DNA of 64,000 nt, from NCBI RefSeq assembly GCF_001552595.1, contig NZ_BCRM01000016.1, positions 62,001-126,000 of the forward strand, given 5' to 3'. Below the pieces are notes generated by a model. The model was not told the DNA's origin, made no database searches, and worked only from the letters and a program-made list of their open reading frames with translations. Origin of the DNA: Rhodococcus erythropolis NBRC 15567 (GTDB taxonomy: Bacteria > Actinomycetota > Actinomycetes > Mycobacteriales > Mycobacteriaceae). Below, in pieces: positions 1 to 64,000 of this stretch (position 1 is its first letter; every line of letters starts with the position of its first letter). A program made the position numbers and the translations under genes.

Positions 1-1
1 G

Positions 2-1417
2 TGGGGTCACCGCATTCCGGTCTGGTACGGCCCCGAGGGTGAAGTTGCGTGCTTCGGTCCCGACGAAACGGCACCGGAAGGCTGGGTCCAGGATCCCGAC
101 GTCCTCGACACCTGGTTCTCCTCGGGACTGTGGCCCTTCTCGACGATGGGCTGGCCCGACAACACGCCCGAACTCGAAAAGTTCTATCCCACCAGCGTTC
201 TCGTCACCGGCTACGACATCCTGTTCTTCTGGGTCGCCCGCATGATGATGTTCGGCACCTACGTGTCCGAGGACGAGTCGATCACCGCCGGTCCGGGTAA
301 GTCCGGCGCGCAGATGCCGTTCAAGGACGTGTTCCTGCACGGACTGGTCCGCGATCAGTACGGCAAGAAGATGTCGAAGTCTCGCGGCAACGGTATCGAC
401 CCACTCGACTGGGTCGATCGTTTCGGCGCCGACGCCCTGCGATTCACACTCGCACGCGGCGCCAACCCGGGCAGTGACCTGTCCGTCGGTGAGGATTCGG
501 CGCAGTCCTCGCGCAACTTCGCGACCAAGTTGTTCAACGCGACCAAGTTCGCTCTGATGAACGGCGCTGCGCCCGCGCCGCTGCCCGCTCGAAGCGAACT
601 GACCGACGCCGATCGTTGGATCCTCGACCGTCTCGGCACGGTCCAGGCCGAGGCGGACGCCGCATTCGATCGCTACGAGTTCAGCAAGGCGTGCGAAGGC
701 TTGTTCCACTTCGCGTGGGACGAGGTCTGTGACTGGTACCTCGAACTCGCCAAGGTGCAGTTCGCCGCCGACGAGGCTGTCGCCGCGAACACCCGCGCCG
801 TGCTCGGCAACGTTCTCGATGCACTGCTCCGCCTCCTGCACCCCGTCATTCCGTTCGTGACCGAAACCCTGTGGAAGGTGCTCACCGGTGGCGAATCCGT
901 CGTCGTCGCCGACTGGCCGACGTTGTCCGGTGTGGCAGTCGACACCCAGGCCGCCACCAGGATCGAAGACACCCAGAAGCTGATCACCGAGGTGCGACGT
1001 TTCCGAAACGATCAGGGGCTCAAGCCTTCCCAGAAGGTTCCGGCTCGTGCGTCCGGGCTCTCGGAGGCAGGCATGGACGGCCAGTTCGCCTACGTGGCGG
1101 CGCTTGCCAAGCTGACCGAACCCGAAGAGGGATTCACCGCGTCGATCTCCGTCGAGGTGCGTCTGAGCCAGGGCACCGTCACGGTCGACATCGACACCTC
1201 GGGCACCATCGACCTCGGCGCGGAGAAGAAGCGGCTCGAAAAGGACCTCGCGGCAGCGCAGAAGGAGCTCGTCACCGCTGACAACAAGCTGGCGAACGAG
1301 GCCTTCCTGGCGAAGGCGCCCGACGCCGTCGTCGACAAGATCAAGACACGTCGCCAGATCGCCGTCGAAGAGATCGAGCGCATCACAGGACGTCTGAAGG
1401 AGTTGGCCGACAAGTGA
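2..1417 (+). CDS. valS: Valyl-tRNA synthetase, C-terminal part (5' end outside window)
   Basis: Class I aminoacyl-tRNA synthetase that charges tRNA-Val in the cytoplasm. The frame is open from base 2, so the N-terminal part, including the HIGH signature, lies outside the window. Visible are the end of the catalytic domain (a [13 protein letters not shown] stretch, then [13 protein letters not shown]), the KMSKS loop at bases 368-382 (KMSKSRGN), the helical anticodon-binding domain, and a C-terminal coiled-coil arm rich in Lys, Glu and Ala (about bases 1215-1410), which is typical of ValS and not of IleS. The stop overlaps the GTG of folC by 4 bp, so the two are probably translationally coupled. 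The valS-folC order is common in actinobacteria. Confidence 0.97.
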
Positions 1418-2853
1418 GTTCGTACGAGCCGTCCCAATTCGACGCTCAGAGTCCGGTTCCGACCCCGGTCGACATCGCCGAACTGGCGCTGGTGGAAGCA
1501 GAACTCGACAAGCGTTGGCCAGAGACCAAGATCGAGCCGTCACTGACTCGTATCGAGGCGCTCATGGATGTCCTGGGCTCACCGCAGCACAACTATCCGT
1601 CGGTGCACGTCACGGGAACCAACGGCAAGACGTCGGTGACCCGCATGATCGACTCCTTGATGAGCGCTCTGCATCGTCGTACCGGCCGAACCACCAGCCC
1701 TCATCTGCAGATCGCGACCGAGCGGATCAGCATCGACGGTCATCCGATCTCCCCGCGGCTCTACGTGGACACGTTCCGCGAGATCGAGCCGTACGTGCAG
1801 ATGATCGACGCACAGTCGCAGGAAGCCGGGGGACCGGCGATGAGCAAGTTCGAAGTGCTCACTGCGATGGCCTATGCGGCATTCGCGGAGGCTCCGGTGG
1901 ACGTCGCCGTGGTCGAGGTCGGCCTCGGCGGACGCTGGGACGCCACGAACGTGATCGACGGACAGGTCGCGGTGATCACGCCGATCAGCCTCGATCACGC
2001 CGAGTACCTGGGCACCGACCTGGCCGGAATCGCGGAGGAGAAGGCCGGGATCATCAAGAAGGGCCGCGAGGACCTGGTTCCGGTGGACACCGTCGCGATC
2101 ATCGCCGAGCAGACTCCAGAAGTGATGGAGGTATTGCTGCGCCGTGCTGTCGAGGTCGAGGCCGCGGTCGCGCGTGAAGGCTCGGAGTTCAAGGTGCTTG
2201 CTCGCCAGATCGCGGTAGGCGGACAGCAGCTCGAACTTCAAGGCTTGAGTGGCGTGTACACCGACATCTTCCTCCCCCTTCACGGTGAGCATCAGGCGCG
2301 CAACGCCGCGCTCGCGCTCGCTGCCGTCGAAGCGTTCTTCGGCGCCGGTCCGGATCGACAACTGGATCAGGACGCAATCCGCAACGGGTTCGCCTCGATC
2401 GTCAATCCCGGTCGCCTCGAACGTGTTCGGAGTGCGCCGACGGTCTTTCTCGACGCCGCCCACAATCCCGACGGCGCCCGCGCTCTCGCGGCCGCACTGG
2501 CCGCCGAGTTCGACTTCCGCAAGCTCGTGGGAGTTGTCAGCGTCATGGCGGACAAGGACGTCGACGCCATCTTGACCGCATTCGAATCCGTCTTCGACGA
2601 GATCGTCGTCACCCACAACGGGTCACCCCGGGCGATGGATGTCGAGGAGCTGGCGAACATTGCCGTCGCGAAGTTCGGCGACGAGCGCGTCGTCGTGGCG
2701 CCGGTGCTTGCCGACGCGCTGGAAGTCGCGATCGAAATCGCCGAGCAGGTCGCCGAACCCGGCGAAGCCGTATCAGGGGCAGGTGTGGTGGTGACGGGAT
2801 CCGTCGTGACCGCAGGCGCCGCCCGCACGCTGTTCGGAAAGGACCCCGCGTGA
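1414..2853 (+). CDS. folC: Bifunctional dihydrofolate synthase / folylpolyglutamate synthase
   Basis: Adds L-glutamate to dihydropteroate and then further glutamates to reduced folates, using ATP (Mur ligase superfamily). 479 residues, normal for actinobacterial FolC. The P-loop GTNGKTS is at residues 68-74. A Mur-ligase-like central stretch ([16 protein letters not shown]) and a C-terminal segment with [11 protein letters not shown] are clear FolC marks. The GTG start overlaps the valS stop (GTGA), and the stop overlaps the next gene in the same way, so valS-folC-DUF4233 looks like one transcription and translation unit. The first roughly 20 residues are poorly conserved in type, so the exact start is the least certain part. 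Confidence 0.96.
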
Positions 2854-3305
2854 GTACCCCGTCAGATGCCAATCCCGAGTCCGGAGGCCACGAGCCCGGA
2901 GACCCCGAGTCCGGAGACACTGCCGGCGAGTTCGGGCCTCCGACCAAGGACCCCTGGAAAAGTTTCCGCGGAGTGATGGCCGGAACCCTGATCCTCGAGG
3001 CGATCGTCGTGCTGCTGGCTTTGCCGGTTGTCGCGGTCGTCGGCGGTGGCCTCACCGCGGCCTCCGCGGGATTCATCATCGGGTTGGCGGTACTGATGAT
3101 TCTGGGAGCCGGCGTCCAGGGCAAGCCGTGGGCGATGGGGTTCAACGTCGCACTGCAGGTGATTCTTCTATTCGGATTCTTCGTCCACCCGTCGATTGCC
3201 GGTGTGGCGATCACCTTCGGGATCGTCTGGGGATACCTCGTCTACCTGCAGAGAGACATCAAGCGCCGGATGGACAAGGGCCTGCTTCCCGGCCAGCGGG
3301 ACTGA
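2850..3305 (+). CDS. DUF4233 family membrane protein
   Basis: Small integral membrane protein of 151 residues and unknown function. The first 45 residues are hydrophilic with an acidic, repetitive Glu-Ser-Gly-Pro segment (ESGGHEPGDPESGD). Three to four hydrophobic helices follow, and the protein ends in a basic tail. Members of this family sit directly after folC in many actinobacteria, which matches the 4-bp GTGA overlap here. The conserved linkage suggests co-expression with folate metabolism, but nothing in the sequence gives a catalytic role. Confidence 0.85.
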   Translation: MSTPSDANPESGGHEPGDPESGDTAGEFGPPTKDPWKSFRGVMAGTLILEAIVVLLALPVVAVVGGGLTAASAGFIIGLAVLMILGAGVQGKPWAMGFNVALQVILLFGFFVHPSIAGVAITFGIVWGYLVYLQRDIKRRMDKGLLPGQRD

Positions 3306-3323
3306 CCATTTAGGCTGTCCGCT

Positions 3324-3743
3324 GTGACTGAGCGCACCCTCGTACTGATCAAGCCCGACGCCGTTGCCCGTGGATACGTAGGAGAAATCCTCAGCCGTAT
3401 CGAGCGCAAAGGCCTGACAATTGCAGCACTCGAACTCCGTGTAGCTTCCGAAGAGGTGGCTGGTAGCCACTACGCAGAACACGCCGAGCGCCCGTTCTAC
3501 CCGAGCTTGTTGGAGTTCATCACCTCCGGTCCGCTGGTGGCCGCAGTGCTCGAAGGCCCCCGCGCCATCGCTGCTTTCCGTCAGTTGGCCGGCGGAACCG
3601 ACCCGGTCGACAAAGCTCTTCCGGGCACCATCCGTGGCGACTTCGGACTCGAAGCGCAGCAGAACCTCGTTCACGGCAGTGACTCCGTGGAGTCGGCAGA
3701 GCGCGAAATCGCTCTGTGGTTCCCCGCGCTGTCGTCCATCTGA
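3324..3743 (+). CDS. ndk: Nucleoside diphosphate kinase
   Basis: Transfers the gamma phosphate of ATP to NDPs through a phospho-histidine, balancing nucleotide pools. 139 residues, full length. The active-site histidine is His117 in the NLVHGSDS motif, and the N-terminal strand [10 protein letters not shown] is typical. The GTG at 3324 lies exactly 7 nt after TAGGCT (3311-3316), which has the shape of an actinobacterial -10. No Shine-Dalgarno is seen, so the gene may have its own promoter and a leaderless mRNA. Directly after the stop comes a tandem array of hairpin-forming repeats (3755-3858). Confidence 0.97.
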
Positions 3744-3754
3744 ATCTTCGATCG

Positions 3755-3858
3755 GGGCCTCTGGCCCACATGTAACGGGCCTCTGGCCCACATGTAACGG
3801 GCCTCTGGCCCACATGTAACGGGCCTCTGGCCCACATGAACGGGCCTTCGGCCCACAT
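3755..3858. repeat. Tandem array of 22-bp hairpin-forming repeats after ndk
   Basis: Four head-to-tail copies of a 22-bp unit starting GGGCCTCTGGCCCACATG (3755-3776, 3777-3798, 3799-3820, 3821-3841; the last lacks one T), followed by a partial, diverged fifth copy (3842-3858). Inside each unit GGGCC and GGCCC are perfectly complementary around a 3-nt loop. In the fifth copy the loop changes from TCT to TTC while the stem is kept. The array begins 11 bp after the ndk stop. It could act as a terminator or 3'-end stabiliser, or be a slipped-strand repeat; no T-tract follows. Confidence 0.9.
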
Positions 3859-4124
3859 CTCCACAGCGAATTCTCGGCACGTATCCCACATCGGTGCGCC
3901 CTTTGCAGTTGCAGGCGCGTTGGTGTGGGATACTGCTTTCAGTTGAACCGCAATTTGTTTTACGCACGTTCAACCGGATGACACCTAGGTTCGATGCCCT
4001 TTCATCGCTGCTCCAGGTCAACAGGAAATCCCTGGACCTCTGCACGCTGGATGATCAGGCGCTCGCGCACAGGACAACGGCCATCCAGCCAGGCACTTCA
4101 TGTGCTCGCAGTGAATAACGGGCA
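3859..4124. other. Non-coding leader region between ndk and rne
   Basis: Together with the repeat array and promoter this forms a roughly 515-bp stretch without a convincing gene between the ndk stop and the rne start. Short open frames exist in several frames, but none has a Shine-Dalgarno or recognisable protein content. An extended -10-like TGGGATACT lies at 3926-3934, with two overlapping TTGCAG copies upstream (3903-3914); spacing of 14 or 20 nt is off the optimum. The region may give rne a long 5' UTR, which is the usual site of RNase E autoregulation in other bacteria, but that is inference. Confidence 0.5.
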
Positions 4125-4155
4125 TTGCGGACCATGCGGAGCGAGACCTTACAAT
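4125..4155 (+). promoter_or_regulatory. Candidate rne promoter (TTGCGG - 19 nt - TACAAT)
   Basis: TTGCGG at 4125-4130 and TACAAT at 4150-4155, about 100 bp before the rne start. The -10 is close to consensus; the 19-nt spacer is slightly long. A perfect 9-bp dyad begins at the base after the -10. Confidence 0.45.
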
Positions 4156-4179
4156 CTCGCACTCACTTCTGAGTGCGAG
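4156..4179. promoter_or_regulatory. Perfect 9-bp dyad at the presumed rne transcription start
   Basis: CTCGCACTC (4156-4164), 6-nt spacer, GAGTGCGAG (4171-4179). It lies directly downstream of the TACAAT -10, so a start at about 4162 would fall inside it. Its position suits either a repressor operator or a 5'-terminal RNA hairpin of the rne message. The inner half GCACTC/GAGTGC is shared with the HrcA operator CIRCE, but the outer bases and the 6-nt spacer do not match. Confidence 0.6.
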
Positions 4180-4258
4180 TACACACAGCACGCTCCCGCG
4201 TGGCCGCGTGACAACTCGACTTCTGGGTTGGACGCGCCCGGGGGCTGAGGAGACTTAC

Positions 4259-7200
4259 GTGGCCGATCAATCCCCAACCGAATCAGATTCCAGCACCACC
4301 CCGGAATTTCCCGACAAGATGCGCGTACACGCGCTGGCGAAGCTGCTCGGTGTCACCAGCAAGCAGGTCCTTGCCGAAGCCGCAGCGCTCGGTACCGAAT
4401 TGCGCAGTGCGCAGTCGAGTCTCCAACGTGACGTTGCCCAGCGGATTCACGCCTCGCTGACTTCCGCGGCCGAGGCCATCGAGCCGGTCGTCGCCGAGCT
4501 CGATAGCCTCATAGACCCGGTTGTCGAGGCCCCGGTTGCCGAGGCCCCTGTTGCGGAAGAGCCTGCTGCAGAGGCTCCGGCCGAGAAGCCTGTCAGGGCT
4601 CGTCGCACCCGCAAAAAGGTCGTTGTCGAAGAACCGGCCGCCGAAGAACCTGCCGCCGACGAAACAGTGGATCCGGCTGTCGCCGAGATCAGCGCTGGAC
4701 TCGACGCCGCTGCTGCGCTGCAGAGCAAGGAAGCCGAGCAGTCCGATCTGTTCACTTCCTTCGAGGCGCCGCAGACCCATCAGCCCGAGGTGGCTCCCGC
4801 CGCGCCGCAGGTCCCGCTGTTCCTGCAGCCGGATCTCGAAGCCGCCGAGGTAGCTCCGCGTCGCCGTCGCGCACGCCGCGAGCCCGCTGCACCGGCGGTC
4901 GTCGAAGAGAAGCAGACAACTGCGGAAGCCGAAACCGTCGTTCCCGAGGCAGCACCGGTTGCAGTTCCTGCCGTCGAAGAGCCGGCTGTGACCGCACCGC
5001 AAACCGAGGGCGAGAGCGCCGAGTCCGAGGACGAGGACGACGATCAGCCGCGTCGCCGTCGTCGTGGACGCCGTGGACGTGGACGTGGTCGCGGTGAACA
5101 GGGTGGCGAGCAGGGCTCGGACGAAGAGTCGGATACCGCTACCGAATCGGAGCAGGAATCTGCCCCTGCGGCAGTCGAGAAGCAAACCGACGACGCTGCC
5201 GGCGAAGAATCCGGTGATAAGTCCGAGTCCACCGCTGATGCGGATTCCGAGAATGCCGACGATTCCGATCTCGATGCCGACGGATCGAGTCGCCGTCGCC
5301 GCCGTCGTCGTCGTCGCAAGACCGGCACCGACGGCGCCACCGACGCGACTGCGACGTCCGAGGACGATCCGCCGAACACCGTCGTTCACGAGCGCGAACC
5401 TCGCAACAAGACCCGCGTCAAGGACGAGGTCCAGGGCATCAGTGGTTCGACACGTCTGGAAGCCAAGCGTCAGCGTCGCCGCGACGGTCGTGACGCCGGC
5501 CGTCGTCGCCCGCCGATTCTGACCGAGTCGGAGTTCCTCGCGCGTCGTGAGGCCGTCGATCGCGTCATGGTTGTGCGTGATCGAGCAGACAGCGGTCAGC
5601 CGCATGCGACTACACAGGTAGCAGTCCTCGAAGACGGAGTGTTGGTCGAGCACTTCGTCACCAACTCGGCGTCCGCGTCGATGGTCGGCAACGTGTACCT
5701 CGGACGTGTCCAGAACGTGCTCCCCAGCATGGAAGCGGCGTTCATCGACATCGGACGTGGCCGCAACGGCGTTCTCTACGCCGGTGAGGTCAACTGGGAG
5801 GCTGCCGGTCTCGGTGGCAACTCGCGCAAGATCGAGCAGGCCCTCAAGCCGGGCGATCAGGTGCTCGTTCAGGTCAGCAAGGATCCGGTCGGCCACAAAG
5901 GTGCTCGACTGACCACACAGATTTCGCTTGCCGGTCGTTTCCTCGTCTACGTGCCCGGTGGTACGTCCACGGGTATCAGCCGCAAGCTTCCGGACACCGA
6001 GCGCAAGCGTCTCAAGGAAATCTTGCGCGACATCGTTCCCGCCGACGCCGGCGTGATCATTCGCACGGCGTCCGAGGGCGTCAGCGAAGAAGAGTTGGCG
6101 CGCGACGTGACTCGTCTGCAGGCTCAGTGGGCCGGCATCGAGGAGCAGGCCGCGGCTGCGGACACCGGTAAGTCCGGCAACCCGCAGGCGCTGTACGAAG
6201 AGCCTGACATGCTGGTCAAGGTCATTCGCGATCTGTTCAACGAGGACTTCTCCAAGCTGGTCATCGAGGGCGAGAAGGCGCATACGACGGTCGAGAACTA
6301 CATCAACTCCGTTGCGCCCGATCTGCTTCCGCGACTCGAGAAGTACACGCCGAACAACGGTATCGACGTCTTCGCCGCTCGCCGTATCGACGAGCAGTTG
6401 GCCAAGGCACTCGATCGCAAGGTGTGGCTGCCGTCCGGCGGCACCTTGGTGATCGATCGCACCGAGGCCATGACCGTCGTCGACGTCAACACCGGAAAGT
6501 TCACCGGAGCCGGCGGAAACCTCGAAGAGACCGTTACCCGCAACAACCTCGAAGCAGCCGAGGAGATCGTTCGCCAGATGCGCCTGCGGGACATCGGCGG
6601 AATGATCGTCGTCGACTTCATCGACATGGTCCTCGAATCGAACCGGGACCTGGTCCTGCGTCGGCTCACCGAATGCCTGGGTCGCGATCGCACGCGCCAT
6701 CAGGTGTCGGAGGTCACGTCACTCGGACTCGTGCAGATGACGCGCAAGAAGTTGGGCACCGGATTGGTCGAGGCCTTCTCGACCACCTGTGAGCACTGCC
6801 ACGGCCGCGGCATCATCGTCCACTCCGAGCCGGTCGAGGTGAAGTCCTCGGACGACGGGGGATCGCGTTCGGGCTCGCAGCGAAGCGAATCCGGCACCTC
6901 GCGCAAGAACAAGCGTGGCCGCGGAGACAAGTCGCCTTCGACCGAGTCCAACGGACAGGAAGTTCCGGCGCCGGAGGTTCCGGCTGTCGACGCGACCGTC
7001 AAGCGGGCTCATCCGGTGGCATTGGCGATGGCCTCGCACCACCACGACGACGACGAGACCGTCGCGGCCGGCTCGATCGAGTCTGATTCCACCGGTACGT
7101 CTTCGGGGGATGATGCATCCAAAAGTGCCGATCGGCAACAGGATCGGCCGATCGATACTCCTGCTGCTACTGAGCGCCATGACGTTCCTGTTGTGGACTC

Positions 7201-7507
7201 TGCTGCGGAAGAAGTATCCGCAGTGGACAACGAGTCGGCGGCAGCTTCGACCGAAGCAGCTCCGCGCGCTCGTCGGCGTAGTCGCCGGGCGTCGCGGGCA
7301 GCGTCGGCACCGGTTGCCGAGGCAGCTCCCGAGGTGGGTACGGTCTTCGTGATTCCGACTCCGGAACCCGTGGCAGAAGCGGTCGTGGAAAACGTTCCGG
7401 CTCCGGCCACCGAAGTTCCGGCTGAGGAAGAAGTTGTCGTCGTCAAGCGACCCCGTCGCAGGCGTGCAGCAGCACGTCCCGCAGGTCCTCCGGTAGACGG
7501 AGAGTAA
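4259..7507 (+). CDS. rne: Ribonuclease E/G family endoribonuclease
   Basis: Single-strand endoribonuclease for mRNA decay and rRNA processing, expected to scaffold a degradosome. 1082 residues from GTG 4259, chosen because GAGGAG precedes it at good distance; an in-frame ATG at 4208 lacks this. N-terminal residues about 18-60 (RVHALAKLLGVTSKQVL) resemble the N-terminal domain of initiation factor IF2. A long low-complexity region follows, alternating Pro/Ala/Glu/Val repeats with blocks of Arg (about 80-400). The S1 domain starts near residue 476 (GNVYLGRVQNVLPSMEAAF), the catalytic DNase I-like region has DVNTGKF near 741 and VVDFIDM near 783, and the Zn-link CEHC is near 843. The tail is again acidic and Arg-rich. 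The layout is the actinobacterial type, with the core flanked by disordered arms. Confidence 0.96.
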   Translation: MADQSPTESDSSTTPEFPDKMRVHALAKLLGVTSKQVLAEAAALGTELRSAQSSLQRDVAQRIHASLTSAAEAIEPVVAELDSLIDPVVEAPVAEAPVAEEPAAEAPAEKPVRARRTRKKVVVEEPAAEEPAADETVDPAVAEISAGLDAAAALQSKEAEQSDLFTSFEAPQTHQPEVAPAAPQVPLFLQPDLEAAEVAPRRRRARREPAAPAVVEEKQTTAEAETVVPEAAPVAVPAVEEPAVTAPQTEGESAESEDEDDDQPRRRRRGRRGRGRGRGEQGGEQGSDEESDTATESEQESAPAAVEKQTDDAAGEESGDKSESTADADSENADDSDLDADGSSRRRRRRRRRKTGTDGATDATATSEDDPPNTVVHEREPRNKTRVKDEVQGISGSTRLEAKRQRRRDGRDAGRRRPPILTESEFLARREAVDRVMVVRDRADSGQPHATTQVAVLEDGVLVEHFVTNSASASMVGNVYLGRVQNVLPSMEAAFIDIGRGRNGVLYAGEVNWEAAGLGGNSRKIEQALKPGDQVLVQVSKDPVGHKGARLTTQISLAGRFLVYVPGGTSTGISRKLPDTERKRLKEILRDIVPADAGVIIRTASEGVSEEELARDVTRLQAQWAGIEEQAAAADTGKSGNPQALYEEPDMLVKVIRDLFNEDFSKLVIEGEKAHTTVENYINSVAPDLLPRLEKYTPNNGIDVFAARRIDEQLAKALDRKVWLPSGGTLVIDRTEAMTVVDVNTGKFTGAGGNLEETVTRNNLEAAEEIVRQMRLRDIGGMIVVDFIDMVLESNRDLVLRRLTECLGRDRTRHQVSEVTSLGLVQMTRKKLGTGLVEAFSTTCEHCHGRGIIVHSEPVEVKSSDDGGSRSGSQRSESGTSRKNKRGRGDKSPSTESNGQEVPAPEVPAVDATVKRAHPVALAMASHHHDDDETVAAGSIESDSTGTSSGDDASKSADRQQDRPIDTPAATERHDVPVVDSAAEEVSAVDNESAAASTEAAPRARRRSRRASRAASAPVAEAAPEVGTVFVIPTPEPVAEAVVENVPAPATEVPAEEEVVVVKRPRRRRAAARPAGPPVDGE

Positions 7508-7525
7508 GAACTACTGGCTTTCGGT

Positions 7526-7564
7526 CGGTTGGATGACTTCGCGATGAGCGAGGACATCCAACCG
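7526..7564 (+). terminator. Inverted repeat after rne, possible terminator
   Basis: CGGTTGGATG (7526-7535) and CATCCAACCG (7555-7564) form a perfect 10-bp stem with a 19-nt loop, 18 bp after the rne stop. Only TTA follows, so it is not a classical T-tailed terminator. It may end or stabilise the rne message. Confidence 0.5.
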
Positions 7565-7629
7565 TTATCCGAAGTTTCAGCTGGTAGAAGCAGTACAGAG
7601 TAGTGAGCACCACCCCTCGGCGGGGCGGT

Positions 7630-7659
7630 TTGACCCTGACGGTTGCTTTCCCGTAACCT
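7630..7659 (+). promoter_or_regulatory. Candidate promoter for rplU-rpmA
   Basis: TTGACC (7630-7635), 18-nt spacer, TAACCT (7654-7659), a good housekeeping-sigma pair. It would give rplU a 5' leader of about 160 nt. The 320-bp gap between rne and rplU holds this, the inverted repeat after rne and no convincing gene. Confidence 0.6.
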
Positions 7660-7826
7660 TGGAGGGTCGCCACCCGGCGGTAGAGATTCCGTGTGCCTAG
7701 AGTGCGCGTGAATGTCCCGGTACGTCAGTGCCGAGCCGAGGTGACATAAACCAGACCAGTCGCGATGCATTTGAAGCCTCAGGCAGCAGCGCGAGCAAGT
7801 TCGAAGAAGCAAGGGGTAGCCCTCCG

Positions 7827-8138
7827 ATGGCAACGTACGCGATCGTCAAGACCGGCGGAAAGCAGTACAAGGTCGCTGTTGGTGACCTCGTCAAGGTCGA
7901 GAAGATCGAGGGTGAGCCCGGCACTGCTGTCTCGCTTGCTCCCGTTCTCGTGGTCGACGGATCTGACCTGACCACCGACGCGGCCAAGCTGGCCAAGGTC
8001 GCAGTCACCAGTGAGATCGTCGAGCACACCAAGGGCCCGAAGATCCGCATCCACAAGTTCAAGAACAAGACCGGTTACCACAAGCGTCAGGGCCACAGGC
8101 AGCCGATCACGGTGCTCAAGGTCACGGGCATCAAGTAA
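7827..8138 (+). CDS. rplU: 50S ribosomal protein L21 (bL21)
   Basis: Component of the large ribosomal subunit that binds 23S rRNA. 103 residues from ATG 7827, beginning [16 protein letters not shown], the hallmark bL21 start. The central motif [23 protein letters not shown] is the conserved rRNA-binding end. The reading frame is open for 33 codons upstream, but that part has no family similarity and no Shine-Dalgarno. It is followed by rpmA 42 bp downstream, the universal rplU-rpmA pair, with obg next. Confidence 0.98.
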
Positions 8139-8180
8139 CCAGTTCTTTCTAGCTAATTTCACCCGAGGAGGGTCAATAGC

Positions 8181-8450
8181 ATGGCACATAAGAAGGGTGC
8201 ATCCAGCTCCCGTAACGGTCGCGATTCAAACGCCCAGCGCCTCGGCGTGAAGCGCTTCGGCGGCCAGTCGGTCAGCGCAGGCGAAATCCTGGTTCGCCAG
8301 CGCGGCACGCACTTCCACCCCGGCGTCAACGTCGGCCGTGGCGGCGACGACACCCTGTTCGCTCTCGCTGCCGGTGCAGTCGAGTTCGGCCAGAAGCGTG
8401 GACGCAAGACCGTGAACATCGTTCCGGCCGTCGTTGCGGCTGAGGTCTAG
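8181..8450 (+). CDS. rpmA: 50S ribosomal protein L27 (bL27)
   Basis: Large-subunit protein whose N-terminus reaches the peptidyl-transferase centre. 89 residues, beginning [24 protein letters not shown], so the mature N-terminus is the direct AHKKG type with no cleaved Firmicutes-like prepeptide. A GAGGAGG Shine-Dalgarno precedes the ATG. Cotranscribed with rplU; a strong terminator follows at 8516-8568. Confidence 0.98.
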
Positions 8451-8515
8451 TCTTTCTCGCTAGTTGTGCGTCACCGGTTCTACTTTCGGTAAGAGAGTGA
8501 CGCGTTCCAAGCTCC

Positions 8516-8568
8516 CGATAGGGGCGGACCAGGGTTGAAATAACCCGGTCCGCCCCTATCGTTTGTTT
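8516..8568 (+). terminator. Strong intrinsic terminator after rplU-rpmA
   Basis: CGATAGGGGCGGACC (8516-8530) pairs perfectly with GGTCCGCCCCTATCG (8547-8561). After a single bulged A, an inner GGGTT/AACCC extends the stem (8532-8536 with 8542-8546) around a 5-nt loop. TTTGTTT follows at 8562-8568. It separates the ribosomal protein genes from obg. Confidence 0.95.
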
Positions 8569-8662
8569 AAGCAGTGCCAGTTTTACCCCGAGCAACCCTG
8601 CTCACCAGAAGTTCAGCTCATCGCGTGAGACCCGCAATTGACTGAGGAAGGATCCGGCAGTC

Positions 8663-10114
8663 ATGTCCCGATTCATTGACCGTGTTGTGCTGCACGTCAG
8701 CGCTGGAAAAGGCGGCAATGGTTGCGCCTCCGTACACCGCGAGAAGTTCAAACCGCTCGGCGGTCCGGACGGTGCCAACGGAGGTCGCGGTGGCGACGTC
8801 ATCCTCGTGGTCGACGAGAACATCCACACCCTCCTCGACTTTCACTTCCATCCCAACGCGAAGGCGACCAACGGCAAGCAGGGCGCCGGCAGTAACCGCG
8901 AGGGTGCAAACGGTGAAGACCTCATCCTCAAGGTCCCGGATGGAACTGTGGTTCTCGATACCGACGGCAACGTCCTTGCCGACCTCGTCGGTGTCGGCTC
9001 GCGCTACGACGCCGCTCAGGGCGGCCGCGGCGGACTCGGCAACGCAGCACTCGCCTCGAAGGCTCGCAAGGCCCCAGGTTTCGCACTCCTCGGTGAAGAC
9101 GGTGTCGAGCGTGACCTGGTTCTCGAACTCAAGTCGGTAGCCGACGTCGGTCTGCTCGGATTTCCCTCTGCCGGTAAGTCTTCGCTGGTGTCCGTTCTCT
9201 CGGCGGCCAAGCCGAAGATCGCCGACTACCCCTTCACCACTCTGGTCCCCAACCTCGGCGTCGTCTCGAGCGGTGACACCACCTTCACCGTCGCCGACGT
9301 GCCCGGGCTGATCCCCGGTGCCAGCGAAGGCCGCGGTTTGGGCCTGGACTTCCTGCGCCACATCGAACGCTGCGCCGTATTGGCGCACGTGATCGACTGC
9401 GCCACCCTCGATCCGGGGCGCGACCCGATATCCGACATCGACGCCCTGGAAGCAGAGCTGGCCGCGTACACGCCCGCGCTCTCCGGCGACTCGGGACTCG
9501 GTGACCTCGACAAGCGCCCGCGCGTCGTCATCCTGAACAAGACCGACGTTCCGGAGGCAGCCGAGCTGGCCGAAATGGTCACACCCGAGATCGAAGCTCG
9601 CGGATGGCCGGTCTTCACCATCTCGGCTGTGAGCCGAGAAGGTCTGCGACCGTTGACATTCGCGCTGGCGAAGATGGTCCGCGACTATCGCGAAGCCCAT
9701 CCGAAGCCCGAGCCGAAGCGCCAGGTCATTCGCCCGGTCAAGGTCAAGGATTCCAGCTTCACCATCGAGAAGGATCCCGATATCCCCGGTGGGTTCGTCG
9801 TCCGAGGCACCCGCCCGGAGCGGTGGATTCGTCAGACCGCCTTCGACAACGACGAGGCCGTTGGTTACCTCGCCGACCGTCTTGCACGTTTGGGCGTCGA
9901 GGACGCATTGGTCAAGAAGGGCGCTCAGCCAGGGGCTTCCGTCACCATCGGTGACGTCAGCTTCGAGTGGGAGCCGATGACGCCGGCCGGTATCGATCTG
10001 ACCCGTACGGGCCGTGGAACCGACCCGCGTCTCGATCAGGTGGAGCGCATCGGCGCCGACGAGCGCAAGCATGCTCGTCGCGTCCGCCGCGGGCTGCTCG
10101 ACGAAGACGCCTGA
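8663..10114 (+). CDS. obg: Obg/CgtA family GTPase
   Basis: Essential GTPase associated with the 50S subunit, acting in ribosome assembly and the stringent and stress response. 483 residues. The N-terminal glycine-rich Obg fold starts [20 protein letters not shown]. The G domain has its P-loop GFPSAGKSS near residues 165-173, DVPGLI as G3 near 213, and NKTD as G4 near 291. A C-terminal OCT domain (about 360-440) is present, followed by a basic tail with [11 protein letters not shown]. Good Shine-Dalgarno (GAGGAAGGA) before the ATG. The rplU-rpmA-obg-proB order is classical. Confidence 0.98.
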
Positions 10115-10158
10115 CTCACGCGATTTCAGGACGAAAACCGAAGAGAGGGAACGGGACT

Positions 10159-11262
10159 GTGCTCGGGTCCACCAGGGAGTCGATAGCGTCGGCTCACAGT
10201 ATCGTCGTGAAGATCGGGTCGTCTGCGCTCACCAGTCTGGTGGCGGGACTCGACACTTACCGACTTGATCTGTTGGCCGATGCCATCGAGGCCCGCATGC
10301 GCGCGGGCTCCGATGTTGTCGTCGTCTCGTCCGGTGCCGTCGGCGCCGGACTGGCGCCGCTGGGACTGACCAAGCGACCGCGGGATCTCGCGACCAAGCA
10401 GGCCGCGGCCAGCGTCGGTCAGTTGGCGCTGGCTCACGCCTGGGGTACGTCGTTCGCCCGTTACGGGCGTACCGTCGGGCAGGTTCTACTCACGGCGGAC
10501 GACATCGCTCGACGGACGCAGCACCGCAACGCCCAACGGACACTCGATCGTCTACGGGCATTGCACGCGGTCGCGATCGTGAACGAGAACGACACCGTTG
10601 CCACCACCGAACTTCGATTCGGTGACAACGATCGGTTGGCTGCTCTGGTTGCTCATCTCGTCGGCGCCGACGCGTTGATCCTGTTGTCGGATGTGGACGG
10701 CCTGTACGACGGGGATCCCCGAAAGGGCGATGCCACACTGATTCCCGAGGTCAACAGTCCGGAGGATCTCGACGGTGTGGTTGCCGGATCGGGTGGCGCT
10801 CTCGGTACCGGAGGCATGGCGTCAAAGCTCTCAGCAGCACGCCTGGCCGCTGATTCCGGAGTGCCGGTGCTGCTCGCGGCAGCATCGGACGCTGCGCAGG
10901 CACTCAGTGGTGCCGATGTCGGAACGGCATTTGCGCCCCGTCCGACGCGATTGTCGGCTCGCCGATTCTGGGTACGTCACGCCGCTGACACATCGGGTGA
11001 CCTTCACCTCGACGAAGGCGCCGTTCGCGCGGTGGTGTCCAAGCGTCGAAGCCTGCTGTCCGCGGGCATCGTCGGGGTGTCCGGCGATTTTCACGCCGGC
11101 GATGTCGTGTCGCTGATGGGACCGGGGGAGAAGCCCGTCGCTCGGGGTGTCGTTGCGTTCGACGCTACGGAGATCGAGGAGATACTGGGGCGTTCCACCG
11201 CCGATCTACCGGCCGACATGCAGCGTCCCGTGGTTCACGCGGACGACTTGGTGGCGCTGTAG
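10159..11262 (+). CDS. proB: Glutamate 5-kinase
   Basis: First enzyme of proline synthesis: phosphorylates L-glutamate to gamma-glutamyl phosphate. 367 residues from GTG 10159 with GAGAGGGA upstream; the frame stays open further upstream into the obg end, but that part is Arg-rich non-family sequence. Amino-acid-kinase domain with VVKIGSSAL at the N-terminus, VSSGAVGAG near residue 60, NENDTVAT and a [10 protein letters not shown] stretch. The C-terminal about 95 residues are the PUA domain. Its partner proA is 11.7 kb away (22930), behind a block of mostly opposite-strand genes. The 3' end overlaps the convergent sirtuin gene by 28 bp. Confidence 0.96.
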
Positions 11263-12092
11263 CTGTCGTACTCGACCAGGGCGGAAAGTGCTTCAGCACA
11301 ACCGGCTTCGAGCTTGAGGTCGGCGTATTCGTCACCTCGGGTCGTTCCGCGATTGACGATGGCGATCGGCTTCCCGGTCTTGGCGGCATGCCGCACGAAA
11401 CGCAGACCGGACATCACCGTCAACGACGACCCGGCTACCAACAGTGCATCGGCTTGGTCGACGAGGCTGTACGCCCGGGCCACACGTTCCTTGGGGACGG
11501 ATTCACCGAAGTAGACGATGTCCGGCTTGAGTAGCCCACCGCACACGGCGCAATCCACGACGCTAAAGTGTGCGGTGGATTCGATCACGGCATCCGCATC
11601 GGGCGCGATCTCGACTCCCGTTGCAGCAGCCACAGTTTCGGCAAATCCGGGGTTGGCTTCCTCCAGTCTCTCGGCGAGAGTGGTGCGGGAGATCAGCCGC
11701 TGGCAGCTCAGGCATCGAACCTGCGCGTAGGTGCCGTGGAGGTCGATGACGTTTCGCGCGCCGGCCTTGGTGTGCAGGAGGTCGACGTTCTGGGTGATCA
11801 CACCGACGGCTCGCCCTGTTCGCTCGAGTGCCGCGACGGCCCGGTGGCCCTGGTTGGGCCGCGAGCTGTCCATGTATCGCCAGCCGATGTGGTTACGCGC
11901 CCAGTAGTGACGTCGAAACGCCGGATCCCCGATGAACTGCTGGAACGTCATCGGATTGCGCGGGGGTGAATCGGGGCCACGGTAGTCCGGGATTCCGGAG
12001 TCGGTGGAGATGCCTGCACCCGTCAGAACTGCCAGGCGACGGCCGGCCAGGAGCTCGGGAAGGGCGTCGAGGCGGCTGTTGTCGGTAGGCAC
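11235..12092 (-). CDS. Sir2-family NAD-dependent protein deacylase
   Basis: Removes acyl groups from lysines using NAD+, giving nicotinamide and O-acyl-ADP-ribose. 285 residues. NAD-binding [15 protein letters not shown] at residues 25-39, QNVD at 101-104, catalytic His119 in DLHG, and two zinc-cysteine pairs (CLSC 127/130 and CAVC 181/184). The long spacing between the zinc pairs and the [10 protein letters not shown] form fit the class II (SIRT4-like) group, not the CobB desuccinylase type, since the Tyr/Arg pair typical of desuccinylases is not obvious. GTG start. Its last 28 bp overlap the end of proB on the other strand. It heads the accessory block between proB and proA. Confidence 0.93.
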
Positions 12093-12143
12093 CGTTCCAG
12101 GATAGGCGCGTGTGCGAGACGGCGGCGCGGAGGAAGTCCGAAA

Positions 12144-12157
12144 TGTTCAATAGAACA
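12144..12157. promoter_or_regulatory. Small perfect dyad TGTTC-N4-GAACA upstream of the VOC gene
   Basis: TGTTC (12144-12148), AATA, GAACA (12153-12157), located 27 bp before the chosen ATG of the VOC gene and about 50 bp from the divergent sirtuin start. It could be an operator for either gene. It is the reverse of an SOS-box core (GAAC-N4-GTTC), so it is not read as a LexA site. Confidence 0.3.
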
Positions 12158-12184
12158 CGTGTACGACTGTCGATACTCGTAGAC

Positions 12185-12664
12185 ATGAACACAGTGAACC
12201 CAATTCCCGCTGGTTACCGCACGATCACTCCCTACCTTGCGGTGCCGGACGGGCATGCCGCACTCGACTACTACAAACGAGCACTCGGAGCTGAGATCGT
12301 CGACGCGATGAATGCACCTGACGGCACTCTCATGCATGCCGAGATTCGGATCGGTGATTCGATGCTGCAGCTTTCGCAGGAGATGCCGGACTTCGGTCTC
12401 AGGTCGCCGCAGGACGGCTGGGTGCATTCGTCCATCGTCGTTTACACCGAGGACACGGACGAGTTCGTCGCTCGGGCCGTCGCCGAGGGAGCCACGCTGG
12501 TCACGGCGGTCGCCGATACGTTCTCGGGTGACCGGCATGGAGTGTTTCTCGACTCATTCGGCCATCGGTGGGCCGTATGCACGAAGGTCGAGGACGTACC
12601 TGCGGAGGAGGTGGCTCGCCGGGCGCGGGCGCTCTTCTTCCCGGATACGGATTCGCCACAGTAA
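12185..12664 (+). CDS. VOC (glyoxalase/bleomycin-resistance fold) family protein
   Basis: Member of the vicinal oxygen chelate superfamily, close in form to the PhnB-like/YaeR-like group (starts with ITPYLAVPDGHAALDYYKRALGAEI, ends with HGVFLDSFGHRWAVCTK). 159 residues from ATG 12185. Reading from an earlier ATG at 12143 would give a 173-residue protein, but the added part is not family-like. Substrate unknown: such proteins include glyoxalase-like enzymes, resistance proteins and orphans. It is the only + strand gene in the 11.2-22.7 kb block and faces the sirtuin gene divergently across about 90 bp. Confidence 0.85.
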   Translation: MNTVNPIPAGYRTITPYLAVPDGHAALDYYKRALGAEIVDAMNAPDGTLMHAEIRIGDSMLQLSQEMPDFGLRSPQDGWVHSSIVVYTEDTDEFVARAVAEGATLVTAVADTFSGDRHGVFLDSFGHRWAVCTKVEDVPAEEVARRARALFFPDTDSPQ

Positions 12665-12708
12665 CTTTCGGCAGCTTTCGCCGGATCATTCAGGCTGCGG
12701 CGGCGTGC

Positions 12709-13641
12709 TCAGTATCCGGCGACCGGGTCGACGAGGGCAGCCAGTGCCTCGCCCTTCGCGAAGCGGGTCACGTTCTTGGAGACGTGATCCGCAAACGCGG
12801 CGGGGCGAAGTCCCGGCGGATTGGAATCGTGGGGTGTGATGATCGCATTCGTCAGATCCCACAGCGGGTGACCGTCCGGGAGGGGTTCGGGGTCGGTGAC
12901 GTCGAGACCGGCGCCGCCGATCTGCTCCGACTCGATTGCCTCGACCAGCGCGTCGGTATCGACCAGTGATCCGCGCGCGACATTGATCACCCAGGAATGG
13001 GGTTGCATCGCCGCCAACTGCGCGCGGCCAACGAGGTGACGGGTGGCCGGGGTGGCGGGCGCAGCGATCACGAAGTGATCTGCGCGAGAATAGATTTCAT
13101 CCATCCTGGATGCGGGGTACGTCGAGATGGCCCCGGGAACCGGGCTACCGGAACGATTGACTGCGATGCTGTCCGCCCCCTGCGCGGCCAGCATCGGAAT
13201 CAGCGCGCGGCCGATACCGCCTGCGCCGATGATCGCAACCGTCGAGCCACGAAGGGTGCCGATCTTGGGAAAGAACTCGAACTGACGCCACGTTCGAGCT
13301 TCGATGTGTGCGGGCAGGTGACGAACTCCGGCCAACAGCAGCATGAGCGCGTGCTCGGCCACCGAGGCCGAAAACGCGCCGGCCGCCGAGGTCCACGTGA
13401 TTTCGGTGTCCTTCGGAATCACACCGGAGTCGAACCAATCCTCGATTCCCGCCGACGGCAGCTGCACCCACCTGACCGACGCCGGTAACTCCGACGGAAA
13501 AGTTTCGGGTGAGCCCGCCCAGATCAGGGCGTCGGCAGTGTCGATCGGACTGATCAGACCTCCGCCCCGAAGCACCGCGCTGTCGAGCAGTGCATCGGGG
13601 ACGGGGCCGATCGCTACGCGTGGAGAGGTGTCAGTCGCCAT
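12709..13641 (-). CDS. D-isomer-specific 2-hydroxyacid dehydrogenase
   Basis: NAD(P)-dependent oxidoreductase acting on a 2-hydroxy/2-oxo acid pair. 310 residues. Rossmann motif GAGGIG at 139-144, catalytic Arg223 (NVARGSLVD), Glu252 (DPEPLPDGHPL) and His271 (ITPHDSN), so all three catalytic residues are present. The N-terminal substrate domain is short and lacks signatures of PdxB, SerA or formate dehydrogenase. It starts only 9 bp after the ectC stop on the same strand, so it is almost certainly the fourth gene of the ectoine operon, where ectD or ask_ect is often found. Its substrate is unknown. Confidence 0.92.
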   Translation of the reverse strand: MATDTSPRVAIGPVPDALLDSAVLRGGGLISPIDTADALIWAGSPETFPSELPASVRWVQLPSAGIEDWFDSGVIPKDTEITWTSAAGAFSASVAEHALMLLLAGVRHLPAHIEARTWRQFEFFPKIGTLRGSTVAIIGAGGIGRALIPMLAAQGADSIAVNRSGSPVPGAISTYPASRMDEIYSRADHFVIAAPATPATRHLVGRAQLAAMQPHSWVINVARGSLVDTDALVEAIESEQIGGAGLDVTDPEPLPDGHPLWDLTNAIITPHDSNPPGLRPAAFADHVSKNVTRFAKGEALAALVDPVAGY

Positions 13642-13650
13642 GACTAGACG

Positions 13651-14049
13651 CTACGCGGGGACCTCCACCAGTGGGTAGACACCGTTCTCGTCGTGTACCT
13701 CACGCCCGGTGACCGGCGGATTGAAAACGCAGAGCATGCGCATCTGCGTATCGGGCTCGACGCGGTGACGCTCGTGACCGTTGAGCAGGTACATCGACCC
13801 CGGTGCGAGATCGTATTCCTTGTTGTTGTCCAGGTCGATCAGCTTGCCGGTGCCCTCGACGAGCCAGACCGCTTCGACGTGGTTGGCGTAGTGGAACTCG
13901 TTGACCGAACCTGCCTTGATGGTGGTTTCGTGGAACGAGAACCCGACGCGGTCGCCGCCGAGGACGATGCGCTTACTGCGCCAGTTGCCGTCCTCGCTCG
14001 TGATGTCGCGGTCGGTGTCGGTGATCTCGGTGGTGGTGCGAACGATCAT
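13651..14049 (-). CDS. ectC: L-ectoine synthase
   Basis: Cyclises N-gamma-acetyl-L-2,4-diaminobutyrate to the compatible solute ectoine, using iron in a cupin fold. 132 residues, family length. Starts MIVRTTTEI, with the conserved SFHETTIKAGS and HYANHVEAVWLVEGTG metal-binding region and GSMYLLNGHERH near residue 85. Third gene of ectABC, 15 bp after ectB, with GGAAGGA before the ATG. Confidence 0.97.
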   Translation of the reverse strand: MIVRTTTEITDTDRDITSEDGNWRSKRIVLGGDRVGFSFHETTIKAGSVNEFHYANHVEAVWLVEGTGKLIDLDNNKEYDLAPGSMYLLNGHERHRVEPDTQMRMLCVFNPPVTGREVHDENGVYPLVEVPA

Positions 14050-14064
14050 GGGAGAGTCCTTCCT

Positions 14065-15327
14065 CTAGCTGCAGACCTTGAGTGTCGCCTCGGCCAGAAT
14101 GGAGAGGCCGTGCTCGAGCTCGTCATCGGTAATCGTCAGTGCCGGAAGCAGTTTCACAACCTGGTCGGAGGGTCCGGAGGTCTCCGCGAGCAATCCCTCG
14201 TCGAATGCCAGCTGGCAGACCTTGCCGGCGCGCTCGGGTTGATCGAAAACGAGGCCCTGAACCAGGCCGCGTCCGCGGTGCGAGACCTCGCCGGGGAACT
14301 GATCGGAGAGATTGGCGAAGCATTCGCTGATGCGTGCGCCCTTCTTCAAGGTTGTCTTCGTCAGTGCGTCGTCGGACCAGTAGTGGTCGAGTGCAACCTT
14401 GGAGGTGACGAACGCCGGGTTGTTGCCACGGAAGGTGCCGTTGTGTTCGCCCGGTCCCCAGACGTCGAGTTCACGCTTGAACAGCGTGAGCGCCATCGGC
14501 ATTCCGTAACCGCTGATCGACTTGGACAGCGTGACGATGTCGGGAACGATTCCGGCCTCTTCGAAGGAGAAGAACGGCCCGGTGCGGCCGCAGCCCATCT
14601 GGACGTCGTCGACGATCAGCAGGATGCCACGATCCGAGCACAGTGTTGCCAGCGCCCGAAGCCATTCGGGGCGAGCGACATTGACGCCGCCTTCACCCTG
14701 AACGGTCTCGACGATCACTGCCGCGGGACGGTTGATGCCGCTACCGGAATCATCGAGAACGCGGGAGAACCACTGGAAGTCCTCGGTGACGCCGTCGAAG
14801 TAGTTGTCGAAGGGCATCGGTGTCGTGTGCACGAGCGGAACACCGGCGCCCGCGCGCTTCATCGAGTTGCCGGTCACGGAGAGTGCACCAAGTGTCATTC
14901 CGTGAAATGCGTTGGTGAAGTTGATGACTGCCGAACGTCCGGTCACCTTGCGGGCCAGCTTCAGTGCAGCCTCGACGGTGTTCGATCCGGTCGGGCCGGG
15001 GAACTGGACCTTGTAGTCCAGGCCGCGCGGCTCGAGGATGTTGCGCTGAAAGGTCTCGAGGAACTCGCGCTTGGCGACTGTCGACATGTCGAGGCCGTGC
15101 GTGATGCCGTCGCTCATGATGTAGTCGACCAGCGCCGATTTGAGCACCGGGTTGTTGTGGCCGTAGTTGAGGGCGCCGGCACCGGCGAAGAAATCGAGAT
15201 ATTCGCGTCCGTTTTCGTCACGAATCCAGGATCCGGATGCGCTGGTGAACACTGCAGGCCAGTCACGGCAGTAGCTGCGGACCTCGGACTCGAGGGTTTC
15301 GAAAATGCTTGCTTCGTTGATATTCAT
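14065..15327 (-). CDS. ectB: L-2,4-diaminobutyrate-2-oxoglutarate transaminase
   Basis: First step of ectoine synthesis: transaminates L-aspartate beta-semialdehyde to 2,4-diaminobutyrate with glutamate as donor (PLP, class III aminotransferase). 420 residues from ATG 15327 (MNINEASIFETLESEVRSYC, the family start). An in-frame ATG 24 bp upstream contains the GGAGGA Shine-Dalgarno of the chosen start, so it is less likely. Visible: FFAGAGALNYGHNNP, GPTGSNTVEAALKLAR, DDVQMGCGRTG and the PLP-lysine in TLSKSISGYG. 48 bp after ectA. Confidence 0.97.
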   Translation of the reverse strand: MNINEASIFETLESEVRSYCRDWPAVFTSASGSWIRDENGREYLDFFAGAGALNYGHNNPVLKSALVDYIMSDGITHGLDMSTVAKREFLETFQRNILEPRGLDYKVQFPGPTGSNTVEAALKLARKVTGRSAVINFTNAFHGMTLGALSVTGNSMKRAGAGVPLVHTTPMPFDNYFDGVTEDFQWFSRVLDDSGSGINRPAAVIVETVQGEGGVNVARPEWLRALATLCSDRGILLIVDDVQMGCGRTGPFFSFEEAGIVPDIVTLSKSISGYGMPMALTLFKRELDVWGPGEHNGTFRGNNPAFVTSKVALDHYWSDDALTKTTLKKGARISECFANLSDQFPGEVSHRGRGLVQGLVFDQPERAGKVCQLAFDEGLLAETSGPSDQVVKLLPALTITDDELEHGLSILAEATLKVCS

Positions 15328-15375
15328 ATCTTCTTTGTTCCTCCGGGGCATGCTGTATGCCGAGCGCGAAGTGCG

Positions 15376-15891
15376 CTAGGCGCCGATCGTGTAAAGATCT
15401 TCGGCTTCGTGTCCATCGGGAAAATCTTTGGGCGAGAACAAGTTCTGCCTGGTTATCGGTACTTCGCGTCGACGTGCGAGCGCAGTGAAGAGTGCGATCG
15501 AAGCCTCGTTGTCGGGGCTGATCGTCGTCTCCAGATGTGTAACACCCAGTGGGGCAGTGCGATCCATCAAGTCGGACAGCATGCGGGCAGCAATTGCCTT
15601 GCCGCGCTGGTCCTCGTCGACCGCGACTTGCCACACGAACAGGGTTTCCTGCGCGCTGGGACGGGTATAACCGGAAACGAATCCGACTACGCGGCCGTCT
15701 ACCTCTGCGACGATGGACGTCGCGCTGAAATCCCTGCACCACAACAGGTATGCATAACTCGAATTGAGGTCGAGCACCTTCGAATCACGTGCGATCTCCC
15801 AGAGCCGGACTCCGTCATCGATCTGTGGGCTTCTGAACAACACCGCGTCCGGCGCGGTGGTCGGGATAGCTCTCGTATCAACAGGCTTCAT
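15376..15891 (-). CDS. ectA: L-2,4-diaminobutyrate N-gamma-acetyltransferase
   Basis: GNAT acetyltransferase that makes N-gamma-acetyl-diaminobutyrate from acetyl-CoA. 171 residues. Family marks are LFRSPQIDDGVRLWEIARDS, SYAYLLWCRDF and the acetyl-CoA loop EDQRGKAIAARM. First gene of the ectABC-dehydrogenase operon. The 160 bp up to recQ must hold the osmotically controlled promoter; no clear consensus boxes were found there. Confidence 0.96.
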   Translation of the reverse strand: MKPVDTRAIPTTAPDAVLFRSPQIDDGVRLWEIARDSKVLDLNSSYAYLLWCRDFSATSIVAEVDGRVVGFVSGYTRPSAQETLFVWQVAVDEDQRGKAIAARMLSDLMDRTAPLGVTHLETTISPDNEASIALFTALARRREVPITRQNLFSPKDFPDGHEAEDLYTIGA

Positions 15892-16051
15892 CGGTCATCT
15901 GAACGTAACAATCATTGCTGTCGAAGTCATGCAGATGTCCGTTTCGGGCCGTGCGGAACCCGTTGCGCCCCAGGTGAGGACATGAATGTGATCGTGCTCA
16001 CATTATGTAACTTTTGGTGTTGTCCGAGCGACTATTTCGGGCCAAAACTCG

Positions 16052-18151
16052 CTATTTGGGGCTCGCGAGCGCCAATGGGAGGACCGAATGCGCACCTGCC
16101 TGCCGAAGTGCGCGTGCGGCCATCGTGAAAGTCCAACCGGTGTCGGCGATTGCGTCGACAAGAAGTATCGGTCCCTGATGGATACTCATGTCCGGAACTT
16201 CCCAAACATCGACCAGTCCGGACACGCGATAGGCGGAGTTCGCTGCCGACACCGGAGGGTGGTCGGGTCGCAAGCGAAGGGTGCCCAGGTCGGTCAATCG
16301 CCCGACCTCGGCCAGCTTGGCAGCCAGGCTCGACACCAGCAACGGATGCGTCGTGGATTCGAGGGCCATCACACCGGTGGGGCGCTCGGCCCAATTCCAG
16401 GCGGCCAGAACGCTGATACACGCGCTGACCACCGCATCGGGTACCTCGGCGTCGGGACCGTCGAAAAGCGCGCGGAGACGTTGGCCCCAGCCCAGGTCCG
16501 ACATCCGTCCGAGAATGCGCCCGGTTTCCGGTCCCTCGGTGATCTTCCCGGACAGCTTGACGCCCAGCTTGCTCAGGCCGGTCGGCCACATCTTGCGCGG
16601 CTCCAGGTCGAATCCGGGGCGCTGCAAGCGCGCCCGAGTCTCGTCGAGGGCGGTGGTGTCGACAGTGGTGTCGTAGCGATTGCCGGTGCAGTTGTCACAG
16701 CGTCCACACTGTGAGTTCTCCGATGTCAGACCAGGATCGTCGAGTTGTTCACGCAGGAAGGTCATTCGGCACGTGGTGATGCTCTGGTACTCGACCATTG
16801 CAGCCTGCTCGGCCTGGCGAGCGTCGTCGAGTCGACCGTAACGCTCGGCGTCGTACACCCAAGGTTCTCCGGTGCTGATCCAACCGCCCTTGACTCGTTT
16901 GACCGCGCCGTCGACGTCGAGAACTTTGAGGACCATTTCGAGACGGGTGCGATTGAGCTCCACCAGCGGTTCGAGTGCCGGTGTCGACGTGGCCTTTTCG
17001 GTGTCGAGGTGCTCGATGACGCTGCGGACCAGATGCTCGCGGGGGAAGGCGACCGAGGCGAAGTAGCTCCAGATCTGCTTGTCCTCGGCGCCCGGCAGCA
17101 GGATCACGTCTGCCCTGTCGGTGGAACGCCCGGCGCGGCCCACCTGCTGGTAGTACGAGATAGGTGACGACGGTGCGCCGAGGTGGACGACGAACCCGAG
17201 ATCAGGCTTGTCGAAGCCCATCCCGAGGGCCGAGGTGGCCACCAGAGCCTTGACGCGATTGCCCAACAGGTCCTGCTCGAGGGATTCACGTTCGGTGGGA
17301 TCGGTCTGGCCCGTGTAGGCGGCGACGGTATGACCGCGCTCGGAGAGCAGGCTTGCGAGGTCGCGAGCGGCCGAAACCGTCAGCGTGTAGATGATGCCCG
17401 ATCCCGGCAGCGTCTCGAGCATGTCGGCGAGCCAGGCAGCGCGCGCCGTCGCCTCGGGAATGTGAACCACGGAAAGGTGAAGTGACTCGCGCTCGAGCCC
17501 GCCACGAAGTACGAGCGTTTCCTCGCCGCCGACGCCGAGTTGGGCGGACACGTCCTCGACGACGCGGTTGTTGGCCGTAGCCGTGGTCGCGAGGACGGGA
17601 ATGCCCTCGCCGAGTTCGGCGATCAAAGTCCTGATACGCCGATAGTCGGGACGGAAGTCGTGTCCCCAGTCGGAAACGCAATGAGCCTCGTCGACCACTA
17701 CCAAGCCGGCATCAGCTGCCAGGGACGGGAGGACCTGATCGCGGAAGTCGGGGTTGTTCAGGCGCTCGGGGCTGACCAGCAGTACGTCGAGATCGTTGGC
17801 TGCAACGCGGGCGTGGATGTCGTCCCACTCCGTGACATTGCCCGAGTTGATGGTCGCGGCTCGCACCCCGGCACGCTCGGCAGAACTGACCTGGTTTCGC
17901 ATCAGGGCCAACAACGGAGAGACGATGACCGTGGGGCCGTGACCTGTTGCCCGGAGCAGCTTCGCCGAGATGAAGTAGACCGCCGACTTGCCCCAGCCGG
18001 TCCGCTGGACGACGAGGGCACGCTTGCGTTGCACCACCAGCGCCTCGATGGCCGTCCACTGGTCCTCGCGTAGGCGGGCATCCGGCCCCGCGAGTTCACG
18101 GAGCAGTCGCTCGGCTTCGTCGCGCATGGCTGGGGCAGTGGTGGTGGTCAT
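16052..18151 (-). CDS. recQ: RecQ-type DNA helicase with C-terminal phosphoribosyltransferase-like domain
   Basis: ATP-dependent 3'-5' helicase for recombination and repair. 699 residues from the ATG at 18151 (GGGG lies upstream); two other in-frame starts lie up to 10 codons upstream. Motif I is QRTGWGKS rather than the classical GxGKS, motif II DEAH (VVDEAHCVSDWGHDFRPDY), motif VI QQVGRAGRS, and a RecQ zinc cluster with CR...CGRCDNC. The roughly 200 C-terminal residues replace the usual HRDC domain. They end in GPILLVDAIADTGWT followed by AARALRQAGA, a PRPP-binding-loop type motif of type I phosphoribosyltransferases (ComF-like). I recall this fusion as typical of actinobacterial RecQ; the PRTase role is unknown. 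Confidence 0.93.
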   Translation of the reverse strand: MTTTTAPAMRDEAERLLRELAGPDARLREDQWTAIEALVVQRKRALVVQRTGWGKSAVYFISAKLLRATGHGPTVIVSPLLALMRNQVSSAERAGVRAATINSGNVTEWDDIHARVAANDLDVLLVSPERLNNPDFRDQVLPSLAADAGLVVVDEAHCVSDWGHDFRPDYRRIRTLIAELGEGIPVLATTATANNRVVEDVSAQLGVGGEETLVLRGGLERESLHLSVVHIPEATARAAWLADMLETLPGSGIIYTLTVSAARDLASLLSERGHTVAAYTGQTDPTERESLEQDLLGNRVKALVATSALGMGFDKPDLGFVVHLGAPSSPISYYQQVGRAGRSTDRADVILLPGAEDKQIWSYFASVAFPREHLVRSVIEHLDTEKATSTPALEPLVELNRTRLEMVLKVLDVDGAVKRVKGGWISTGEPWVYDAERYGRLDDARQAEQAAMVEYQSITTCRMTFLREQLDDPGLTSENSQCGRCDNCTGNRYDTTVDTTALDETRARLQRPGFDLEPRKMWPTGLSKLGVKLSGKITEGPETGRILGRMSDLGWGQRLRALFDGPDAEVPDAVVSACISVLAAWNWAERPTGVMALESTTHPLLVSSLAAKLAEVGRLTDLGTLRLRPDHPPVSAANSAYRVSGLVDVWEVPDMSIHQGPILLVDAIADTGWTFTMAARALRQAGAHSVLPLALASPK

Positions 18152-18190
18152 GGACCCCATGGTGCACGACCCTGCCGACACGTGCGGGCT

Positions 18191-19012
18191 TCAGGCCTTG
18201 GCAACAGGTTCCTGCAGCTCGGTGACCCAGCCGTCGACGTCCTCCGGGCACGCCAGCGTGACCTCCCGGCTGGGGCCGGCATTGCGGTATCCCGCTGCGT
18301 CGATCCACTGAGCCAAGGCTTGATAGGCGGGCAGGCAGTTGTCCATCGACCCCTTGTGCAGCAGCGAGGCCACCTGAGCTTCGGCCTGCAGTTCGACGAC
18401 CGCGAACTCGTAGTCGCCCTCGGGATCCGCATCGACCGGTAGCGCGGCATGCACGACGACGTTCTCGTCGTCGCCGGCATCCTCGTAGTACGCGAGCGCA
18501 GGTCCGATCGCGGCGATACCGGCACGATCCAAACCGGTGCACAGGCGCTCGTACAGCCCGCGAACCACCGGACCGATCGACGACGGATCCATCGTCTTGG
18601 CGGTACCGGTCAACTCCGCGACCCGCAGCGCCGGAACGGACTTGATCACAACCTCGTATGCGGACATCTGTCCCTCACTTTCGATGATGCGTAGGCGCGC
18701 CTGTACATGCGCCAGTCGCGCGGTGTCTTCCTGGATTCGGGTCTCGAGTTCTGCTCGGCGAAGCGTGAGCATCCCGCGGATTTCGTCGACGGTGACTGCC
18801 GACTCCACCACCTGCTGGACCTGGGCCAGGGTCAGGCCCAACTCCTTGAGTGCGACGATGCGGTTGAGCAGCGCCAACTGGCCCGCGGTGTACGAGCGGT
18901 ACCCGGTGGATGCGTCGACCCTCGCGGGCGCGAGCAGGCCGATGGCGTCGTAGTGGCGGAGCATGCGCACGGACACGCGACCTGCTCTCGCGAAGTCTCC
19001 GATGCTCAACAT
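18191..19012 (-). CDS. MerR-family regulator with GyrI-like effector-binding domain
   Basis: 273 residues. N-terminal winged HTH (LSIGDFARAGRVSVRMLRHYDAIGLL, then TGYRSYTAGQLALLNRI), a dimerising coiled coil (about residues 75-115), and a C-terminal ligand-binding domain of the BmrR/GyrI type (from about 118: YEVVIKSVPALRVAEL). Such regulators usually bind drugs or hydrophobic cations and activate a neighbouring exporter. No exporter is adjacent here: recQ lies downstream and rbsK upstream on the same strand. Target genes are unclear. Confidence 0.92.
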   Translation of the reverse strand: MLSIGDFARAGRVSVRMLRHYDAIGLLAPARVDASTGYRSYTAGQLALLNRIVALKELGLTLAQVQQVVESAVTVDEIRGMLTLRRAELETRIQEDTARLAHVQARLRIIESEGQMSAYEVVIKSVPALRVAELTGTAKTMDPSSIGPVVRGLYERLCTGLDRAGIAAIGPALAYYEDAGDDENVVVHAALPVDADPEGDYEFAVVELQAEAQVASLLHKGSMDNCLPAYQALAQWIDAAGYRNAGPSREVTLACPEDVDGWVTELQEPVAKA

Positions 19013-19081
19013 GGTTACTTGCCCCGTTTCTCCCTCACGAACCCGACACCTACAGGTTTACGACCTCACACGGTGTCAGAG

Positions 19082-19948
19082 TCAAGCCTGACGCTTCAGC
19101 ACTTTCTCGATCGCAGCGCGAGTGGGTGACGACACCGAAGCGCCGCGGACCGTCGTCGCCAGACTTCCCGCCGTGGCAGCGAACTGCAGGGCGCGGTCCT
19201 GGCCCTGTACCCACTCCACGGCGAAGGCGCCGGTGAAAGCATCGCCTGCGCCAGTTGTATCCACGGGTGTCACGGCCGGGGAGTCGGCGTGGATTGTCTC
19301 CTCGCCCGACCGGAGATCCGCGCCGCCGGCCCCGAGCGTCGTGACGAGGTATCGGACGCGACCGGTGACCGCGGCCAACTGCTCCGACTCGGTCTGGTTG
19401 ACGATCAAGATGTCGACTGCATCGATCAGTGGATCCGGAAGTTCTTGCACAGGAGACGGATTGAGGATGACCGTCGTCCCGTTAGCATGTGCGTGCTCGG
19501 CTGCTGCTGTAACTGTCTCGACCGGGATTTCGAGTTGGCACAGGAGGATGTCGGCGTGTGCGATCGCGTCGAGGTCTGCTTCGGTCAACGAGGTGATCGA
19601 GGAATTGGCGCCCGGGACGACGATGATGTTGTTCTCCGCGTCTTCGCTCACGGTGATGGCCGCGACGCCACTCGGGCCGTCGACACTACGTAGCAGTGCG
19701 GTGTCGACCCCGGCGTCTTGTAGGGTCTCGCGCAATTGGGTGCCGAAACCGTCGTCGCCGACCGCGCCGACGAACGACACGTCCCCACCGGCTTTCGCGG
19801 CGGCGATGGCCTGGTTGCTGCCTTTGCCTCCCGCCGCGGTGGCAAAGGCAGTGCCGAGCAGCGTTTCTCCCGGAGCGGGGAATCTGGACACTGACGTGGT
19901 CAGATCCATGTTGATACTGCCGACGACGACGATTCGAGGCGTGCTCAT
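19082..19948 (-). CDS. rbsK: Ribokinase (PfkB family carbohydrate kinase)
   Basis: Phosphorylates D-ribose (or a similar sugar or nucleoside) with ATP. 288 residues. VVGSINMDLT at the N-terminus, GGKGSNQAIAAAKAG (PfkB signature 1, residues 40-54) and the catalytic DTTGAGDAF near residue 236 are all intact. The ATG overlaps the end of the upstream transporter by 4 bp, so transporter and kinase are coupled, suggesting uptake and phosphorylation of one substrate. A ribokinase gene on the opposite strand between proB and proA also occurs in M. tuberculosis, as I recall. Confidence 0.92.
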   Translation of the reverse strand: MSTPRIVVVGSINMDLTTSVSRFPAPGETLLGTAFATAAGGKGSNQAIAAAKAGGDVSFVGAVGDDGFGTQLRETLQDAGVDTALLRSVDGPSGVAAITVSEDAENNIIVVPGANSSITSLTEADLDAIAHADILLCQLEIPVETVTAAAEHAHANGTTVILNPSPVQELPDPLIDAVDILIVNQTESEQLAAVTGRVRYLVTTLGAGGADLRSGEETIHADSPAVTPVDTTGAGDAFTGAFAVEWVQGQDRALQFAATAGSLATTVRGASVSSPTRAAIEKVLKRQA

Positions 19949-21387
19949 ACCTCGAGGTTATCGGCCTTCATTCTCTTGCGGCGAACCTTGCGGATGATCC
20001 GACGTGCTTCCTCGTCGGTGGCGACGGAGGGCGGAGAGCCGTCGAGTGGCTTGCGTGCGGTCTCGGGGATCATCAGGACTGCGATACCGCCGATCACGGC
20101 GGCGATCATCATGTACATCGGTGCGACCAAGTTGCTGCCCGTTGCACTTTCGAGGGCGGTGAGCACCAGGGGAGTGGTCCCGCCGAAGATGGAGACCGCG
20201 AGGTTGTATCCGATTGCCAAGCCGCCGTATCTGATTCCGGTCGGAAAGAGTGCGGGAAGCACGGACGGGAACACCCCGACGAACAGCAGGAGCAAGCCGC
20301 CGAGAATTGCGAGTCCCAGGAAGACCGTCACGTAGTTGCCGATGCCGATCAACAGGTAGGCAGGCAGGGACAGGACGAAGAATCCGATGAAACCGCTGAG
20401 CAGCAAGGGTTTACGCCCGACGCGGTCCGAGAACTTTCCGACGTAGCTGATTCCCATCATCATCACGATCATGACGATGATCATCAGAACGAGTCCGTGG
20501 GATTCGTCGTAACCCAACGTGTTGGTCAGATAGGTCGGCATGTAGCTGAGCAGCCCGTAGTGAGCGATGTTGTATGTGGCCACCAGGACGATGCACAGAA
20601 CAAGCGGACGCCAGTTGTCGACGAGAGTTTCGCGTAGTTTCTTGCCTGTGGATTCGTCTGCGAGGGAACGCTCTTCGGCCTGCTCCATCATCTGGAATGC
20701 GGGAGTTTCCTCCAAACGTAGACGGAGGTACAGGCCGATGAGACCCAGCGGTCCGGCAATGAGGAAGGGGATGCGCCAGCCCCACTGGAGGAGGTCCTCG
20801 GCGCTGACGACGGTCTGGATGATCGTCACGATGCCCGCTGCCGCCACATATCCTGCCAGAGTCCCGAATTCGAGGAAGCTGGCGAAGAAACCGCGCCGCT
20901 TGTCCGGCGCGTATTCGGCAACGAACGTACTGGCCCCGCCGTATTCGCCGCCCGTGGAAAAGCCCTGCAACAGGCGTAGGAGTACCAGCAGGATCGGGGC
21001 GGCGATACCGATGGACTCGTAGCTCGGGATGAGGCCGATGGCGAAGGTGCTGCCCGCCATCAGAATGATGGTGGTGGCCAGGACCTTCTTGCGTCCGATG
21101 CGGTCACCGAGTGGGCCGAAGAACAATCCGCCGAGAGGGCGGACGATGAAGGCAGCCGCAAAAATTGCAAACGTAGACAGGAGTTGAGCGCTGCCGCTCG
21201 CCTCCGGGAAGAACACTTTTCCGATAGTGGTAGCTAGATATGCGTAAACGCCGAAATCGAACCACTCCATGGCATTTCCGAGCATCGTCGCCTTGACAGC
21301 GCGCTTGACGGACGCATTGTCGGTGACGCAGACATCGGGTGATTCGGCCACTTCGAGAGCGCTGATCGAGTTCTCTGGTGTAGTCAT
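19945..21387 (-). CDS. MFS transporter, metabolite:H+ symporter (MHS) family
   Basis: 480 residues with 12 predicted membrane helices, from ATG 21387, which has GGGGAG 8 nt before it. Family marks: AMEWFDFGVYAYLA in helix 1, FFGPLGDRIGRKKVL in loop 2-3, and the MHS-type STGGEYGGASTFVAEYAPDKRRGFFASF between helices 4 and 5. MHS members carry small acids and osmolytes such as proline/betaine (ProP), shikimate, citrate or 2-oxoglutarate. The coupling to ribokinase points to a sugar-like substrate, while the nearby ectoine operon would suit an osmolyte. The sequence alone does not settle this. Confidence 0.9.
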   Translation of the reverse strand: MTTPENSISALEVAESPDVCVTDNASVKRAVKATMLGNAMEWFDFGVYAYLATTIGKVFFPEASGSAQLLSTFAIFAAAFIVRPLGGLFFGPLGDRIGRKKVLATTIILMAGSTFAIGLIPSYESIGIAAPILLVLLRLLQGFSTGGEYGGASTFVAEYAPDKRRGFFASFLEFGTLAGYVAAAGIVTIIQTVVSAEDLLQWGWRIPFLIAGPLGLIGLYLRLRLEETPAFQMMEQAEERSLADESTGKKLRETLVDNWRPLVLCIVLVATYNIAHYGLLSYMPTYLTNTLGYDESHGLVLMIIVMIVMMMGISYVGKFSDRVGRKPLLLSGFIGFFVLSLPAYLLIGIGNYVTVFLGLAILGGLLLLFVGVFPSVLPALFPTGIRYGGLAIGYNLAVSIFGGTTPLVLTALESATGSNLVAPMYMMIAAVIGGIAVLMIPETARKPLDGSPPSVATDEEARRIIRKVRRKRMKADNLEV

Positions 21388-21548
21388 GACATGCGCTCCC
21401 CAGCGCAATCATCGAACCGAGCGGGGCACGTACCTGATGCACGCATCTTTTCGTTGCCCACTCGCCGATGAGCCGGTCGGGAAATCGAGCGTCCGCGTGC
21501 CCTGTGGCTCGTTGCGACCCCCGTCGCACGGCTCTGGCCCGCGGCAGT

Positions 21549-21573
21549 GTCCGGAGCCCACAGGGCTCCGGAC
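21549..21573 (-). terminator. Hairpin between the Old Yellow Enzyme gene and the MHS transporter gene
   Basis: GTCCGGAGCCC (21549-21559), ACA loop, GGGCTCCGGAC (21563-21573): a perfect 11-bp stem, 58 bp past the stop of the Old Yellow Enzyme gene. No T-tract. Probably a terminator or 3'-end structure of that gene. Confidence 0.55.
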
Positions 21574-21630
21574 TACCGGCAAGTAAGACGCTTACGCTAT
21601 CAAAGTTGGGCGCGGGAGCCGATTTTCGGG

Positions 21631-22734
21631 CTAGAAGGCGCGGGCGTACTGCGACGGGATATGTGGTCCAACCTCGGCGTTCAGTTCCCGCGCCGCCCGG
21701 CGCGCCCAGTACGGATCACGCAACAGTTCGCGGCCGAGGAGCACCGCCACTGCGCTTCCGTCTTCGACGATCTTCTCGGCCTGTTCGGGTTCGGTGATGA
21801 GGCCGACGGCGGCGGCCGGTAGCAGGCTCTCGTTCTGCAGGCGACGGGCGAACGGAACCTGGTATCCCGGTTCCACCGGAATCTGTGCCGCCGGTGAATT
21901 GCCGCCAGTGGAGACGTCGACGAGATCGACCCCGTAATCGGAGAGGATGTTGGCCAGGGCAACGGTCTGATCCGCGGTCCAGCTGTCGACCTCGAGCCCA
22001 CGCTCTTCCGTCAGCCAATCGGTCGCCGAGACCCGGACGAAGAGCGGTAGCTCGGCCGGCCACACCTCGCGGACTGCTGTCAGGATTTCGAGGAGCAATC
22101 GAATGCGGTTCTCGAAGCTGCCTCCGTAGCGGTCCGTTCGCTTGTTGCTCTCGGGGGAGAGGAACTGATGGATCAGGTATCCGTGGGCCGCGTGAATTTC
22201 CACGACCTTGAATTCGGCCTTCAATGCGCGGGTAGCCGCCGCTGCGAAGTCCGCGACGACCTTCTCGATGCCCTCCGTGGTGAGCTCGACCGGATCGGCA
22301 AGGTGACCGAACGGAACCGCGCTCGGGGCAACCGTCTGCCACGAGAGTCGGTCGTCGGCGGGCAGACTCTTGCCGCCGCGCCACGGAACCTGCGTCGACG
22401 CTTTGCGTCCGGCGTGGGCCAGCTGAATTCCGGGCACTGCGCCGAAGTACGCGAGTTGCGCGTTGATCTCGGCGAAGGCTTGCGCCTGCGTGTCGTTCCA
22501 GATCCCCAGATCAGCTGCCGATATGCGGCCTTCGGGACTGACGGCCGTCGCCTCGGTGAGAATCAGACCGGTGCCGCCGATTGCACGGCTCACCAGATGC
22601 GTGCGATGCCATTCGTTGGGCACTCCGACCTGGTCGCCGATGACGTCGGCCGAGTACTGGCACATCGGTGCCATCCAGACGCGGTTCGGGATGGTGACGC
22701 CACGCAGGGTCAAAGGCTCGAACAACACACTCAC
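21631..22734 (-). CDS. Old Yellow Enzyme family NADH:flavin oxidoreductase (YqjM-like)
   Basis: FMN-dependent ene-reductase that reduces activated C=C bonds or related xenobiotics with NAD(P)H. 367 residues, a complete TIM barrel. MAPMCQYSA has the Cys at residue 24 typical of the YqjM/thermophilic-like class. HAAHGYLIHQFLSPESNKRTDRYGG carries the substrate-binding His pair. ELLRDPYWARRAARELN near the end is conserved. GTG start. The gene is divergent from proA across 195 bp that contain a 23-bp tandem repeat. Confidence 0.93.
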   Translation of the reverse strand: MSVLFEPLTLRGVTIPNRVWMAPMCQYSADVIGDQVGVPNEWHRTHLVSRAIGGTGLILTEATAVSPEGRISAADLGIWNDTQAQAFAEINAQLAYFGAVPGIQLAHAGRKASTQVPWRGGKSLPADDRLSWQTVAPSAVPFGHLADPVELTTEGIEKVVADFAAAATRALKAEFKVVEIHAAHGYLIHQFLSPESNKRTDRYGGSFENRIRLLLEILTAVREVWPAELPLFVRVSATDWLTEERGLEVDSWTADQTVALANILSDYGVDLVDVSTGGNSPAAQIPVEPGYQVPFARRLQNESLLPAAAVGLITEPEQAEKIVEDGSAVAVLLGRELLRDPYWARRAARELNAEVGPHIPSQYARAF

Positions 22735-22780
22735 GGATGGCTCCTGACTCGAAGAAGAAGGTCGGTGGGTGCAACAGCGC

Positions 22781-22869
22781 CGCGCGTCGGAATTGTTCCC
22801 CGGCGGTCCGCCGAAATGTTGCCCGGCGGTCCGTCGGAATGTTCGCAGGCGGTCCGTCGGAATGTTCCC
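22781..22869. repeat. 23-bp tandem repeat in the divergent OYE/proA intergenic region
   Basis: Three 23-bp copies (22801-22823, 22824-22846, 22847-22869) of a unit with core GGCGGTCCGTCGGAATGTT, preceded by a partial copy (22781-22800, CGTCGGAATTGTTCCC). Copies differ at a few positions. In the first full copy GGCGG-T-CCGCC is a perfect palindrome. The array occupies about half of the 195-bp space between the divergent starts, leaving about 60 bp to proA and 45 bp to the other start. Possible reiterated operator or slippage repeat. Confidence 0.88.
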
Positions 22870-22929
22870 GGGTGGTCACAGCCTCGTTCCGCCGAGCAGG
22901 CCGCGGAGGTGGGTGGTTAATGTGTATTC

Positions 22930-24216
22930 ATGACCGCTGTGACTTCCAACGCAGAAACCGTCGACTCGAATGCGTCCGACACCAAGTCCGTCGTGCACGA
23001 CGCCGCACGCCGAGCCCGTAAGGCTTCGCGCGTCCTGGCTCTGCTGACCACGGCGCAGAAGGATGCTGCTCTCCACGCCGCAGCCGACGCAGTTCTCGCG
23101 GCAAGTGATCGGATTCTCGCGGCCAACGCTCTCGATATCGACACCGCGAAGGCGGGTGGCACCGAGGAATCGCTGCTCGACCGTCTTCGTCTGACCGCTG
23201 ACCGCATCGAGGGCATCGCGTCAGGTCTGCGCCAGGTTGCCGGACTACCCGATCCGATCGGCGAAGTTCTTCGCGGCTCCACTCTGCCGAACGGTTTGGA
23301 ACTACGGCAGCAGCGCGTTCCGCTCGGTGTCGTCGGCATGGTGTACGAGGCTCGTCCCAACGTGACCGTCGATGCCTTCGGGCTCACCCTCAAATCGGGA
23401 AATGCTGCGCTGTTTCGTGGTTCGTCCTCGGCGGTCAAGTCCAACGAAGCGTTGGTGGCGGCTCTGCGTGCGTCGTTGGTTGATCAGGGACTGCCCGAGG
23501 ATTCCGTTCAACTTCTGCCAAGTGCGGATCGCTCCACGGTCACTCATTTGATTCAGGCCCGTGGCCTCGTCGACGTCGTCATCCCGCGCGGTGGCGCCGG
23601 CCTGATCAGCGCCGTCGTGCGTGATGCCACCGTGCCCACCATCGAGACCGGTGTCGGTAACTGCCACGTCTATGTTCACTCGGCCGCCGATCTACTGATG
23701 GCCGAGAAGATTCTTCTCAACTCCAAAACCCGTCGGCCCAGTGTCTGCAATACAGCCGAAACCGTCCTGGTCGACGCCGCCATCGCCGAGACGGCCGTGC
23801 CGAAGCTGCTCCAAGCGCTCCAGATGCACGACGTCGTCGTGCACGGTGATCTGCCGGGACTGGTTCCCGCGACCGAGGACGACTGGTCGAAGGAGTACCT
23901 CACCCTCGACGTCGCCCTCAAGGTCGTCGAGAACCTGGACGCTGCCGTCGAGCACATCGACCAGTACGGGACCGGCCACACCGAAGCCATCGTGACTTCC
24001 GATCTCTCGGCTGCCCGTGAGTTCACCGCTCGCGTCGACGCCGCGGCAGTGATGGTCAATGCGTCGACTGCCTTCACCGACGGTGAGCAGTTCGGATTCG
24101 GCGCCGAGATCGGCATCTCCACCCAGAAACTGCATGCGCGTGGCCCTATGGGGCTACCGGAACTGACGTCCACCAAGTGGATCGTCTGGGGCGACGGGCA
24201 CACCCGACCCGCCTGA
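22930..24216 (+). CDS. proA: Glutamate-5-semialdehyde dehydrogenase (gamma-glutamyl phosphate reductase)
   Basis: Second step of proline synthesis: NADPH-dependent reduction of gamma-glutamyl phosphate. 428 residues, complete aldehyde-dehydrogenase fold. Catalytic Cys273 in [30 protein letters not shown] near residue 135, and the C-terminal [22 protein letters not shown] are all diagnostic. It starts the next long + strand series (proA-moxR-VWA-nadD-rsfS). Separated from proB by about 11.7 kb. Confidence 0.97.
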
Positions 24217-24257
24217 AAAGTTCACCAGACTTGCCCCACCCTTTTTAGGAGTTAACC

Positions 24258-25169
24258 GTGGACCGAGCTCTTCCCGATACAACACCGTTCTTCTCGAGCG
24301 TCGACGACGTGATCGAGCGTTTGGCCGAGACGGGTTACCTGTCCGACAAGGGCACTGCAACGGCAGTGTTCCTTGCCGACCGACTGGGCAAGCCCCTGCT
24401 CATCGAGGGACCGGCCGGTGTCGGAAAGACGGAACTCGCCCGCGCAGTCGCCCAGACCACGGGCGCAGAACTGGTGCGTCTGCAGTGCTACGAGGGCGTC
24501 GACGAGGCTCGTGCGCTGTACGAGTGGAACCACGCGAAGCAGATTCTTCGGATTCAGTCGGGCGGGGCGAGCGGAGCGAGGGGTGATGTCGCGGTCGACC
24601 ACAGCTGGGACTCGACGAAGGCGGATGTCTTCTCGGAGGAGTTCCTGCTCGCACGTCCACTGCTCAAGGCCATTCGCCGCGAGGACCCGACGGTGCTGTT
24701 GATCGACGAGACGGACAAGGCAGACGTCGAGATCGAAGGTCTGCTCCTCGAAGTGCTCAGCGACTTCGCGGTCACGATCCCCGAGCTCGGAACGATCACC
24801 GCCACCCGCAAGCCGTTCACGGTGCTGACGTCCAACGCCACGCGCGAACTCTCGGAGGCTCTGAAGCGTCGTTGCCTCTTCCTGCATCTCGATTTCCCGG
24901 ACGCCGACCTCGAGCGTCGCATCCTCGCAAGCCGGGTGCCGGAGCTTCCTGAAGCGATTGCCGAGCAGCTGGTCAACACCATTCGTGTTCTTCGCGGAAT
25001 GCAGCTCAAGAAGGTTCCGTCGGTGTCCGAAACCATCGACTGGGGACGCACCCTTCTCGCTCTGGGCATGGACACGCTCGACGACGACGCCGTACGCGCC
25101 ACGCTCGGTGTCATCCTCAAGCACCAGTCCGATCAGGTGCGCGCCGCCGCTGAACTTCGGCTGAACTGA
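24258..25169 (+). CDS. MoxR-family AAA+ ATPase
   Basis: 303 residues. Walker A GPAGVGKTE near residue 55, Walker B and sensor region VLLIDETDKAD, and sensor-type SNATRELSEALKRRC. MoxR ATPases act as chaperones that mature or insert cofactors into partner complexes, usually with a von Willebrand factor A protein encoded next to them. Here the partner follows after 8 bp. GTG start with AGGAGTTAA upstream. The client of the pair is unknown. Confidence 0.92.
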   Translation: MDRALPDTTPFFSSVDDVIERLAETGYLSDKGTATAVFLADRLGKPLLIEGPAGVGKTELARAVAQTTGAELVRLQCYEGVDEARALYEWNHAKQILRIQSGGASGARGDVAVDHSWDSTKADVFSEEFLLARPLLKAIRREDPTVLLIDETDKADVEIEGLLLEVLSDFAVTIPELGTITATRKPFTVLTSNATRELSEALKRRCLFLHLDFPDADLERRILASRVPELPEAIAEQLVNTIRVLRGMQLKKVPSVSETIDWGRTLLALGMDTLDDDAVRATLGVILKHQSDQVRAAAELRLN

Positions 25170-25177
25170 GGTCTGAC

Positions 25178-26641
25178 ATGGCTCCCGCAGGATCGACGTC
25201 GCCGCTCTCACCCGGCGGCCTGGCAGCGCCGCACGGGATTCCCGGTCACCTCGTCGATTTTGTCGAGGCTCTGCGACGACGCGGAATCATGGTCGGCCCG
25301 TCCGAGACCGTCGACGCCGGTCAGGTCATGTCGGTTCTCGACCTGCTCGATCGTGAAGCGCTTCGTGAAGGGCTGGCATGCTCGCTCCTGCGCCGACCTA
25401 CCCACCGGGCGACGTTCGACGCCGTCTTCGACCTGTGGTTCCCCAAGGCGATCGGTGACCGTGCGGTCGGCGACGTCGACGTCACACTGCCGCGCAAGCC
25501 AGACGGCTCGATCGACCTGCAGGCATTGCGTGAGCTGATCGCCGAACTGCTGACAGACGGCAGTGACGAGGCGATGGAGATGACCGAACTCTTGACCGCC
25601 GCGATGGTCGAGGAACTCGGGCAGTACCAGTCGAGTAACGGCCCGTCGTTCTCCGCCTATCAGGCGCTGCGTGACGTCGCCCCGGAGACGTTGCTCAACA
25701 AGATCCTGCAAGGTCTACTCGGCAACCAGGAAGGCGCCGGGTCCGAGGGCAAGGACAATTCCGACTATCAGTCCGAGGTCGCCAAGCGCACGGCAGCGCA
25801 GCGCATCGCGGACTTCCGCAAGATGGTCGAGAAGGAAACGCGTCGACGCACCGCCGAGAATTTGGGTAAGGAACGCGTCGCCACGTACGGCGTTCCGAAA
25901 CTCGCCGAGGAAGTCGACTTCCTGCGGGCCTCCGACGCCGAACTCACCACACTGAAGAAGAACGTCGCACCACTCGCTCGTCTGTTGGCCAGCCGTCTCG
26001 CGGTGCGTCGTAGCCGCTCCCGCTCGGGTTCGATCGACCTGCGTCGCACGTTGCGCAAGTCCATGTCGACGGGCGGAGTGCCGATCGATCTGGTGCAGCG
26101 CAAGCCGAAGCGAGCGCGGCCGGAACTTGTGGTGATGTGTGACGTGTCGGGTTCGGTAGCGGGGTTCAGCCATTTCACCCTGCTCCTCGTCAACGCGTTG
26201 CGCGAGCAGTTCTCACGAGTGAGGGTGTTCGCGTTCATCGACACGACCGACGAGGTCACGCGGTTCTTCGACTCGAACGCAGACCTCGGGTCCGCGATGT
26301 CACGGATGGTGCGTGAAGCCGAACTGATCACCTACGACGGCCACTCCGACTACGGGCACGCCTTCGGGGTCTTCCAGGAGAAGTTCGCGCAGTCGATCAC
26401 CAGTCGCACGTCGCTGCTGGTACTCGGCGACGGTCGCAACAACTATCGCGATCCCAACCTCCAGTCGCTGTCGCAGATGGTTGCGGTTGCCAAGCACGCA
26501 CACTGGCTCAACCCTGAGCCGAAGGGGCAATGGGGAACGGGTGACTCCGCGGCGAAGGTGTACAACGAGGTCATCAGCATGCACGAGTGCCGCTCGGCCC
26601 AGCAGCTTGCCGACGTCGTGTCCCGTCTGCTGCCGGTCTGA
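25178..26641 (+). CDS. VWA domain-containing protein (CoxE-like partner of the MoxR ATPase)
   Basis: 487 residues, no signal peptide or membrane helix. The C-terminal von Willebrand A domain starts about residue 307 with VVMCDVSGSVAGFS, a MIDAS-type DxSxS motif, and continues with LLVLGDGRNNYRDP. The central region is rich in Arg and Lys (RRSRSRSGSIDLRRTLRKSM), typical of CoxE-like proteins that work with MoxR ATPases in metal-center assembly. Eight bp after the ATPase gene, so the two are cotranscribed. The target enzyme is not in the window, apart from the mention that no molybdenum hydroxylase genes are seen. Confidence 0.9.
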   Translation: MAPAGSTSPLSPGGLAAPHGIPGHLVDFVEALRRRGIMVGPSETVDAGQVMSVLDLLDREALREGLACSLLRRPTHRATFDAVFDLWFPKAIGDRAVGDVDVTLPRKPDGSIDLQALRELIAELLTDGSDEAMEMTELLTAAMVEELGQYQSSNGPSFSAYQALRDVAPETLLNKILQGLLGNQEGAGSEGKDNSDYQSEVAKRTAAQRIADFRKMVEKETRRRTAENLGKERVATYGVPKLAEEVDFLRASDAELTTLKKNVAPLARLLASRLAVRRSRSRSGSIDLRRTLRKSMSTGGVPIDLVQRKPKRARPELVVMCDVSGSVAGFSHFTLLLVNALREQFSRVRVFAFIDTTDEVTRFFDSNADLGSAMSRMVREAELITYDGHSDYGHAFGVFQEKFAQSITSRTSLLVLGDGRNNYRDPNLQSLSQMVAVAKHAHWLNPEPKGQWGTGDSAAKVYNEVISMHECRSAQQLADVVSRLLPV

Positions 26642-26659
26642 CCCGTAAGCTCGACACTC

Positions 26660-27376
26660 GTGCAGAAGGGACTATCGGTGGAACGTGCTCGACGCCTCGG
26701 AGTGATGGGTGGCACCTTCGACCCCATTCACCATGGCCACCTCGTTGCGGCCAGTGAGGTCGCCGACCGGTTCGGACTCGACGAAGTGATCTTCGTCCCC
26801 ACCGGGCGGCCCTGGCAGAAGCAGGGGAAGGGCGTCAGTCCTGCCGAGGACCGGTACCTCATGACGGTCATCGCCACCGCCTCCAACCCGCGGTTTTCCG
26901 TCTCTCGGGTCGACGTCGACCGTGAAAAAGTGACGTACACCGTGGACACACTGCGAGACCTCCGGGCCTACCATCCCGACGCCGAACTCTTCTTCATCAC
27001 CGGTGCCGATGCGCTGGCCAGCATCCTTTCCTGGCAAGATTGGGAAGAGTTGTTCGCATTGGCGAAGTTCGTCGGGGTATCGCGACCGGGTTTCGATCTC
27101 AATGCAGAGCACCTGGCCGGTCACCTCGACACCATGCCCGCCGACGCGGTCACGTTGATAGAGATTCCGGCACTTGCCATTTCGTCGACCGAATGTCGTC
27201 GTCGGGCAAGTGAAGACCGCCCTGTCTGGTACCTGGTGCCGGATGGAGTGGTGCAGTACATCTCGAAGCGGAACCTGTATCGACCTGTCGACGCGGAGCG
27301 CCGCGACGGAGCTACAACGATGTCGGAGCCCGCACCGGGGAAGTCGGAAGCCGTCCCGGGCGCCGAATCGAGCTAG
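26660..27376 (+). CDS. nadD: Nicotinate-nucleotide adenylyltransferase
   Basis: Adenylates nicotinate mononucleotide to deamido-NAD in NAD synthesis. 238 residues from GTG 26660. Nucleotidyltransferase motif [15 protein letters not shown] near residue 17 with the HxGH signature, and [10 protein letters not shown] as the ISSTxIR-type motif. The last about 30 residues are a Pro/Glu/Ala-rich tail beyond the family core. TAAGCT lies 8 nt before the GTG, so a leaderless start is possible. A second GTG at 26678 would also keep the whole domain. Confidence 0.95.
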
Positions 27377-27422
27377 CCGAGAACAACAAGTACTTTCTGA
27401 AGACGAAACTGGAGAACATCGA

Positions 27423-27869
27423 GTGAGTGCAAACACCGAAGCCATCGACATGGCACGCATCGCGGCCTTGGCAGCCGACGAGAAGCTGGCCACCGAAGTG
27501 GTGGTGCTCGATGTGTCCGAACAGTTGGTCATCACGGACTGCTTCGTGATCGCATCTGCGACCAACGAGCGTCAGGTCAACTCGATTGTCGAGAACATCG
27601 AAGACCGCCTCCGCGAAGCGGGACACAAGCCGGTCCGCCGTGAAGGCACCCGCGAGGGCCGCTGGGCACTGCTCGACTACGCCGACATCGTCGTCCACGT
27701 CCAGCATGACGAGGAGCGCAACTTCTACGCTCTCGATCGTCTGTGGAAGGACTGCCCGACGGTCGAGGTCGAAGGCCTCGGACAGAACCGTCCCGGCCCC
27801 GCCGATGCCAACACGGTGTTCGAGACCGACACGGTTTCCGAGCCGGACGCGCAGGATCCCTCGCTGTGA
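27423..27869 (+). CDS. rsfS: Ribosomal silencing factor RsfS
   Basis: Binds bL14 on the 50S subunit and blocks subunit joining under starvation. 148 residues from GTG 27423 (GGAGAA upstream). Conserved VVVLDVSEQLVITDCFVIASATNERQV and EGRWALLDYADIVVHV are the RsfS/Iojap fold. The last about 35 residues (after LDRLWKDCP) are an acidic extension. The nadD-rsfS-gpgP order matches mycobacteria; the stop overlaps gpgP by 4 bp. Confidence 0.96.
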   Translation: MSANTEAIDMARIAALAADEKLATEVVVLDVSEQLVITDCFVIASATNERQVNSIVENIEDRLREAGHKPVRREGTREGRWALLDYADIVVHVQHDEERNFYALDRLWKDCPTVEVEGLGQNRPGPADANTVFETDTVSEPDAQDPSL

Positions 27870-28540
27870 CTTCGTCGGCGCCCAGTGCGGCGTCGAACCC
27901 TGTCCGCCGGCTCATCCTGCTGCGTCACGGACAGACCGAATACAACGCCGACTCTCGGATGCAGGGGCAACTCGACACCGACCTGTCGGAGTTGGGACGC
28001 ACGCAGGCCAAGAGTGCAGGTCCGGTGATCGCCGATCGCAGACCGTTGACGATCGTGTCCTCGGATCTGCGGCGCGCGTATTTCACGGCAGTCGCTGTCG
28101 GTGACGCCGCCGGACTTCCGGTCCTCACCGACACGCGTCTGCGTGAGACACACCTGGGTGAATGGCAAGGCCTGACTCATCATGACGTCGACGAGCGCAC
28201 TCCCGGTGTGCGATCTGCCTGGCGAGCGGATGCCACGTTGGCGCCGCCCGGCGGCGAAAGCCGAATCGACGTCGCGAATCGTAGCCTCCCCGTAGTTCAC
28301 GAATTGCTCGACACGCACCCGGACTGGGCCGAGCGGCCCGTAGTTCTGGTGGCGCACGGAGGCTTGATCGCGGCACTGACAGCGGCATTGCTCGACCTAC
28401 CCGTCGATCGCTGGGCCGTCCTCGGCGGATTGGGAAACACCAGTTGGGTGCAACTCAGCGGACACGGCGACGTCAAGTCGATCGAGTGGCGACTCGACGT
28501 ATGGAATGCTTCTGCGAGTGTCGCAAATGACGTCCTCTGA
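27866..28540 (+). CDS. gpgP: Glucosyl-3-phosphoglycerate phosphatase (histidine phosphatase family)
   Basis: Predicted to dephosphorylate glucosyl-3-phosphoglycerate to glucosylglycerate, the primer of methylglucose lipopolysaccharides in mycolic-acid actinobacteria. 224 residues. RHG motif with His21 ([10 protein letters not shown]), Glu in RETHLGEW, and the second catalytic His in [12 protein letters not shown]. The histidine phosphatase superfamily is broad, so the specific call rests on its position between rsfS and octT, as in M. tuberculosis Rv2419c. GTG start overlapping rsfS (GTGA). Confidence 0.85.
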
Positions 28541-29309
28541 AAGTGCCGACGGGCAGCGCCCCGTCCTCCTCGTGCTCGCGGATTCGCTGTCGTATTTCGG
28601 CCCCAAGGGCGGCCTCGCGGCAGATCATCCACGCATCTGGCCCAACATCGTGGCCGACGAACTCGGCTGGGACGTCGAGTTGGTCGCCCGTATCGGCTGG
28701 ACGTGCCGCGACGCGTGGTGGGCACTGACTCAGGATCCTCGTGTGTGGGCGGCGGTGCCGCGGGCCGGCGCCGTCGTGTTCGCGGTCGGCGGTATGGACT
28801 CGCTACCGTCCCCATTGCCTACCGCGCTCCGCGAGACCATCCGCTACGTTCGTCCTCCGGCGCTTCGACGCGTGGTGCGCGAGGGTTATCAGTGGCTGCA
28901 GCCGCGGCTTGCACCTCTGGGCCGCCCGGTCGCACTTCCGCCCAAGCTGAGCGTCGAGTATTTGGAAAGCTCGCGAAATGCGTTGGAGTACATGCGGCCG
29001 GAACTGCCGATGATCGCGACCCTGCCGTCGGTGCACCGCAGCGATGCCTACGCGAGCGTGCACGCCGGACGACCTGCCGCGGTGTCCGCGATCACCGAGT
29101 GGGCTACGGAGAAAGACGTTCCCGTAGTCGATCTCGCGGATGCAGTGCGTGACAACGTCTTTTCCGAGAACGGCAACCCCGACGGTATTCACTGGGGTTG
29201 GGACGGTCATGTCGGTGTAGCCCGCGCGATGATCGCTGCGATTCGCGGGGTGGAGTCGAAGAAAGTGGTTTCGCCGCAACTGGTATCACCGCCGAGCGAA
29301 GTCGGGTAG
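28527..29309 (+). CDS. octT: Diglucosylglycerate octanoyltransferase-like SGNH protein
   Basis: Predicted to transfer octanoate to diglucosylglycerate, an early step of methylglucose lipopolysaccharide assembly. 260 residues from ATG 28527, overlapping gpgP by 14 bp; an ATG 7 codons upstream is an alternative. SGNH-hydrolase signs: [11 protein letters not shown] with nucleophile candidate Ser20, a GGMDS block and a C-terminal catalytic Asp/His pair in [12 protein letters not shown]. Location next to gpgP, as for Rv2418c, supports the call. The function was assigned in mycobacteria and is inferred here. Confidence 0.8.
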
Positions 29310-29313
29310 CAGA

Positions 29314-30168
29314 ATGCCGGTCGTCGTCGTCACGGATTCCTCCGCCTGCATCCCGCAGGAGTCGGCCGACGCATGTGGGATTCAGGTGGTTCCGCTCCAT
29401 GTGCTCCGTGACGGCTGCGACTTGCGTGAGGGTGTCGACGCAATGCCGAGCGACCTGTCAGGAGTGACAACGGCCGGAGCGTCGCCCGCCGAGTTGTCCG
29501 AAGCGTATGCACGCGCCCTGGACATGAGCGACGGTGACGGCGTTCTCGCCGTGCACATTTCACGGCAACTCTCGGGAACGTGGGAAGCCGGACGAGTCGC
29601 AGCCCAGGAGTTCGGAGGAGCCGTCCGGATCGTCGATTCGCAGTCGGCCGGAATGGGTTTGGGCTATCCCGCTCTCGAAGCTGCGCGCTTGGCCGAGAAG
29701 GGCGCGTCACTCGAAGAGGCGTACGGCCGGGCGGTCGACGTCGCGAGTCGTGGGCGCTGCTACATCGTCGTCGACAAACTTGATCAATTGCGTCGGGGCG
29801 GACGAATCGGAACCGCAGCCGCGTTGTTGGGTACTGCATTGGCGATGAAGCCGATCCTGCATCTGGTGGACGGCAAGCTCGTGCTCGGTGAAAAAACACG
29901 TACGACCACCAAAGCGCTTGCACGCTTGGTGGATTCGGCAGTCGAGCGCGCCGGTCTCGGCCGCGTGGCGATAGCCGTGCATCACATGCGAGCGCGAGAG
30001 CGTGCCGACGCGATAGCGGAACAGTTGGCCGAGCGCATTCCCGATGTGGCGGAATCCGTGGTCACCGACTTCAGCGCGGTTATCGGAGCGCACGTCGGTG
30101 TCGGCGCGATCGGTGTTGTCGTGTGTCCGCTGCCGGAGATCGACAGCGCGGTGGACGCGAACACCTGA
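29314..30168 (+). CDS. DegV family fatty-acid-binding protein
   Basis: 284 residues. VVVVTDSSACIP at the N-terminus, the TTAGASPAEL stretch near residue 50 and SRQLSGTWEAG are DegV marks. DegV proteins bind fatty acids and present them to a fatty-acid kinase; no FakA-like kinase is in the window. Placed directly after octT, which also handles an acyl group, and 4 bp from it, so cotranscribed. Confidence 0.9.
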   Translation: MPVVVVTDSSACIPQESADACGIQVVPLHVLRDGCDLREGVDAMPSDLSGVTTAGASPAELSEAYARALDMSDGDGVLAVHISRQLSGTWEAGRVAAQEFGGAVRIVDSQSAGMGLGYPALEAARLAEKGASLEEAYGRAVDVASRGRCYIVVDKLDQLRRGGRIGTAAALLGTALAMKPILHLVDGKLVLGEKTRTTTKALARLVDSAVERAGLGRVAIAVHHMRARERADAIAEQLAERIPDVAESVVTDFSAVIGAHVGVGAIGVVVCPLPEIDSAVDANT

Positions 30169-30172
30169 TCGT

Positions 30173-30199
30173 TTCTCCACAATCCGCGAGTTCTCCACA
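30173..30199 (+). promoter_or_regulatory. Two TTCTCCACA direct repeats (DnaA-box-like) before comEA
   Basis: TTCTCCACA at 30173-30181 and at 30191-30199, 18 bp apart, in the 81-bp gap between degV and comEA. Each differs from the DnaA-box form TTATCCACA or TTGTCCACA at one position. Role unknown. Confidence 0.35.
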
Positions 30200-30249
30200 G
30201 ATTGAAATTGCTCGTCTTCGGCGGCATGGTCTCTCGTTAGCGTCCAGTC

Positions 30250-31170
30250 ATGAGGATCAGCGAGGAGCGCGAGCGGGCGCGTGATCGCCTCGCGGCGATG
30301 GACGGGAACTACCGGCAGCGACAGGCCGTCGACGACTTCGAGGATTCAGCGTCTTTCGAGAGGTCCCCGCAGCCATTCGAGAGGTCCCCCGAGTGGCTTC
30401 AGGACTTCGACGAAGACGAATACGAGGCTCAACCCGACTCGTCACGGTTCGATCGGCTGCCCGAGCGCTGGCGCGGTACACGTTGGCGCCCGAGCCGATC
30501 GGCGACCTGGGTGTTGGCGATCGTTGCAGTTCTGGCCACGGCAATCGGCTTGTTCACGGTGTGGTGGGATTCTCCGAGTTTGCAGGCGGTCCCACCGTTG
30601 CCCTCGCCCCAGAATGTCACGGAGCAGAATGTCACGGCGCAGAATGTCACTGCCGACGATGGTGAATCAGCCAGTCCCGTACGGACCGGCGTCGTAGCGG
30701 AGCAGCCGCCTGAGGCTTTGGTGGTCAGTGTCGTCGGACTCGTGCGCACGCCTGGGCTCGTCAACCTACATTCGGGCTCGCGCATCGCCGACGCGCTCGC
30801 TGCGGCAGGTGGAGTGCTCGAGGGCGCAGAGACGGTGGGCCTGAATCTGGCACAGAAGCTTGCCGATGGTGATCAGATCGTGGTGGGGGCCGCCGATCAG
30901 TCCGGTGGTGTTTCAGCGAGTTCGAGTACCACTGCGGGAGGGACCGGCCCCGCCGCCGCGGGGGAATCCGGCGGGGCTGGTCTGGTGAACCTCAACACCG
31001 CTACCGAGGCCGAACTGGACGACCTTCCCGGGGTAGGGCCGGTAACGGCTGCGGCGATCATCTCCTGGCGAACTTCCAACGGAAAATTCACGGACATAGA
31101 ACAATTGGGGGAAGTCGACGGGATCGGCCCGGCAAGGTTGGCCAAACTGCGAGTGCTGGTATCGGTGTGA
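30250..31170 (+). CDS. comEA: ComEA-like DNA-binding membrane protein
   Basis: 306 residues. A charged cytoplasmic N-terminus carries a FERSP repeat (residues about 36-47). One transmembrane helix lies near 86-108. A Thr/Asn/Gln-rich spacer contains three NVT repeats encoded by 15-bp tandem DNA copies. An SLBB domain (VVSVVGLVRTPGLVNLHSGSRIADAL, about 158-215) precedes a C-terminal helix-hairpin-helix DNA-binding domain (VNLNTATEAELDDLPGVGPVTAAAII). ComEA binds incoming DNA at the cell surface. It overlaps comEC by 4 bp, as in competence operons, although natural competence is rarely shown in this group. Confidence 0.92.
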   Translation: MRISEERERARDRLAAMDGNYRQRQAVDDFEDSASFERSPQPFERSPEWLQDFDEDEYEAQPDSSRFDRLPERWRGTRWRPSRSATWVLAIVAVLATAIGLFTVWWDSPSLQAVPPLPSPQNVTEQNVTAQNVTADDGESASPVRTGVVAEQPPEALVVSVVGLVRTPGLVNLHSGSRIADALAAAGGVLEGAETVGLNLAQKLADGDQIVVGAADQSGGVSASSSTTAGGTGPAAAGESGGAGLVNLNTATEAELDDLPGVGPVTAAAIISWRTSNGKFTDIEQLGEVDGIGPARLAKLRVLVSV

Positions 31171-33527
31171 ACGAACCGGAAGTCTCGCCGGTCCTCGACG
31201 CTCGACTGCTACCGTCGGCCGTCGCAGTGTGGGGGAGCAGTGCGGTGGGGATCCTGTTCGGCGCGGTCGCCGCGTGGGTACTGGCGGTGGCATGCGCTAT
31301 TCCAGCGGCAATCCTCACTTACGCGGTTGTGCGCCGGACATCAGCGGTGTGGGTACGAATCATGTTGGTTGCATTGCTGTTCGGTGCCGGATGCAGTGTC
31401 GTCAGCGGGTGGCGGGCGTCCGAGGTCGAGGGGCACCCACTGACCCGTGCTGCCTTCGAAGGAGCGTGGGTGAGTGTCGAAGTGGAACCCTCGGAGGATC
31501 CGCAAGCAGTCTCTGGCGCGGCGGGTCAAGGTCAGATTTTCTTCAGGGCAACCGTCAATTCGGTGACTTCCCAGAATCACAGGTACTCCGGAGGCGGCCT
31601 GGTCACCATCCGGGCACCCAGTTCGTCGTGGCTCGAAGTTGTTCCAGGGCAGAGCCTCACGGTTCGCGGCCGGGCGAGTCAGCCATGGCGTAGCGATTCC
31701 ACACTCGCGGTGATCACGTCCGAAGGGCCTCCCGTCGCGGTGGGAGAAGTGCCCTGGTATCAGCGATGGGCGAGTGTAGTGCGTACTCGTTTCGCCGCTG
31801 CGTGCTCGGCTGCGCTCCCGCCGGATCAGGCAGGTCTGCTGCCTGGCCTCGTCGTCGGAGACACATCGGCGTTGTCGCCGGTGGTGAAGGACAACTTCAC
31901 CGTTGCCGGGCTTTCCCATCTGACCGCGGTGTCCGGCGCCAATATCAGCATTCTGCTCGGGGCGGTTCTGCTGCTGGTCAGAGCCGCGGCGCTCAGTCCG
32001 CGCGTCGGTGCTGCTTTGGCGCTGGTAGCCCTCGTTGCGTTTGTTGTCGTCGCGAGGCCGTCGCCGAGTGTTCTGCGCGCCTCGGTGATGGGCCTGATCG
32101 GCCTGCTCAGTCTGGTGACCGGTCGACGCAAACAGGCACTGCCTGCTCTTGCCGCAGCCGTCATCGTTCTGGTTGTCGTGATGCCCGAACTTGCCGTCGA
32201 CTGGGGGTTTGCGCTGTCGACCACGGCCACGGGCGCGTTGGTAATCATTGCTCCGGTGTGGGTGGAGGTGCTTCGTCGACGAGGTTGGCCCCGTTGGTTT
32301 TCGGAGATGACAGCCGTCTCGAGTGCTGCGTTTGTCGTGTCTGCGCCACTGGTGGGCGCCATGGCGGGAACCTTCAGTGTGGTTACGATTGCCGCGAACA
32401 TGGCCGTGGCGCCTGTGATCGGAATCATCACGGTGTTCGGTGCGGTGATTGCCTTGTGTGCGCTGATCTGTCCACCGATCGCGGTGTTCATCACGCCGCT
32501 GGTCCGGCCGCCGATGGGGTGGCTGCTGTACGTGTCCGAGCGGGCGGCGGCGCTTCCCGGAGCGTCGGTGGTGGTGCCGTCAGGGCTCATCGGTGCTCTG
32601 ATCGTCGTGGGCGTCTTACTGGCCGCGGCCCTGACGCTGTGGAATCGGATCTCGAGATGGGTCGTCGGCGTCCTCGTTCTGGGAGTTGTTCTAGCCCTCG
32701 TCTTTCAGCACGTGTTCGGCGGTGGTCGTATTGCTCCGGGGTGGGTACTGGTGATGTGCGACGTCGGTCAAGGGGACGGTCTTGTGCTCTCGACTGGAGA
32801 CGGCAGGGTGATCGTCATCGATGTCGGTCCTGATCCCACGTCGATGGATCGTTGCCTGAACATGTTGGACGTCAACGACATCGCGTTGCTGATGATCAGT
32901 CATTTTCACGCCGATCACATCGGTGGATTGGAAGCAGTCCTGAGTGGGCGTTCGGTCGCTGCGGTCGGAGTCGGGTCGATGTTGTTGCCGGAGTCAGGTT
33001 TTCGGGCGGTGAAGGATGCGGCCGAATCGCAGGCCGTTCCGGTTGTCTCGTTGCGTGCAGGTATGGAGTTGACGTTGGGATCGGTGAACATGGAGGTTCT
33101 CGGACCGTTGCTTCCGGCTCCCCGCGATACGGGGGACGGCGCGGACGCCGCCAACGATCAGTCGCTGGTGGTGATGGCACACACGGACGCGGGTCGAATT
33201 CTGTTGACGGGCGACGCCGAAGTTGCGGGGGAGAAGGCCATCCTCCGATCGGGAACGGACGTGAAGGCCGATGTGTTGAAGCTGCCCCATCACGGTTCTC
33301 GGACCACATCGTCGGCATTTCTGGAAGCGGTGCGTCCGAGGTTGACGATGATCAGCGTCGGCGACGGCAACAGTTTCGGGCACCCGAATGAGGAGGTTCT
33401 CGACGAACTGGTTTCGTTGGGCGGGGCGGTGGTTCGGACCGACGCCGACGGCACCGTCGCTGTGTACGGCGGGGGCGGCGGGTCTGTGTCGATCGTGTCG
33501 GTTCCTCGTGGGACCATCTTCGGGTGA
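31167..33527 (+). CDS. comEC: ComEC/Rec2 family DNA internalization protein
   Basis: 786 residues: an N-terminal region with about three helices and an OB-like DUF4131 part, the Competence domain with GLSHLTAVSGANISILLG near residue 246 and many helices, then a C-terminal metallo-beta-lactamase-like domain with SHFHADHIGGLEA near residue 578 and KLPHHGSRTTSSAFLEAVRP. All nuclease-type metal ligands (HxHxDH) are present. Expected to form the DNA channel across the cell membrane. GTG start overlapping comEA, and a 4-bp overlap with holA. Confidence 0.94.
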   Translation: MNEPEVSPVLDARLLPSAVAVWGSSAVGILFGAVAAWVLAVACAIPAAILTYAVVRRTSAVWVRIMLVALLFGAGCSVVSGWRASEVEGHPLTRAAFEGAWVSVEVEPSEDPQAVSGAAGQGQIFFRATVNSVTSQNHRYSGGGLVTIRAPSSSWLEVVPGQSLTVRGRASQPWRSDSTLAVITSEGPPVAVGEVPWYQRWASVVRTRFAAACSAALPPDQAGLLPGLVVGDTSALSPVVKDNFTVAGLSHLTAVSGANISILLGAVLLLVRAAALSPRVGAALALVALVAFVVVARPSPSVLRASVMGLIGLLSLVTGRRKQALPALAAAVIVLVVVMPELAVDWGFALSTTATGALVIIAPVWVEVLRRRGWPRWFSEMTAVSSAAFVVSAPLVGAMAGTFSVVTIAANMAVAPVIGIITVFGAVIALCALICPPIAVFITPLVRPPMGWLLYVSERAAALPGASVVVPSGLIGALIVVGVLLAAALTLWNRISRWVVGVLVLGVVLALVFQHVFGGGRIAPGWVLVMCDVGQGDGLVLSTGDGRVIVIDVGPDPTSMDRCLNMLDVNDIALLMISHFHADHIGGLEAVLSGRSVAAVGVGSMLLPESGFRAVKDAAESQAVPVVSLRAGMELTLGSVNMEVLGPLLPAPRDTGDGADAANDQSLVVMAHTDAGRILLTGDAEVAGEKAILRSGTDVKADVLKLPHHGSRTTSSAFLEAVRPRLTMISVGDGNSFGHPNEEVLDELVSLGGAVVRTDADGTVAVYGGGGGSVSIVSVPRGTIFG

Positions 33528-34501
33528 GTAATCCGTCTGGAGTCGATCCGCTGCATCTTGTTCTCGGGGACGACGAGTTCCTGATCGACCGCACGGTATC
33601 GCAGCTCATCAGAGCCGTCCGCGGTGACCGCGGCCAGGGTATTTCGGATCTCCCGGTGACCAAGATGCGTGCCGGAGACACCAATGCTCCCGAGTTGGCT
33701 GAGCTGCTCAGCCCCTCTCTTTTTGCCGAAGACCGTGTGATCGTCCTGGAATCGGCCGCAGAAGCAGGCAAAGATGCCGTAGCTCTTGTTCTCGAGGCGG
33801 CGCGTGAGCCGGCAGAAGGCGTCGTTCTGATCGTCGTGCACTCGGGCGGCGGTCGCGCGAAGGCGTTGGCGCCGGCCCTCGAGAAGCTCGGCGCGACGGT
33901 TCACAACTGCGGAAAACTGAACAAGAGTCAGCTTGTCGACTTCGTCCGGGGTGAGTTTCGGACCGCCGACGTGAGGGTTGCTCCCGATGCGATCGCCGCG
34001 ATGATCGAAAGCGTCGGCTCCAACCTTCGCGAACTTGCGTCGGCCTGCTCGCAATTGGCGGCAGATACCGGCGGCAAGATCGACGTGGATGCAGTCCACA
34101 AGTACTACTCGGGCAAGGCCGAGGTTTCCGGATTCGATGTGGCCGACAAAGTTATCGTCGGCGATACCCGGGGTGCGCTCGAGGCTCTGCGATGGGCTGA
34201 CCAGATCGGAACTGCGCACGTTCTGCTCGCTGACGCCCTCGCCGATGCAGTCCACACCATCGCCAAGGTCGGCCCGTTTGCACGGGGCGGTGACCCGTTC
34301 CGGTTGGCGTCGGATCTCGGGATGCCGCCGTGGAAGGTCAAGAAGGCGATCAAGGAAGTCGGCGGTTGGGATCCCACGTCGATCGGCGCTGCGATGCAGA
34401 TCGTCGCCGCTCTCAATGCCGACGTGAAGGGCGCCGCAGTCGACTCGTCCTTCGCTCTGGAGATGGCAGTGCGGAAAGTGTGCGCGTTGCGGAAGAACTG
34501 A
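33524..34501 (+). CDS. holA: DNA polymerase III subunit delta
   Basis: Clamp-loader subunit that opens the beta sliding clamp. 325 residues from GTG 33524. HLVLGDDEFLIDRTVSQLI at the N-terminus, then FAEDRVIVLE, KLNKSQLVDFVRGEF and the C-terminal LADALADAVHTIAKVGPFARGG with a PPWKVKKAIKEV block. No zinc module, as is normal for delta. comEA-comEC-holA are chained by 4-bp overlaps. Its last 89 bp overlap a convergent membrane-protein frame. Confidence 0.95.
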   Translation: MSNPSGVDPLHLVLGDDEFLIDRTVSQLIRAVRGDRGQGISDLPVTKMRAGDTNAPELAELLSPSLFAEDRVIVLESAAEAGKDAVALVLEAAREPAEGVVLIVVHSGGGRAKALAPALEKLGATVHNCGKLNKSQLVDFVRGEFRTADVRVAPDAIAAMIESVGSNLRELASACSQLAADTGGKIDVDAVHKYYSGKAEVSGFDVADKVIVGDTRGALEALRWADQIGTAHVLLADALADAVHTIAKVGPFARGGDPFRLASDLGMPPWKVKKAIKEVGGWDPTSIGAAMQIVAALNADVKGAAVDSSFALEMAVRKVCALRKN

Positions 34502-35012
34502 GGACAACATGGCCGATCGCGCGGCCGGCCAGAAGTAGTCCGACGACAGTGGCGGCCGTGGCCTCGGCCACCCGGTAGTCGAGGCGTTTCACGCAGGCTT
34601 GCTCCAACTGGGTGTGCGGAATGGCCTGAGGCCGTGTCGTTGGTTCACCAGTCCTGATGTCGGTCACTCGTAGGGAGTCGTTCGGCGCCGGATTCATCAC
34701 ACTGCCGCAGACAATTGTTTCTTGGCCGATGCTGTCTACCGGCACCTTCACGGTGGTGAGTAGCGCTCGTCCAGTGGCGAGAAACGCCAGAATCGCAACG
34801 AGTGAACACATCACGCCGAAGAAGATCCAGGATTCGCTCCGTTGCCTGCGCTTCCACCATCCGTAGCTTGCTGCGACTCCGACGACTGCAACCGTCAATG
34901 ATTCCCACCAACGAGGGATCCCCAGGGCTGCCAATACGCCGAAAGCGACGACCGCCCAGAAGACAGTCGTGAACAACCAGCTGCGAGGGCGTTTCCCGTT
35001 GACCGCCATCAT
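34413..35012 (-). CDS. Hypothetical membrane protein overlapping holA
   Basis: About 199 residues. Three hydrophobic segments are seen in the first half (LFTTVFWAVVAFGVLAALG, SLTVAVVGVAASYGW, IFFGVMCSLVAILAFLATG), then a soluble stretch with two cysteines and a fourth hydrophobic segment (AATVVGLLLAGRAIGHVVL). The C-terminal about 30 residues are coded antisense to the end of holA and are Arg/Ser/Thr-rich, so this part may be poorly constrained. ATG-ATG start at 35012/35009, no strong Shine-Dalgarno. It is the only plausible gene in the 34502-35167 stretch. Not recognised; could be lineage-specific. Confidence 0.6.
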   Translation of the reverse strand: MMAVNGKRPRSWLFTTVFWAVVAFGVLAALGIPRWWESLTVAVVGVAASYGWWKRRQRSESWIFFGVMCSLVAILAFLATGRALLTTVKVPVDSIGQETIVCGSVMNPAPNDSLRVTDIRTGEPTTRPQAIPHTQLEQACVKRLDYRVAEATAATVVGLLLAGRAIGHVVLSSSATRTLSALPSPERRTSRLRRPSRRH

Positions 35013-35090
35013 CAGATGGTCGCAGCCCGATCCACATATTCCGTGCAAGACATGGATGGCGGGTTTTTGCTCTGATCCGATTGAGCACGC

Positions 35091-35125
35091 AAAATAGCCG
35101 CCTGGTCTTTCGACCTGGCGGCTAT
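35091..35125 (-). terminator. Intrinsic terminator of rpsT
   Basis: On the minus strand ATAGCCGCC pairs with GGCGGCTAT (35117-35125 with 35094-35102); after one mismatch, GGTC/GACC (35112-35115 with 35104-35107) extends the stem around a 4-nt loop. TTTTG follows on the minus strand (35091-35094). Good T-tailed terminator 43 bp past rpsT. Confidence 0.9.
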
Positions 35126-35167
35126 CGAGACGAACCAGTATGACGGCGAACCGTCACAGTGGAAACG

Positions 35168-35428
35168 TCAGAGCTTGTTGGCAGCCTGCGAGAGTGCAGA
35201 CTTCTTGTTGGCAGCCTGGTTGGCGTGAATGACGCCCTTGCTGGCTGCCTTGTCGAGCTTGCGGCTGGTGGAGACGAGGAGCTCGTTGGCCTTGTCCTTG
35301 TCACCGGCTGCCGCAGCCTCGCGGAATGAACGGATCGCGGTACGCAGCGAGGACTTCACCGACTGGTTACGGAGTCGGGCCGCCTCGTTGGTACGGATTC
35401 GCTTCACCTGGGACTTGATGTTGGCCAC
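35168..35428 (-). CDS. rpsT: 30S ribosomal protein S20 (bS20)
   Basis: 86 residues from GTG 35428, starting [15 protein letters not shown], the universal bS20 start (ANIKSQ). Helical, Lys/Arg/Ala-rich, with [12 protein letters not shown] at the end. AAGGA precedes the GTG. A monocistronic gene facing away from the ATP-grasp gene across about 200 bp, opposite to its surroundings, as in mycobacteria. Confidence 0.97.
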
Positions 35429-35625
35429 GCGTAAAATCCTTGTCGTCTTTAGCTGGTTACGGTCGAGAAAGCTGTGGGCGCACTGATGCACCGACTGGCA
35501 AGATTACCAGCCGAGGGCCCAAGAACCCAAACCGTCGCACGTTGCGTCTGTCGAGAAGAGTACACCGAGCGCCCGATTTCTCGCCGCGCTGCCGAATAGC
35601 CCCACTTGTAGCAGCATGTTGCCCT

Positions 35626-37248
35626 ATGACGCCGCCGCCTTCGAAAAGTTCGAGTAAAACAGGTTCGACCACCACCCGAGCGCGTCCTGCCGCAGTGTTC
35701 GACGGATATTCAGACATCGGTCGCTACGAGTTGGCTTTCGACGAGATGTTCGAGCCCGACGGCTCGGTGCGTGCCCCGTACAAGGGTGTGTACAAAGCCC
35801 TGGCGCCGACGAGCAGCGCCGACCTTGCCGCGCGTGCCGACGCACTCGGACGCGCATTCATCGACCAGGGCGTGACGTTCTCGCTTTCCGGGCAGGAACG
35901 ACCGTTTCCGTTGGATCTGGTGCCGCGCGTCATCGCCGCGCAGGAGTGGTCGCGGCTGGAAAAGGGCATCAAGCAGCGGGTGAAGGCGCTCGAGCTGTTC
36001 CTTGCGGACATTTACGGCGAGCAACGAATCCTGCGCGATCACGTATTGCCGCGCCGCCTGGTGACCTCGTGCGAGCACTTCCACCGTGAAGCAGCCGGCA
36101 TCGTGCCGCCCAACGGTGTGCGAATCCATGTCGCGGGTATCGACCTGGTCCGAGACGAGGCGGGAGAGTTCCGAGTTCTCGAGGACAATCTGCGATCTCC
36201 GTCCGGTGTCTCCTATGTGATGGAAAACCGTCGCACCATGACTCGGGTGTTCCCGGATCTGTTCATGTCCCACAAGGTGCGGGCGGTAGGTGATTACGCA
36301 ACACACCTGCTGAGGGCGCTGCGTGCGGGTGCTGCACTCAACGAAGCGGACCCGACAGTGGTTGTTCTCACACCGGGTATCGCCAATTCCGCCTATTTCG
36401 AGCATTCATTGCTCGCTCGTCAGATGGGTGTGGAACTCGTCGAAGGTCGCGACCTGTTCTGCCGCGACAACATGGTGTACATGCGCACGACGGAAGGCGA
36501 GCGTCAGGTCGACGTCATCTATCGCCGCATCGACGACGAGTATCTCGACCCGATGCACTTCCGTCCGGATTCGATTCTCGGCGTCGCAGGCCTACTGAAT
36601 GCGGCGCGAGCGGGCAACGTGGTGATCTCGAGTGCCGTCGGCAACGGAGTCGGTGACGACAAACTCGTCTATACCTATGTTCCGCAGATCATCGACTACT
36701 ACCTCGGTGAGAAGCCGCTCTTGCAGAACGTCGACACGTTCCGCTGTTGGTTGGACGAGGAGTGCGAGCAAGTCCTCGACCGCGTCGCCGAACTCGTCAT
36801 CAAGCCGGTGGAAGGGTCCGGCGGCTACGGAATCGTCTTCGGACCGGACGCGAGTCCCAAGGAACTGGCCGCGATCACCCGCAAGATCAAGGCAGACCCG
36901 CGCGGGTGGATCGCGCAGCCTCTCGTGCAGCTGTCCACGGTGCCGACCAAGATCGACGACGTTCTCTCGCCGCGCCACGTGGACTTGCGACCCTTTGCCG
37001 TCAACGACGGTGAGGACGTGTGGGTGTTGCCCGGCGGCCTGACCCGGGTGGCACTTCCGGAAGGTTCGCTGGTGGTCAACTCGAGCCAGGGCGGCGGAAG
37101 CAAGGACACATGGGTGCTCGCCAGCCGCAGCTCGGACGAGGACCCAGAGCTGTCCGGTGAGGAACTGGTGTCCGAGCCCCCGGAATCCGCGGAGCCGGTG
37201 CAGGGACCCGAACTGAGCACCTCTCAACAGCAGCAGCAACAACAGTGA
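35626..37248 (+). CDS. Circularly permuted ATP-grasp type protein (DUF404/DUF407)
   Basis: 540 residues from ATG 35626; the frame is open upstream but that part is not family-like. Homologous by position to Rv2411c. Recognised by DGYSDIGRYELAFDEMF at the start, IHVAGIDLVRDEAGEFRVLEDNLRSPSGVSYVMENR, IYRRIDDEYLDP and ELVIKPVEGSGGYGIVFG, the ATP-grasp nucleotide site. Probably catalyses an ATP-dependent ligation of a carboxylate to an amine. It is always clustered with the alpha-E and transglutaminase genes that follow, and comparative genomics has suggested a role in small-peptide synthesis or tagging. The last seven residues are all Gln (37225-37245), an unusual tail. Confidence 0.88.
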   Translation: MTPPPSKSSSKTGSTTTRARPAAVFDGYSDIGRYELAFDEMFEPDGSVRAPYKGVYKALAPTSSADLAARADALGRAFIDQGVTFSLSGQERPFPLDLVPRVIAAQEWSRLEKGIKQRVKALELFLADIYGEQRILRDHVLPRRLVTSCEHFHREAAGIVPPNGVRIHVAGIDLVRDEAGEFRVLEDNLRSPSGVSYVMENRRTMTRVFPDLFMSHKVRAVGDYATHLLRALRAGAALNEADPTVVVLTPGIANSAYFEHSLLARQMGVELVEGRDLFCRDNMVYMRTTEGERQVDVIYRRIDDEYLDPMHFRPDSILGVAGLLNAARAGNVVISSAVGNGVGDDKLVYTYVPQIIDYYLGEKPLLQNVDTFRCWLDEECEQVLDRVAELVIKPVEGSGGYGIVFGPDASPKELAAITRKIKADPRGWIAQPLVQLSTVPTKIDDVLSPRHVDLRPFAVNDGEDVWVLPGGLTRVALPEGSLVVNSSQGGGSKDTWVLASRSSDEDPELSGEELVSEPPESAEPVQGPELSTSQQQQQQQ

Positions 37249-37304
37249 ACACCTCAGAAGTGCCCAGCTACCAAGAACTATCAGCGAACGGAGCGTGGTG
37301 ACCG

Positions 37305-38276
37305 ATGCTTGCTCGCAACGCAGAGTCCCTCTACTGGATCGGCCGCTACGTCGAGCGCGCCGACGACACCGCTCGGATCCTCGACGTCGCCGTCCACCAA
37401 CTGCTCGACGACGCAACCGTCGACCCGGACCGCACGTCGCGTCTGCTCCTGCGTGTCCTCGGCATCGAAGCGCCGGAGGAGAAGCTCGACGTACGCTCGC
37501 TCACCGACCTGGTTGCGTTCAGCCGCAATCAGGTTGGATCGATCGTGGACTCGCTGGCAAGTGCCCGTGAGAATGCTCGCGGAGCACGTGAGGTCACGTC
37601 GAGTGAGATGTGGGAGTGCCTGAACACCACGTACAACGGACTGGCGGAGCGTGAACGCGCGTCACGCAGGCTGGGGCCACACGAGTTCTTCCGTTATGTG
37701 GAGGAACGCGCAGCGATGTTCGCGGGGCTGGCGGATTCCACGCTCAGCCGCGACGACGGTTACCGGTTCCTTCTGCTGGGCAGGTCGATCGAACGTGTCG
37801 ACATGATTGTGCGGATGCTCCTGGCGCGCGCCGGTGACCGCCCGTCGTCGCCGGCGTGGGTCAGTGTTCTTCGCTCGGCAGGCGCACATGACACGTATTT
37901 GCGTACGTATCGCGGAGCGCTCGACGCCAACCGCGTCGTCGAGTTCATCTTGTTGGACAGACTCTTTCCGCGCTCGGTGTTCCATTCGATCAGGCAGGCC
38001 GAGAAGTGCCTGCAGGAACTCGACCCGCAGCCGGGCAGTCGCGTCGGAATCCGGGCGGAGGCGCCGCGGCTTCTCGGCCGCGCACGCAGCGAACTGGAGT
38101 TTCTGCCGCAGGGCGTGTTGCTCGAAGATCTGCAAGGACGGTTGCTCGGTTGGCAGGAGACCTGTCGCGAACTGGGTGAGGCGATTGCATTGCAGTACTT
38201 CCACGCTGCGCCGTGGGTCGCGTGGACGGATGCCGGCGCCGCGTATGCGGAGTCGACGGTGGAGGGAGAGCTGTGA
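37305..38276 (+). CDS. Alpha-E domain-containing protein (DUF403)
   Basis: 323 residues, almost all helical. MLARNAESLYWIGRYVERADDTARILD is the diagnostic start. WECLNTTYNGL and FLLLGRSIERVDMIVRMLLAR follow. Function unknown; these proteins are always next to the circularly permuted ATP-grasp protein and often a transglutaminase, as here (57 bp after one, overlapping the other by 4 bp). Corresponds by position to Rv2410c. Confidence 0.9.
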   Translation: MLARNAESLYWIGRYVERADDTARILDVAVHQLLDDATVDPDRTSRLLLRVLGIEAPEEKLDVRSLTDLVAFSRNQVGSIVDSLASARENARGAREVTSSEMWECLNTTYNGLAERERASRRLGPHEFFRYVEERAAMFAGLADSTLSRDDGYRFLLLGRSIERVDMIVRMLLARAGDRPSSPAWVSVLRSAGAHDTYLRTYRGALDANRVVEFILLDRLFPRSVFHSIRQAEKCLQELDPQPGSRVGIRAEAPRLLGRARSELEFLPQGVLLEDLQGRLLGWQETCRELGEAIALQYFHAAPWVAWTDAGAAYAESTVEGEL

Positions 38277-39115
38277 GCTGGCGAATGAGGGTCGTGCACA
38301 CCACGGGATATGCGTACGACGCCCCGGTGACGTCGTCGTACAACGAAGCGCGATTGACACCCCGCGGCGACACCAGGCAGACGGTGATCCTCACGCGCGT
38401 CGAAACCCAGCCGGCAACGCGTTCCTATCGGTACACCGATTACTGGGGCACCGCGGTGACCGCCTTCGACTTGCACGCGCCGCACACGGAGTTGGAAGTG
38501 ACCGGACTGTCGGTGGTGGAGACGGAACCGTTTGTTCAGCCCGAGGAAACCGTCGACTGGGATGAATTGTCGGGAAACGCGATTAAAGATCGATTCAACG
38601 AACAACTGAGTTTCACGAGATATGTTCCGCGTGATCGTAAGCTGGCGACAATTGCCAAGGAATTGCGCAAAGATAAATCACCTGAAGATGCAGTAGTGGC
38701 TGCGTCGCAATGGGTTTACGGTGAAATGTCATATGTTCCGGGTACGACCGGAGTGCATACGTCGGCGGTCGAGGCCTGGTCGGCCAGGAAAGGCGTCTGC
38801 CAGGATTATGCACATCTGACCTTGGTGTTGCTTCGAACGATGGGCATTCCCTGTCGGTACGTTTCCGGCTATCTCCACCCCAAACGTGATGCGGCAGTCG
38901 GGGACACGGTGGTCGGGGAATCGCACGCGTGGATCGAAGCGTGGACCGGCGCGTGGTGGGGATATGACCCGACCAATGCGATAGCTGTGAATGAACAGCA
39001 TGTCTCGGTCGGAATAGGAAGGGACTATTCGGATGTGCCGCCTTTGAAGGGAATCTTTTCCGGTGGACGCTCCACAGATCTCGAAGTTGTTGTGGAGATC
39101 ACCAGGCTTGCGTAA
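38273..39115 (+). CDS. Transglutaminase-like cysteine protease family protein
   Basis: 280 residues, GTG 38273 (overlaps the alpha-E gene; ATG 38285 is an alternative). N-terminal bacterial transglutaminase-like domain (HTTGYAYDAPVTSSYNEARLTPR), then the catalytic triad: Cys in KGVCQDYAHL, His in ESHAWIEAW, Asp in WGYDPTN. No signal peptide. Corresponds to Rv2409c. Predicted to hydrolyse or transfer amide bonds, so the trio could make and cleave the same amide product. A stretch around 38570-38760 is much poorer in G+C and uses AAA, AGA and ATA codons rare elsewhere in the window. Confidence 0.9.
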   Translation: MSWRMRVVHTTGYAYDAPVTSSYNEARLTPRGDTRQTVILTRVETQPATRSYRYTDYWGTAVTAFDLHAPHTELEVTGLSVVETEPFVQPEETVDWDELSGNAIKDRFNEQLSFTRYVPRDRKLATIAKELRKDKSPEDAVVAASQWVYGEMSYVPGTTGVHTSAVEAWSARKGVCQDYAHLTLVLLRTMGIPCRYVSGYLHPKRDAAVGDTVVGESHAWIEAWTGAWWGYDPTNAIAVNEQHVSVGIGRDYSDVPPLKGIFSGGRSTDLEVVVEITRLA

Positions 39116-39174
39116 AGTCCGGCAAATCTAGGCGCGTGAGCATTACTACCGTTCGATGAGAAGAAGGTGGGAAT

Positions 39175-39948
39175 ATGTCTCCAACTGCACAGGAATTGAC
39201 TGAGATCGAACCGATCTCGGATGTGAAGAAGTATGCGGCCGAAGCGGTGGGGACATTTGTGCTCGTGTTCTCCGCGGTCGGAACTGCCGTCTTCGCAGGT
39301 GCGAAAGTCGGCAATCTCGGAGTTGCCTTCGCATTCGGCTTGACCCTGCTGTTCCTCGTATATGCGATCGGACCGATTTCCGGTTGCCACGTCAACCCAG
39401 CCGTGACTCTCGGCCAATTCGTGATCGGGCGCATCTCGGCCGTCAATGCGGCGATTTACGTTGTCGCGCAAGTGATCGGCGGCTTGGTCGCCGGCGTCGT
39501 GATCTACACGGTGGCCAACAGTCTCCCGGCGTACAACCGGGCCGCAGACGGACTCGGCGCAAACGGTTGGGGCGCGCACAGTCCGTCGGCCGAGAAGAAT
39601 CTTCTCGGACAGGTGGTTTCCGACGGTTACGGCATCGGTGCCGCCATGATCATCGAGATCCTCCTGACCGCACTGTTGGTATTCGTCGTTCTCGCGTCGA
39701 CCGACCAGATCTCCGACGTGCCGCTCGCCGGGGTGTCCATCGGCTTCACCCTGGCCGTCATTCACCTGATCTCGATCCCGATCGACAACACCTCCGTCAA
39801 CCCCGCTCGAAGTCTCGCTGTCGCGCCGTTCCAGGACGGTGCACTCGGTCAGGTGTGGTTGTTCATCGTGTTCCCGCTGATCGGCGGTGCGCTCGGTGCA
39901 CTCATCTATCGAGCACTCTTCGGACGGTTCAACCGTCTGGACAGCTGA
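39175..39948 (+). CDS. aqpZ: Aquaporin (MIP family, AqpZ-like)
   Basis: Water channel, 257 residues, six membrane helices and two NPA half-helices (CHVNPAVTLG near residue 80 and SVNPARSL near 204). His in TLAVIHLISIPIDNTS plus Arg after the second NPA fit the narrow AqpZ-type filter, not a glyceroporin with Gly/Asp (GlpF has NPARD). The N-terminal 20 residues are hydrophilic. ATG with AAGAAGGTGGG upstream. Together with the ectoine operon it points to osmotic adaptation. Followed by an 18-bp-stem terminator. Confidence 0.93.
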   Translation: MSPTAQELTEIEPISDVKKYAAEAVGTFVLVFSAVGTAVFAGAKVGNLGVAFAFGLTLLFLVYAIGPISGCHVNPAVTLGQFVIGRISAVNAAIYVVAQVIGGLVAGVVIYTVANSLPAYNRAADGLGANGWGAHSPSAEKNLLGQVVSDGYGIGAAMIIEILLTALLVFVVLASTDQISDVPLAGVSIGFTLAVIHLISIPIDNTSVNPARSLAVAPFQDGALGQVWLFIVFPLIGGALGALIYRALFGRFNRLDS

Positions 39949-39966
39949 TCGATACTGTTTCCATCG

Positions 39967-40009
39967 TTCGGGTCGGCTTCAGCTCCAGCTGAAGTCGGCC
40001 CGAAGTTTT
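39967..40009 (+). terminator. Terminator of aqpZ overlapping the 3' end of the PemK-like gene
   Basis: TTCGGGTCGGCTTCAGCT (39967-39984) pairs with AGCTGAAGTCGGCCCGAA (39987-40004), 18 base pairs with two G-U, 2-nt loop, then GTTTTG. It is also transcribed at the end of the convergent PemK-like gene, whose last nine codons form part of the stem. Confidence 0.9.
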
Positions 40010-40512
40010 GCAGCGACCGCGTCGAACTTCTTGTGATCCATGACGGCGCCCTCGCGCCGAATCCCGCTCTCGGGAACGTCGAGCACCCGGTCGAGCCGGA
40101 CCCAGCTGGGCCTTCCCTCGCCGTCCCACGGGCCCGAACCGATTGCGAGCCAATCACGCTCGCCTTCGCGTTTGCTCTGCGAGGACAGCATCAAACCGAG
40201 CAGCGTGTTGCCGTCACGGCCGACAACCAGCACCGGGCGGTCTTTGCCCTGGGTCGGATCCTCCTCGTAGGCAACCCAGGTCCAGACGATCTCGCCCGGA
40301 TCGGCCTTGCCGTCGAGGTCGGGGGAGTACTCGACCTTGCGGGCGCGATGTGCGGTCGGAGACGTCCGCGCGGCGATCGGCCGGCCGGACGGACCCGGCT
40401 TCGAGGCAGACGACTGAGACGTGGACGACTGCAACTGGCGCAGCAACGCAGGGCCCTTCTCCACCGCGAGGGCGCCGAGGGTTCTGCCGATCTGCTTCCA
40501 CATGCTTGCCAT
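39979..40512 (-). CDS. PemK/MazF-fold family protein, no visible antitoxin
   Basis: 177 residues. The C-terminal half carries the MazF/PemK-type beta fold (GEIVWTWVAYEEDPTQGKDRPVLVVGR, then WVRLDRVLDVPESGIRR). The N-terminal 60 residues are a basic Ser/Pro/Arg-rich extension not found in toxins. No antitoxin gene is adjacent: aqpZ and lepA flank it, convergent and divergent. Actinobacterial proteins of this form next to lepA are conserved (Rv2405 by position), so it is probably a housekeeping relative, not an active TA toxin. Confidence 0.85.
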   Translation of the reverse strand: MASMWKQIGRTLGALAVEKGPALLRQLQSSTSQSSASKPGPSGRPIAARTSPTAHRARKVEYSPDLDGKADPGEIVWTWVAYEEDPTQGKDRPVLVVGRDGNTLLGLMLSSQSKREGERDWLAIGSGPWDGEGRPSWVRLDRVLDVPESGIRREGAVMDHKKFDAVAAKLRADFSWS

Positions 40513-40590
40513 AGCGTTCGAGCATAATCACCCACCCGTGGGAACCCCTGGTACGGCGGCGCCGAGACTTGGATATCCTGAGGGTTGACA

Positions 40591-42477
<1,887 letters not shown>

Positions 42478-42483
42478 GAGCGC

Positions 42484-43413
42484 ATGGTCACCACCTGGTT
42501 GTCCCGAGAGTTCGGAGTCGAAATCCCGGTTCTCGGGGCGCCCATGGGTGGTCGCGCGGGCGGCGCGCTCGCCGGAGCTGTATCGGCGGCCGGTGGGTTG
42601 GGTCTGCTTGGCGCGGCTCGGTACAACACACCGGAGTGGATCGAGGCCGAAGCCGAAGTGGCCCGCTCGATCGGCGGAAAATTCGGCGTCGGCCTGATGA
42701 CGTGGTCGCTGCCCGAGAACGAGTTGATGCTCGATGCCGCGATTGCCGTCGAGCCGACCATGATCACCTTGTCGTTCGGTGATCCCGCCGCGTATGTCGG
42801 ACGAATCCACGATGCGGGCATTCCCGTTGTGTCACAGGTCAATACGCTCGAGGACCTTCGTATTGTCGAGGCCGCAGGTGTCGACGCTGTGATCGCGCAA
42901 GGCGGTGAGGCAGGCGGCCATACGGGCCGAATCGGAACCTTGCCGCTGCTGCAGGAGATCCTCGAAGCGACGTCACTTCCGGTGCTGGCAGCCGGCGGAA
43001 TCGGAACCGGACGCGGTTTGGCCGCCGTCCTGGCAGCCGGCGGCGAAGGCGTGATGATCGGAACGGCGCTGCTCGCCAGCCCGGAGACGGTCGGGCCGGA
43101 CTATGCCCGCGACCGCGTCGTCGAAGCCGGAAGTGCGGACACGATTTACACCTCGGTATTCGACCGAGCGCGCAGTCAACCGTGGCCGCAGCGGTGGGGT
43201 GGCCGCGCGGTGGCCAACGAGTTCACTGCCGCGTGGCACGGAGTCGACGCCGACGAGGAAACGCTGGCACAGGCGTACGACCCGTCGGATCCGCACAGCG
43301 GAGTCGTCTATGCCGGAGAAGCTGTCGGACTCGTGCACGGAACCCATCCGGCCGGCGATGTGGTTCGACGCATCGGCGCGGATGCGGAGCGTCTGCTCTC
43401 TCGTTTCGCCTGA
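42484..43413 (+). CDS. Nitronate monooxygenase-like FMN oxidoreductase
   Basis: 309 residues, TIM-barrel FMN enzyme of the NMO/2-nitropropane dioxygenase family. IPVLGAPMGGRAGGALAGAVSAAGGLGLLGAARY at the N-terminus, AQGGEAGGHTGRIGTLPLLQ (catalytic His in GGHTG) and AAGGIGTGRGLAAVLAAGGEGVMIGTALL as the phosphate site. It may oxidise nitronates; some family members act on other substrates. ATG 6 bp after lepA, with GGAG within the lepA stop, so cotranscribed. Confidence 0.9.
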   Translation: MVTTWLSREFGVEIPVLGAPMGGRAGGALAGAVSAAGGLGLLGAARYNTPEWIEAEAEVARSIGGKFGVGLMTWSLPENELMLDAAIAVEPTMITLSFGDPAAYVGRIHDAGIPVVSQVNTLEDLRIVEAAGVDAVIAQGGEAGGHTGRIGTLPLLQEILEATSLPVLAAGGIGTGRGLAAVLAAGGEGVMIGTALLASPETVGPDYARDRVVEAGSADTIYTSVFDRARSQPWPQRWGGRAVANEFTAAWHGVDADEETLAQAYDPSDPHSGVVYAGEAVGLVHGTHPAGDVVRRIGADAERLLSRFA

Positions 43414-43446
43414 AAGCAAGGTCGGACACAGCCGGGTCCCATATGA

Positions 43447-43465
43447 GAAGGTAAGCCTCTACTAA
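43447..43465 (+). promoter_or_regulatory. IdeR/DtxR-like iron box before the siderophore-binding lipoprotein gene
   Basis: The 19 bases starting GAAGGTAAGCCT and ending CTAA match the IdeR/DmdR form TWAGGTWAGSCTWACCTWA at 15 of 19 positions; the 5' half and center are near perfect and the 3' half has three changes. It ends 19 bp before the GTG of the lipoprotein gene, at a fitting place to repress transcription when iron is abundant. Confidence 0.5.
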
Positions 43466-43484
43466 CTAGTGGAGGAGTATTTTC

Positions 43485-44474
43485 GTGCGTGCGATGAAGT
43501 TCTCGGCGGTGGCTCTCTTGGGAGCACTGGTCGTAGGTATCAGTGGATGTTCGTCCTCGGACGCCGACGAGATCGCGGACGGTCGGGTCACCACGATCGA
43601 TCACAAGTTCGGCGCCACCACGATCACCGGGACGCCGACGCGTATCGTCGCGGCCGACATCCAGTGGCTCGACGCTCTGCTCGAACTCGGAATCCAGCCG
43701 GTGGGGTACCTGGCTGCCGGCCCGATGGGCGACGAGCGTGGCCTGTTCCCGTGGGAGAGCGGCGTGGACGCGTCGGCGAAGGAACTTGATCGCTCGGCGA
43801 TCCAGCAGTTCGGTGTCCCGCTCAAAGCAGAAGAAATTGCAGCATTGGATCCCGATCTGATTCTCGGCGGGTTCTCCGTCGCCGATCAAGACGATTTCGA
43901 CCAGTTGAGCAAGATCGCTCCGACAATTGCCGGTCTGTCCGACGTCCAGGTCGATCCGTGGCAGGACCAGGTCGAGATTCTCGGTCGAGTTCTCGACAAG
44001 GAGTCGCGCGCCGACGAGATCGTCGAGGCGACAAGCGGGCAGATCGATGCGCTCGCGCAGCGGCTGCCAGGCCTGAAGGGCAAGACGGCGCTTCTGTCGC
44101 AGTACGTCTTCCCGACGTCGCAGTTGGTGATCGTCGCCGATCCCAAGGACGGCGCATCGGGATTGTTCACTAGCCTGGGAATGTCGTTGCCGCCCAAGCT
44201 CGTCGAAGAGGCGGGCGTTACCGGTGGCCGGCTGATGCTCAGCCCCGAACGGGTCGACGCTCTGAGCGCCGACGTCGTGGTGTTGCTGCCGAACGGCGGA
44301 ACGCTTGAAGACATGATGAAGCTGCCGGGGTTCGCCGACCTACCCGCAGTCAAGAGTGGCGGTCTGGCGATCGTCGACTATCCGACAGTTGCCGGGTTGA
44401 ACACTCCGTCGTCGCTGTCGCTGAAGTACTCGCTCGAATCGATCACGCCGCAGCTCGAAGCGGTGGCCGGCTAG
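43485..44474 (+). CDS. Iron-siderophore ABC transporter substrate-binding lipoprotein
   Basis: 329 residues from GTG 43485 (GGAGGAG 7 nt upstream). Lipoprotein signal with lipobox GISGC near residue 22. The FepB/FhuD fold shows HKFGATTITGTPTRIVAADIQWLDALLELG and EEIAALDPDLILGG, then FADLPAVKSGG. Predicted to bind ferric siderophore at the outer face of the membrane. No permease or ATPase genes are adjacent, so it would use those elsewhere. The IdeR-like box above and this position support iron control. Confidence 0.9.
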   Translation: MRAMKFSAVALLGALVVGISGCSSSDADEIADGRVTTIDHKFGATTITGTPTRIVAADIQWLDALLELGIQPVGYLAAGPMGDERGLFPWESGVDASAKELDRSAIQQFGVPLKAEEIAALDPDLILGGFSVADQDDFDQLSKIAPTIAGLSDVQVDPWQDQVEILGRVLDKESRADEIVEATSGQIDALAQRLPGLKGKTALLSQYVFPTSQLVIVADPKDGASGLFTSLGMSLPPKLVEEAGVTGGRLMLSPERVDALSADVVVLLPNGGTLEDMMKLPGFADLPAVKSGGLAIVDYPTVAGLNTPSSLSLKYSLESITPQLEAVAG

Positions 44475-44476
44475 CA

Positions 44477-44526
44477 CTGCTGTGCGCCTTTATTAACCGC
44501 GGGCGGTTAATAAAGGCGCACAGCAG
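44477..44526. terminator. Bidirectional terminator between the convergent lipoprotein and GH15 genes
   Basis: CTGCTGTGCGCCTTTATTAA (44477-44496) and TTAATAAAGGCGCACAGCAG (44507-44526) are perfect complements, extended inside by ACC/GGT-type pairs around a small loop. It starts 3 bp after one stop and ends 6 bp before the other. Confidence 0.85.
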
Positions 44527-44531
44527 GGGGT

Positions 44532-46490
44532 CTAGGTCGCGTTGTGCGCGGGCTGGAAAGCTCCGGCTTCGGCAGCTTCCTCGGCGCGGATCACGTGGAC
44601 CACGGCGTTGATCAGCGCCAGGTGTGTGAACGCCTGCGGGAAGTTACCCAGATGACGACCGGTGTGGGCGTCGATCTCTTCGGCGTACAGCTTGAGCGGG
44701 CTCGCGAACCCGAGCAGACGCTCGCAGAGATGCTTTGCCCGATCCAGTTCGCCGATCTCGACGAGGGCGGAGACGAGCCAGAAGGAACAGATGGTGAACG
44801 TGCCCTCCTCGCCGCTCAATCCGTCGTCGGTGGTGTCGACGCGATAGCGCAGGACCAGCCCCTCCTCGGTGAGCTCGTCGGCGATCGCCAGCACCGTCGC
44901 CCGGATCCGCGGATCGTCGGCCGGCAGGAAGCGCAGCAGCGGTGCCAACAAGAGCGACGCGTCGAGTGAATCGTGGCCGTACCGCTGCGTCAGAACTCCA
45001 CGCGAGTCGACTCCGTGCGCTAGGATGTCGGCCTTGATCTCGTCCGCGATGGCCGTCCATTGCTGCGCAAAGCTCTTCTCGCCCTGCATCTCCGCCAGCT
45101 TGGCGCCGCGATCGAGTGCGACCCAGCACATGATCTTCGACGACGTGAAGTGCTGTGGTTCACCGCGCACTTCCCAGATCCCACGGTCGGGTTGGCGCCA
45201 GTGCTTGATCGCTTCCTCGACCTGCTTCTTGAGTAGCGGCCACAGCGCTTCGGGGACACGCTCGCGGGTGCGGATGTGGAGGTACACCGAGTCGAGCATG
45301 GTGCCCCAGATGTCGTGCTGCTGTTGATCGAATGCGCCGTTGCCGATGCGCACGGGACGGGCACCGTCGTATCCGGAGAGATGGTTGAGTTCGGATTCCT
45401 CGAGTGTGCGCTCGCCGCCGATGCCGTACATCACCTGCAAGGGATGTGGCTGACCGTTGTCAGAACTCGACACGTCGTAGATGAAGTTGAAGAAGTCGTT
45501 GGCCTCACGGTCCAACCCGAGCGTGTAGAGGCCCCACAGTGCAAAAGTAGAGTCGCGAACCCATGCGTAGCGGTAGTCCCAGTTACGTTCTCCGCCTGGT
45601 GTTTCCGGTAGCGATGTTGTCGAAGCCGCGAGCAAGGCTCCGGTCGGTGCGTAGGTGAGCCCCTTGAGTGTGAGCGCACTGCGCTGCAGGTATCCGCGCC
45701 ACGGGTGATCGGGGAACTTGCCGATCGTCACCCACTCGCGCCACGACTTGGACGTCTGCCACATCTTGTCGGCGGCCTCGTCGAACGTCTGCGGCGCGGG
45801 AAGATCCGACCACGAGAGCGCGACGTACACGTTGTCGCCTTCGACCAGTCGCGTCCGGGCCCGTGCCTCACGACCTTCCAGGCCCAGTCGTAGGTCGGTG
45901 GTCAAGCGCAGAGTTGGGTGGTCTCCGGGCTTGGCGGAGCGACACGTTGCCGTTGCTTCCTCGTAGACCTTTCCGGTGTACTCCCAATTCGCCGTGCCGC
46001 GGTGATAGTCGAACGCGGGCTCGCAGCTCATCTCGAGTTCAACGGTGCCGCTGACGCATTTGACCGTACGGAGAAGGGTGTGTTCGGCATCCCAGTCTGT
46101 GGGTGTGCGCTTGTGGGTGTTCGATCGCTTGTCGACGTTGTGCCAAGGACCGAGGACCAAGGCGTCGCGTACGACGAGCCAGCCGGTCTCGGTCTGCCAG
46201 GTGGTCTCGAGAATGAGTCCACCCGGCAGATAGCGTCGGGCGGCCGGGACGTTCTGGCCGTACGGGCCGATGCGGAAATGGCCTGCGCTGCGGTCGAGGA
46301 TGGCACCGAACACGCTGGGGGAGTCCGGGCGGGGAACGCACATCCACTCGACAGATCCGTTACGGGCAATCAGGCACGAGGTTTCGCAATCGGAAAGAAA
46401 CGCGTAGTCGTCGATAGGGGGAAAGTTGCTTCGATGGTGACCCGTGGAGGCGGGAGGAATAGTCTGCACCACTTCGTCGTCAGCACTCAT
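44532..46490 (-). CDS. Glycoside hydrolase family 15 protein (trehalase-like)
   Basis: 652 residues from ATG 46490; the open frame extends 67 codons further, but the added part runs into the opposite promoter region. The N-terminal trehalase-like domain starts FPPIDDYAFLSDCETSCLIARNGSVEWMCVPRPDSPSVFG. The (alpha/alpha)6 barrel contains NWDYRYAWVRDSTFALWGLYTLG, DGLSGEEGTFTICSFWLVSAL with a candidate catalytic Glu, and LGNFPQAFTHLALINA near the end. Family members include trehalases and glucoamylase-like enzymes; Rv2402 lies at this position in M. tuberculosis. No signal peptide, so cytoplasmic. Likely turns over trehalose or glucans. Confidence 0.9.
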   Translation of the reverse strand: MSADDEVVQTIPPASTGHHRSNFPPIDDYAFLSDCETSCLIARNGSVEWMCVPRPDSPSVFGAILDRSAGHFRIGPYGQNVPAARRYLPGGLILETTWQTETGWLVVRDALVLGPWHNVDKRSNTHKRTPTDWDAEHTLLRTVKCVSGTVELEMSCEPAFDYHRGTANWEYTGKVYEEATATCRSAKPGDHPTLRLTTDLRLGLEGREARARTRLVEGDNVYVALSWSDLPAPQTFDEAADKMWQTSKSWREWVTIGKFPDHPWRGYLQRSALTLKGLTYAPTGALLAASTTSLPETPGGERNWDYRYAWVRDSTFALWGLYTLGLDREANDFFNFIYDVSSSDNGQPHPLQVMYGIGGERTLEESELNHLSGYDGARPVRIGNGAFDQQQHDIWGTMLDSVYLHIRTRERVPEALWPLLKKQVEEAIKHWRQPDRGIWEVRGEPQHFTSSKIMCWVALDRGAKLAEMQGEKSFAQQWTAIADEIKADILAHGVDSRGVLTQRYGHDSLDASLLLAPLLRFLPADDPRIRATVLAIADELTEEGLVLRYRVDTTDDGLSGEEGTFTICSFWLVSALVEIGELDRAKHLCERLLGFASPLKLYAEEIDAHTGRHLGNFPQAFTHLALINAVVHVIRAEEAAEAGAFQPAHNAT

Positions 46491-46572
46491 TCGGCCATCA
46501 TCCGGCCAGAATCGACACACGTCCAATCCACACGCTGTCGGGACCGTATCGTCCGAAGGATAGGGTGTTGGC

Positions 46573-46779
46573 GTGGATCGGATAGCGGATTGGTGGGACA
46601 GCTTCGAGCTGTGGATGGCGGGGCTCCCGTTCATCCCGCAGGTCGCGTTGGTCCTGATCGTCGTCGTTCCGCTGTGCCGCCTGGTGGCCATCGGTCTGGA
46701 TCGCGCGTTGGCCGCCGTTCTCGCTCTGCCGCTCTTCGGCTGGTTGCGTAGGAATTCTCGAGAAGTAGAGGAAAGCTGA
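46573..46779 (+). CDS. Small membrane protein
   Basis: 68 residues. A short amphipathic N-terminus (MDRIADWWDSFELWMAG), one or two hydrophobic segments (FIPQVALVLIVVVPLCRLVAI and AAVLALPLFGWL), and a basic/acidic tail. GTG start 6 nt after TAGGGT (46561-46566), so probably leaderless. It is divergent from the GH15 gene and overlaps a second, very small membrane ORF at its stop (TGATG). Function unknown; conserved position in this group is likely but untested. Confidence 0.75.
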   Translation: MDRIADWWDSFELWMAGLPFIPQVALVLIVVVPLCRLVAIGLDRALAAVLALPLFGWLRRNSREVEES

Positions 46780-46856
46780 TGCCCCGCTCACGGGTCACTC
46801 TCGCCCTGATAGCCCTGATTCTCCTCGTGATCGTCGCGTGGCTTCTCACCCGTTAG
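46779..46856 (+). CDS. 25-residue single-pass membrane micropeptide
   Basis: Starts at the ATG that overlaps the previous stop (TGATG), with GAGGAAAG at ideal distance, and ends at TAG 46854-46856. The peptide is a short basic N-terminus (MPRSRV), a hydrophobic helix of about 17 residues (TLALIALILLVIVAWLL), then TR. The coupling to the 68-residue protein, the Shine-Dalgarno and the clean membrane profile support a real product, perhaps a subunit of a small membrane complex. It is too short for routine annotation. Confidence 0.65.
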   Translation: MPRSRVTLALIALILLVIVAWLLTR

Positions 46857-46889
46857 TTCTCCCGATTAGAGCGGGCGCTGGTGCTCTGC

Positions 46890-46895
46890 TAAAGT
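46890..46895 (+). promoter_or_regulatory. -10 element for the subI leader peptide
   Basis: TAAAGT ends 7 nt before the GTG at 46903, the spacing of a leaderless actinobacterial mRNA. No good -35 is seen. Confidence 0.5.
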
Positions 46896-46902
46896 CCACC
46901 GC

Positions 46903-46992
46903 GTGTCCGAAGCAACAGCTCCCGTAATCCGCCACCAGTTGGCGTTGATTGCTGTCGGCATGCTCGACGTCGCTGACGTCGCCTGTTGTTGA
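46903..46992 (+). CDS. Putative cysteine-sensing leader peptide upstream of subI-cysTWA
   Basis: A 29-residue frame from GTG 46903 to TGA 46990-46992, ending ...LDVADVACC. The two adjacent Cys codons (TGT TGT) are the last sense codons before the stop. No Shine-Dalgarno precedes it, but a -10-like TAAAGT ends 7 nt upstream, so a leaderless mRNA is likely. It lies 196 bp before the sulfate-binding protein gene and nothing else occupies the gap. Cysteine-codon uORFs that stall when Cys-tRNA is short and open a downstream sulfur operon are known from mycobacteria. The sir operon in this window also has one. A stem-loop (47000-47040) follows the stop at once. Confidence 0.72.
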   Translation: MSEATAPVIRHQLALIAVGMLDVADVACC

Positions 46993-46999
46993 TTTCCTG

Positions 47000-47040
47000 A
47001 GTTCGACCTCTCCGGTGGTGCTGCGCACCCCACTCGAACT
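47000..47040 (+). promoter_or_regulatory. Stem-loop downstream of the subI leader peptide
   Basis: AGTTCGA (47000-47006) pairs with TCGAACT (47034-47040), with an inner GGTGC/GCACC hairpin (47017-47021 and 47025-47029). It starts 7 nt after the leader stop, so a ribosome stalled at the Cys codons would cover its 5' arm. Candidate attenuator structure. The rest up to subI (47041-47188) holds no other gene. Confidence 0.5.
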
Positions 47041-47188
47041 TCTCTGCGCGTAACTCGCGCCCCCGATTCAGGGCTCATTGCCCGTCGGCTCTCCATGTCT
47101 GAACATCCCGATGGAATCAGCCCCAGAGGTCTCGGACTTGTCGTTTGACCAACCCTCGTTTGTCAGTCCTTTCAGGAAGGTATCTGCA

Positions 47189-48220
47189 ATGAAACGCCGT
47201 TCCCGCACACTTCTCACTGCTATCGCGACCATGGGGGCCGTGGTACTCACAGCGTGCAGTGGTGGCTCGAGCGACACCGTGGGTGGTGACAGCGCCGCCA
47301 GCGACGGTAGCGCCGGCACGATCAACCTGTTCGCCTACGCCGTGCCGAAGCCCGGCTTCGACAAGCTCACCGCAGCCTTCCAGGCGACAGACGAGGGCAA
47401 GAACGTCAACTTCAATCCTTCGTACGGCGCCTCGGGCGACCAGTCGCGCAAGGTGAAGGACGGCGCCGAGGCAGACTTCGTCAACTTCTCCGTCGAGCCC
47501 GACATCACCCGCCTGGTCGATGCCGGTCTGGTAGATCAGAACTGGAACCAGGACGCCTACAACGGAATTCCGTTCGGATCGGTAGTCACCATCGTGACGC
47601 GTCCGGGGAACCCGAAGGGCATCAAGGACTGGGACGACCTGCTTCAGCCCGGCCTCGAGGTCGTCACGCCGAACCCGTTCAGCTCCGGCTCGGCCAAGTG
47701 GAACCTCTTGGCGCCGTACGCCGCCAAGAGCGACGGTGGCAAGAACCCGCAGGCGGGTCTCGACTACGTCACCGCCTTGGTCAACGATCACGTCAAGATC
47801 CAGCCCAAGTCGGGACGCGAGGCTTCGGAAGCCTTCCTGCAGGGCAGCGGTGACGTTCTGATCAGCTACGAGAACGAGGCACTGTTCATCGAAGGCAACG
47901 GCGACCCGGTCGAGCACGTCACCCCGCCCACGACCTTCAAGATCGAGAACCCGGTTGCCGTGATCTCGAACAGCAAGGTCCTCGACAAGGCGACCGCGTT
48001 CAAGGACTACCTGTACACGACCGAGGGTCAGACGCTCTGGGCCGAAGCAGGATTCCGTCCCGTTGATCCCGCCGTCGCTGCCAAGTTCACCGACAAGTTC
48101 CCCGAGCCGACCAAGCTGTGGACCATTGCAGATCTCGGCGGCTGGAAGGCCGTGGACAGTGCTCTGTTCACCAAGGACACCGGTTCGATCGCAGTGATCT
48201 ACGACAACGCGACCAAGTAA
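47189..48220 (+). CDS. subI: Sulfate-binding lipoprotein of the CysTWA ABC importer
   Basis: 343 residues from ATG 47189 with AGGAAGG upstream. Lipoprotein signal: basic KRRSR start, hydrophobic helix, lipobox VLTAC near residue 23. The family core shows FNPSYGASGDQSRKVKDGAEADFVNFS, RPGNPKGIKDWDDLLQPGLEVVTPNPFSSGSAKWNLLAPYAA and VLISYENEALF. Captures sulfate or thiosulfate outside the membrane. Seven bp before cysT; the whole operon is headed by the putative cysteine leader peptide. Confidence 0.95.
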   Translation: MKRRSRTLLTAIATMGAVVLTACSGGSSDTVGGDSAASDGSAGTINLFAYAVPKPGFDKLTAAFQATDEGKNVNFNPSYGASGDQSRKVKDGAEADFVNFSVEPDITRLVDAGLVDQNWNQDAYNGIPFGSVVTIVTRPGNPKGIKDWDDLLQPGLEVVTPNPFSSGSAKWNLLAPYAAKSDGGKNPQAGLDYVTALVNDHVKIQPKSGREASEAFLQGSGDVLISYENEALFIEGNGDPVEHVTPPTTFKIENPVAVISNSKVLDKATAFKDYLYTTEGQTLWAEAGFRPVDPAVAAKFTDKFPEPTKLWTIADLGGWKAVDSALFTKDTGSIAVIYDNATK

Positions 48221-48227
48221 GACTGAC

Positions 48228-49076
48228 GTGACTGACACTATTGACCCCACCCCCGTGGCTCGTCGGCGAAAACTCGCGCGGGTCACGGGGAGTGTGGGGC
48301 CGCTCGGAATCGGAGTGGCCACCCTGTGGCTCTCCGTGATCGTTCTGCTTCCGCTCGCCGCGTTGACCGCCACCGCGTTCGACGAGGGGATCTCCGGATT
48401 CTGGGACGCCATCACCGCACCCGTCGCCTTGGCGTCGTTGCGCGTGACGTTGTTGGTCTCGGTGATCGTGGCATTGATCAACGTCGTGATGGGCACGATC
48501 ATCGCGTGGGTGCTGGTCCGGGACGACTTCCCGGGCAAGCGCATCGTCAACTCGATGATCGATCTGCCGTTCGCACTACCGACCATCGTGGCGTCGATCG
48601 TGCTGCTGTCTCTCTACGGCCCGCAGTCACCGATCGACATCCACCTCAATGCAACCCAACCCGGACTGATCGTGGCATTGGCCTTCGTGACCTTGCCGTT
48701 CGTGGTTCGCTCGGTGCAGCCGGTGCTGATGGAGGTCGACCGCGAAGTCGAGGAAGCCGCTGCATCGTTGGGGGCTTCCAACTGGACGATCTTTCGTTCC
48801 GTCGTTCTTCCGACGCTGGCGCCTGCCGTCATCTCCGGCGCGGGGCTCGCATTCGCCCGAGCGATCGGTGAATACGGCTCGGTCGTTCTGATCGGCGGCA
48901 ACATCCCACGCGTGACACAGATGACGTCGCAGTACATTCAGCAGCAGATCGAAATCGATCGTCCGACCAACGCCGCTGCCGTCTCGGTAGCGTTGCTGGC
49001 CATCGCATTCGTGACGCTGTTCGTCCTGCGAATCTTCGCCTCGCGAGGACAGCGACGTGAGGAGAGTTCCCGATGA
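48228..49076 (+). CDS. cysT: Sulfate ABC transporter permease CysT
   Basis: 282 residues, six membrane helices. Typical PotB/CysT permease with LPFALPTIVASIVLLSLYG and the EAA-type loop VDREVEEAAASLGASNWTIFRSVVLPTLAPAVISG facing CysA. GTG start 7 bp after subI. The stop overlaps cysW by 4 bp. Confidence 0.96.
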   Translation: MTDTIDPTPVARRRKLARVTGSVGPLGIGVATLWLSVIVLLPLAALTATAFDEGISGFWDAITAPVALASLRVTLLVSVIVALINVVMGTIIAWVLVRDDFPGKRIVNSMIDLPFALPTIVASIVLLSLYGPQSPIDIHLNATQPGLIVALAFVTLPFVVRSVQPVLMEVDREVEEAAASLGASNWTIFRSVVLPTLAPAVISGAGLAFARAIGEYGSVVLIGGNIPRVTQMTSQYIQQQIEIDRPTNAAAVSVALLAIAFVTLFVLRIFASRGQRREESSR

Positions 49077-49879
49077 ACGTGTCCAGAGGATCGAAGATCG
49101 GTCTGCGGACCATCGCTCTCGTCTACCTGTTCGTGTTGTTGGTCGTGCCGATCGGTGTGATCCTGACGCGAACGTTCGAGAACGGAATCGGCCCGTTCCT
49201 CGAATCGATCACGACGCCGGCAGCGATCTCCGCGCTGAATCTTTCGCTGATCATCGTGGCGATCGTGGTTCCGATCAACGTCGTGTTCGGTGTCGTCACG
49301 GCGCTGGCACTTGTGCGTGGGCGTTTCCCGGGGCGGGGCGTACTGCAGTCGGTGGTCGATCTGCCCTTCGCGGTCTCGCCCGTCGTCGTCGGTGTGTCGT
49401 TGATTCTTCTGTGGGGTGCCAACGGTTGGTTCGGCGGCATCGAATCGTTGGGGTTCAAGGTCATCTTCGGGTTGCCAGGCATGGTGATCGCGACGATTTT
49501 CGTGACGCTGCCCTTCGTCGTCCGGGAAGTCGAACCCGTACTTCACGAGATCGGCGACGAGCAGGAACAAGCAGCCGCGACGCTCGGTGCCTCTGGTTGG
49601 CAGACGTTCTGGCGGATCACCTTGCCCGCGATCCGCTGGGGTTTGACGTACGGAATCGTGTTGACGGTGGCGCGTTCGCTCGGTGAATTCGGCGCAGTCA
49701 TCATGGTCTCTTCCGGCTTCCCGGGGGTATCCCAGACACTGACATTGCTGGTGCATTCGCGATACATCGACGACCACAACACTTTTGGTGCGTATTCGGC
49801 GGCAACGCTGCTGATGGGCATCGCCATCATTGTCCTGTTGCTGATGACGCTGCTGGACCGTAAGAGGAGCACCACATGA
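49073..49879 (+). CDS. cysW: Sulfate ABC transporter permease CysW
   Basis: 268 residues, six membrane helices. [22 protein letters not shown] and the EAA-type loop [36 protein letters not shown]. Forms the channel with CysT. ATG start overlapping cysT; stop overlapping cysA (ATGA). Confidence 0.96.
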
Positions 49880-50925
49880 TCACAGTGACCGGGGCCCGCA
49901 AGAACTACGGTGATTTCGCGGCGCTCGACGACGTGACGGTCAACATTCCCTCGGGTTCGTTGACGGCATTGCTCGGGCCAAGTGGCTCGGGAAAGTCGAC
50001 GTTGCTGCGTTCGATCGCAGGGCTCGAAGAGCTCGATTCGGGAACCATCACCATCGCAGGCAAGGACGTCACCGGCGTCTCGCCGCAGAAGCGTGACATC
50101 GGTTTCGTGTTCCAGCACTACGCAGCGTTCAAGCACATGACGGTGCGAGACAACGTGGCCTTCGGGCTCAAGATCCGCAAGCGCCCGAAGCCGGAGATCG
50201 AGAAGAAGGTCAACGAACTTCTCGAGATCGTCGGCCTCGACGGCTTTCAGCATCGGTACCCCGCGCAGCTGTCCGGTGGTCAACGTCAGCGCATGGCGTT
50301 GGCGCGCGCTCTGGCGGTGGATCCGCAGGTGCTCCTGCTCGACGAGCCCTTCGGCGCCCTCGACGCGAAGGTCCGTGCCGACCTGCGCACGTGGTTGCGT
50401 CGCCTGCATGACGAGGTGCACGTCACCACCGTCCTGGTCACACACGACCAGGAAGAGGCTCTCGACGTCGCCGACCGCATCGCGGTGCTGAACAAGGGGC
50501 GGATCGAGCAGATCGGTGAACCTGCCGACCTGTACGACCGTCCGTCCAACGACTTCGTGATGTCCTTCCTCGGATCCGTCGCGAAGCTCAACGGGCAGTT
50601 GGTCCGTCCGCATGACATCCGTCTCGGCCGCGATCCGAGCATGGCTCTCGCTCAGGAGTCCGGAACGGCCGAGTCCCTCGGCGTCACACGCGCAACCGTC
50701 GAGCGCGTCGTGTATCTCGGCTTCGAGGTTCGAGTCGACCTGCGCAACGAGGCAACCGGTGAGTTGTTCTCGGCTCAGGTCACCCGCGGTGACAGTGCAG
50801 CTCTGCACCTCGAGGCGGGGGAGACGGTCTACGCCCGGGCTACCCGGGTGCCGGATCTGCCGGAGACTCCGGTGGTGACGCCGGAGCAGGAGCCGGTGAC
50901 GGTGAGCGTCGTCGGCCAGGTATGA
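49876..50925 (+). CDS. cysA: Sulfate ABC transporter ATP-binding protein CysA
   Basis: 349 residues. Walker [10 protein letters not shown] (residues 35-43), signature [15 protein letters not shown] near 132-146, Walker [12 protein letters not shown], and H-loop VTHDQ. A C-terminal regulatory TOBE-type domain from about residue 240. Powers sulfate uptake. Last gene of the subI-cysTWA operon, followed by a large inverted repeat. Confidence 0.97.
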
Positions 50926-50966
50926 CCCGCTAGCCCTGTTTGACCTGTTTCACCCCCACTCCTGTT

Positions 50967-51019
50967 TGAGCGAACGGCACTTTCGGTCTCCTGATGGCGC
51001 CGAAAGTGCCGTTCGCTCA
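50967..51019. terminator. 20-bp perfect inverted repeat between cysA and the Usp gene
   Basis: TGAGCGAACGGCACTTTCGG (50967-50986), 13-nt loop, and its exact complement at 51000-51019. Flanks CCCCCACTCC and AGGTGGGGG extend the symmetry imperfectly. It lies between convergent genes and probably ends both, though there is no T-run. Identical elements recur in Rhodococcus genomes as I recall, which would be easy to test. Confidence 0.85.
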
Positions 51020-51050
51020 GAGGTGGGGGCCGGGCAACAGCGAGACCAGT

Positions 51051-51947
51051 TCAGCCCTCTCGGCAGACGAGGACCGGGCATTGGGCGTGGTGGATGAGGC
51101 TCTGACTGGTCGATCCGACTATCGACGCCATGAACGGGCTGCGGCCGTGGCTACCGACGACTACGAGTTGCGCTTCCGCCGAGTGCTCGAGCAGTGCCTT
51201 CATCGGTCCGCTGCGCTGGACACTCCGGGTGACTTCGACATCGGGGTACTTCTCCGTCCAGCCGGCGAGGCACTCGGACAGCAGAGCGTGCTCATGCTGT
51301 TCGTACGGTCCCCAGTCGACGAAGCGCCTGGCTTCGGAGTACCCGCCGAGCGAGGCGTGCTCGTTCCAGGTGTGAACCGCAACCAAGGGCGCGCCGAGGA
51401 ACGCGGCAAACTCGAAAGCATGCGCGACGGCGAGTTCGCTGAGCTTGCTTCCGTCGACGCCGACGACGATGGGCCTGGTGTCGGCGACCGCGTGCTCGCC
51501 GGTACCGCGGAACACCGCCACGGGACAGTGCGCCCGGTTGACCACCCGAATGGTGTCGGAACCGAGAAACACCGATTGCATTTCGCTGGTACCGGCCTGA
51601 CCGAGTGCAACGATGCGAGCGGATTTCGAAAGTTCGACGAGTGTGGTTGCGGGAGTGCCGGTCACGAGGCCGCGTTCGACGGTGACGTCGGTGTGATCGT
51701 CGCGAATGGCGTCCTCGGCCTCGTCGAGTAACTTTGCACCCTCGACGCGAAGGTGGTGGTCGAACATCTCTTCGTCGGTGACGTTGGTACCGCCACCTGA
51801 CTCGGGTTGTCCCGGCAGAACGTGGGTCAGTCGCAATGGTTCGTCGAATCTCTTTGCAGCCGATGCTGCCCACCTCGCGGCGTTGACCGCGCTTGCCGAG
51901 CCGTCGATGCCGGCCACGATTCCGTGTCGAACAGATGCACTGGTCAT
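51051..51947 (-). CDS. Universal stress protein with two Usp domains
   Basis: 298 residues from ATG 51947 with GAGGAGA upstream. Two tandem Usp folds: the first starts IVAGIDGSASAVNAARWA and ends IVALGQAGTSEMQSVFLGSDTIRVV; the second starts PIVVGVDGSKLSELAVAHAFEFA and ends VVVGSHGRSPFMASIVGSTSQSLIHH. Both ATP-binding G-2x-G-9x-(S/T) loops are present (VVVGSHGRSPF... and the first). Stress-response protein of the type common in actinobacterial dormancy regulons. It sits in the middle of the sulfate genes, convergent with cysA. Confidence 0.93.
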   Translation of the reverse strand: MTSASVRHGIVAGIDGSASAVNAARWAASAAKRFDEPLRLTHVLPGQPESGGGTNVTDEEMFDHHLRVEGAKLLDEAEDAIRDDHTDVTVERGLVTGTPATTLVELSKSARIVALGQAGTSEMQSVFLGSDTIRVVNRAHCPVAVFRGTGEHAVADTRPIVVGVDGSKLSELAVAHAFEFAAFLGAPLVAVHTWNEHASLGGYSEARRFVDWGPYEQHEHALLSECLAGWTEKYPDVEVTRSVQRSGPMKALLEHSAEAQLVVVGSHGRSPFMASIVGSTSQSLIHHAQCPVLVCREG

Positions 51948-52002
51948 GGAAGTCTCCTCGCGTCGCCTCCCTACCAGTGTGTCCCTGGTCACCCCGGGTT
52001 CG

Positions 52003-52779
52003 CTACAAACTCGTCAGCTCCCGCGGTGCGAGAACGTCGGTAGGCACTGCTGCGCGAGTTCGACGCGGGCGCAACGACAACAGAGCGGTGATGAATCCGT
52101 TACCGGGCAGTGTCAATTCCACGTTCTTCAACACGGTTCGGCGCATCAACGCGAGCAGGGCTGCGACGCCGGTGACTGCCATCCACATCGGCAGCGGGTA
52201 CAGCGTCAAGCGTTCACCCAAGCCGAAAGTGAGGGTTCGTCCGAGAAGCAGTACGGCGCCGACGATTCCGGTGGCCGCGCACAGTCCCGACCATACTGCG
52301 ATCCATTTGCTGTGCTTCCAGAATTGAATTGCCATGAGTACGAGAACGGCATGGCGGGCGACGAAGCCGGGAAGTACTGCGGTCCAGTGAACGAAGGTCC
52401 CGTCGTTGGCCGGGAAGAGGCCGGTAGCCGCGGTGCTCAGTGCAACGACGACGGCAAGGCCGAGAATCCACTTTTTCGCACGACCGTCCGGAATGTACTT
52501 GTGCAGCAAGGCTGCACCGAGGATGGTGAGCGCACCGAGGATCATGAAGGCCGCGTTCATGACGTCGTGCATCGGCGAACACGAATCCACGCTGCATGTC
52601 GTCACGCCCAGCGAACTGATGGAGTCACGCGCGAAGCTGTACGGCGTCTTCCAGGCTCCGGCCGTGAAGATCTCGACAAGCAGGTAGAGCACCGACAGGA
52701 CCCAGGCGGTGCCGGCTGTGCCGAGGCGAAGATTGTGAGTGATGGTGTTCCCTCTCGCGGCGCTCTGAGGGGATTGCAC
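52003..52779 (-). CDS. DUF998 family membrane protein
   Basis: 258 residues, six to seven hydrophobic helices (for example GTAGTAWVLSVLYLLVEIF, AAFMILGALTILGAALL, ILGLAVVVALSTAATGLFP). The PANDGTFVHWTAVLPGF stretch is a DUF998 mark. Function unknown. It has a short Arg-rich C-terminus. Between the Usp gene and the chelatase gene. Confidence 0.82.
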   Translation of the reverse strand: MQSPQSAARGNTITHNLRLGTAGTAWVLSVLYLLVEIFTAGAWKTPYSFARDSISSLGVTTCSVDSCSPMHDVMNAAFMILGALTILGAALLHKYIPDGRAKKWILGLAVVVALSTAATGLFPANDGTFVHWTAVLPGFVARHAVLVLMAIQFWKHSKWIAVWSGLCAATGIVGAVLLLGRTLTFGLGERLTLYPLPMWMAVTGVAALLALMRRTVLKNVELTLPGNGFITALLSLRPRRTRAAVPTDVLAPRELTSL

Positions 52780-52798
52780 CCAAAGATCTGTTTCGCAG

Positions 52799-52817
52799 GC
52801 GAAGGATGAACCTTCGC
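52799..52817 (-). terminator. Weak 7-bp hairpin after the chelatase gene
   Basis: GCGAAGG, 5-nt loop, CCTTCGC, between the chelatase stop and the DUF998 start. No T-tract. Could end the sulfate-reduction operon. Confidence 0.35.
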
Positions 52818-52873
52818 AGGCTGGACAGATCCAACACTACGGTAACAATCTGATAACGGCCTGTGAAACCGGA

Positions 52874-53629
52874 TCAGGCGGAGCGGACCAGACGGTCGGG
52901 TAGTGCATCAGCGACTTGTCGGTAACGGTCGATCATCGTTTCGATCAGTAGAGAGTGCCCACCGATCGTTTCGGCGAAACGCGCGCGCGGACATACCGTT
53001 GCTGCTGCAGCGCTGAGCCGGTCGGTCAGTAGGCCGGGAGCCAAGAACCAGGGTGCGACGACAACGCGTTCGGCGCCGTTCTGCTCGATAGCGGAGATCG
53101 CCTGGGCAACTGTTGGTTCCGCGGATGTCGCGAAACAGATTCGAACGCCCGACCAGTTGGTTCCGCTCAGGAGAGTGGACGCCAGTTCTGCGGTCGCGGC
53201 GTTGGCACGCGCGTCGGACGAGCCGACTGCCGCAAGAGCGACACCGACCGACGGATCGTCCGGCCGGGCGCCCGCTTCGAGGATTCGCTCGCGCACTGCC
53301 TCGATAAGCCGAGCATCGCGACCTAGTACGTCTGCTTGGAACACGGTCAGTTGGGGGTGGCGTGTCGCGGCAGCGGCCAAGAGCCCGGGCAGATCTACCC
53401 GAGCGTGGAAGGCGTTGCCCAGCAGCATCGGAACAACAACGGCGTGAGTGTGGCCGTCGTGTGCAACTCCGTCCAGGACCTGATCGATGGACGGTGCATT
53501 GAGATCGAGAAACGCCAGCCGGACATCGAGGTCTGGCCGGGCTTCACGAAGAGCCGCCACGGCAGCCGCGATCACCCGAGCAGAACGGGGATCACGGCTG
53601 CCGTGCGCAACAGCAATGAGCGGAACCAT
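52874..53629 (-). CDS. Sirohydrochlorin ferrochelatase-like protein (CbiX/SirB family)
   Basis: 251 residues from ATG 53629, 4 bp after cysN. PLIAVAHGSRDPRS with the first metal-binding His near residue 9, AVVVPMLLGNAFHARVDLP (second His), then a duplicated half with RVVVAPWFLAPGLLTDRL. Inserts Fe2+ into sirohydrochlorin to give siroheme, or Co in some members. Position at the end of the sir-cysHDN operon fits supply of siroheme to the sulfite reductase. A frame extension upstream into cysN is not used. Confidence 0.88.
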   Translation of the reverse strand: MVPLIAVAHGSRDPRSARVIAAAVAALREARPDLDVRLAFLDLNAPSIDQVLDGVAHDGHTHAVVVPMLLGNAFHARVDLPGLLAAAATRHPQLTVFQADVLGRDARLIEAVRERILEAGARPDDPSVGVALAAVGSSDARANAATAELASTLLSGTNWSGVRICFATSAEPTVAQAISAIEQNGAERVVVAPWFLAPGLLTDRLSAAAATVCPRARFAETIGGHSLLIETMIDRYRQVADALPDRLVRSA

Positions 53630-53633
53630 CGAC

Positions 53634-54920
53634 TTAGACGCGCTCGCCCAATTCGACAGCGGAAATGACGTCGCCGACCAAGCCGGCTGCGAGAGTGTTT
53701 CCACCAGCGGGATCGATCAACAGGAAGCTGCCGGTGTGGCGGTTCACTGCGTAGTCGTCGGCCACGATCGGCTCGGCCACGCGGATCGAAATCTTGCCGA
53801 TCTCGTTGAGCTCGAGAGTGTCCGGGCCCTGATCCGTGGTGAGATCCTGCTCGTTGAAGCGCTCCACCAAGCTGCCGACGATGGCCTGCGTCGTGCGCGT
53901 GCCGTGCTTGAGCAGCAGACGTGCGCCGGGGCGCAGCGACTTCTCGGCCAACCAGCAGACGGTGGCGTCGAATTCGCCGATCGGCTCGGGTGCGTCAGAC
54001 GGCGAGGCGATGGTGTCGCCGCGAGAGACGTCGACGTCGTCGGCCAGGATCAGCGTGACGCTGCGCCCCGCGTGGGCGACGTCGAGTTCGCCGTCGGCCG
54101 TGTCGATACGAGTGACGGTGGTGCGCGTACCCGAGGGCAGGATCACCACTTCGTCGCCGGGTACGACGGAACCGGCGGCAACCTGGCCGGCGTATCCGCG
54201 GTAGTCGAGGAACTCGGCGGTACGCGGACGGATCACGTACTGCACCGGGAAACGCAGGCCGACGCGATGCGGCTCGGCGTCGACCGGAATCGACTCGAGG
54301 TGCTCGATCAGCGTGGGGCCGGTGTAGTACGGGGTCTTGTCGGAGCGGATGGCGACGTTGTCACCGTGCAGTGCCGATACCGGGATCTCGACGACGTCTT
54401 CGCTTGCCCAGCCCAGTGAGCTGGTGAGTTCGTTGAACTCGGCGGAGATCGAGGTGAATACCTCTTCGGGGTTCTCGACGAGGTCGATCTTGTTCACGGC
54501 GAGAACGAGCTTCGGGACACCGAGCAACGCGAGAACCGCTGCGTGCCTACGAGTCTGCGCGATGACGCCCTTGCGAGCATCGACCAGCAGGATCACGAGC
54601 TGAGCCGTCGAGGCACCGGAGACCGTGTTGCGGGTGTACTGCACGTGGCCCGGTGTATCGGCAAGCACGAAGGTGCGTTTGGGGGTCGCGAAGTAGCGGT
54701 ACGCCACATCGATGGTGATGCCCTGCTCACGCTCGGCGCGCAGTCCGTCCACCAGGAGCGACAGGTCAGGGGTGTCGAGACCGCGGTCCACCGACGCACG
54801 GGTCACGGCGTCGATCTGGTCGGCGAGAACGGATTTCGTGTCGTACAACAGGCGGCCCACGAGTGTGGACTTTCCGTCGTCGACGCTGCCGGCAGTTGCC
54901 AGTCTGAGCAGATCGCTCAT
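53634..54920 (-). CDS. cysN: Sulfate adenylyltransferase subunit 1 (GTPase)
   Basis: 428 residues. Large GTP-hydrolysing subunit of ATP sulfurylase, which with CysD makes adenosine 5'-phosphosulfate from sulfate and ATP. G1 GSVDDGKST near residue 11, G2 region EREQGITIDVAYRYF, DTPGHVQYTRNTVSGAS, NKIDLVENPEE, then two beta-barrel domains. It stops without the APS kinase domain that is fused to CysN in M. tuberculosis. Starts at the 1-bp overlap with cysD (TGATG). Confidence 0.96.
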   Translation of the reverse strand: MSDLLRLATAGSVDDGKSTLVGRLLYDTKSVLADQIDAVTRASVDRGLDTPDLSLLVDGLRAEREQGITIDVAYRYFATPKRTFVLADTPGHVQYTRNTVSGASTAQLVILLVDARKGVIAQTRRHAAVLALLGVPKLVLAVNKIDLVENPEEVFTSISAEFNELTSSLGWASEDVVEIPVSALHGDNVAIRSDKTPYYTGPTLIEHLESIPVDAEPHRVGLRFPVQYVIRPRTAEFLDYRGYAGQVAAGSVVPGDEVVILPSGTRTTVTRIDTADGELDVAHAGRSVTLILADDVDVSRGDTIASPSDAPEPIGEFDATVCWLAEKSLRPGARLLLKHGTRTTQAIVGSLVERFNEQDLTTDQGPDTLELNEIGKISIRVAEPIVADDYAVNRHTGSFLLIDPAGGNTLAAGLVGDVISAVELGERV

Positions 54921-55855
54921 CAGAAGTAGCCCTCTCGCTTGCGGTCTTCCATGGCCGCTTCGGAAACTCGGTCGTCGCCACGGGTCGCGCCGCGCTCGGT
55001 CAAACGTGATGCCGCAACTTCGGCGAGAATCGCTTCGTTGTCAGCCGCATCGGAGAGAACAGCACCGGTGGTCGAACCGTCGCCGACGGTGCGGTAACGC
55101 ACCGAAAGGGTCTGCAGCTCTTCGCCGTCAGCCGGACCACCCCAGACTCCGGGGGTCATCCACATGCCGTCGCGCTGGTACACCGGACGCTGGTGGGCGT
55201 AGTAGATGCTGGCGAGTTCGACGTTGTCGCGGGCGATGTAACGCCAGATGTCCAGCTCGGTGAAGTTGCTGAGCGGGAAGACGCGCACCTGCTCGCCGGG
55301 GGAGTGGCGACCGTTGTAGAGGTTCCACAGTTCCGGGCGCTGCTTCTTGGGATCCCACTGGCCGAAAGCGTTGCGCAGCGAGAAGATCCGCTCCTTGGCG
55401 CGGGCGCGCTCCTCGTCGCGGCGAGCGCCACCGAAGACGGCGTCGAAGCGGTTCTCGGAGATCGCGTCCAGCAACGGAACGGTCTGCAGCGGGTTGCGGA
55501 TACCGTCGGGACGCTCGGTGAGGCGACCGTCCGCGATGTACTCCTCGACGCTGGCCACGTGCAGGCGCAGGTTGTACTTGGCCACGACGTGATCGCGGAA
55601 GTCGAGAACTTCCTGCAGGTTGTGGCCGGTGTCGACGTGCAGCAGGGTGAACGGCAGCGGCGCAGGCCAGAAGGCCTTGATCGCCAGATGCAGCAGCACG
55701 GTGGAGTCCTTACCGCCCGAGAAGAGAATGACCGGGCGTTCGAACTCGCCGGCTACCTCTCGGAAGATGTGGATCGCTTCGGACTCGAGGGCGTCGAGAG
55801 TATCGAACTGTGTGCCGTCGAGCTGAGGACGTGAAAGTGTCAAGTCAACTGTCAT
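54920..55855 (-). CDS. cysD: Sulfate adenylyltransferase subunit 2
   Basis: 311 residues from ATG 55855, which overlaps the cysH stop (ATGA). PP-loop ATPase: FSGGKDSTVLLHLAIKAF near residue 45, VFGGARRDEERARAKERIFS and FPLSNFTELDIWRYI. Catalytic ATP sulfurylase subunit, activated by CysN, 1 bp upstream overlap. The frame is open 14 codons further, but those are within cysH. Confidence 0.97.
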   Translation of the reverse strand: MTVDLTLSRPQLDGTQFDTLDALESEAIHIFREVAGEFERPVILFSGGKDSTVLLHLAIKAFWPAPLPFTLLHVDTGHNLQEVLDFRDHVVAKYNLRLHVASVEEYIADGRLTERPDGIRNPLQTVPLLDAISENRFDAVFGGARRDEERARAKERIFSLRNAFGQWDPKKQRPELWNLYNGRHSPGEQVRVFPLSNFTELDIWRYIARDNVELASIYYAHQRPVYQRDGMWMTPGVWGGPADGEELQTLSVRYRTVGDGSTTGAVLSDAADNEAILAEVAASRLTERGATRGDDRVSEAAMEDRKREGYF

Positions 55856-56595
55856 GATGCGTGCAACCCGCATTCTGTCTTGGAGGCACCGGCCCAACGA
55901 CCGCTACGCGGATCGCTGCCGGGGGCTGGCTTGCTGGTGCAGGGTGCGCAGCCGATGGACGGATAGCCCTCGTCGACAAGAGGATTGACGAGGATGGAAT
56001 TGGTGTCGATGTAGTTCTGCATCTCCTCGTCCGACCACGGAGCGATCGGGTTGATCTTCACGAGGCCGAAGGCGTCGTCGAAGGAGATCAAGGGAGCGTT
56101 GGCGCGGGTGGGCGCTTCGACGCGGCGGATGCCGGTCACCCACGCGCTGTAGCCGGACAGTGTCTGCTTGAGGGGTGCGACCTTGCGCAATGCGCAGCAG
56201 CGGTTGGGATCACGGGCGAACAGATCCTTGCCCTCGGCGACATCCTGCTCGGCGACGCTTGCCAGCGCGCGTGCATTGATGACGTTGACGCCGTAGACCT
56301 GCTCGACCGCGTCACGCGTGCCGATGGTCTCGGGGAAGTGGTAGCCGGTGTCGAGGAAGAGTACGTCGACGCCCGGATGAACTTGTGCGGCAAGGTGAAC
56401 CAGCACTCCATCCTGCATGTTCGACGCAACAATGTAACCGCTACGATCCCCCGTTGCTGCGCTCGCCCCGTCACCGAACGTGTCCTCGGTCCACTGCAAC
56501 AGTTCCTGTGCGCTGGCTCCGTCGAGTTCTACGGCACCGCGCTCGGCGATGGACCGAAGCTCGTCGGCGGTTGCTCGCGAAATGTCCACTGTCAT
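55852..56595 (-). CDS. cysH: Adenylyl-sulfate (APS) reductase
   Basis: 247 residues from ATG 56595 (overlaps the sir stop by 4 bp). Reduces APS to sulfite with thioredoxin. Fe-S ligand cysteines are visible as RCCALRK (near residue 131) and CAPCTSKP (near 216); KTECGLH near the C-terminus carries the catalytic Cys. The double Cys pair marks the APS-using class, distinct from Fe-S-free PAPS reductases. This agrees with the missing APS kinase. Confidence 0.94.
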   Translation of the reverse strand: MTVDISRATADELRSIAERGAVELDGASAQELLQWTEDTFGDGASAATGDRSGYIVASNMQDGVLVHLAAQVHPGVDVLFLDTGYHFPETIGTRDAVEQVYGVNVINARALASVAEQDVAEGKDLFARDPNRCCALRKVAPLKQTLSGYSAWVTGIRRVEAPTRANAPLISFDDAFGLVKINPIAPWSDEEMQNYIDTNSILVNPLVDEGYPSIGCAPCTSKPAPGSDPRSGRWAGASKTECGLHAS

Positions 56596-58322
56596 CGCAA
56601 ATCTCCTTCGTCTGCGCGCACTGCCCATTCGGCGAACCGTTCACCTTCGTTGCGGTTCTTGACGAACTGACGTACGACGCGGTCGATGTAGTCACCCATC
56701 TCGACGCTGGTGACCTTGTGCTGGCGCAGCTTGCGTCCGAAGGCGCTGTCGAATCCGAGGCTGCCTCCCAGGTGAACCTGGAAACCCTCGACTTGATTCC
56801 CCTCACCGTCGTCGACGAGCTGGCCCTTGAAGCCGATGTCGGCGATCTGCGAGCGAGCGCAGGAGTTGGGGCAACCGTTGATGTTGATGGTGATCGGCAC
56901 GTCGAGCTGGCTGTTGATGTCGGCGAGACGCTGTTCGAGTTCGGGCACGAGCACCTGCGAACGCTTGCGTGTCTCGGCGAACGAGAGCTTGCAGAACTCG
57001 ATGCCGGAGCAGGCCATCAGGTTCTTGCGCCAGTGCGACGGTCGGGCGGGAAGGCCCAGCGCGTCGAGATCGGCGATGAGCGGCTCGAGGGTCTCGTCGG
57101 CGACGTCGAGGATGATCAGCTTCTGGTACGGCGTGAAGCGGATCCGGTCGCTGCCGGCTTTCTCCGCGGCGTCGGCGACCTGAGCCAGGATGTCTCCCGA
57201 GACGCGGCCGGCGATCGGAGCGAAGCCGACTGCGTTGTGGCCGTTGCGGGTCTTCTGGATGCCGACGTGGTCGATCGGGCGCTTGGGCTTCTCCGGCGCG
57301 GGGCCGTCGATGAGCGGGCGCTCGAGGTACTCCGTCTCGAGAACCTCGCGGAACTTTTCGATGCCCCAGTCCTTGATGAGGAACTTGAGCCTTGCCTTCG
57401 CGCGCAGACGGCGGTAGCCGTAGTCACGGAAGATCGAGACGACACCCTCCCAGACATCGGGGACCTCGTCGAGCGGAATCCAGGCGCCGACGCGCTGCGC
57501 CAGCATCGGGTTGGTGGACAGTCCGCCGCCGACCCAGAGGTCGAGGCCCGGGCCGTGTTCGGGGTGGTTCACGCCGATGAAGGCGATGTCGTTGATCTCG
57601 TGAACGACGTCCTGCTGACCGGAGATGGCGGTCTTGAACTTGCGCGGCAGGTTGGAGTACTTGGGGTCGCCGATGTAGCGGCGCACGATCTCGTCGATCG
57701 CCGGGGTGGGATCGAGGACCTCGTCGAGCGATTCGCCGGCCAGGGGAGAACCGAGGACGACGCGGGGGCAGTCACCGCACGCTTCGGTGGTCTTGAGTCC
57801 GACGGCTTCGAGCCGCTTCCAGATCTCCGGAACGTTCTCGACCTCGATCCAGTGGAACTGGACGTTTTCGCGGTCGGACAGGTCGGCGGTGTTCCGGCCG
57901 AATTCCTTCGAGATGCCGGCGATGGTGCGCAGCTGCTCGACGTTGAGAGCGCCGGCGTCGCAACGCACGCGCATCATGAAGTATTTGGCCTCGAGCAGGT
58001 CGATGTTCTCGTCGCCGGTGAAGGTGCCGTCGTAGCCTTCTTCGCGCTGGGTGTAGAGACCCCACCAGCGGAAGCGGCCGCGAAGGTCGCCCTTGTCGAT
58101 GCTGTCGAAGCCCTGCTTGGAGTAGATGTTCTCGATGCGGGCCCGAACGTTGAGCGGGTTGTCGTCCTTCTTGGCCTGCTCGTTGGCGTTGAGCGGCTCG
58201 CGGTAACCGAGGGCCCACTGACCTTCGGCGCGACGCTTGGCGGGACGTGCAGCGCGTGCGGGCCGGGCTTCGGCAGGTGCTGCCGAATCGGCGGGTGTGG
58301 CGGCGTCGGTGGTCGACGTCAT
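56592..58322 (-). CDS. sir: Ferredoxin-type assimilatory sulfite reductase
   Basis: 576 residues from ATG 58322 with AGGAG upstream. Reduces sulfite to sulfide with six electrons using siroheme and a 4Fe-4S cluster. Cluster ligands: CSGIEFC (C-x5-C) and CPNSC (C-x3-C). Two sulfite/nitrite reductase repeats, HWIEVENVPEIWKRL and HWRKNLMACSG, are clear. The N-terminal 35 residues are an Ala/Pro/Arg-rich tail. The M. tuberculosis relative is annotated NirA but acts on sulfite. First protein gene of the sir-cysHDN-chelatase operon; a cysteine-rich leader peptide lies 263 bp upstream. Confidence 0.95.
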   Translation of the reverse strand: MTSTTDAATPADSAAPAEARPARAARPAKRRAEGQWALGYREPLNANEQAKKDDNPLNVRARIENIYSKQGFDSIDKGDLRGRFRWWGLYTQREEGYDGTFTGDENIDLLEAKYFMMRVRCDAGALNVEQLRTIAGISKEFGRNTADLSDRENVQFHWIEVENVPEIWKRLEAVGLKTTEACGDCPRVVLGSPLAGESLDEVLDPTPAIDEIVRRYIGDPKYSNLPRKFKTAISGQQDVVHEINDIAFIGVNHPEHGPGLDLWVGGGLSTNPMLAQRVGAWIPLDEVPDVWEGVVSIFRDYGYRRLRAKARLKFLIKDWGIEKFREVLETEYLERPLIDGPAPEKPKRPIDHVGIQKTRNGHNAVGFAPIAGRVSGDILAQVADAAEKAGSDRIRFTPYQKLIILDVADETLEPLIADLDALGLPARPSHWRKNLMACSGIEFCKLSFAETRKRSQVLVPELEQRLADINSQLDVPITININGCPNSCARSQIADIGFKGQLVDDGEGNQVEGFQVHLGGSLGFDSAFGRKLRQHKVTSVEMGDYIDRVVRQFVKNRNEGERFAEWAVRADEGDLR

Positions 58323-58585
58323 CGATGAACTCCTGGATCTGGGCGGTTGATCGGCACGCGGCACGCACTATCGACGAACTGTGGCGGTGTCTGATCGGGA
58401 CGCACCGGTCCGTGTCGGAAATCGAGGGGGCTGTCCTCGGTCTCGGAAAGCTCGCGGCCGGCAGGTGTGCTCACGAAAACGAACAGCTGGAGAAGCTGTA
58501 TCTCTGAAACGACGTGTCTCTGCAGAGAGTTGTTTCGGTGAAGCAGATGGAGATGAGCGGGAAAGGCTGGAAGATCAGTGAAAGA
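58323..58585 (-). other. Leader RNA between the cysteine-rich peptide and sir
   Basis: 263 bp of transcribed leader, as judged from the operon direction. The short palindrome TCTCTGCAGAGA lies near 58519-58530, and the stretch is C/T-rich on the minus strand compared with the genes. No second ORF with a good start was found. It would hold the mRNA structure that the leader peptide acts on. Confidence 0.4.
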
Positions 58586-58678
58586 TCAACAGCTACACAG
58601 GTGCAGACACGACGAGCTGCACACACGCTTGAAGTCGACATGGCGACGCGCCACAAGTCGCACTCCGAGTCCGGTCAT
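58586..58678 (-). CDS. Cysteine-rich leader peptide upstream of sir-cysHDN
   Basis: A 30-residue frame from ATG 58678 to the TGA at 58588-58586. The sequence begins MTGLGVRLVARRHVDFKR and ends VCSSSCLHLCSC: four of the last 11 residues are Cys, and the last sense codon is Cys. The ARRHVD segment matches short actinobacterial peptides upstream of sulfur-metabolism genes that databases list as putative leader peptides. CACAAT (58691-58686) ends 7 nt before the ATG and there is no Shine-Dalgarno, so the mRNA is probably leaderless. Expected role: stalling at Cys codons when cysteine is scarce lets sir-cysHDN be expressed. Confidence 0.82.
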   Translation of the reverse strand: MTGLGVRLVARRHVDFKRVCSSSCLHLCSC

Positions 58679-58685
58679 GCGGACC

Positions 58686-58691
58686 ATTGTG
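58686..58691 (-). promoter_or_regulatory. -10 element for the sir leader peptide
   Basis: CACAAT on the minus strand, 7 nt before the ATG of the leader peptide. TTGACG lies just upstream (58700-58695) but too near to serve as its -35. Confidence 0.4.
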
Positions 58692-58825
58692 CCACGTCAA
58701 CTCGATAATTCCGACTCGGGCGCATATTTCCACGAAAAACGGGGGAAATATCGAGTTCAGGCCACGCGCCGACCTGCATCGCAGGCTGAATAGGTGTGCG
58801 TTCCGGATGCTGGGACACTGGAGGC

Positions 58826-60052
58826 GTGAATGCCACCAGCACGACTCCCACTCGACAGAGCGAGGCGACGCCCTTCGCCTTGCCCGCGCGATCGCTCGAG
58901 GGTGTCGGGAAACGGCCGTTCGGGATCTACATCCACGTCCCGTTCTGTGCCACCAGGTGTGGGTACTGCGATTTCAACACCTACACGGCCGGTGAGCTCG
59001 GAACCTCGGCGTCGCCGCAGTCGTGGCTGGAGGGTTTGCGACGCGAACTCGATCTCGCGGCCGAGATGACGGGCGCCCCGGCGGCAGAGACGGTGTTCGT
59101 GGGCGGTGGAACGCCGTCGCTGCTCGGTGGCGACGGGCTGTCCGACGTGTTGTCGGCGGTTCGCAGCAGCTTCGGCTTGGCGTCCGGCGCCGAAGTGACC
59201 ACGGAATCGAACCCCGAATCGACGTCGCCGGAATTCTTCGACGCTCTCCGCAGTGCGGGATTCACCCGCATTTCCCTCGGCATGCAGTCCGCGGCTCAGC
59301 ACGTCCTGAAGATCCTCGACCGCACCCACACTCCCGGCCGCGCCGTCGCTGCCGCGAAAGAGGCTCGCGCAGCTGGTTTTTCGCACGTGAACTTGGATTT
59401 GATCTATGGAACGCCAGGGGAGCGAGACCAAGATCTGGACGCCTCACTCGATGCGGTTCTCTCCGCCGATGTCGACCACGTCTCGGCCTACGCGTTGATC
59501 GTCGAGGACGGCACCGCCATGGCTCGCAAGGTCAGGCGCGGCGAGCTGCCCGCGCCGGACGACGACGTGCTGGCCTCACGATACGAACGAATCGATTCAC
59601 GCCTGTCCGAGGCCGGCTTGCACTGGTACGAGGTCTCCAACTGGGCAAAGGCGGAAACCGCGGACTCCGGTGACACCCGCTGCCGTCACAACCTCGGCTA
59701 CTGGGACGGCGGTGACTGGTGGGGCGCCGGACCGGGCGCGCACAGTCACGTCGGCGGAGTGCGGTGGTGGAACGTCAAGCACCCGGCACGGTACGCGGAA
59801 CAGTTGGCCCTCGGTGAACTTCCCGTCGGCGGCAGCGAAGAACTGACCGCCGAGGACGAACACATGGAGCGCGTCATGTTGACCGCGCGGTTGCGTACGG
59901 GACTTCCGTTGTCGGAACTGTCTGCATCCGAACGCCTTTCGGCCGAACGGGTGGTAGTCGACGGGTTGGCCGTGATCGAGAACGATCACGTGGTTCTCAC
60001 CGACCGTGGTCGCCTGCTCGCTGATGCGGTGATTCGCACGATCCTGACCTGA
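58826..60052 (+). CDS. hemW: HemW radical SAM protein (heme chaperone)
   Basis: 408 residues from GTG 58826. Radical SAM cluster CATRCGYC (Cys-x3-Cys-x2-Cys) near residue 44, GGGTPSLL, ESNPEST, FTRISLGMQSAAQHVL and NLDLIYGTPGE. HemN oxidases use a longer N-terminal tail; this form fits HemW, which binds and delivers heme rather than oxidising coproporphyrinogen. GACACT 6-7 nt before GTG suggests a leaderless start. Divergent from the sir leader. Confidence 0.93.
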   Translation: MNATSTTPTRQSEATPFALPARSLEGVGKRPFGIYIHVPFCATRCGYCDFNTYTAGELGTSASPQSWLEGLRRELDLAAEMTGAPAAETVFVGGGTPSLLGGDGLSDVLSAVRSSFGLASGAEVTTESNPESTSPEFFDALRSAGFTRISLGMQSAAQHVLKILDRTHTPGRAVAAAKEARAAGFSHVNLDLIYGTPGERDQDLDASLDAVLSADVDHVSAYALIVEDGTAMARKVRRGELPAPDDDVLASRYERIDSRLSEAGLHWYEVSNWAKAETADSGDTRCRHNLGYWDGGDWWGAGPGAHSHVGGVRWWNVKHPARYAEQLALGELPVGGSEELTAEDEHMERVMLTARLRTGLPLSELSASERLSAERVVVDGLAVIENDHVVLTDRGRLLADAVIRTILT

Positions 60053-60087
60053 CGCGGCACCATCCTTCGCCGCGTAATGTGGCCGTG

Positions 60088-60708
60088 GTGGCCATCATTC
60101 ATCGTGCGCAGCTGAATCCGTCCAAGAACGACCTGCTCCGAGCGTGGGTGCCCAAGCAGCCATGGATCGGGTCGGTCGACTGTTCGACGCTCGAACGCGT
60201 CGACGCCTATCGTTTCGACGACCCGGACGGCGAGGTCGGAATCGAGACGCACCTGCTCCGCTCTGCCGACGGTCGAATTCTTCAGGTCCCGCTCACTTAT
60301 CGTGGTGCTCCGCTGGACGGGGCGGAGACTGCGCTGATCGCAACCATGGATCATTCGGTACTGGGCGAGCGGTGGGTGTACGACGCTTGCTGCGATCCGG
60401 TCTACGTGAGCGCGGTGGCGACCGCGATTCTGACCGGTGGGGCCGGAGTCGATCTGGTTTTCGCGGACTCCGCCGATCACATCCCGGTGACGGCTCACGT
60501 AGTAGGCAGCGGTACGGCCGGCGCTTCCGTACCGGACGTCGAATCGGTGACCTGCTCGACAGTCGGCACCGACACGATCATCAGCGCGGGAGAACTGGAA
60601 TTGACCGTGGTGAGAGTGATCGACGCAGATCGAGTGTCAGGCTCGGCGACGCTCACCGGAACCTGGCCGGGGCAGCCGAATCCCGCACTGCTCGCGTTCG
60701 TCGGTTGA
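60088..60708 (+). CDS. Conserved small protein, resembles maltokinase N-terminal cap domain
   Basis: 206 residues from GTG 60088, 7 nt after TAATGT (60075-60080), which suggests leaderless translation; GTG 60085 or 60079 are near alternatives. AIIHRAQLNPSKNDLLRAWVPKQPWIG resembles the cap that precedes the kinase domain in actinobacterial maltokinases and free-standing relatives. No kinase residues are present. Function unknown. Actinobacteria encode several such stand-alone proteins. Confidence 0.75.
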   Translation: MAIIHRAQLNPSKNDLLRAWVPKQPWIGSVDCSTLERVDAYRFDDPDGEVGIETHLLRSADGRILQVPLTYRGAPLDGAETALIATMDHSVLGERWVYDACCDPVYVSAVATAILTGGAGVDLVFADSADHIPVTAHVVGSGTAGASVPDVESVTCSTVGTDTIISAGELELTVVRVIDADRVSGSATLTGTWPGQPNPALLAFVG

Positions 60709-60734
60709 GTCTCGGCGCCTGAGTCGCGTGAGCG

Positions 60735-61058
60735 TCAGCGGACGCCCTCGATGACACCGGGCATCGCGTCGAAGTCGAAGACACGCGCGTGCAGCACGAC
60801 GCGGTTTCGCAGGGCCGAACGAACCGCTCGGTGCAGGCCGTCCTCGAGGTAGAGAGTGCCGCGCCACTGCACTGCGTGAGGGAACAGATCGCCGTAGAAG
60901 GTCGAGTCCTCCGACAGCAGGCGATCGAGTTCGAGGACCTTCGTGGTGGTCACGATCTCGTCGAGTCGAACCTGACGTGGAGGGAACTTCGACCAGTCGC
61001 GTAGAGACAGTCCGTGATCGGGATACGGTTTGCCGTCCATCACGCCTTTGAAGATCAT
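60735..61058 (-). CDS. Conserved actinobacterial small protein
   Basis: 107 residues from ATG 61058 (AAGGCGG upstream). Sequence features: PYPDHGLSLRDWSKFPPRQVRLDEIVTTTKVLELDRLLSEDSTFYGD, then WRGTLYLEDGLHRAVRSALRNRVVLHARVFD. It corresponds in place to Rv2375, next to hrcA and opposite in direction. The pattern of a strongly conserved charged core with LEDGLHR suggests a ParB-like or nucleotide-binding fold, but no function is known to me. Confidence 0.82.
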   Translation of the reverse strand: MIFKGVMDGKPYPDHGLSLRDWSKFPPRQVRLDEIVTTTKVLELDRLLSEDSTFYGDLFPHAVQWRGTLYLEDGLHRAVRSALRNRVVLHARVFDFDAMPGVIEGVR

Positions 61059-61215
61059 GTGCCGCCTTGTCCATGGTTGTGCGATCGACCCTTCGCCGAT
61101 CTCACTCCACAGTAAGGGCAACAGCCGTCTCTGGCGCTCGGGCGATTAGACTGCCAGTGGGAACCGATGTGTAAATGTCGGTGTTCGTTCTGTTCAGGAA
61201 ACGGAGGTGGCAACG

Positions 61216-62259
61216 ATGTCGAGTACCGACGACAGGCGTTTCGAGGTCTTACGTGCAATCGTGGCCGATTACGTCTCCACCCAGGACCCGGTGGGATCCA
61301 AGGCCCTGGTCGAGCGTCACAACCTCGGAGTGTCGAGCGCCACTGTGCGCAACGACATGGCATTCCTCGAGGCCGAGGGCTACATCGCCCAACCGCACAC
61401 CAGTTCCGGCCGCGTTCCGACCGACAAGGGATACCGCGAATTCGTCGATCGCATCGCCGACGTCAAGCCCATGTCCGGGCCCGAGCGCCGAGCGATCCTG
61501 GAGTTCTTGGAGTCGGGTGTCGACCTCGACGACGTTCTGCGTCGTGGGGTGCGACTGCTCGCGCAACTGACCCGTCAGGTCGCGGTTGTCCAGTACCCGT
61601 CGCTGTCCGCGTCGTCGGTTCGCCACCTCGAGGTGGTCGCATTGACGCCGGCGCGCCTGCTTCTCGTTCTCATCACCGATTCCGGGCGAGTCGATCAGCG
61701 AATCGTCGAGCTCGGGGACGTCCTCGAAGACGAAGACCTTTCCCGGTTGCGCGCGCTTCTCGGCGGGGCCCTGGAAGGTAAGCGCCTGGCCGCCGCGTCG
61801 ATTGCCGTGGCGGAACTGGCCGACGAGTCTCCGGCCGACCTGCGCGACGCCGTGATCCGGTCGGCAACGGTTCTGGTCGAGACCCTGGTCGAACATCCGG
61901 AAGATCGCCTCGTTCTGGGCGGAACCTCCAACCTCACGCGCAACGCCGCCGATTTCTCCGGTCTGGCCGGCTTCCCCGGTTCGCTGCGCGCAGTGCTCGA
62001 AGCACTGGAAGAGCAGGTAGTGGTCCTCAAACTGCTCGCTGCGACTCAGAATTCCGGCACGGTCACCGTCCAGATCGGTGAAGAGACGCAGGTCGAACAG
62101 ATGCGCGGAACCTCCGTGATTTCGACTGGCTACGGCGCGGCCGGTACCGTTTTCGGTGGTGTCGGTGTGCTCGGACCCACTCGGATGGACTATCCGGGAA
62201 CAATTGCATCGGTTGCCGCCGTTGCCAGATACATCGGCGAAGTTCTCTCCGAGCGATGA
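61216..62259 (+). CDS. hrcA: Heat-inducible transcription repressor HrcA
   Basis: 347 residues from ATG 61216 with GGAGG upstream. Winged HTH with [55 protein letters not shown], then the GAF-like dimer domain. Represses groE and dnaJ-type genes through CIRCE. No CIRCE sequence was found before hrcA or dnaJ here, so its targets are elsewhere in the genome. The hrcA-dnaJ-rsmE order is typical. Confidence 0.96.
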
Positions 62260-62340
62260 CGGACGTCGACATTTGGTCGGCACACCTCCTCGCGAGGACT
62301 GAGGAAAACCTAGAAGTAAGAGAAGGACGAGAGACTCAAC

Positions 62341-63492
62341 GTGGCACGGGATTACTACGGATTGCTCGGCGTCGGCAAGAACGCGACAGACCAGGAGCTC
62401 AAGCGCGCTTACCGCAAGCTGGCACGCGAACTGCACCCGGACGTCAACCCTGACGAGGCGGCGCAGGCCAAGTTCAAGGAGATCTCGACGGCCTACGAGG
62501 TCCTGACCGACCCGGAGAAGCGTCGCATCGTCGATCTCGGCGGAGACCCGCTCGAGTCCGGTGGCGGCGGAGGTGGTGGCTTCGGCGGCGGATTCGGTGG
62601 CGGTGGCCTCGGCGACGTCTTCGAAGCCTTCTTCGGCGGCGGTGGCGGCGCAGGTCGTGGGCCGCGCGGTCGCGTTCAGCCCGGAGCCGACTCGTTGCTT
62701 CGCACCAAGCTGACCCTCGCAGAATGTGCGACGGGCGTCAGCAAGCACGTGACCGTCGAGACGGCCATTCTGTGCGACAGCTGCACCGGAGCCGGAACCA
62801 ACGGCGACTCCAAGCCTGTCCGCTGTGAGACCTGCAACGGTGCCGGCGAAGTTCAGTCCATCCAGCGCTCATTCCTCGGCCAGGTCATGACCTCGCGTCC
62901 CTGCCCGACGTGCCGCGGTGCCGGTGAGACCATCCCGGATCCCTGCCACAAGTGTGGCGGCGACGGCCGAGTTCGGGCCAAGCGCGACATCACGGTGAAG
63001 GTTCCGGCGGGCGTTGCCGGTGGCATGCGCATCCGTTTGACTGCGCAGGGTGAAGTCGGCCCAGGCGGCGGACACCCCGGCGACCTCTACGTCGAGATCG
63101 TCGAGCAGCAGCACGACGTCTTCGTTCGGGACGGTGAAGACCTGCACTGCACCATCCGTGTTCCCATGGTCGACGCAGCACTGGGTACCAGCGTCACCGT
63201 CGACACCATCATCGACGGCCCCAAGGAAATCACCATCGAGCCAGGCACCCAGCCCGGGCACGTTGCTGTTCTTCGCGGTCACGGTATGCCGAAACTGCGG
63301 TCGGGAGTGCGCGGCGACGTCCACGCTCACCTCGAGGTGGTCATCCCGAGCCGCCTCGATCACAAGCAGTCCAAGCTGCTCAAGGAATTCAAGCTGCTCC
63401 GCGATCGTGACGAGGCCGAGGTCGTTTCGACGACGTCGCAGAACAGCGGTGGTCTGTTCTCGCGTCTTCGCGAAGCATTCAGCGGCCGCTGA
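62341..63492 (+). CDS. dnaJ: Chaperone protein DnaJ (second paralogue type)
   Basis: 383 residues from GTG 62341. J domain with HPD ([16 protein letters not shown]), glycine/phenylalanine-rich linker ([11 protein letters not shown]), four CxxCxGxG zinc repeats starting [24 protein letters not shown] and CHKCGGDG, then the client-binding C-domains. Hsp40 partner of DnaK. The hrcA-dnaJ pairing marks it as the DnaJ2-type copy; the dnaK-linked copy would be elsewhere. Confidence 0.96.
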
Positions 63493-63494
63493 CG

Positions 63495-64000
63495 GTGGCC
63501 GCAACGGTCTTCTTTCTCGACCCGGTTCCCGGCGTCGGTGAAATCGCAGTTCTGGACGGGCAGGAGGGCCGCCACGCGGCCACTGTCCGCCGGATCGGTG
63601 TCGGCGAGCGTTTGGTGTTGGCCGACGGCCGTGGCCGGGTAGCCGACGCCGAGGTGACGAGCGTCGGCAAGGATCGCCTCGAACTGTTGGTCAGCGACGT
63701 TCAGGTTCTCGAGCAGCCCAAGCCGTTGGTGACCCTGATTCAGGCACTGCCCAAGGCCGAGCGCTCCGAGTTGGCCGTCGAACTGGCCACCGAGGCTGGT
63801 ATCGACGCCGTGATTCCGTGGCAGTCCCTGCGTTGTGTCGCCAAATGGGAAGGCCCGAAGCTCGCCAAGGGCGTCGCACGCTGGCGAAGTGCCGCAGTGT
63901 CTGCGGCGAAGCAGTCCAGACGCGCGTTCGTCCCGGAGATTTCGGATCTGCACAAGACGGCGGCGGTGATCGCGTTGGTTCGCGACGCCGTTGCCCGCGG
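63495..64000 (+). CDS. rsmE: 16S rRNA m3U1498 methyltransferase (3' end outside window)
   Basis: Methylates N3 of U1498 of 16S rRNA. GTG 63495, 2 bp after the dnaJ stop. The first 168 residues are visible: the PUA-like N-domain with DGQEGRHAATVRRIGVGERLVLADGRG and the start of the SPOUT domain with LIQALPKAERSELAVELATEAGID and SAAKQSRRAFVPEI. The SAM-binding knot lies beyond the right edge. Confidence 0.93.
   Translation, partial: MAATVFFLDPVPGVGEIAVLDGQEGRHAATVRRIGVGERLVLADGRGRVADAEVTSVGKDRLELLVSDVQVLEQPKPLVTLIQALPKAERSELAVELATEAGIDAVIPWQSLRCVAKWEGPKLAKGVARWRSAAVSAAKQSRRAFVPEISDLHKTAAVIALVRDAVAR

Follow-up and report, generated by a model that had tools for sequence, protein, structure and literature searches.

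The stretch of DNA analysed here (64,000 nucleotides of a Rhodococcus erythropolis NBRC 15567 contig, referred to below as the window) carries on its minus strand a sulfate-reduction operon and, directly upstream of it, a short open reading frame (ORF) with a Cys-rich C-terminal end. The Pfam domains found in the genes 3' of this ORF (NIR_SIR, PAPS_reduct twice, GTP_EFTU and CbiX) identify what we take to be sir, cysH, cysD, cysN and a chelatase-like gene, in agreement with the sir-cysHDN operon that an earlier note on this DNA had placed downstream of the frame. The sir gene starts with an ATG at 58322 (minus strand), leaving a spacing of 263 nt between the leader and sir. The promoter element, the leader and the start of the operon are located as follows.

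58686 to 58691, minus strand: -10 hexamer CACAAT; with the TGG in front of it, it resembles an extended -10
58586 to 58678, minus strand: leader ORF of 30 codons plus stop, predicted to be leaderless, encoding an Ms4527A-type Cys leader peptide
58330 to 58335, minus strand: CAGGAG, the Shine-Dalgarno sequence of sir, identified from the sequence
56592 to 58322, minus strand: sir, sulfite/nitrite reductase (NIR_SIR), the first gene of the operon, identified by its Pfam domain

Read from 58678 to 58586, the minus-strand frame encodes the peptide MTGLGVRLVARRHVDFKRVCSSSCLHLCSC followed by a stop codon, with Cys at four of its final 11 residues, and the hexamer CACAAT (58691-58686) lies exactly 7 nt ahead of its ATG. 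The frame and its peptide, the Cys count at the C-terminal end and the hexamer spacing are all as the earlier note had read them. Since only 7 nt separate the -10 element from the ATG, the 5' end of the transcript is predicted to fall at the ATG itself, so that the mRNA would begin at the leader start codon and the ORF would be leaderless, without a ribosome-binding site of its own. A further in-frame ATG at 58687, three codons upstream of the leader ATG, overlaps the -10 hexamer and is unlikely to be transcribed. When both strands of the window were searched for ORFs of 15-60 codons with a -10-like hexamer 6-8 nt before the start and four or more Cys among the final 12 residues, the leader was the sole ORF recovered, and the same combination of length, hexamer and Cys content yielded no ORF in any of 30 first-order Markov sequences. 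Across the 74 loci examined below, one of four hexamers (CACAAT, CAGAAT, CATAAT or CACACT) is found 6-7 nt ahead of an in-frame ATG or GTG in every case (74/74), a uniform spacing in a count that was not blind, since the start was picked with the hexamer in view.

The novelty claimed for this leader in the earlier note does not hold, as NCBIfam already contains the family to which it corresponds. The profile NF042936 ("Ms4527A family Cys-rich leader peptide") matches the window leader over 20 of 21 positions with 41.3 bits (E 7.8e-11), narrowly below the curated cut-off of 45 bits, and this shortfall leaves the leader without a name under the NF042936 model. The cut-off is passed in 13 of the 28 genomes of the genus, each with Sir downstream. 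The window leader shows the conserved VARRHVD core followed by a Cys-rich C terminus that defines the Ms4527A family, and it lies upstream of an adjoining sulfite/nitrite reductase gene, as family members do. By synteny and core, as opposed to a certified profile match, the window leader is, judging from the sequence, an ortholog of the Ms4527A leader, a name that presumably denotes Msmeg_4527, given the shared number. It has in common with the Ms4527A/nirA leader the peptide core, the Cys-rich C terminus, the predicted leaderless start and the adjoining sulfite/nitrite reductase gene, a comparison made through the NCBIfam profile and not by setting the letters of the published Msmeg_4527 leader peptide side by side. 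It differs in its score below the cut-off, in the 263 nt to sir, a distance that is 102-124 nt in the genus g29 (24 of 26 loci), and, for the window clade, in that none of the sequences was found to cover the sir ribosome-binding site with a local helix. Genus g29 is taken for Mycobacterium because its members score highest on NF042936, which is named after an M. smegmatis gene.

According to Shell et al. 2015 (PMC4633059), leaderless small ORFs precede cysA2/Msmeg_5788 and nirA/Msmeg_4527 in mycobacteria. PMC9031893 attributes to Canestrari et al. 2020 the finding that such ORFs mediate attenuation dependent on cysteine in M. smegmatis, and PMC9094748 and PMC13236596 cite that study in the same sense. 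The cysA2/Msmeg_5788 leader of Shell et al. 2015 is likewise a leaderless Cys-codon leader of a sulfur operon, but the operon and the peptide are different from those in the window. In the literature searched, which comprised titles and abstract openings and included few subscription papers, no Rhodococcus study of the leader was found. The leader family is already described in mycobacteria, and the window leader is thus an unannotated example of it, not a new system.

A second NCBIfam profile, NF042934 (cis_reg_atten), shares the RRHVD core with the window leader, which at 18.1 bits does not reach its cut-off of 27 bits. At E<=0.1 this profile returned seven matches in the genome from which the window derives, three of them above the cut-off, with the sir leader as the weakest. 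The genes 3' of the other six encode an SBP_bac_5 solute-binding protein, a BPD_transp_1 permease, a DUF4395 protein followed by a rhodanese, a Flavin_Reduct protein, an SDF symporter and, in one case, a product without Pfam match. The sir leader is therefore probably one of a set, as in mycobacteria. One of these leaders (L030; G000:C1, about 961890-961946, minus strand) is a leaderless-looking Cys leader, VQTRHELMLTRRRAVDLCRLGGCCCTCC, with TAAACT 7 nt before its GTG; lying ahead of the DUF4395 and rhodanese genes, it is likely, on sequence grounds, the counterpart of the mycobacterial cysA2 leader. L028, L029, L031, L032 and L033 are further RRHVD-like leader peptides of the same genome, ahead of the SBP_bac_5, BPD_transp_1, Pfam-unmatched, flavin reductase and SDF symporter genes, and the start of L029 appears by eye to be led by a Shine-Dalgarno sequence and hence not to be leaderless.

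The distribution of the leader was assessed by searching whole genomes with NF042936. At E<=1e-3, matches were obtained in 27 of 28 genomes of the genus (the single miss being only 74% complete), in 126 of 151 genomes of the family and in 231 of 298 genomes of the order; some of the weaker matches at the family and order levels are probably paralogous leaders. In the class, 47 of 246 genomes had a match at E<=1e-5, and these searches gave no match in 14 control genomes. The 74 loci examined comprise all 27 of the genus and 47 others taken from a longer list of matches. A DNA-pattern scan, whose records come from Rhodococcus, Nocardia and one Antrihabitans and in which records very near the window may be missing, contributed a further 44 of its 49 records, the remaining five ending before sir is reached. 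This amounts to 118 leader-to-sir sequences, 104 of them distinct, some being duplicated across the two collections. A Sir homologue lies directly 3' of the leader in 117 of the 118 loci, L080 being the exception, and the first Cys, as RVC or RIC, is found in 71 of 71 distinct peptides. Conservation of the core, including this first Cys, is partly built into the sample, given that loci were collected either by NF042936 or by the DNA pattern of its 5' part. The conservation check that the earlier note had proposed for close relatives came out in its favour: the 27 loci of the genus retain the frame, three or more Cys codons and the stop.

Patterns of substitution were evaluated in 84 distinct cores. 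For the codons of L-V-A-R-R-H-V-D, the proportion of synonymous changes (pS) is 0.529 and that of nonsynonymous changes (pN) 0.028, a ratio of 0.053, and pN/pS rises to 0.136 for the next five codons and to 0.481 for the Cys tract. The low pN of the core is partly built in, because loci were gathered by the core, but the synonymous change shows that there was time enough for divergence, and the LVARRHVD core is, as far as these alignments go, kept at the protein level and nearly invariant. Codon choice within the tract is position-specific: UGU is used at core position 13 in 83 of 83 sequences with Cys there (one of the 84 has Pro), Cys at core position 9 is encoded by UGC in 54 and by UGU in 30, and Ser at core position 10 is AGC in 65 of 68, all of these counts coming from related and hence not independent sequences. 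The window background, computed on crudely called genes, is 41 UGU among 199 Cys codons. The Cys tract thus seems to be under an additional constraint at the nucleotide level, which could reflect slow UGU decoding or RNA pairing. Peptide identity, conservation and gene context are direct observations. As to the alternative of a chance ORF without function, the ORF is short and scores below the curated cut-off, as a chance frame might, but conservation, synteny, promoter spacing and selection all oppose that reading, which can be given next to no credence and is refuted for practical purposes.

We regard the window leader as very probably an ortholog, in Rhodococcus, of the Ms4527A cysteine leader of mycobacteria, gating the sir operon by cysteine supply. 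Transcription would begin at the leader ATG, as the position of the -10 element suggests, and a ribosome would load at the 5' end of the mRNA without a Shine-Dalgarno sequence, translating first the conserved core LVARRHVDFKRV and next the Cys-rich C-terminal part. A shortage of cysteinyl-tRNA would slow the ribosome at the Cys codons; given plentiful cysteine, it would reach the stop. The position of the ribosome would then set the folding or exposure of the 263 nt of RNA between leader and sir, and with it whether the sir operon is expressed. Homology lends good support to the sensor half of this scheme, made up of a leader predicted to be leaderless, its Cys codons and the sulfur operon, and ribosome stalling and a cysteine response would be expected in Rhodococcus by analogy with published work on its relatives. 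The proposal of the earlier note, a uORF whose Cys codons tie sulfide production to cysteine, stands in so far as it agrees with the attenuation published for M. smegmatis. Its dismissal of a DNA-binding repressor is not supported by these data, and an additional repressor is conceivable. The Cys codons are nonetheless not the whole story, given that nine of 71 distinct peptides contain only two Cys and that LVARRHVD is near-invariant. Eight of these nine peptides come from the 21 Nocardia loci and the ninth from L061 and L062; two-Cys leaders of this kind (RVCSASC... in Nocardia, among L082-L129, and those of L061/L062) would not be favoured under a pure codon-count sensor.

The output step in Rhodococcus, be it masking, Rho-dependent termination or another RNA switch, may differ from that in mycobacteria. 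The Canestrari study is reported to have found that ribosome stalling leaves the ribosome-binding site unmasked. Such translational attenuation, in which a stalled ribosome would keep an RNA structure from masking the sir ribosome-binding site, is a plausible output for the window leader, if somewhat short of an even chance. The evidence for it comes from g29, where 16 of 26 loci (1.75 expected from shuffles) have the Shine-Dalgarno sequence covered by a helix with six or more Watson-Crick pairs. In all 16 of these loci a second helix, again with six or more Watson-Crick pairs, lies upstream, close to the 5' arm of the first (4.13 expected). The arms overlap by eye, so that the masking helix and the upstream helix would be mutually exclusive. 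Outside g29, however, the Shine-Dalgarno helix is not enriched, with none in the 10 sequences of the window clade (0.46 expected) and five in the 68 others (5.13 expected), as assessed for helices without gaps whose 5' arm lies no more than 45 nt away, that is, for local and not long-range masking. In g29, base pairing between the Cys tract and this upstream arm was dropped as a candidate, since its frequency (9 of 16, versus 5.99 expected) is not clearly above chance. When the 74 loci were folded with a ribosome parked at the first Cys, the last Cys or the stop, no consistent change in Shine-Dalgarno accessibility was observed: with the ribosome in either the first-Cys or the stop position, accessibility went up by more than 0.1 in 10 of 74 loci and down in 11 of 74. 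Five group alignments (10, 10, 12, 6 and 4 rows) likewise gave no consistent Shine-Dalgarno switch with the ribosome on the leader.

Several RNA elements were recognised between the leader and sir, listed here from the leader stop towards sir.

58584 to 58590, minus strand: box GUUGAUC, overlapping the leader stop codon and complementary to GAUCAAC at 58352-58346
58526 to 58585, minus strand: C-rich, G-poor stretch right after the leader stop (24 C and 5 G in 60 nt), like a Rho-loading site by composition only
58483 to 58499, minus strand: small hairpin ACAGCU-ucucc-AGCUGU followed by TCGTTTTCGT, a weak terminator-like site
58423 to 58439, minus strand: CAGCCC-loop hairpin CGAGG-ACAGCCC-CCUCG, covarying across genera
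58346 to 58352, minus strand: box GAUCAAC, lying 10 nt before the Shine-Dalgarno sequence of sir and possibly pairing with the box at the stop codon

In the first 40 nt past the leader stop, C outnumbers G in 103 of the 104 distinct loci; the window has 17 C versus 3 G, and the means for the window clade are 0.43 for C and 0.07 for G. A skew as strong as that after the leader stop was found in none of 55 stretches following gene ends and in none of 54 preceding gene starts in the window (crude gene calls), and only 0.1% of the window's intergenic 40-mers are as skewed. Rho-dependent transcription termination is a reasonable rival in view of this C-rich stretch and of the local masking helix missing from Rhodococcus, and the same sensor would then drive another output: a ribosome completing the leader would bare the C-rich loading site, while a ribosome slowed on the Cys codons would cover or fold it. 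A precedent for such a combination is provided by the M. tuberculosis Mbox, described in PMC12810186 together with a uORF and Rho-dependent termination. C-richness, however, is no proof of Rho action and may mark just an unstructured spacer; the stretch is also present in g29, where the masking helix exists; and when ranked inside its own 3-kb locus it falls in the top 10% in 54 of 74 loci but in the top 5% in only 35 of 74. A ribosome stalled at the first Cys codon, 33 nt ahead of the stop, would moreover keep the C-rich stretch exposed, an effect of the wrong sign unless RNA structure comes into play. We therefore hold Rho-dependent termination to be a tentative reading, possible rather than probable.

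The hairpin at 58499-58483 with its U-rich tail raises the alternative of classical attenuation by an intrinsic terminator. It constitutes one terminator-like site on the minus strand, against 0.5 such sites expected in shuffles, and its pairs appear by eye to be kept with changed bases in the clade, but the U-run is absent from some of the sister species. Its predicted probability, furthermore, is at least 0.84 in eight of 10 sequences at every ribosome position tried, and it falls clearly only with the ribosome at the stop, in L001 (to 0.44) and L026 (to 0.59), a response of the wrong sign. The M. tuberculosis ilvB1 uORF (PMC13236596) resembles the window leader in that expression hinges on a ribosome occupying regulatory codons in a short ORF, but it is described there with an intrinsic terminator, for which folding gives no support at the window leader. 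An intrinsic terminator is hence quite improbable as the output step.

The CAGCCC element is found in 74 of the 104 distinct loci and tends to occupy the loop of a hairpin, the stems of which differ between genera. Among 44 distinct 23-mers carrying this element, the mean pair run is 3.07, compared with 1.30 (sd 0.21, max 2.14) in 1,000 permutations of the 3' arms, with 11 of the 44 lacking any pair in rigid register. A freer search recovered a stem of at least five pairs around CAGC in 54 of 104 loci, versus 23.5 expected (max 34 in 100 shuffles). An Rfam search of the window gave no match at the gathering score, including at the CAGCCC hairpin. A possible pairing between the Cys tract and the CAGCCC loop was considered and dropped, ACAGC being present in only 31 of 66 distinct loci. 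For the GUUGAUC and GAUCAAC boxes, all seven pairs (G-U allowed) are kept in 10 of 10 clade sequences, which contain three versions of the 3' box. Several GAUC-centred boxes occur within 58590-58346 (minus strand), at the leader stop, a few nt past it and near sir, making alternative pairings possible. A second uORF starting with GTG at 58474 (51 codons, with a stop that overlaps the sir ATG) was also rejected: its frame is kept in four of 10 clade sequences, the window included, one other sequence being without the start and five reading or ending differently.

Returning to the cysteine-gated leader, the near-invariant LVARRHVDxKRVC is kept even in two-Cys leaders, which suggests that the peptide, and not the codons alone, may be sensed. 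We put forward, with clear reservations, a joint scheme in which an order-wide sensor (leaderless ORF, VARRHVD core and position-specific UGU) would be coupled to an output that has been rewired, with masking in g29 versus a C-rich, probably Rho-dependent mode, or a hairpin step, in Rhodococcus and its relatives, and in which the nascent chain, through LVARRHVDxKRVC, may play a part within the ribosome tunnel. The new part lies in the contrast in RNA architecture between genera. The analysis extends the published mycobacterial cysteine control to Rhodococcus, where the leader scores just under the annotation cut-off, and it renders two questions testable: why VARRHVD is so strictly kept as protein, and whether a single sensor is coupled to different RNA outputs in related genera.
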